IMG/VR virus record: IMGVR_UViG_3300036791_000808
Coordinates: 1-21,604 of that record
Length of the DNA stretch: 21,604 bases
Strand: one strand, 5' to 3'
From: a virus
The translations under genes were made by a program, and so were the position numbers. Numbering within the stretch: position 1 is the first letter of the stretch; the number at the start of each line of letters is the position of its first letter. Below, in pieces: positions 1-21,604 of the stretch. The notes under the pieces were generated by a model. That model had not been told where the DNA came from and made no database searches. It saw only the letters and a program-made list of their open reading frames with translations.

Positions 1-5
1 CATAT

Positions 6-218
6 ATGTGTAGCATGAGCGAGAAAAAATATATTTGGGCGCATTACCCAACGGCGACAAAGTACTACTTTGCCGCTGCGGTATACATTGCATTGCTTGT
101 TTTGTTTCTGGCCTTGATAGCCGGAGATTTTTCCTGGGATGGCACGCTTTATTGGATTTCGGGGGCAGTGATTGCTGGATTAGCGATCTTGTTCCCAAAA
201 TATATTCGTACTGTTTGA
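6..218 (+). CDS. Small two-pass membrane protein, holin-like candidate
   Basis: A 70-residue frame, the only plus-strand gene supported here. It has two hydrophobic stretches: about residues 21-41 (YYFAAAVYIALLVLF and on) and 47-65 (LYWISGAVIAGLAIL and on). They are separated by a short acidic turn with GDFSWDG, and the protein ends in a basic IRTV tail. An in-frame ATG at 15 would give a 67-residue protein starting MSEKKY. No clear ribosome binding site is visible before either start, partly because the window begins there. The gene faces the large virion lysin gene, with only 5 bases between the two stop codons. Size, two membrane passes and closeness to a cell-wall-degrading gene fit a holin, but no family was recognised. 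Other small phage membrane proteins remain possible. Confidence 0.5.
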   Translation: MCSMSEKKYIWAHYPTATKYYFAAAVYIALLVLFLALIAGDFSWDGTLYWISGAVIAGLAILFPKYIRTV

Positions 219-223
219 AGATA

Positions 224-2929
224 TTACGGGGCATCGTAGTAGGTTCTCGCCGCGTTTTCTAATTCTTCCCTATTGTGCCATAACCAATCAGCGCCCCTAA
301 TTGCTGGACCTATCCCTTTCTCCATGCCACGCAAGAGTTTGCCTCCAGGCAATCGTTTTGGATTGCGCCAGTTTTCATATGCTCTTTGACGTAAATCCTC
401 CTCAAAGCTTGGCGGACGTGGACTGAATTGCGGCATCCCCGGTGGTGTTGCATCGTTTTGTTGCTCCACCAATCGCGCCAATTCCGGGCTCAATTCATTG
501 GACGAAGACGCAAGGCGTATAGCTCTGGTGCTCGCCTGCGGTCCTGGTGCCGTCGCGGGTGCTGTTGCCGTGGGTTGGCGTGTTTGCCCTCGCGCCACCT
601 CACGATTATAGCGATCCGCCCACATGCCCCGGAACTGTCCGGCGGTGACTTGGTCAACCGGGGTGCCACGCAGCGGATTGTCGCTCGGAATGTTGCCGCG
701 GATGGCACGCTGGGCGATTGCGTCGGAACGGTAGAACGGCCGGACCGTCTTCCACGCCGGCTGATCGGCGGGGGCGCGCAGAAGCGCCGGGCCGCCGGCC
801 TGACCTTGCTGGTGGGTCAGGTAGAGCTCGGCTCCGGTCGGCGCGCGCCCGAGCGAGTTTTGCAAAATCCTGGTGTTGTCCTGCGTTTCACGTTGCAGCG
901 CTGCTTGCTGTGCGGCGGGACTGTTGCGATTGCGCGCGTTGAGGCCGTAGCGGGCTTCCTCCTGCGGGCCGAATTGGCCTAGCCCGCGATTGCTGCCGGT
1001 CCTGGCACTGGGGTTGCCGCCGCTCTCAATCTGGAAGGTGGCGCGGGCATAGTCGCCGGGATTGTAATTCGGGTCCGGGGCGCGCGAGCCCACGGGGGCC
1101 TGACTGCCGGGGATGTGCATGTTGGCTTCGGCCACTTGCGGCGTGTAGGGGAAGGCCCGGCCGCGCAGGTCCTGCATTTGGATGTGATTGGGATCGCGAT
1201 TACCAAGCGGAAATCCCAAGCCGAAGCGTTGGCCGTTGCGGTGCAGCCAACTGTCAAAGCCGCCCGGCGGCATATCCATGGCCAGCCCCTGCTGATGCAG
1301 CGACCGGCCGGGCGGGGCGGCGGCGTAGCGGGTGCCGTGACGGCTGTCCTCCCAGAAAAAGCGCTGCGTTTCCGGGTCGCGGTCGCCGAGACCGTATTGC
1401 GGCTTCTGTCCGGTCTCGCGCTCGTAGGCTTGGCCGGCTGCGGCCAGACGATTGGAAAATTCCGGATTCATCTTGAACCCGCCGTAGCCGCCCTTGGTGC
1501 GATTGAAGCCGGTCAGGCTGTAACCGCCATTCTGAGCGATGTAGCTCTGGCTTGCCTGCGCGTTGCCGGGCGTCGGCCGGTCTCCCGGCGGGCCGCCGGT
1601 TGCTCCCGGCGCGAAACCCGCACCCGGCTGACCGACCGTCATGGTTCCAGGGGTTCCTACGGTCCCCTGGTCTGTGGGCGCGCCCGGTGGGGTGGCCGCT
1701 TCTGCCTCTCCCGGTCCAAGTTGGCGCGGTGCCGCTGCCGTAGCTACGCCGGTTGGGCTCGGGGCTGTGCCCGGTCGCGCAATCTGATCCGGCAAGCCGG
1801 TCGAGGTGCCGGCGAGTTGCGTTTGCGGTGTTTGAGCGACCGGATTGGGTACGCCGGTCGGGGTGTCAGCCACCCGCGCGGGCGGCGGTTGGGACGTGTC
1901 CGCAGCGGGTTGCGGCGCATTCGTGCTCGCACCGGGTTGGGGAGATGGCGTACCCGCTCTCGCGCCCCCTCCACCGAACAAATCCTGGAAAAAGCGCCCG
2001 AAATTGCCCTGGAATAGGTCGCCTAGGGCCTGTCCTTTACCCGCGCCACCCATGCCCGGCATGCCGCCGGCCCCTGCCGTAGCTCCGGTGTCGGGCGCGC
2101 CGGCGGCTGCGCTCGCATCGCCGTAGCCATAGCCGCCGCTGGTGTAGCCCTGCGAGGTGTACTGATTGGGATCGGTTGCGGGGGCAGCTGCGGGCGCGGC
2201 AGGTGTGGAAACGGTCGGTGTTTTTCCAGAAATTTGCGGAGATTGTGGCGAAACTGTGTCAGATGGGGTAGCGGCGGCGGCCTCGCCCGGATTGATGGCG
2301 GCTCGCGGCAACGGCAGTTGATCCGTTGGATTGGGACCCCCGGCGGCGGTACCAGGAGTTTGCGCCGTCAAACTGGCTTGCGAGCTCCAGCCGGGTGGAG
2401 TGCCCCCAGGCTGGGACGGATCGAACTGGATAGGCGGCTGCTGGGTCTGGCGCGGATTGAAAAAGCTGGTTCCGGTCAGATTGGTCTGGCTCTGCCCCTG
2501 ATCGTCGGGCGTTTTGGTGAACCAGCCCGGTCCCGCACTCTGCGTTGGTGTCGGTGGCCCGCCGGCCGTACTGGTCGCTTGCGCCTGCGTCGATCCGAGT
2601 TGGTTGCTGTCCTTGCCGAGCAGGATGTTGCTAACGCTACTGAGCCAAGAAGGGTCAGACCCGGACGACGGTCCCGATTGCTGCCCGCCGGGCGCGGTGG
2701 TGTCGGGCGGTGGTGGCGGGCTCGCTGCAGCCTGTTGATTAGCGGCCGCGGTTGGGTCGTAGATGGTGCCAACATCAACACCGGGCGCGGTCGGATCGCC
2801 AATTCCCCACGGCGCACTCTGGCCGCCGAAACTGCCGGACGTCTGCTGGCCGGCGAACGCAAACGGATTGCCACTACCGCCGCCGCCGCTGCCGCCTCCA
2901 CCGCCCGCGCCGCCGATCAATCCGCCCAT
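224..2929 (-). CDS. Virion protein with M15-like peptidase and lytic transglycosylase domains
   Basis: A 901-residue protein, probably a virion-carried wall-degrading enzyme used at DNA injection. Roughly the first 470 residues are low-complexity Pro/Gly/Ala/Gln/Thr sequence and likely disordered. Residues about 480-590 resemble a D-Ala-D-Ala carboxypeptidase-like M15 peptidase: SLHQQGLAMDM places His545 and Asp552 in the SxHxxGxAxD metal-binding pattern, and DPNHIQM supplies His582. Residues about 625-760 resemble a lysozyme-like transglycosylase, with Glu635 in FQIESGGN as the likely acid, followed by GLGQFGP. A charged tail with tryptophans closes the protein. I chose ATG 2929 (MGGLIGGAG) rather than the in-frame codon at 3064, because the longer version would run through the neighbouring gene ending at 2937. 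AGGTG lies just upstream. It is the last leftward gene seen and meets the plus-strand membrane gene tail to tail. Confidence 0.82.
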   Translation of the reverse strand: MGGLIGGAGGGGGSGGGGSGNPFAFAGQQTSGSFGGQSAPWGIGDPTAPGVDVGTIYDPTAAANQQAAASPPPPPDTTAPGGQQSGPSSGSDPSWLSSVSNILLGKDSNQLGSTQAQATSTAGGPPTPTQSAGPGWFTKTPDDQGQSQTNLTGTSFFNPRQTQQPPIQFDPSQPGGTPPGWSSQASLTAQTPGTAAGGPNPTDQLPLPRAAINPGEAAAATPSDTVSPQSPQISGKTPTVSTPAAPAAAPATDPNQYTSQGYTSGGYGYGDASAAAGAPDTGATAGAGGMPGMGGAGKGQALGDLFQGNFGRFFQDLFGGGGARAGTPSPQPGASTNAPQPAADTSQPPPARVADTPTGVPNPVAQTPQTQLAGTSTGLPDQIARPGTAPSPTGVATAAAPRQLGPGEAEAATPPGAPTDQGTVGTPGTMTVGQPGAGFAPGATGGPPGDRPTPGNAQASQSYIAQNGGYSLTGFNRTKGGYGGFKMNPEFSNRLAAAGQAYERETGQKPQYGLGDRDPETQRFFWEDSRHGTRYAAAPPGRSLHQQGLAMDMPPGGFDSWLHRNGQRFGLGFPLGNRDPNHIQMQDLRGRAFPYTPQVAEANMHIPGSQAPVGSRAPDPNYNPGDYARATFQIESGGNPSARTGSNRGLGQFGPQEEARYGLNARNRNSPAAQQAALQRETQDNTRILQNSLGRAPTGAELYLTHQQGQAGGPALLRAPADQPAWKTVRPFYRSDAIAQRAIRGNIPSDNPLRGTPVDQVTAGQFRGMWADRYNREVARGQTRQPTATAPATAPGPQASTRAIRLASSSNELSPELARLVEQQNDATPPGMPQFSPRPPSFEEDLRQRAYENWRNPKRLPGGKLLRGMEKGIGPAIRGADWLWHNREELENAARTYYDAP

Positions 2930-2936
2930 AGCGCAC

Positions 2937-3290
2937 CTATAAACCGAAGCTGCCGAGCAGCCCGAGACCCTGGCCGATCGCGCCGACCTGATTGCTCTTG
3001 GATTGAATGGCGCTATTCGCCGATGAGGTGGTCTGTCCCAGGTCCTGGGTCTGCGTTTGGCCAAGCCCGGCCTGGAACTCGGCCGGAATGCCGCCGGTCA
3101 GGCTAGGCAGAATGCCTAAATCCATTCCTTCCGGGGTTGATGGCTGCATGCCCAGTTGATTGTAGCGGTTGGCCATGGCCTGCAGCGACTGGCCTTGTCC
3201 CCCGGCGAATGCGCTCTGATCGAAAGGCGATAAAAACCCGGCTTGACCGGCCCCGCCGAAACCGCCCGCGCCGCTTGTGGCACCGCCCAT
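2937..3290 (-). CDS. Small Gly/Gln-rich phage structural protein, unknown function
   Basis: A 117-residue protein rich in Gly, Gln, Ser and Ala with few charged residues. It starts MGGATSGAGGFGG and ends with GLGLLGSFGL. The start ATG overlaps the upstream stop as TAATG, so the two genes are probably translationally coupled. The ribosome binding site GGAGGAGG is formed by the glycine codons at the end of the upstream gene, six bases before this ATG. The same MGG(A/L) opening recurs in the next gene downstream and, as MGGN, in the one upstream, so the three may share a short N-terminal signal or common origin. No known domain was recognised; position suggests a virion component delivered with the lysin. 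Confidence 0.62.
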   Translation of the reverse strand: MGGATSGAGGFGGAGQAGFLSPFDQSAFAGGQGQSLQAMANRYNQLGMQPSTPEGMDLGILPSLTGGIPAEFQAGLGQTQTQDLGQTTSSANSAIQSKSNQVGAIGQGLGLLGSFGL

Positions 3291-3637
3291 TAGCCGCCTC
3301 CTCCACCGCCTCCACCGCCGAGAAGACTGCCCAAACCGCCGCCAAGGGTGCTCAAATTGCGCGAAGTCGCGCCTTTTTGTGCATTTTGCAATGACGCCTG
3401 TGCGGCTGCGTTGGCGTCGGATTGCTGTGCCAGAGACATCGCTTCACCAACTCGCGCGCCCGCGTCGGCTTGGGTCAGGCCGGTCGAGGTCGGCATGCCG
3501 CTGAACGGTGTGCCGGCATTGCCGATCATGTTTTCCGCCCCGGTATAGCTGGCAAAGGCCTGCTGTGGTCCGGTGACCATGCCGGACGACGGCCCGCCGC
3601 CGGTTCCCAGGAAATTTCCGAATAGGTTTCCGCCCAT
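3290..3637 (-). CDS. Small Gly-rich phage structural protein with polyglycine tail
   Basis: A 115-residue protein that starts MGGNLFGNFLGTGGG and ends in an uninterrupted run of nine glycines. The middle is Ala/Gln/Ser-rich (for example QQSDANAAAQASLQNAQKG), likely helical or disordered. I chose ATG 3637 because it lies two bases after the upstream stop. The frame stays open to 3745, but the extra residues are Arg-rich and overlap the upstream gene. The polyglycine codons double as the ribosome binding site of the next gene. No family was recognised. It sits between a GNAT-like protein and the large virion lysin, a position where podoviruses often encode internal virion proteins. Confidence 0.6.
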   Translation of the reverse strand: MGGNLFGNFLGTGGGPSSGMVTGPQQAFASYTGAENMIGNAGTPFSGMPTSTGLTQADAGARVGEAMSLAQQSDANAAAQASLQNAQKGATSRNLSTLGGGLGSLLGGGGGGGGG

Positions 3638-3639
3638 GG

Positions 3640-4212
3640 CTAGAGCCTGATCATAAAGCGCGGACTGACCTCGTCGGCCCCGATGCGCCGCGCGAATGCG
3701 GCCAGATCGGTCTCGGTGTCGGACGACATTCGCCAGTAAGTACACTTGCGGCTACGCGCCCACGCGATCGAGGAGCGCATCAGCTTCATCGCCTCCCACA
3801 TTGCGCCGTCGTCGGCGCAGATGGCCACGATGTCGCAAGAAAATTCCGATGGCAACCAGGGAACCATGGTCATCATTGAAAAGCAGAATGCGTTGTGGGT
3901 GCGCTGCGGTAGGAACATCAGCGGCTGTTTCAGCACAATGTTGCGGTACCAGCCCTCGGTGGTGATCGGGTCATAGCGCTGCGAGTATTTTTTGCGAAAA
4001 ATCTTGAACAACCACGGAATGTCGTCTTCGGTCAGCAGCCACGGGTCTACCAGAACGGATAAATCACTGGCGACCGGCTCGCCCACCACCAAGGATTTGA
4101 CGCCGTTATCTCGCCCGGCGGCGTGCCCGCTATTATTGGGGACGTTGTCGGCAGCGGCAGGATCGCGTTGTCCGCTATGTAGTGTTCTTGATGATTGACG
4201 AAGGTCCACCAT
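3640..4212 (-). CDS. GNAT-like phage protein (degenerate acetyltransferase fold)
   Basis: A frame of 190 residues. From about residue 55 it reads like a small globular protein (DPWLLTEDDIPWLFKIFRKK). The C-terminal part, SSIAWARSRKCTYWRMSSD then AFARRIGADEV, resembles the last helix and strands of GNAT acetyltransferases. The usual acetyl-CoA loop Q/RxxGxG/A is missing, replaced by ADDGAMWEAMKLMR, so catalysis is doubtful. T7-type phages carry an internal virion protein with a similar acyltransferase-like fold, which is the most likely parallel. ATG 4212 has GGAGAG eight bases upstream, but using it means 166 bases overlap the preceding gene. The first 40 residues look less protein-like, so a GTG at 4089 or 4086 is an alternative start, though without a visible ribosome binding site. 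Confidence 0.62.
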   Translation of the reverse strand: MVDLRQSSRTLHSGQRDPAAADNVPNNSGHAAGRDNGVKSLVVGEPVASDLSVLVDPWLLTEDDIPWLFKIFRKKYSQRYDPITTEGWYRNIVLKQPLMFLPQRTHNAFCFSMMTMVPWLPSEFSCDIVAICADDGAMWEAMKLMRSSIAWARSRKCTYWRMSSDTETDLAAFARRIGADEVSPRFMIRL

Positions 4213-4787
4213 GATCGGCTCTCCGCATTGTCTCCTATGCCTTCTAGCAAAATCTGCGACTGGGGAATACCGAATGTCCCGCCGTCCAAAGGATAGGCTT
4301 GAACATATGGCGGGTGCGTTATGATCAGGGCGACACCGGCTAGTGTTGTTGCAACGCTGGTGATGTAGATGCCATCACCGCCTGTCGTCCCGCTTTGTTG
4401 ACTGACAATCGTCGTCCCAGATGGAACACCTGTGCCGGCAACGGTCGCGCCAACCATGATCGTGCCGGTGACGGCTGTCATGGTCAGGCTGGTTGTCCCG
4501 GTTGATGTCCCGGTGCCGGTCGCAGCGGCGGGCGTGATGGTCGCCGTGGTGTAACCGTTCTCATAATTAGACGGCAAATCGCCGTTGAAATCGTTGTGCG
4601 CTTGCTGATGTCTGAGGTTCCAGGACGAAGCGGGTTGATCCCAGTTAAAGATGGGATCGAGCAGGTATGGCAAGATCGAGAAATCACTGAGTGGGTGTGA
4701 CATGACCGCGAAATACTGGCGGTGCGCCATCATGTGCTCGAAGGCGTAAATTGGATCGTTGGAATTGAGCAGCGCCGCGAGCGGCAT
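4047..4787 (-). CDS. Phage structural protein with Gly/Thr-rich beta-type insert
   Basis: A 246-residue protein in three parts. Residues 1-76 are aromatic- and His-rich (IYAFEHMMAHRQYFAVMS, NWDQPASSWNLRHQQAHNDF). Residues about 84-158 are rich in Gly, Thr, Val and Ser, with the pattern VTGTIMVGATVAGTGVPSG then GTTGGDGIYITS. This resembles short beta domains often inserted into phage virion proteins. Residues 159-246 return to an aromatic-rich composition (WWTFVNHQEHYIADNA). I infer that the middle part is an insertion in an older protein. The start lies just after the upstream stop at 4793. No clean ribosome binding site is visible; a small GGGGA/TCCCC dyad occupies the junction. The last 166 bases overlap the GNAT-like gene. 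Function is unknown; a virion role is likely from position. Confidence 0.62.
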   Translation of the reverse strand: MPLAALLNSNDPIYAFEHMMAHRQYFAVMSHPLSDFSILPYLLDPIFNWDQPASSWNLRHQQAHNDFNGDLPSNYENGYTTATITPAAATGTGTSTGTTSLTMTAVTGTIMVGATVAGTGVPSGTTIVSQQSGTTGGDGIYITSVATTLAGVALIITHPPYVQAYPLDGGTFGIPQSQILLEGIGDNAESRSWWTFVNHQEHYIADNAILPLPTTSPIIAGTPPGEITASNPWWWASRSPVIYPFW

Positions 4788-4792
4788 GGGGA

Positions 4793-5107
4793 CTAATCCC
4801 CGCGCGTCCGCCCCCTGCGCGCCTCACGTGAGACCAGTTGGCTGGCTTCCTGCGCCGGGGCGCGGGTGTCGGAGGTCCCCGCCGGATCAAACCCGCGCGG
4901 TGTGATCCGGTCCAGGCCCAGATCGGAGTTACCGTTGAGCAGCGCGCCTTTTGGTCCGACGCCGGGCGCGGTGCCGAGCCGCAAAGGCCCGCCGAGTGAG
5001 CGATCGGACCTCAGAACGAATTCGTTCTTCAGAAAGTATCCGGTCGGGGAGTTGCGGCTGGTCCCGTCCGCCCTGCCTCGTGGCCATTCGCGTTGCTTCT
5101 CGGCCAT
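4793..5107 (-). CDS. Hypothetical basic phage protein
   Basis: A 104-residue protein with 19 Arg and many Gly/Pro residues (MAEKQREWPRGRADG at the start, SREARRGRTRGD at the end). No membrane segment or known domain is visible. The start ATG at 5107 is preceded by GAGAGA seven bases upstream. It overlaps the end of the nuclease gene by 79 bases, and its stop is five bases before the next start, so it is probably read from the same message. The middle (RSDRSLGGPLRLGTAPGVGPKG) looks flexible. Function unknown. Confidence 0.5.
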   Translation of the reverse strand: MAEKQREWPRGRADGTSRNSPTGYFLKNEFVLRSDRSLGGPLRLGTAPGVGPKGALLNGNSDLGLDRITPRGFDPAGTSDTRAPAQEASQLVSREARRGRTRGD

Positions 5108-5499
5108 GTGTTGGTCTCTCTATGCATGATGCCGGCGCTGTCGAGGGCGTTGATCACGTCCTCCAGGCTTTTGCACACATACACCCGAACGCCAACACCC
5201 TGCAATTTCGCGAACATGTCGCGCTGCGCCGCACTGACCGAATTGGCCCCGGCCTTGAGCTCGATGCCGATCACCTTGCGCATCACGTCGAACACGAGAA
5301 TGTCGGGCATGCCCTTTTTGAGCCCCGACGCGTACAGCCGTCCGGCGGTGCCCTTAGTGAGCTTGCCCCAGCCAGCGGGAAACGTGGTGAAGATCGCGGG
5401 CGGCAACAGCACCCAGTCAAGCAATTGTGCGACTGACGCATGTAGCTCGCTCTCCCGCGGTGAATGCGGGAGGTCGTGCGGTCGATGCCGTTTGTTCAA
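5029..5499 (-). CDS. VRR-NUC domain nuclease
   Basis: A 156-residue protein matching the VRR-NUC branch of the PD-(D/E)XK nucleases, which cut DNA with a divalent metal. The visible signature is Glu18 in SERES-type context (PRESELH), Gly-Met-Pro-Asp66 in LKKGMPDILVF, Glu80 and Lys82 in GIELKAG, and Gln92 in SAAQRDMF. The length is normal for stand-alone phage members. The start is probably TTG at 5499: no ATG or GTG lies in the open frame before the domain, and GGAGA sits eight bases upstream. That TTG overlaps the stop of the preceding small frame as TTGA. The protein ends with a Pro/Arg-rich tail that overlaps the next gene. Being among virion genes, it may act in packaging, junction cleavage or host DNA breakdown; the sequence does not decide. 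Confidence 0.8.
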   Translation of the reverse strand: MNKRHRPHDLPHSPRESELHASVAQLLDWVLLPPAIFTTFPAGWGKLTKGTAGRLYASGLKKGMPDILVFDVMRKVIGIELKAGANSVSAAQRDMFAKLQGVGVRVYVCKSLEDVINALDSAGIMHRETNTWPRSNANGHEAGRTGPAATPRPDTF

Positions 5500-5666
5500 C
5501 GCCGCGCTCTCCGTACCGGGCCGGTGCGCGCGCCTGGACGCGGCGAGCGGCCGACCCGTTTGCCGGTTTTGCGGCTGCGGTGCGCATCGCCGGGATACGC
5601 ACCGTCAGACCACGGCATACGGCACACCGGCCCATGACGGCCGGGGGCCGGATCACGTTTGGCCAT
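5496..5666 (-). CDS. Arg-rich small protein (cluster member 5)
   Basis: A 56-codon frame, MAKRDPAPGRHG..., with 13 Arg and 3 Lys, ending RTGPVRRARR. ATG 5666 overlaps the stop of the preceding frame as TAATG and has GGAG six bases upstream. Its stop overlaps the TTG start of the VRR-NUC gene as TTGA. These tidy junctions are the main support. It has one Cys and one Trp, and the basic residues concentrate in the second half. A competing frame on the same strand (GTG 5656 to 5417, 79 residues, with a CAVC motif) also has a GTGA-type junction, so the true reading frame is uncertain. Arg-richness alone can arise by chance in GC-rich DNA. No homologue is known to me. Confidence 0.4.
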   Translation of the reverse strand: MAKRDPAPGRHGPVCRMPWSDGAYPGDAHRSRKTGKRVGRSPRPGARTGPVRRARR

Positions 5667-5815
5667 TACGGACTCCGTCGTCCGCGCCGGCCACGCCCGA
5701 CACCTTGACGGTGACCGCGATGTCTCCGGACGCGGGTCGAGGGGCGGTGCAACCGCCCCAGCTTCCCGGCCGGATCAACACGGCTGCGCGGGCCGAGATT
5801 GACACCTCGTGCCAC
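5666..5815 (-). CDS. Arg-rich small protein (cluster member 4)
   Basis: A 49-residue frame starting at GTG 5815, with 15 Arg, one Lys and only one acidic residue. The second half (STRVRRHRGHRQGVG then RGRRGRRSP) resembles protamine-like nucleic-acid-binding tails. It has the strongest ribosome binding site of the cluster: a perfect AGGAGG at 5821-5826, five bases before the GTG. The same spacing occurs before the gene at 12087. The stop overlaps the next ATG as TAATG. An alternative frame starting at GTG 5805 and ending at 5653 has a more ordinary amino-acid mix (SGDIAVTVKVSGVAG) but lies 15 bases from the AGGAGG. I favour the first frame on spacing, with real doubt. Confidence 0.42.
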   Translation of the reverse strand: MARGVNLGPRSRVDPAGKLGRLHRPSTRVRRHRGHRQGVGRGRRGRRSP

Positions 5816-5824
5816 TAGAGCCTC

Positions 5825-5986
5825 CTAAAGTCGTCTCGTTCTGCGAAGCACTGCCCGTTTGGTGAAGGAGCTAGGCCGCCATTTCCAGCTTGGTGTGCGG
5901 AAGGTGCCTTGACGCTTGGCCGCGCCCTGCAACTGCCGCCGCATCATGTCGGAGAATTTGCTGCCCGCCCCTCTGGTAACGGCCAA
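5825..5986 (-). CDS. Arg/Lys-rich small protein (cluster member 3)
   Basis: A 53-residue frame starting at TTG 5986 (MAVTRGAGSKFSDMMRRQ...) and ending RAVLRRTRRL. It has 11 Arg, 4 Lys and a single acidic residue, plus a PSWKWRPSSF stretch with two Trp. GGAGA lies six bases before the TTG, while the internal ATG at 5947 has no such site. The TTG follows directly after the TAG TGA stop pair of the previous frame and is in the same frame. Arginine is encoded by a mix of AGA, CGA, CGC, CGG and CGT, which suggests selection on the protein rather than base composition alone. Function unknown; nucleic-acid or membrane binding is an inference from charge. Confidence 0.45.
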   Translation of the reverse strand: MAVTRGAGSKFSDMMRRQLQGAAKRQGTFRTPSWKWRPSSFTKRAVLRRTRRL

Positions 5987-5989
5987 TCA

Positions 5990-6073
5990 CTATCTCCGCT
6001 TACGACGCCTTGCACGGGCGGCCTTGCGCGATGCAGGGACCAGCACCATGCGCTTACGTCTACGTCTGGCCAT
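5990..6073 (-). CDS. Arg-rich micropeptide (cluster member 2)
   Basis: A 27-residue frame beginning MARRRRKRMVLVPASRK and ending ARRRKRR: 12 Arg and 3 Lys, no acidic residue. Arg3-6 use alternating AGA and CGT codons, so the arginine run is not a simple DNA repeat. The ATG lies nine bases after the stop of the preceding frame and in the same frame. There is no ribosome binding site between them, so translation would depend on reinitiation. It ends with TAG TGA. Too short for family recognition. Confidence 0.4.
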   Translation of the reverse strand: MARRRRKRMVLVPASRKAARARRRKRR

Positions 6074-6082
6074 TTGGAGGGC

Positions 6083-6145
6083 TTAGCGGCGGACCCGGCG
6101 ACCGCGACGGCGGCGACGGTTTGCCTCTAGGATGTGCTGTTCCAT
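6083..6145 (-). CDS. Arg-rich micropeptide (cluster member 1)
   Basis: A 20-residue frame: a short mixed N-terminus (MEQHILEAN) followed by 11 residues of which nine are Arg. It lies directly downstream of the 542-residue tail gene. GGAG is placed eight bases before the ATG, inside a purine-rich GGGGAGAAGAG stretch, a convincing initiation site. The stop is TAA. The peptide could bind nucleic acid or lipid through its tail, or mainly serve to carry ribosomes into the following frames. It is below the size most gene finders report. Confidence 0.45.
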   Translation of the reverse strand: MEQHILEANRRRRRGRRVRR

Positions 6146-6184
6146 AATCTCTTCTCCCCTATTGGGTTGGTTGGTTTACTTTGG

Positions 6185-7813
6185 TCAAGCACCGAACAGG
6201 GTACGCGCCTCAAAGCCCAAGTGCAATCGCTCGATCGTGAAGTCGGGGGAGATGCTTTCCAAATCGACCGCCCCGGCAATGCCCGCGCCCTCGGTGGCGT
6301 AGGGCTCGAAGGCGTATTTGGCACCCGGCGGCATGGCAAAACCGATGTCCTGACTGCCGCCGGGCACTCCACCGGCATGGGTGACCAGTTTGCCGGTGAA
6401 CGAGACGCCGCCGCCGAACTCGTCATGAAATTCCAGGAACAGGCGTTTCCAGTTCTTGATGGTTAACTGACTCTGGGCGACGCCGCGCAAGTATTTGGTG
6501 GAGAGTTTCTTGATTAATGCCGGGTCCGGCTGCGCAAACAGTTGATACAGGCTGGTGCCGTCAGTGCCGTAGGGCGTGATGATGCTGTCCTGCTCGTAGG
6601 CACCGATATGTGTCAGGTTGAGATTTTGCGAGGCGATTGACCAGAATTCATTCTGGCCGGGGTGCCACATCAACAACAAATTGCGCTTGACGCCCCACGG
6701 ATCAGTGAACATGCCGTTGCACAACAGAATATGGAAGCCGAACATCGTCGCCGGACACATGGTCGGCAGGAATGTTGATGTGTCCAACGTGTTGTAGATG
6801 TTGGTGACCCGCGCGCCGATTTCGCGCGTTTCCGCGCCGCGTACCTCGTAGATGCCGGCCCCGTTGAACATCTGGAAGTAACGGCTGGCGCGGCCGACCG
6901 GACGCGGAAAGCGTTGGCCGATCTGCGGGTCAATGTTTTGATAGTTCATGTTGGTGGTGAACGGGCTCGCTGACGTGCCCTGACCGGCCAGCTGCACGTT
7001 GGCGATCATATCGATGGAACTATCGCCGAACACGTACAGATAGCCCGAGCTCGCGGCGAGATCATTGAATGCGTAGGTCAGCTTGTTGCCGAAATAGCCG
7101 AACGAACCGCCGCCGTCCGTGGTGCTGAAATCCGCGCCGTTGGCGGGCGCGGAAAAGGAAATCACGTCCTTGCCGGTAACAAATAAACGCGACTGGTAGA
7201 CCTCCATGGAATAAATACCGGGCAACCCGACCGGCATGGTGTAGATCGGTGGGCCGGGTGCGGTCTCCTGCTGGTTGGTCAACCAGTCGGGCGCGGTAGA
7301 GCCGGGCGGAAAGAGGGTGGTTCCGTCCCAGGCGTAGAGCCCACCAGAGCTCGTTCCTTGGGGGCTTCCAAACAGGACACCGCCGGTTTGCCCGGCAACG
7401 CTACCGTAGTATTGAGGCCGCCACACCACTGCGCTGGCCCAATACTGCGGATTGATGGGGTTCCAAGCAGTGCCGATATGGACGACGGCCCGCGTGTCGA
7501 GATCGACTTGGTCGATTGTTCCGTCACTGAGGAACATCCAGCCGTAGCGACCGGGAGGCGGGGCGGTAAATTGGGGTGTGGCATCGCCGATAAATCCAAA
7601 GAAGATGCGCAAGATTTGCGTACCGCTGGGTGCGGTATATATCGCAGGCCCGTGCCCCCAACAAGAACGCAAAGCACCGGGGCCAATCGCAAATAGGTTC
7701 TCGTTCCAAAATTCCTCGTCGTCGTCGATCGAGCCGCGCGGTGCTTGCTGATTTAGGCCCTTCCACTGGCCCACCGTGTGGATTTCAAACGGGTTCGCGC
7801 TTTGGATTGCCAT
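6185..7813 (-). CDS. Phage tail protein, nozzle/tail-tube type (probable)
   Basis: A 542-residue protein without signal peptide or membrane segment. It is rich in Gly, Trp, Tyr and beta-type stretches such as RYGWMFLSDGTIDQVDLDT, LYVFGDSSIDMIANVQLAG and FWSIASQNLNLTHIGAYEQ. These repeat the 'value read-out' style of beta-propeller proteins. It directly follows the adaptor gene (three bases between stop and start), the usual place of the podovirus tail nozzle protein, for which T7 gp12 is the functional parallel. The family call rests on order and composition, not on a diagnostic motif. ATG 7813 is the first start after the upstream stop; no strong ribosome binding site is visible, so coupling is likely. 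An Arg-rich cluster follows downstream. Confidence 0.68.
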   Translation of the reverse strand: MAIQSANPFEIHTVGQWKGLNQQAPRGSIDDDEEFWNENLFAIGPGALRSCWGHGPAIYTAPSGTQILRIFFGFIGDATPQFTAPPPGRYGWMFLSDGTIDQVDLDTRAVVHIGTAWNPINPQYWASAVVWRPQYYGSVAGQTGGVLFGSPQGTSSGGLYAWDGTTLFPPGSTAPDWLTNQQETAPGPPIYTMPVGLPGIYSMEVYQSRLFVTGKDVISFSAPANGADFSTTDGGGSFGYFGNKLTYAFNDLAASSGYLYVFGDSSIDMIANVQLAGQGTSASPFTTNMNYQNIDPQIGQRFPRPVGRASRYFQMFNGAGIYEVRGAETREIGARVTNIYNTLDTSTFLPTMCPATMFGFHILLCNGMFTDPWGVKRNLLLMWHPGQNEFWSIASQNLNLTHIGAYEQDSIITPYGTDGTSLYQLFAQPDPALIKKLSTKYLRGVAQSQLTIKNWKRLFLEFHDEFGGGVSFTGKLVTHAGGVPGGSQDIGFAMPPGAKYAFEPYATEGAGIAGAVDLESISPDFTIERLHLGFEARTLFGA

Positions 7814-7816
7814 GTG

Positions 7817-8551
7817 TCATGCTGACCGAACGGTGGCCCCATACACATTTTGCACCATCTGGGGACAGACCACAGCTGCAGCGAATGGCATCTCCGCATT
7901 GAAGGCCACGGCCATGGCCTGGGCGTCCTGCTGGCGTTGTTGTTGGAGCATGGCCAAAACAGCAGCCCACCAAACTACCGCGTCCGTCCACGGATACGGG
8001 ATCAATTCCGGATCGTTATCCGTGAGTAGATTTTCCGGAATACATGTGAGATCGACCTCCAGCGGCAACGACTGCGTCGGAATGGGCGCGAGGTAGAGCG
8101 AACCGATGGGACCCTCGTTGAATTGAGCATACCAGCCGGGTTCGCTAATCGTACCCATGAAAGTCCGGCCATAGATGCGCATCCTCGCCTGAAAGTCAGT
8201 GAACACAAGCCTGCGCCAAACCGGCTTCCAGCTGCCGCCGCGAATGGCCCAGTTGCCTGCCGCGTCCTGTTGCCACTTGCCGCCGATGCCCACGGCGAGC
8301 GAGCGGCAAGACAGAATCGAGCGCACACCCGGCAAGGCTTGTTGGGCGAGCGAATTCCAGGCGGCGAATGGGTAGATTTCCTGGTCAGGAACGGTTTGAG
8401 TGCCCGGAGGAATGACGCGCAGACAGCCGCTTGCTGCGGCTATGCGACGCCGACTGCGATTGATGTAGTTGGTCAGGGTTACGTCTTGAAAGAACGACCC
8501 CTGACTGTCGTTCAGCAGGTTCCTCGTGTCCGACTGATATTGGCTCAACAT
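7817..8551 (-). CDS. Head-to-tail adaptor protein (gp11-like)
   Basis: A 244-residue protein resembling phage adaptor or tail-tubular A proteins, which form the ring between portal and tail. The most telling part is the N-terminus: the helix region with NYINRSRRRIAAASGCLR matches the usual 'yIN.ar..iA..sg..R' pattern. Later come PYPWTDAVVWWAAVLAMLQQQ and a C-terminal helix. Position between capsid and tail genes agrees. ATG 8551 is needed to keep the N-terminal helix, although no clean ribosome binding site precedes it. This start makes the gene overlap the end of the IPT/TIG gene by 167 bases, so translation may depend on ribosomes already reading that gene. Confidence 0.75.
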   Translation of the reverse strand: MLSQYQSDTRNLLNDSQGSFFQDVTLTNYINRSRRRIAAASGCLRVIPPGTQTVPDQEIYPFAAWNSLAQQALPGVRSILSCRSLAVGIGGKWQQDAAGNWAIRGGSWKPVWRRLVFTDFQARMRIYGRTFMGTISEPGWYAQFNEGPIGSLYLAPIPTQSLPLEVDLTCIPENLLTDNDPELIPYPWTDAVVWWAAVLAMLQQQRQQDAQAMAVAFNAEMPFAAAVVCPQMVQNVYGATVRSA

Positions 8552-9245
8552 CGTGCGGCACCAGAATTGACATTCCGTTCAGTGTAATCTGCGCAACGGT
8601 CGCCGTCGATGGCGGCGTAACCACGGTCCAGACACCGCCGCTCAATGATGGATTGGTGGAAATGTTGGAAAAAACAATAGGCACGCCGGCCGGCGGATTG
8701 TTCGGGAAACCGGCATATGCGGTCGTGGTGGTGAATTGCGGCCAGTAGCCGCTCGATGCCGGCGCGGTCGCGCTGCCGGTCTTGAATTGTGGTTGTACCA
8801 CGCCGGCCAGAGACGGCGGGACGGGCGCGGGGCCTATCGCCGGACCCACCAATGGGCCTTTTGCCGGCGGGATAGCTGGGGGCGGAAAGGCGGGTGGGGG
8901 TGGGTTGCCAATGAGCGGTGGCGGGATGATCGGCACGAAAGCGGGAAAGAAGGCGTCCGTTTTGCTCTGCTCGAAGGTGAAGCCGTTGAACATCGTGTTG
9001 TTGCCGCCGGGCGTGACGACCGTGACGTCCACGACCTGATCGGCGGTCACGAGCGGCGTGGCGCAGGTGATGCTGGTATCACTGACGACCACGACGTTGG
9101 TCGCGGCGACCGCGCCAAAGGTGACAGAGGTTGCGCCAGTAAAGCCGTTGCCGCCGATGGTGACTGCGGTGGCTGTGTTCAGCAACCCGTGATTGGGCGT
9201 GATGCTGTTGATGTTGGGTGCGGCTTCCGTTTCGGGTTCGCCCAT
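8385..9245 (-). CDS. IPT/TIG-domain virion protein
   Basis: A 286-residue protein. Residues about 11-92 form an immunoglobulin-like IPT/TIG domain: INSITPNHGLLNTATAVTI, then GNGFTGATSVTFG, then VVDVTVVTPGG and a closing NGFTF. Residues about 105-150 are a proline-rich linker (IIPPPLIGNPPPPAFPPP). Residues 165-230 contain aromatic and Thr-rich sequence (SGYWPQFTTTTAYAG). The last 55 residues (from Asp232) overlap the adaptor gene and turn into Ser/Arg/His-rich sequence, a sign that this tail may be a by-product of overlap. ATG 9245 has GGAG six bases upstream and overlaps the preceding stop as TGATG. IPT/TIG domains in phages are commonly surface decorations that bind host or sugars; that role is inferred. 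Confidence 0.7.
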   Translation of the reverse strand: MGEPETEAAPNINSITPNHGLLNTATAVTIGGNGFTGATSVTFGAVAATNVVVVSDTSITCATPLVTADQVVDVTVVTPGGNNTMFNGFTFEQSKTDAFFPAFVPIIPPPLIGNPPPPAFPPPAIPPAKGPLVGPAIGPAPVPPSLAGVVQPQFKTGSATAPASSGYWPQFTTTTAYAGFPNNPPAGVPIVFSNISTNPSLSGGVWTVVTPPSTATVAQITLNGMSILVPHDVEPISVGHEEPAERQSGVVLSRRNPDQLHQSQSASHSRSKRLSARHSSGHSNRS

Positions 9246-9559
9246 CAGCGGCTCCGACGACTAAGCTGGGCTTGGGGCCAAGAGCCACCCGACCACGAAG
9301 GCGGCGGGCACGGCGGCGGCGGGCAGGGTGGCGGGCACGGGAATGGCCCGCTCGAAATCAGCCCGGTGCCAGCAGCGCGCGTCTCACTCTCGCCCGGCCA
9401 GGGGGTGCGCGGAAGCGGGAACCCGCCGCTCCAGGGCGTTGGATTTCTTGGCATCTGCCAATAGGCCGGATCGTTCCAGTGTGATCCGGGTATTACGTAA
9501 TGCGGCGACCGCGCAGGCGAGGCCGGCGGTAATGGCCCGCAATTCGGTGATGGCGGCAC
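9245..9559 (-). CDS. Pro/Trp-rich small protein, uncertain start
   Basis: A frame of 104 residues from GTG 9559. It contains SHWNDPAYWQMP and TPWSGGFPLPRTPWPGE followed by a Cys/Pro repeat (PCPPPCPPPPCPPPS). The stop overlaps the IPT/TIG start as TGATG, which supports real translation. The frame is open further into the capsid gene (to 9832), so the start is not fixed; the GTG has no good ribosome binding site, and ATG 9455 would give a shorter form. A different frame over the same bases (9384-9632) is also open. Proline- and tryptophan-rich style matches its IPT/TIG neighbour. Function unknown. Confidence 0.42.
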   Translation of the reverse strand: MPPSPNCGPLPPASPARSPHYVIPGSHWNDPAYWQMPRNPTPWSGGFPLPRTPWPGESETRAAGTGLISSGPFPCPPPCPPPPCPPPSWSGGSWPQAQLSRRSR

Positions 9560-9632
9560 GACACCGCGCGCTACAGACGACGGCGGGCGACCTATCCTGG
9601 TTAGGGCGGCGGAGCGGGTCCAAATGTTGCAC
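9384..9632 (-). CDS. Alternative small frame after the capsid gene
   Basis: An 82-residue frame from GTG 9632, overlapping the capsid stop by 32 bases. Its middle is Ala/Leu/Arg-rich and probably helical (RAAITELRAITAGLACAVAAL, split here by no breaks, then ERSGLLADAKKSNALERR). The GGAG before the GTG touches the start codon, which is too close for normal initiation. It overlaps the Pro/Trp-rich frame at 9245-9559, and both may not be genuine. I judge the competing frame slightly better because of its stop-start junction with the IPT/TIG gene. Confidence 0.3.
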   Translation of the reverse strand: MQHLDPLRRPNQDRSPAVVCSARCRAAITELRAITAGLACAVAALRNTRITLERSGLLADAKKSNALERRVPASAHPLAGRE

Positions 9633-10617
9633 CTCCAGTGATGCCTTGGATCAGGATGCCGGTTGACGGTTTCGAGCAAACAAGATTGAGAGCAGTAAGT
9701 GATAGACCGACAGACGCGATCTGTCCTTGGGGTATTGTTGAATACCACCCGGTCCACGCAAAATTTGCGTCTTCGTGGATGACCAACGTGATATATTTGG
9801 AGTTGAATCCGATCGCCGTGCCCTTCGGGCAATTCAAATCAAAGAAGATCGGCGTGTCGCCCAACAACAAACCACGGAACCCGGAATTGACTGGATCGTC
9901 TTTTCCCCACCGACTTGTTGGATCATTGTTGTAGCGCTCAACACTCATGAAGTCCGTCATGAGTGTGGTCCAGTCTTCGATCGACATGACCACGAAGTCG
10001 AGTGCCTCGCCACCGGAATGCTTGGCGGCATTGAGCAGCATTGGAATGAAGGTGGCGCGGGTCAGCACTGCGCCGGCCGTTGCGACTTTAAGGCCGGCCC
10101 AGGTTGGATAGGTCGTGCGCGAAAGTCCGCCGTAGGTCGCGACCGTAGTGCCGTCATCGTAGGCGTCGAGCAGACCAAACATTTGCAGCGCGGCGTTGGC
10201 GGCATTCGAGCTAAACAGCGCGGTGGACAACGTGTTGAGCGCTGAATTCTTGAGGTCGTTGAGCTTCAACATCAAGCGGGAGGCAACGGCGATTGCGTCC
10301 TGTGTAACTAACTGTTCGAGCCCCAGAGAGCTAACCGGAGTTGCCAAAGCGCAGAGGTTAAATTCTGCGTTGACTGTTGCGGCCACGTCAGTGGGCAAGT
10401 TGAACTGACCAGCCGGCCCAATCCAGCTACTGGTGACGTACTGGCCGGTCTGCACCGGCTGTGTGTAGGGCGAGACGCCGCCACTCGCTCTGATTGCATT
10501 GCGCAAAAGTAAAGCCAGGAGTGGGTTCTGGCGGTAAATTAGCACCACAACCATCTGGGCGAACACTCGCCTTACGGTTGCCTCCAATTCGAGGCCGATC
10601 GGGCCGGAAGGGATCAA
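9601..10617 (-). CDS. Major capsid protein
   Basis: A protein of 338 residues counted from TTG 10617. It forms the head shell, with an HK97-type fold expected. Supporting features are the size, the position after scaffold-like and portal genes, and segments such as WTTLMTDFMSVERYNNDP, SGFRGLLLGDTPIFFD and the C-terminal WYSTIPQGQIASVGLSL, which read like capsid P- and A-domain strands. It ends GPAPPP. The start is odd: TTG 10617 has no ribosome binding site in range, while a perfect AGGAGG (10644-10649) lies five bases before an in-frame ATT at 10636-10638. Initiation at ATT would add seven residues (MPILGSG, with ATT read as Met followed by PILGSG). The upstream neighbour is an HNH endonuclease whose stop touches this AGGAGG. 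Confidence 0.82.
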   Translation of the reverse strand: MIPSGPIGLELEATVRRVFAQMVVVLIYRQNPLLALLLRNAIRASGGVSPYTQPVQTGQYVTSSWIGPAGQFNLPTDVAATVNAEFNLCALATPVSSLGLEQLVTQDAIAVASRLMLKLNDLKNSALNTLSTALFSSNAANAALQMFGLLDAYDDGTTVATYGGLSRTTYPTWAGLKVATAGAVLTRATFIPMLLNAAKHSGGEALDFVVMSIEDWTTLMTDFMSVERYNNDPTSRWGKDDPVNSGFRGLLLGDTPIFFDLNCPKGTAIGFNSKYITLVIHEDANFAWTGWYSTIPQGQIASVGLSLTALNLVCSKPSTGILIQGITGGATFGPAPPP

Positions 10618-10643
10618 ACCTGAGCCGAGGATGGGAATGTGAG

Positions 10644-10649
10644 CCTCCT
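10644..10649 (-). promoter_or_regulatory. Ribosome binding site of capsid gene
   Basis: Perfect AGGAGG on the minus strand. It is five bases before an ATT codon in frame with the capsid gene, and 26 bases before the first conventional start (TTG). The same AGGAGG plus five-base spacing precedes ATG 12087 and GTG 5815. It overlaps the HNH stop codon by one base. Confidence 0.65.
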
Positions 10650-11344
10650 CAATGACTTAGCGATAGGTATCCAGACACTACATCTGACGAGATACATACC
10701 ACTGGTTGAAAGTGGGCGGTAAGGTCGGCTACCCGCTGACCTCTGCCGTGACGTCCACTCCATAACTCAAGGTTTTCTGGGCGGTTGTCGGTCTTAATGC
10801 CGTTCTTGTGGTGAACGGTCTCATGCTTTTCGAGCTTACGGCCAAGCACCCTCTCCATTACTGCTCTGTGTTCGGGTTGCTGGTACATGGGATTGTCGTA
10901 CTGACCGCTATTGAGCCTCGACAAAATTCTATATCCGTGTTTGTCGAGAGTTCCTTTCGCTTTTGCTCTTAAAGCAGGCCGCTGCGCTATCCCGGCACAC
11001 TTATTTGAACAATACATTGTTGGAACATACCAACCTCGGCTTCTTCCGAGTTTGTCAATGTGCTGTCTCGGATGAATTGGGCTGTTGCACGTCACGCATG
11101 ATCGAATAGGAAGGGTATTTTTCCGTCCCCATTGATTTTTCCCAGGCATCCGATCACTCGTTTTTTCTGGTAGATGATTTAGTGTGCGACCAATCGCTTG
11201 ACATTGTTCAGAACAATATTTCTTCGGCAGATACCAAAGTCCGCGGTGACCGTTCGGCTTATGAATTTGCCGTTCAATCACTTCTGTCCCGCAAACTTTG
11301 CAGGTCATTTTGCGGAAGGCTTCCCGCTTAATTCCCTGGGTCAT
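10649..11344 (-). CDS. HNH homing-type endonuclease with two zinc modules
   Basis: A 231-residue DNA endonuclease. The C-terminal part (about 150-205) has the HNH_3 pattern: PEHRAVMERVLGRKL, then ETVHHKNGIKTDNRPENLELW, with His178-His179, Asn181 and Asn191 as likely catalytic and metal residues. The N-terminal part has two similar zinc-binding units: Cys15/18 with Cys44/48, and Cys83/86 with Cys112/116. Both have the layout CxxC...RG.WY.P..YCS..C, an internal duplication. The ATG overlaps the scaffold stop as TAATG. Its AT content is visibly higher than its neighbours', a mark of recent arrival. Free-standing HNH genes between head genes are usually selfish elements that spread into related phages. 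The insertion lies exactly between scaffold and capsid. Confidence 0.85.
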   Translation of the reverse strand: MTQGIKREAFRKMTCKVCGTEVIERQIHKPNGHRGLWYLPKKYCSEQCQAIGRTLNHLPEKTSDRMPGKNQWGRKNTLPIRSCVTCNSPIHPRQHIDKLGRSRGWYVPTMYCSNKCAGIAQRPALRAKAKGTLDKHGYRILSRLNSGQYDNPMYQQPEHRAVMERVLGRKLEKHETVHHKNGIKTDNRPENLELWSGRHGRGQRVADLTAHFQPVVCISSDVVSGYLSLSH

Positions 11345-11892
11345 TAGAACCGCTGTTGCTTGTTCCGCGCCTCGTCGTTGCGCAACGCCTTTAAGATTTC
11401 ATTGCGGCCCCAATCCTCGGGATCTTTTGCGATCTCGGCGAACCCTGGCACTTTTTCATGGTGCCAACGTCCGTCGTGATCGAATGAGGTATCGCTGGGT
11501 TTCGGTTCTTTGCTGGCCATGTATTGAGCGGCCACGTCGTAGTCGCCGACGTTGCGCTCAACCATAAGCTTCTCCAAGTCTTGCATGGCTTGATCTGTAA
11601 AGCCGTATTGTTCTTGTGTTCTCTTGCGCACGCTCTGGAAATGTTTTTGATCTTCCTCGTTGCGGCGGGCGTTCTCTTGCTCCTCACGCTCGCGCCGCTC
11701 GGCGGCTAGCTTCTCTTCGACCCGTTGCTCCAGGTCGTAATCGTCGATCCGCATTTGCGGATGCTTTTTCTTGATCATTCCCTTCAGTTCGCGGGAAAGC
11801 TCGGGATCGTTGTAAAGATTTTCCGCGAAATCTGCTATTTGGCGTTTGCCCTGTAAAAAATTCCACTCTTCATCCGTGATTTGGCGCGGCAT
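11344..11892 (-). CDS. Probable scaffolding protein
   Basis: A 182-residue, highly charged protein predicted to be mostly helical. Residues about 50-100 form a long Glu/Arg/Lys/Gln helix (LEQRVEEKLAAERREREEQ), likely a coiled coil. Low aromatic content, high charge and position before the capsid gene fit a head scaffolding protein, which guides capsid assembly and leaves before DNA entry. The C-terminus is basic (NDEARNKQQRF), as in scaffolds that bind coat protein through a positive tail. No sequence motif proves the role. ATG 11892 lies nine bases after the upstream stop with only a weak AGG before it. Confidence 0.65.
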   Translation of the reverse strand: MPRQITDEEWNFLQGKRQIADFAENLYNDPELSRELKGMIKKKHPQMRIDDYDLEQRVEEKLAAERREREEQENARRNEEDQKHFQSVRKRTQEQYGFTDQAMQDLEKLMVERNVGDYDVAAQYMASKEPKPSDTSFDHDGRWHHEKVPGFAEIAKDPEDWGRNEILKALRNDEARNKQQRF

Positions 11893-11901
11893 AGCTCAAG
11901 C

Positions 11902-12087
11902 CTAATTGTTGTTGCTCTTTCCCGCGATTGACGGCTGCAGCGGCACGCCGCCTTCCGGCTTGGGAACGATTTTCGGGATCGCGCCCCACTCGCTCACCTC
12001 GGACTGGGTGTCGACTTGCAGAACGGTGCGTGGCGGGGTCTCGGGTGGTGTGGTGATGGGCGGATCATAGCTGCGGTTCTGGGCCAT
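11902..12087 (-). CDS. Small hypothetical head-region protein
   Basis: A 61-residue Pro/Thr/Ser-rich protein (YDPPITTPPETPPRTVLQ) without recognised domain, probably disordered. It has one of the best ribosome binding sites in the window, AGGAGG at 12093-12098, five bases before ATG 12087, which suggests high expression. Its place between portal-side and scaffold genes suggests a minor head protein. Confidence 0.58.
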   Translation of the reverse strand: MAQNRSYDPPITTPPETPPRTVLQVDTQSEVSEWGAIPKIVPKPEGGVPLQPSIAGKSNNN

Positions 12088-12114
12088 GAGTACCTCCTTG
12101 CTATTCCGCCTTTA

Positions 12115-12621
12115 TCACGATCCTGGCATAGGCGTCGAGGGCATCGGCGCGGGCGCGGGTCCGGCGGGCTGATCGGGGCTGGCTCCCGGCCGCGGTTGTT
12201 GCTGGCCGGCCATACGCGACAACATCGCGTTTTTGACCACGTTGCGGAGCAAATCCTGCAGTTGGTTGCGCTGCACACCAAGTGCGGGCGAGCCCTGTGG
12301 CAAGTGCCGGCTGATGCGCTGCAGCCCGCGCAACACGTCCTGATAGGCCGGATGCCCGAGTAGGCCGGGCAGGGCTTGGTTCATCATGCCGACCGCTTGC
12401 ATAAGCATCGTCATCGAGCTCGCCTGATCGCCGGGGCCGGGGGCGCTGACCTGTTGGCCGCGTTGCCGGTTGGCCAGGGCTGCGAGGATCGGCCCGCCAC
12501 CCGGTGGGCCTCCACCAGGGGGCGGGCCGCCAGACGGCGGGCCACCGCTGGTAGCTGGGCCGCTAGGTGAGGGGGGCCCGCCTTCTTCCGCTGCGTCCTG
12601 CTGACTGTCCAAAAACGACAT
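12115..12621 (-). CDS. Pro/Gly-rich head protein, unknown function
   Basis: A 168-residue protein. Residues about 14-47 are Gly/Pro repeats (GGPPSGGPPPGGGPPGGGP), residues 66-135 are helical with Met/Leu/Gln (MTMLMQAVGMMNQALPGLLG, RISRHLPQGSP), and the C-terminus is again Pro/Ala-rich. GAGG lies six bases before ATG 12621. It follows the portal gene after a 190-base gap. Flexible ends around one helical core are common in minor capsid or assembly proteins; a second scaffold factor is possible. No family recognised. Confidence 0.58.
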   Translation of the reverse strand: MSFLDSQQDAAEEGGPPSPSGPATSGGPPSGGPPPGGGPPGGGPILAALANRQRGQQVSAPGPGDQASSMTMLMQAVGMMNQALPGLLGHPAYQDVLRGLQRISRHLPQGSPALGVQRNQLQDLLRNVVKNAMLSRMAGQQQPRPGASPDQPAGPAPAPMPSTPMPGS

Positions 12622-12719
12622 GGTCGCCTCTTAGGTGCCGCTGTTTAGCGGGCCGATCCCGACCCGCAGGGCAAAAGTCCAAGGACTACAGCACGCGGCT
12701 CTCCCCTCTGGCTATGGAT

Positions 12720-12762
12720 GCCGCCCCCGCTCACAGGGGGCACGAGGGACAACGGGGGCGGC
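12720..12762. repeat. 10-bp inverted repeat between portal and head genes
   Basis: GCCGCCCCCG (12720-12729) and CGGGGGCGGC (12753-12762) are perfect complements around a 23-base loop. The loop contains AGGGGG, which can pair with the left arm instead, so two hairpins compete. There is no T-run after the stem on either strand, so it is not a simple intrinsic terminator. The surrounding 193 bases (12622-12814) hold no convincing gene. An RNA structure that sets the ratio between portal and downstream head proteins is possible. Confidence 0.6.
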
Positions 12763-12814
12763 GGTGTGCTTCCAGGGTCGGGGGCGACTGGGAAGCAAAC
12801 AACAAGCTACACCC

Positions 12815-14527
12815 CTAGCTACGCTTTCGTCTACCTCCCGCTTGCCGGTCGGGCAGGTGCAACACGTCTTTCATGGTTTGCTTGGCTTCTTCCTGCTGTG
12901 CCGCTTGCGCCTGTTGCTTCTTACGCTGCCGCAACCGGGATAGGAGCAGGTCCGCCCCAGGCGGGTGCAGCATGTGGATCAGATCTTCGCTGTCGATCGC
13001 TTGGGCGCGGGCGAGGGCAATGGCCAGCTGGCGGTTGTCTTCGGCAAAGGCTGGGGACGCGGAGTGGCTGTCCACCTGGATTTGGAAATCGTCGGGGATT
13101 TCCCCCAACGTGAACTCGATCTTGCTATCGCCGGTCGTGTAGATATGCGCGTCCATGGCTTGCATGATGCGCAGGGCGAGGTAGCCGCTCTCGGCCAGCT
13201 GCCGCTCGATGCGCGCGGCCTGATCGATCAGGCGCGGAGTCGAGGTGCGCACCAGGGTCTGCGCGTGAACACCCGCCCTAACACCGGGCTCGCCCTGGCC
13301 GGACATCACCGGAGTAAAGCCGGCCGCCTCGTCGAACAGCTGGAACAGGAATTGTAGCTCCTCCAGGTAATTCGGCGGCGGCGGCTCAAGCATTTTCGAC
13401 GCTTTGGCGTTGGGATTCGGATCGTTGATAAATCCGCCCTCATTGACGATTTTGAAGTATTGCTCCTCGGTGATCGATGTGAACCCGCTGAACACTTGCG
13501 GCGCGCGTGAATTGCGTTCCCAGGCCACCTGATTGTCGCGCATGCGTCGGTTGAGCACGTCTTGCAGCATTTGCACGTCGGCAATCCAGGACCGGCCCCA
13601 AAAATAGCCGGGTGTCGGCTGCGCTTGCACTTTCACGAACGGATGCCGGCCGGGGACCTTGCTGATGTTGCGGCGGGTTTTATCGCCCTCGATGATGATG
13701 GGCTCGTCGCCGTAAATGCATTGGATGGTCGTATAGTCGCCGTCGCGATCCCTATCTTTGACCCATAGCTCGCAGTGCTTGACGGTGGGGGTCAGCCGGC
13801 GGTTGGGCCGCCACGGGGTGGGAATGGGGAACACGTTGACAATGCCGGCCGCTTCGGAGCGGGGCGAACTGCCGGGGTCGCCGAGCGGCTGCAGCCCGCC
13901 GACAACCATCTGATGAAAATACGAGGGCGCTTGCTCCGCGTCCCGGTCGCTACGCCGGCCGGCCTCGATTTCATCCATGATCTCGCGGTAGCGCGGGTGG
14001 CCCTGCAGGATGCCGCGCAAGCGACTGATGGTGGGATAGCTGACGTGACAGAACGCCTCCTGCTCATCCAGCGCCATGGTGGTTTCACCAAGCACGCCGA
14101 AATTCTGCGGATGGATTTGCCCGACGTTGAAGCCGTGATCTTCGGTCGGAATGTGCTTGAGAATGGCGCAGCCGTTGATCAGCGACCACACCACGCCCTC
14201 GGCGAACGTAATGTCGCTATCTGTATTGCGGTAGTCGGCTGAGAGTTTTTCGCCGACCAACTGGGCGCGCTCCAGCACGCTGTCGTCCTGGCTGGTGTCG
14301 TACACCATGGCGAACCGGACGTCGGTCGGCTGCATCAGGAACCCGGCCAGCTTGTCCACGAACGGCTTGGTTTTGTTGTAGATGGCCGCTTTGTTGTCCC
14401 AGGTTCCCTGATAGTAGTATTGCGCGCCACGGCTGTAGATCATGCCGCGTTCTTCGGAACTGGCCATGCATTCGTCGGCCAGTTCCTTGACCCATAGGCC
14501 TAGATCTTTGTCAGGAATGCGCAGCAT
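12815..14527 (-). CDS. Portal protein
   Basis: A 570-residue protein expected to form the ring at the head vertex through which DNA enters and leaves. It follows the terminase genes and has portal-like segments: an N-terminal helix with NKTKPFVDKLAGFLMQP, the central HPQNFGVLGE (wing/stem region), and the long helical part with RMRDNQVAWERNSRAPQVF. In the C-terminal part, GFTPVMSGQGEPGVRAGVHAQ is followed by a long Gln/Lys/Glu helix (RQRKKQQAQAAQQEEAKQ) typical of portal barrel ends. The length is usual for podovirus portals. ATG 14527 overlaps the end of the upstream small gene by 17 bases. The last residues are basic (GGRRKRS). Confidence 0.85.
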   Translation of the reverse strand: MLRIPDKDLGLWVKELADECMASSEERGMIYSRGAQYYYQGTWDNKAAIYNKTKPFVDKLAGFLMQPTDVRFAMVYDTSQDDSVLERAQLVGEKLSADYRNTDSDITFAEGVVWSLINGCAILKHIPTEDHGFNVGQIHPQNFGVLGETTMALDEQEAFCHVSYPTISRLRGILQGHPRYREIMDEIEAGRRSDRDAEQAPSYFHQMVVGGLQPLGDPGSSPRSEAAGIVNVFPIPTPWRPNRRLTPTVKHCELWVKDRDRDGDYTTIQCIYGDEPIIIEGDKTRRNISKVPGRHPFVKVQAQPTPGYFWGRSWIADVQMLQDVLNRRMRDNQVAWERNSRAPQVFSGFTSITEEQYFKIVNEGGFINDPNPNAKASKMLEPPPPNYLEELQFLFQLFDEAAGFTPVMSGQGEPGVRAGVHAQTLVRTSTPRLIDQAARIERQLAESGYLALRIMQAMDAHIYTTGDSKIEFTLGEIPDDFQIQVDSHSASPAFAEDNRQLAIALARAQAIDSEDLIHMLHPPGADLLLSRLRQRKKQQAQAAQQEEAKQTMKDVLHLPDRQAGGRRKRS

Positions 14528-14747
14528 TTGACCATTCCTTGTCCATCGCGCGCCACTCGACCTCGCGATGGATGGCGTTCAACTGAACAACGATACCCTC
14601 GCTGCGCATCTTGCTCCTGTTTAGCTTATCCATCCAGGTCCATAGTGTAGCCTCGTAGCGGACAAGCTCGCCCAGGCTCATACGGGTTATACGCTCTTGC
14701 AAGGTCGATAACCGGGCGTGCGTCGGCTCGTGCAAGAGAATGGGCAT
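14511..14747 (-). CDS. Small hypothetical protein before portal
   Basis: A 78-residue, largely helical protein (MPILLHEPTHARLSTLQERI, then LGELVRYEATLWTWMDKL) with many charged residues. ATG 14747 is two bases after the upstream stop. GTG 14756 would add three residues and overlap it. Neither has a strong ribosome binding site, so coupling is likely. The end overlaps the portal start. Function unknown. Confidence 0.55.
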   Translation of the reverse strand: MPILLHEPTHARLSTLQERITRMSLGELVRYEATLWTWMDKLNRSKMRSEGIVVQLNAIHREVEWRAMDKEWSNAAHS

Positions 14748-14749
14748 GG

Positions 14750-15214
14750 CTACCACACGCGCATAGCCTTACGCTTGGATGCCTCAATCAGGTCGGGCTG
14801 CTCGCCGGTTTTCAGCATGCGCTGCAAGGTATCGAGCCCGGTAAAGCCGCCGTTTTCCATGCGCGTCTGCCGGCCGTTGACAAGCGCCTTTTGCATCACA
14901 TCACCGGTCGCGCCCCACACGCCGGCTTGCGACGGGGTGCCCTGGTCCTTGTAGCGTACCTTGGGGGTGCCGCCGTGCCGGGTGTCATGCTGCATGTCGG
15001 CCACGCCGTAGTCTTCGGCGGCAATGGTCTCGGCCAGCTTGGCCGCCTTGCCGACCGTCGAGCCGCCGATAGCAAACGGCTTGAACTCTTGCTGCATTGC
15101 GCCCCTGGCGCAGTGTGGGCACTCGGGCGGCGGGTCATCCGCTTGTTGCAGGGTCAGGATAACCTCAATGAAGTTGCCGCAGTCGTTGCAGCCGTAGGTT
15201 CTAACTATCGGCAT
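14750..15214 (-). CDS. Zinc-ribbon protein, FmdB-like N-terminus
   Basis: A protein of 154 residues starting MPIVRTYGCNDCGNFIEV. Two Cys pairs (CNDC and later CPHC in PPPECPHCARG) form a zinc ribbon like that of small FmdB-type regulators. The rest, about 110 residues, is unlike that family (AEDYGVADMQHDTRHGG, then a basic helix with KTGEQPDLIEASKRK). I prefer ATG 15214 because FmdB-like proteins begin MP(I/T)Y at the first strand; ATG 15253 would add 13 residues and lengthen the overlap. It overlaps the preceding gene by 14 bases. Position between terminase and portal suggests a packaging or regulatory helper, but this is unproven. Confidence 0.6.
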   Translation of the reverse strand: MPIVRTYGCNDCGNFIEVILTLQQADDPPPECPHCARGAMQQEFKPFAIGGSTVGKAAKLAETIAAEDYGVADMQHDTRHGGTPKVRYKDQGTPSQAGVWGATGDVMQKALVNGRQTRMENGGFTGLDTLQRMLKTGEQPDLIEASKRKAMRVW

Positions 15215-15395
15215 GCCACACCCACTGACCGAGAACGTGCTCGTAATGGCCATACTCGATTTCGACGGGATTATCGGGCGGTGTGTCCGCCGTGAAATTC
15301 ATAGTGCGCCGCCGTGTTATTAGATCAACCCTGCGCTTCATGCTGACCAAGTCCTCGTTTGGTCCACCACGACAGCGGCCGCTGTAGTATGTCAT
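15201..15395 (-). CDS. Small hypothetical protein after terminase
   Basis: A 64-residue protein (MTYYSGRCRGGPNEDLV..., ending HVLGQWVWHADS). The ATG overlaps the terminase stop as TGATG, indicating coupled translation. It has a basic centre (MKRRVDLITRRRTMNF) and an aromatic C-terminus. No family recognised. Confidence 0.55.
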   Translation of the reverse strand: MTYYSGRCRGGPNEDLVSMKRRVDLITRRRTMNFTADTPPDNPVEIEYGHYEHVLGQWVWHADS

Positions 15396-17188
15396 CAGAA
15401 CCGTTCCTTGCGTTCGCGCGATTTGCGATTGATCATAGACAGATGCGAACTGAATGCAAAACTGAGCACCGTGCCCATGTCCTGGGGCGGACGGTCGCCT
15501 TTCACTGAGTCCCAGGTCAGATTGCGTGCAACTAGCATCGGCCGCCGCCATTCCACCCAAGCATGATGGGCCAGCACCAGTGCAGACACTAGGTCGTCAT
15601 TTTCGCCCGTATCGGGTCCGGCCCCAATCCATCCATCGTCTTCGACTATGGCTTGCATTTGTTGTATTAGTTTTGGCGATCTTACTTCTAGGCGGCGCAG
15701 CATCAGGCTATCGCGCAACTCACTATAAACTTGATACTTATTGTCGGCATTGGCCTTCCATGCGATCACGTTTCCCGCACCTCCCAAAGTATCTGGCCTT
15801 TTGTATAGAAACCATCGTACCGCACCAATCAGGTTTAAGATGTTTTCTGTACCCGGCTCCCCTTGCAAAATGCCGCGCTCGGCCAGTTGTCGAAGGTTTC
15901 TAACTTCCGGGAGCACTGCCGCCCCAACACCGGTAACTTCCAGATTGGCGATGTGATCCGTGTACGCGCCGGCCAGATGCGCCAGCACCCAAGCTAATTG
16001 ATAGGTCAGAGGTTTGTTTGACTGGAACTCGGCGGCCTGTACCACGCGATCAGAATAACAGCGCAACACCTGGATTGCATGATCGTCGCTATCGCCGCCG
16101 CCGCCGCCGGACGGATCAACACCAATGACATAGATGCCCTTGGGCTCTGGTGGCTCCCAGATTTTAAGCATCGCGTTTTCCGGCTTGTCGATTTGGTCAA
16201 TGCGCGAGGACAGGAATTTTTCATCGAATGTGTATTTGTAGCCGCGATAGGGTGGGCTCGGGGTGAGTTGTTCGGCAATTTCCAAGGTGCGCCGCGCCGG
16301 GAAAAAGCCACTTCCTGACGCGATGAAACATTCCTGCTCGTGCCATGGGTAATGGCGCAACATGTATTCTTCGGCGCGGAATTCGGCCTCACGCCGCCAC
16401 CAAGCAATCTGTTCGGGTTTGATGACGTAGGCGTAGTGTTCTTTGACGTAGCGGGCGCGGTTGATTTCGTCGGTGGTGAGGGTGCCATCCCAGTAGATTT
16501 TATAGTCCGGGTCGGACTTGGGGATGCTGTAGGTGGGTTGTGCCCAAAAGCCGATGAAAATAAACCGCATGTGGCGGTCTTGCTTGGCTTGTTGGCAGAA
16601 GTTGTAAAAATAATTAAAGCCGTTGGCGATGCTTTCCCAGATGTAGAGCCGGTGCGGGTTTTGTCGGGCGAGCGAGGCTTTCAGACTTTCGACGCCGGCC
16701 AGCGACTTCCATTGCGAGCATTCGGTCGCGTGCAACATGTTGATGGCGCGGCTCGCGCCCAGGTCGGGATTGTTTGCCGCGGCTAGCAGGTCGATGACGG
16801 ATCGGTTTGCAAAGGCGAGCCCGTTGCGGTTGTTTTGCGTTAGTTTGTGCTCGGGGGTGCGCCACTCGGGCGGCAATGTTTCAAGCAGGCTTGCAAAAAT
16901 GCGACGCAGCCTCTCAAGATTGTCAGTACGATCAGCAATAATAGCACCTTGCACCCCTGGATTGGCGAGTGCCCAAAACAACTCAATGACTGAGCAAACA
17001 GTCGTGATCGCGACTTGTCGGCATTTGAGAATGACGAATTCGTGCACACCCTCGTTTAGTCCTTTGGCGACCGCGTCGATGACGAGACGCTGGGACGGCC
17101 ACGGTTCGATCCGCGACCGTCCAAGCTCTTTGGTATCGACTTCAACTGACGTTAGTAGATCGTAAATCCCCTGGCGGATTGTCGCCAC
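15395..17188 (-). CDS. Terminase large subunit (TerL)
   Basis: A 597-residue packaging motor and nuclease. N-terminal ATPase: FVILKCRQVAITT (residues 51-63) is the Walker A region; Glu156 in LHATECSQW lies at the Walker B/catalytic Glu position; a coupling region follows near HRLYIWESIANGFNYF. C-terminal RNase H-type nuclease: Asp358 in IYVIGVDPSGGG, Glu417 in ANLEVTG, and Asp531/532 in TGENDDLVSALVLA. In the Walker A region, Ala60 stands where Gly is usual. Length is normal. The start is GTG 17188, which overlaps the upstream gene by 47 bases; no good ATG is near the domain start. The basic tail ends KSRERKERF. Confidence 0.9.
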   Translation of the reverse strand: MATIRQGIYDLLTSVEVDTKELGRSRIEPWPSQRLVIDAVAKGLNEGVHEFVILKCRQVAITTVCSVIELFWALANPGVQGAIIADRTDNLERLRRIFASLLETLPPEWRTPEHKLTQNNRNGLAFANRSVIDLLAAANNPDLGASRAINMLHATECSQWKSLAGVESLKASLARQNPHRLYIWESIANGFNYFYNFCQQAKQDRHMRFIFIGFWAQPTYSIPKSDPDYKIYWDGTLTTDEINRARYVKEHYAYVIKPEQIAWWRREAEFRAEEYMLRHYPWHEQECFIASGSGFFPARRTLEIAEQLTPSPPYRGYKYTFDEKFLSSRIDQIDKPENAMLKIWEPPEPKGIYVIGVDPSGGGGGDSDDHAIQVLRCYSDRVVQAAEFQSNKPLTYQLAWVLAHLAGAYTDHIANLEVTGVGAAVLPEVRNLRQLAERGILQGEPGTENILNLIGAVRWFLYKRPDTLGGAGNVIAWKANADNKYQVYSELRDSLMLRRLEVRSPKLIQQMQAIVEDDGWIGAGPDTGENDDLVSALVLAHHAWVEWRRPMLVARNLTWDSVKGDRPPQDMGTVLSFAFSSHLSMINRKSRERKERF

Positions 17189-17510
17189 TGGCCGGCTCCT
17201 GTTTTGCGTCAGGGTCTTTTATAGAGCCAGTTGCTAGGTAGTGCATAGCCGCTGCTGTTTTGCGGTCTTCCGGCTTAGGACCGTAGGTGTCACCGTCGCG
17301 TTTTGGCCAGCGGCCGGACATGAGGCTGGTCGCAGGGATTGTCGAGATGGAGCGCTGGGCGTTTTCGATGGCCGTTTGCCGGGCCTTCAGGATTTCAATT
17401 TCTTGCAGAGTTGCCGCCCTGGTTGCCTCCAGTTGCTGGCTATGGATTTGGGTCAGCTTTAGCAGGAGGTCGGCAATAGCGGTCAGGGGATCGCTCACGT
17501 TGTCGGGCAT
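17142..17510 (-). CDS. Candidate terminase small subunit
   Basis: A protein of 122 residues from ATG 17510 (MPDNVSDPLTAIADLLLKL), placed immediately before TerL and overlapping it. It has a long N-terminal helix with Gln/Glu/Ala/Thr (about residues 5-55, QQLEATRAATLQEIEILKA), likely a coiled coil, then a Pro/Lys/Asp-rich tail. Small terminase subunits recognise the packaging site and form rings, and often have coiled-coil parts, but no helix-turn-helix is obvious here. AAGGA lies about ten bases before 17510; an ATG at 17531 is also in frame. The role is inferred from position. Confidence 0.5.
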   Translation of the reverse strand: MPDNVSDPLTAIADLLLKLTQIHSQQLEATRAATLQEIEILKARQTAIENAQRSISTIPATSLMSGRWPKRDGDTYGPKPEDRKTAAAMHYLATGSIKDPDAKQEPASGDNPPGDLRSTNVS

Positions 17511-17583
17511 TGTCGCAGGTTCCTTTCGCATGCTATAGGGGGTTTACTCGGTCTCACACCATGGGACTTTGGGTATTCGTGGG

Positions 17584-17892
17584 TTAACTTCGCGCACCGC
17601 CGTCCTTGGTTGCTCTCCGGGGACGGCGGTTTCGTTTTGCCTCGCGGTCTAGCACCCCCTCCATTCGCTCGCGCAACATTCGACAGACAAGCTCAATGCC
17701 TTGTCTGAAATGCTCCTCGCCGCGTCCCGTACTTACGGCATTTGCGTGTGTCACCGCGACAATGACGCTTGCCATTGCCGGAACTCCGTAGAGCCCCAAA
17801 TCTCCTTTTGTGGCAAACCACAGCGTTAGCTCGGTTGCCAGATCGGCCACTACGTCGTGATAGTCGCGTGGTTTAGTTTTGCGCTTCGTCAT
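17584..17892 (-). CDS. Small hypothetical phage protein
   Basis: A 102-residue protein with basic ends (MTKRKTKPRDYHDVV; EAKRNRRPRRATK). The middle is hydrophobic-helical (LATELTLWFATKGDLGLYG, AMASVIVAVTHANAVSTG). GGAAAG lies five bases before ATG 17892. It is the first gene after the strong hairpin at 17991-18023. It could be a DNA-binding partner of packaging (an alternative small terminase), but no motif supports this. Confidence 0.5.
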   Translation of the reverse strand: MTKRKTKPRDYHDVVADLATELTLWFATKGDLGLYGVPAMASVIVAVTHANAVSTGRGEEHFRQGIELVCRMLRERMEGVLDREAKRNRRPRRATKDGGARS

Positions 17893-17990
17893 GGTTGCTT
17901 TCCGTTGGTTTTCAATCTTGCCACAATTTGGCCACGATTTTTTTCAACTTTTTTTGGAATTTCCCGGCCTTTTCCTCTGTGGTGGGGGTA

Positions 17991-18023
17991 GGGCCACGGG
18001 TTTAAGAGGCCAACCCGTGGCCC
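17991..18023. terminator. Perfect 12-bp hairpin between small-gene block and late genes
   Basis: GGGCCACGGGTT (17991-18002) and AACCCGTGGCCC (18012-18023) pair perfectly around a 9-base loop. In the minus direction the stem begins eight bases after the stop codon at 18031 and ends in front of the packaging genes. No T-run follows the stem on that strand, so termination would need another factor, or the hairpin may protect or process the message. The rest of 17893-18030 is AT-rich with A-runs on the minus strand and holds no convincing gene. Confidence 0.65.
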
Positions 18024-18030
18024 GCATTGT

Positions 18031-18252
18031 TCAGCGAAACCCTTTGATCCAGCGCCGGGCTTGCTCGGGGTCACCACTGAGTGCGATGGCGAGGCCCATT
18101 TGCTGGATGAACTGATTGTAGGATTTCGTTTCGTCATGTTTGCCAAGATCGCTCATCATCGAGGCAATCGCGTTTTGAACGTCGCCCGCGTCGAGATATT
18201 CGAGCGCGTGGAGCTTGCAAAATACAAGGTGTTCTTCTCGGGTCATGGTCAT
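18031..18252 (-). CDS. Conserved small phage protein of unknown function
   Basis: A 73-residue protein, MTMTREEHLVFCKLHALEYL..., ending EQARRWIKGFR. I recognise it as a very widespread phage protein of unknown role ('MTREEHL..CK..ALEYLDAGD' with 'SMMSDLGKHDET'). It looks all-helical. ATG 18252 overlaps the upstream stop as ATGA and has GAGAGCAA in front; ATG 18246 gives the same core. It is the last gene before the strong hairpin. Confidence 0.7.
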   Translation of the reverse strand: MTMTREEHLVFCKLHALEYLDAGDVQNAIASMMSDLGKHDETKSYNQFIQQMGLAIALSGDPEQARRWIKGFR

Positions 18253-18449
18253 TTGCTCTCGATTGCCCACCGTGTCGCGCCGTCGATCAGGTAGGCGTGT
18301 TCTCCTGTTTTAGTTGTTGGTCTGCCGATGTGGATTTCGCCGTCGAGCAGTTTTTGCGCGACAACGATGTGGGCGTCAGCGCCGTACTGTGCGAAATAGT
18401 AGCGCACGGCTGCATCGTGGCTCAGGAAGTGGCTTGTCCCGATACGCAT
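18249..18449 (-). CDS. Conserved small phage protein of unknown function
   Basis: A 66-residue protein of a family common in phages of GC-rich hosts, recognisable from MRIGTSHFLSHDAAVRYY, a central AQKLLDGEIHIGRP and the end YLIDGATRWAIESK. Role unknown; the fold is probably a small alpha/beta domain. GGAGG lies about ten bases before ATG 18449, which is close to the stop of the upstream gene. Its stop overlaps the next start. Confidence 0.7.
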   Translation of the reverse strand: MRIGTSHFLSHDAAVRYYFAQYGADAHIVVAQKLLDGEIHIGRPTTKTGEHAYLIDGATRWAIESK

Positions 18450-18452
18450 GGC

Positions 18453-18680
18453 CTAGCGCCCTCCGCTCAACAATGCGCGTTTGCCTTCCGCCGTGACTTC
18501 GATCACGGGCGGAACGCAAGCCGCAACGAACCGTTCGCGGTCGAAACGTGGATTGTCCCGACCAAACATCGCGATGTATTGCTGGATGACGGGATCACGC
18601 GCCAACGGGTCGAGATTGTGGATTGCGCGAGCAGCCGCCTCAAAGTGCCGCCGTGTGAATTTTGGGCTAGATCGTTTCAT
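18453..18680 (-). CDS. Small conserved-type phage protein, unknown function
   Basis: A 75-residue protein starting MKRSSPKFTRRHFEAAARAI, with RDPVIQQYIAMFGRDNPRFD and ending GKRALLSGGR. The pattern of a helix, then 'FxxDNPRFDRxRF', is seen in small phage proteins of unknown function. ATG 18680 is chosen because the shared leader AGGAGAGCAA stands right before it; the longer frame to 18746 overlaps the neighbour. Confidence 0.62.
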   Translation of the reverse strand: MKRSSPKFTRRHFEAAARAIHNLDPLARDPVIQQYIAMFGRDNPRFDRERFVAACVPPVIEVTAEGKRALLSGGR

Positions 18681-18683
18681 GGG

Positions 18684-18693
18684 TTGCTCTCCT
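18684..18693 (-). promoter_or_regulatory. Shared leader AGGAGAGCAA (example copy)
   Basis: Perfect ten-base element before ATG 18680. The same ten bases occur at 19079-19088, 20294-20303, 20555-20564 and 21006-21015, each just before a small-gene start; a partial copy (GAGAGCAA) is at 18253-18260. It combines the ribosome binding site GGAG with a fixed tail, so it may be a site for a translational regulator or a trace of gene duplication. Confidence 0.75.
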
Positions 18694-18694
18694 G

Positions 18695-18904
18695 TTAGTT
18701 GGTCAGCTTCCACTTGATCTCGCAACCCTGGCCGCAGTGATTGCAAGCCGTGTTGCCGTCAAGTAGCTCGGTCAAGCGCCAGTCCTGTAGATGCTCGCTC
18801 CAAAGCGCGAACGCCTCGACGCGAATATCTGAACTGCCGCAGTGGCTGCAGTGCGGGCTCGCTTTCTTTTGCACATCCCGCGCGGTGACTTGTTCGGTTT
18901 TCAT
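18695..18904 (-). CDS. Zinc-ribbon small protein
   Basis: A 69-residue protein with two CxxC pairs, CSHC (about residues 19-22) and CNHC (about 54-57), separated by an aromatic middle part (AFALWSEHLQDWRLTEL). This is a typical single zinc ribbon of the kind found in phage early proteins that bind nucleic acid or protein. ATG 18904 overlaps the preceding stop as ATGA; AAAGGA lies nine bases upstream. Confidence 0.65.
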   Translation of the reverse strand: MKTEQVTARDVQKKASPHCSHCGSSDIRVEAFALWSEHLQDWRLTELLDGNTACNHCGQGCEIKWKLTN

Positions 18905-19074
18905 GGGCGATAGTCCTTTAGCGGCGTCAGTTCGAACGCCTCGCACATGTCCTGGAAGTGATGTTTCCATTGCTGCTCGATGAACCTTTCAGCAGCATCG
19001 AGACTGTCGAACGGGCCGATTGCTTCCGCTATCGCGTGGTATTCGTCCTCCATGTATCTGATTGCCACAAACAT
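18901..19074 (-). CDS. Small hypothetical protein
   Basis: A 57-residue protein, MFVAIRYMEDEYHAIAEAIG... ending TPLKDYRP, acidic with a beta strand followed by helices (SLDAAERFIEQQWKHHF). ATG 19074 is chosen because the shared leader AGGAGAGCAA precedes it. No family recognised. The 174 bases between it and the DUF932 gene (19075-19248) hold no supported gene, only an 8-bp dyad (19210-19230) and two TGCCCGGTTG repeats. Confidence 0.58.
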   Translation of the reverse strand: MFVAIRYMEDEYHAIAEAIGPFDSLDAAERFIEQQWKHHFQDMCEAFELTPLKDYRP

Positions 19075-19248
19075 GGTTTTGCTCTCCTGCTTGCGTGTGG
19101 GTCCGGGCATCGGTTAACTTGTGCGCGCATGTTCCACGATGGCGCAGCTAACCTTTCGGCTCAGACATGCCCGGTTGCCTGACTGGGATTTGGGCGGAAT
19201 TGCCCGGTTGACGGCGCATCGCGCGCCGTCTGCCGTGCAACTAATCGC

Positions 19249-20292
19249 TTAGGCCGCTTCCAGAACCCGCTTCCACTCGGTCGCGGGCAACTCAAGCAAC
19301 GCACCGCCCGCGCTCTCAAACTCGACAGCACGGTCGTAGGACTTTGCGGTGTGCGCTTGTGCAGTGACAGCGTTGAGCATGCCCCACGCGGACAAGTCAC
19401 CGCCGTGGATCAGGGCGCGAAGGATCGAACCCTTTTCCGTCTCGTTCGCGCCGACCTTCTGCGCGAGTACCTCGATTGCTTTTGCCGGGTCGCCAGTAAC
19501 CCGCGCGTCCGTCAAGCCGCGCATTTTGTCGAGATTGGCGCGGAACTTGGTTTCATCAACCACGGCGCGGACCATGTCGCGGACCTTGAGCAAGATTGCC
19601 TTGTCGTCCGCGATCATCGTGTCTTCGGCCCACTCCAGTTCGCCCTCGTCAACTTGTCGGCCGACGTGATTGCGGCGGAAGGCGTCCGCCGTCTTCATGC
19701 CGTTGAGACAAATCAAGCGCCACACTAGCCCGGCGACGCTGATTGAACCGAGACCAACTTCGCTGTTGCTGATGATGCCGCCGGCTTGCACAACGTCGCC
19801 GACCTTCACCTCGCCAATGATGCTTGGCACAGTGAAGTGAATGTACAAGCGGCGGTCGGTCACTTCCGACGACACGACTTGCACTCCCGGTAGATCGTAC
19901 AGAACCGGCAAGGCTGCTTCCGCAATCTGCTCGTTCTCGACACGCTGATACCTGTTGCTCAAAAAGGCGCGGGTATCACCGCCGAGTGTGCGGACCATTC
20001 GCTTTTCCGGGTTCTGCCGAAACCACGTGTTGACATTGATTGCGAGCAATTGCGGCGCGTCCGCGGCCATGCGGTCGTAATACGTGGCCGGGATTTTCGT
20101 CCGCGCGCCGATCTGATTGTGTGCGTGCGGCATGATCGGGAACGTACCGTGAGACGGTATTTCGAGAACTGGCTTGTTGTCCTCCTGGATCATCATCTGC
20201 ATTGCGGATGTGTCCGCAACGTAGTCGCGCTTCAGTTCGCGATTAGCCTCGATCTTGCGCGCAAGATCAGTCAGGGAAAGACCGCGTTGCAT
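19249..20292 (-). CDS. DUF932 domain protein
   Basis: A 347-residue protein of the DUF932 family, widespread in phages and plasmids, with no agreed function. Recognisable parts are the N-terminal HNQIGARTKIPATYYDRM, then FLSNRYQRVENEQIAEAALP, GGIISNSEVGLGSISVAGL followed by WRLICLNGM, and a helical C-terminus ending ATEWKRVLEAA. Length is usual for the family. ATG 20292 follows the shared leader AGGAGAGCAA directly. It is the largest gene in the small-gene block. Proposed roles in other systems include replication or recombination support and defence evasion, none of which can be tested here. Confidence 0.82.
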   Translation of the reverse strand: MQRGLSLTDLARKIEANRELKRDYVADTSAMQMMIQEDNKPVLEIPSHGTFPIMPHAHNQIGARTKIPATYYDRMAADAPQLLAINVNTWFRQNPEKRMVRTLGGDTRAFLSNRYQRVENEQIAEAALPVLYDLPGVQVVSSEVTDRRLYIHFTVPSIIGEVKVGDVVQAGGIISNSEVGLGSISVAGLVWRLICLNGMKTADAFRRNHVGRQVDEGELEWAEDTMIADDKAILLKVRDMVRAVVDETKFRANLDKMRGLTDARVTGDPAKAIEVLAQKVGANETEKGSILRALIHGGDLSAWGMLNAVTAQAHTAKSYDRAVEFESAGGALLELPATEWKRVLEAA

Positions 20293-20344
20293 TTTGCTCT
20301 CCTAAATGGGGCGACGTTGCCCAGCAAACGTCACGGCGCGCGGC

Positions 20345-20367
20345 CGTGGCGCTTGCGGTGCAAGTCA
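20345..20367. repeat. 23-base repeat, copy A
   Basis: This segment matches 20602-20624 at 22 of 23 positions. Each copy holds CTTGC-GGT-GCAAG, a small hairpin. Copy A lies between DUF932 and the 59-residue gene, flanked by a further dyad (CACGGC/GCCGTG, 20332-20348). Confidence 0.7.
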
Positions 20368-20373
20368 TTTCTC

Positions 20374-20553
20374 CTAATCTTGTACACTTCGCTGAACGCG
20401 CGATGTCCCTTTGTAGTAGGGGTCCTCGATCACTGTGAACCGATACAAGCGCGCCGTTTCCCCGCGCTTGTATTCACCCGGCGCAAGTGCATTCTCGGAA
20501 GCGCAGCGTTTTTCTGCGCCTTCGCGTGTCTTGTATTTTGCCGCTAACATCAT
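20374..20553 (-). CDS. Small hypothetical protein
   Basis: A 59-residue protein, MMLAAKYKTREGAEKRCASE..., later LYRFTVIEDPYYKG and ending QRSVQD. ATG 20553 comes right after the shared leader AGGAGAGCAA, which makes it convincing despite its size; ATG 20550 is the second possible start. Basic, probably alpha/beta. No family recognised. Confidence 0.62.
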   Translation of the reverse strand: MMLAAKYKTREGAEKRCASENALAPGEYKRGETARLYRFTVIEDPYYKGTSRVQRSVQD

Positions 20554-20601
20554 GTTGCTCTCCTATCAGGGACATGCCCAGGAAGGGCGCGCGCCTCGCG
20601 G

Positions 20602-20624
20602 CGTGGCCCTTGCGGTGCAAGTCA
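20602..20624. repeat. 23-base repeat, copy B
   Basis: Second copy of the element at 20345-20367, one mismatch. It covers the end of the 57-residue gene (stop 20622-20624) and continues into the spacer. Both copies lie just after a stop or in a spacer of minus-strand small genes, suggesting a shared RNA or protein site. Confidence 0.7.
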
Positions 20625-20795
20625 GTAGCCGCGCAATTGCATCAGCGCAGCGATAGACACTTCGAAACCAAGGTGTTGACCAGCGATAGCCTTGTCCGCT
20701 GCGGTATCAGCAACAAAGCAACCGGGCTGCTTGCCCTTCGATAGGCGCGCGATTTTAGTCAACGTGATGTTGCGCGGCTTGTGGTGCGGGGTCAT
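20622..20795 (-). CDS. Small hypothetical protein
   Basis: A 57-residue protein, MTPHHKPRNITLTKIARLSK..., later CFVADTAADKAIAG and ending ALMQLRGY. The start is six bases after the upstream stop, with a weak GAGTGAG. Composition is that of a normal small helical protein. No family recognised. Confidence 0.55.
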   Translation of the reverse strand: MTPHHKPRNITLTKIARLSKGKQPGCFVADTAADKAIAGQHLGFEVSIAALMQLRGY

Positions 20796-20801
20796 GGGTG
20801 C

Positions 20802-21002
20802 TCACTCCGGGTTTGCGAGGCCGAATTCGTGGCAGTCAAGCAAGTCGCGTTGGCGCTCTGTTTCGCCGTAGCGCAAGCCTTGCTCGCGGTAGCATGGCCA
20901 GCATGCCAAGCAACCATGGTCCTTCTGTTTGAGACAGAACGGACAAACGCGTCCGCGTCGCGTCATGGGGTAGTCGCGGCTATCGATTGTGAGCGCGATC
21001 AT
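20802..21002 (-). CDS. Small Cys-rich protein, zinc finger candidate
   Basis: A 66-residue protein, MIALTIDSRDYPMTRRGRV..., containing CPFC and CLACWPC within 16 residues, a likely metal-binding site, then a charged helix (GLRYGETERQRDLLDCHEF). ATG 21002 follows the shared leader AGGAGAGCAA. It could bind nucleic acid or a host protein early in infection; this is inferred from type and position. Confidence 0.6.
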   Translation of the reverse strand: MIALTIDSRDYPMTRRGRVCPFCLKQKDHGCLACWPCYREQGLRYGETERQRDLLDCHEFGLANPE

Positions 21003-21067
21003 TGTTTGCTCTCCTATCGGCACAAGTGCCGCAAGCTGACCAGCACATGGCCGGGCAGCTGACTGCA

Positions 21068-21274
21068 CTAGATTGCAGGAACAGGTCTACCTGTAATTCT
21101 GGTGAATTCCGCGTCACGGTAAGCGTCGTACTCGCCTAGCCTCTCGGTCAGGAGCTTGGTCGCTTGTTCGACGCGGCCGTACTTCAGATCGATCAAAGCG
21201 CCTTCGATGGTTGCGGACAAACGACCGTTCCACGTCGCAAGCTCCGTGATTAGTATGGTTGTTCGATCGTCCAT
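21068..21274 (-). CDS. Small helical hypothetical protein
   Basis: A 68-residue protein, MDDRTTILITELATWNGRLS..., ending TRITGRPVPAI, acidic and probably helical (ALIDLKYGRVEQATKLLTERL). GAGG lies several bases before ATG 21274, which favours it over the longer frame to 21328. It is the first minus-strand gene after the control region, so it is probably among the first expressed. Confidence 0.6.
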   Translation of the reverse strand: MDDRTTILITELATWNGRLSATIEGALIDLKYGRVEQATKLLTERLGEYDAYRDAEFTRITGRPVPAI

Positions 21275-21604
21275 AGTGCCCTCGCGTGTTAGCGAACACC
21301 GCGTCGTGCGATGCTCGACACCGCGCAAGTAGGTTAGGCTGCCGAACCCGATGAAAGGTCCTCTCTGTACCCGCCGCTACCGGGCATTCCCAACTCCGCT
21401 CTAACCGCAAAGGTACACTCTCCCTGTAAAAGCGCAAGCACTTTACAGTTAAACGAATGCGTCTTTACGCCGCACATGGTTGATAGCCCCGCCAACCCCT
21501 TTTCTCTTGACACTCATTCGGAGGACCCTGTAAGAACTTCAGTCATTACATCAAGTCTAATGCGTAAAGTTATATTCTCTTGACACATTACTTGAGATCG
21601 ATGC
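21275..21604. promoter_or_regulatory. Gene-free control region, possibly divergent promoters
   Basis: No convincing gene is present. The plus strand has TTGACA at 21507-21512 and 21580-21585, each inside the identical 12-mer TTCTCTTGACAC (21502-21513 and 21575-21586). The first could pair with TAAGAA at 21531 after an 18-base spacer; the second runs off the window. A dyad CTGTAAA/TTTACAG (21424-21448, 11-base centre) may be an operator. On the minus strand, TATAAC near 21570 could be a -10 box but lacks a good -35. AT content is higher than in the rest of the window. Confidence 0.45.

Follow-up and report, generated by a model that had tools for sequence, protein, structure and literature searches.

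Arginine-rich mini-genes beside the virion genes of uncultured podovirus-like phages: coding status, conservation, and a possible protamine-like role

The prevailing view is that tailed phages rely on motor force and small ions for DNA compaction and have no basic protein set of their own. Basic DNA-condensing proteins are familiar from eukaryotic dsDNA viruses, baculovirus P6.9 and the adenovirus core proteins among them. The protamine-like P64 of ascoviruses belongs here as well, as a basic protein that serves to condense genomic DNA (PMC6163548). The locus reported here differs from these eukaryotic viral systems in that the latter usually rely on one main protein; moreover, there is no sequence relation. 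A second parallel, along with other small basic packaging proteins, is the J protein of the Microviridae, a short basic peptide (<40 amino acids [aa]) that has its own gene and accompanies the genome into the virion (PMC7096446). However, J belongs to an ssDNA, T=1 virus, whereas the phages discussed here are tailed, package by motor, and encode five to seven different peptides without a sequence match to J. In gene order (portal-scaffold-capsid-Ig-adaptor-tail) and in its adaptor domain, the locus resembles Escherichia phage SU10 (Kuravirus), but the first 30 kb of SU10 contains no cationic mini-genes.

A sequence relation to a known protamine- or J-like protein was found neither for ten mini-proteins searched against Pfam and PHROGs (v4), both without a match, nor for the profiles of three families (F3, F4, and F5) searched against the PDB, where the one row returned, at E 0.31, reflects chance. 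The 50,697 phage records of INPHARED did not contain a match for the mini-proteins either. What the literature searched offered on protamines in phages, or on virion peptides rich in Arg in tailed phages, concerned eukaryotic viruses, the Microviridae, or unrelated topics. An earlier note on this DNA knew of no described system of this form, and our search agrees, although the open-access literature searched is a subset and therefore weak evidence. We know of no function or cassette description in phage small-gene catalogues; some of the frames may already figure, without a name, among the small families of metagenomic small-ORF surveys.

A mini-gene cassette between tail and nuclease genes

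The window, i.e., the whole stretch of DNA analyzed here, is an IMG/VR virus record of 21,604 bases from an uncultured podovirus-like phage and includes a terminase domain. Five mini-genes, all on the minus strand, sit between a tail gene and a VRR-NUC nuclease gene (Table 1). A recount of lengths, Arg residues, and the few acidic residues returned the figures of the earlier note. The same holds for the ribosome-binding sites it had assigned to four of the five frames (GGAG(A) for gene 1, GGAGA for gene 3, AGGAGG for gene 4, and GGAG for gene 5), for the junctions TAATG (genes 4/5) and TTGA (gene 5/nuclease), and for the alternating codons of Arg3 to Arg6 in gene 2 (AGA CGT AGA CGT). Gene 2 is without a ribosome-binding site of its own and starts 9 nucleotides past the gene 1 stop; its translation is probably coupled to that of gene 1. 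Summed over the five mini-proteins, the net charge is +64 in 205 residues; their pI is 12, and GRAVY values of -0.95 to -2.1 mark them as strongly hydrophilic. As in protamines and J, the products are short (20 to 56 aa), Arg/Lys-rich, and strongly positive (+7 to +15), and disorder is indicated for F5, the sole member tried, for which AlphaFold2 gave no fold (pLDDT 61, pTM 0.20).

Relatives of the tail protein align over their full length at 52 to 90% identity. The SU10 portal domain (PF23899) scored 22.6 bits in the window, below the cutoff of 30. A gene for a TIG/Ig-like domain protein (PF01833; positions 8385 to 9245, minus strand) occupies the same position as the Ig-like gene of SU10, which is encoded in that phage but unseen in its capsid map. 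At positions 10620 to 10640 (minus strand), shortly after GAGGAGG, the capsid gene reads ATT in place of the ATG with which MPILGSGL begins in relatives; this reflects either an unusual start codon or an error in the sequence.

Table 1. Positions of mini-genes, neighboring genes, and RNA elements (window coordinates unless a locus is given)
Feature	Position	Strand	Properties
Mini-gene 1, family F1	6083..6145	-	20 aa, 9 Arg; ATG start; MEQHILEANRRRRRGRRVRR; charge +7; acidic residues 2
Mini-gene 2, family F2b	5990..6073	-	27 aa, 12 Arg; ATG start; MARRRRKRMVLVPASRKAARARRRKRR; charge +15; acidic residues 0
Mini-gene 3, family F3	5825..5986	-	53 aa, 11 Arg; TTG start; charge +14; acidic residues 1
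Mini-gene 4, family F4	5666..5815	-	49 aa, 15 Arg; GTG start; charge +15; acidic residues 1
Mini-gene 5, family F5	5496..5666	-	56 aa, 13 Arg; ATG start; charge +13; acidic residues 3
VRR-NUC nuclease	5029..5499	-	PF08774, E 9.8e-8; 3' neighbor of cassette, kept in close relatives
Tail protein	6185..7813	-	542 aa; 5' neighbor of cassette, conserved; nozzle-like by gene order only
Head-tail adaptor, SU10-like	7817..8551	-	PF24175, 35.8 bits (cutoff 27)
Major capsid protein	9601..10617	-	phrog_9953 major head protein, E 1.1e-24; family joins window to wider mini-gene phages
13-aa Lys/Arg genes, MW202753	L136:4758-4799, 4878-4919		Strong ribosome-binding sites
13-aa Lys/Arg genes, MW202825	L137:25752-25793, 25871-25912		Strong ribosome-binding sites
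Pseudoknot sites	L136:4793-4876, L212:6474-6557, L231:1481-1563	+	Found at 14 further loci

Coding status and family conservation

The existence of the five mini-genes is near certain: the frames code for protein and evolve under purifying selection. The earlier note had proposed a dN/dS below 1 in relatives as the check; against the three nearest ones (L085 to L087, with tail proteins 79 to 90% identical to that of the window), the value pooled over the five genes was 0.17, 0.17, and 0.18. By gene, it was 0 for gene 1, 0.12 to 0.13 for gene 2, 0.12 to 0.24 for gene 3, 0.04 to 0.13 for gene 4 (0.04 against L086), and 0.23 to 0.36 for gene 5. Third codon positions took 60 to 68 of the 97 to 110 substitutions (ca. 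60%) that separate the window from these relatives. The gene 1 protein is identical in all three, the 1, 3, and 8 changes relative to the window all being synonymous. Arg is invariant in 57 alignment columns; its codons differ in 30 of these, with a switch between CGN and AGR in 8. Finally, profiles of the families described below gave 240 gene matches in 52 segments, all of them on the coding strand; the reverse strand and shuffled sequence yielded zero.

Conservation of either of two competing frames would have spoken against this interpretation. Frame 5417-5656 is broken by stops in L085 and L086, two of the three relatives. Frame 5653-5805 is broken in L087 only, and its stop is not kept in L085 and L086; since this frame is weakly tested by stops, it is the substitution pattern that decides for gene 4, and the third-position pattern belongs to gene 4, not to its competitor. 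Selection of the five genes for positive charge is thus strongly supported by dN/dS, CGN/AGR switching, and family conservation, and the caution that CGN codons arise in wrong frames of GC-rich DNA could be ruled out as an explanation.

Searches with the capsid protein returned at least 80 relatives and searches with the tail protein 57; all relatives are metagenomic, and the phages of the window clade are uncultured, high-GC, and from soil. Up to 2.6 kb past the tail gene was read in the window and in 51 of the relatives. By profile searches, the short frames there fall into eight families: F1 (30 loci), F2 (38), F2b (16), F3 (44), F4 (42), F5 (43), F6 (23), and F7 (4). Where 1.3 kb or more of sequence was available (45 loci), the mean number of Arg-rich family members is 5.1 (range, 1 to 7), and the net charge per cassette, without F6, is 60 ± 16, although the families vary. 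F2 (RRARRIRARK) resembles F2b, while F3 has the core WRLPxWRPRLxSYRKGRRL in relatives. The F4 pattern, MARGVxLGPRSRVDPAGK...RGHRQGxGRGRRGRR, keeps LGxRS(RVDPAG), and that of F5, APGRxGPVxRMPWSDGAxPxDW...SPRPGxRTGPVRxxRR, keeps GPVxRxPWSDxxxPxDW and SPRPGxRTGPVR. Given these kept motifs in F3, F4, and F5, the mini-proteins are more than poly-Arg.

F4 was present in all 23 records tested, and a scan of IMG/VR found it in 67 contigs, with the tail gene 0.2 to 1.4 kb upstream in every one (67/67), so that the placement among virion genes, as originally described, is both right and conserved. The cassette nevertheless gains and moves members, since L086 (from the same contig as L001) has an additional F2 gene, located after gene 2 and before gene 3, and since L003/L114 carries F6 and an F2b gene after a different nuclease-like gene. 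In L003, this unrelated-looking gene (positions 8354 to 8869, plus strand) replaces VRR-NUC, and Arg-rich mini-genes again follow. Over the full contigs of five relatives, short frames that are strongly cationic and have a ribosome-binding site concentrate here, and elsewhere they are only scattered singles.

Two leads were discarded. The F2-core DNA pattern also occurs in L355, L364, L373, L386, and L360 (GC, 0.66 to 0.71), without the capsid protein or an F2 mini-gene, and these are chance matches in wrong frames. Five contigs from metagenome-assembled genomes (MAGs), with 37 to 44% capsid identity, pointed to unrelated host groups; they are probably co-binned phage contigs, and no host is claimed.

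Lys/Arg genes and a pseudoknot in the wider capsid group

Only two named phage records, MW202753 and MW202825, have this capsid protein (35% identity), and the Arg-rich cassette was not found in these or in the other distant capsid relatives scanned. Distant relatives carry one or two Lys/Arg genes of 10 to 15 residues (MARKARKGRKARK type) with strong ribosome-binding sites; in 28 of the 30 loci found by the capsid alone, these lie 1.35 to 2.2 kb upstream of the capsid gene, between portal and scaffold. Across 386 kb, 36 matches fell on the coding strand and 0 on the other. The 13-aa genes of MW202753 have the portal region on one side and the next structural gene on the other; the public records of both named phages leave such genes out and show other hypothetical proteins across their positions. 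Homology of the 13-aa genes with the window families cannot be shown by sequence, the tie between them being the common capsid family.

The capsid linkage was tested by two pattern scans ignorant of the capsid. MARKxRKGRKxRK occurred at least 123 times, with a ribosome-binding site in 122 of the matches listed; among these listed matches, the capsid gene was found 1.3 to 2.1 kb downstream in all 97 with room for it, the other 26 being near a sequence end. The pattern of the first mini-gene, KR[GSR]RKTRR, had the capsid gene downstream in 56 of 56 testable newly fetched cases among the matches listed (24 more were near a sequence end). Neither scan contained an exception among the matches listed. 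In the wider group, the share of Lys drops with rising GC (Spearman, -0.46; indicative only, as the loci were partly found by a Lys-rich pattern), which suggests that charge, and not a particular residue, is selected.

In several wider relatives, a hairpin (TAATCC...GGATTA) overlaps or follows the stop of the second mini-gene (L136, approximately 4915 to 4940; L137, minus strand, approximately 25735 to 25755), with a TTGACA promoter-like box further downstream.

The two mini-genes of the wider group stand on either side of a conserved H-type pseudoknot, GGGUnUGGCUGnnUUCCC...AAGUGGCC. Covariation is strong: across 34 distinct sequences, standard pairs fill 95.8% of pair cells, and 46 cells change on both sides, against a shuffled mean of 11.7; none of 500 shuffles reached any of the measures, and sliding the pairing partners destroyed the signal. 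A model of the pseudoknot found it in 17 of 29 wider relatives, at one site each, although four of these loci (or kin of theirs) either contributed to the model or are similar to it. A search of eight loci against Rfam gave no match.

Short Arg-rich motifs being classical RNA binders, the mini-proteins might bind RNA, of the phage or of the host, at a late stage of infection, either in antitermination, like lambda N, or to block host translation, and the pseudoknot flanked by two mini-genes offers a possible peptide target. However, the pseudoknot model found nothing in 457 kb of sequence, of which 30 kb is SU10 and the rest the window clade, so that the structured RNA beside the 13-aa genes was not found in the window clade. 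Since, in addition, five to seven distinct peptides exceed the needs of one regulatory site and the genes are positioned among structural genes, we consider an RNA- or ribosome-directed role unlikely.

Possible roles of the mini-proteins

We tentatively favor, without calling it probable, the interpretation that the mini-proteins are small disordered polycations made with the virion, in which we infer their presence, and that they neutralize or organize nucleic acid in the manner of protamines. Such a protamine- or J-like role would account for the charge, the number of peptides, the missing fold of F5, and the neighborhood. We also count in its favor the invariant link to structural genes (67/67, 97/97, and 56/56), the CGN/AGR switching, the family conservation with zero control matches, the stable cassette charge, and the amidase endolysin that a relative encodes far from the cassette. 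As part of the structural gene cluster, the cassette would supply five (up to seven in relatives) probably disordered mini-proteins with a charge of approximately +60 per set. Most likely, the peptides would be made alongside the structural proteins and then enter or line the head; their basic stretches would bind nucleic acid, while the nonbasic motifs LGxRSRVDPAG, PWSDxxxPxDW, and WRLPxWRPRL may dock them on virion or assembly proteins. Inside the head, packaged DNA would be neutralized and ordered as by protamines or the Microviridae J protein.

Several points count against a simple protamine role. The cryo-EM-solved structure of SU10, a distantly similar phage, shows DNA packed at ordinary density (PMC9509320), and SU10 manages without such a protein. 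Tailed phages package with a motor and, in charge surveys, form a group distinct from the viruses whose packaging depends on basic capsid domains (PMC7096446). Furthermore, the conserved Trp/Pro motifs suggest more than bulk neutralization. A protamine-like or an assembly role fits best, and the choice among protamine-like, cement, and host-targeting functions is beyond what sequence can decide.

If the mini-proteins served the assembly of capsid or tail, as cement, a scaffold clamp, or a tail plug, their basic residues would touch acidic protein surfaces, and not DNA. The docking-like motifs in F3, F4, and F5 and the fixed site after the tail gene, or beside portal and scaffold, would suit this role, but the tails, dense in Arg and poor in hydrophobic residues, look suited to nucleic acid, and cement proteins are normally folded; on balance, it does not seem likely.

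Disruptins, the short cationic outer-membrane peptides encoded among phage lysis genes, are likewise short and cationic, and the strong positive charge and a plausible late expression of the mini-proteins might point to a similar lysis function or to host-killing toxins. Such a role is very unlikely given their strong hydrophilicity and the separate amidase endolysin of a relative genome; in contrast to a membrane-active peptide in a lysis cassette, the mini-proteins are flanked by tail and nuclease genes in the window and lie beside virion genes in all loci read. Even less probable are leader peptides without a product function, in which translation of Arg/Lys codons merely regulates the next gene: while some genes are tiny (10 to 20 codons) and those of the wider group have hairpins and a pseudoknot around them, the window genes have 20 to 56 codons, low dN/dS, kept nonbasic motifs, and a head-to-tail spacing that leaves little room for a downstream terminator or alternative structure, and the interchange of Lys and Arg with GC is incompatible with tRNA-specific attenuation.

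Returning to the polycation interpretation, its broadest form is possible but rather doubtful: widespread tailed dsDNA phages might package their genome with a polycationic mini-protein set of their own, a phage counterpart of protamines, ranging from 13-residue genes by the capsid gene around a new pseudoknot to a cassette of five to seven genes after the tail gene in high-GC soil phages. The present analysis shows a class of genes of 10 to 60 residues that standard annotation misses, as in MW202753 and MW202825, and a conserved multigene polycation set linked to one capsid family would open protein-assisted DNA condensation in the head of a tailed phage to testing.
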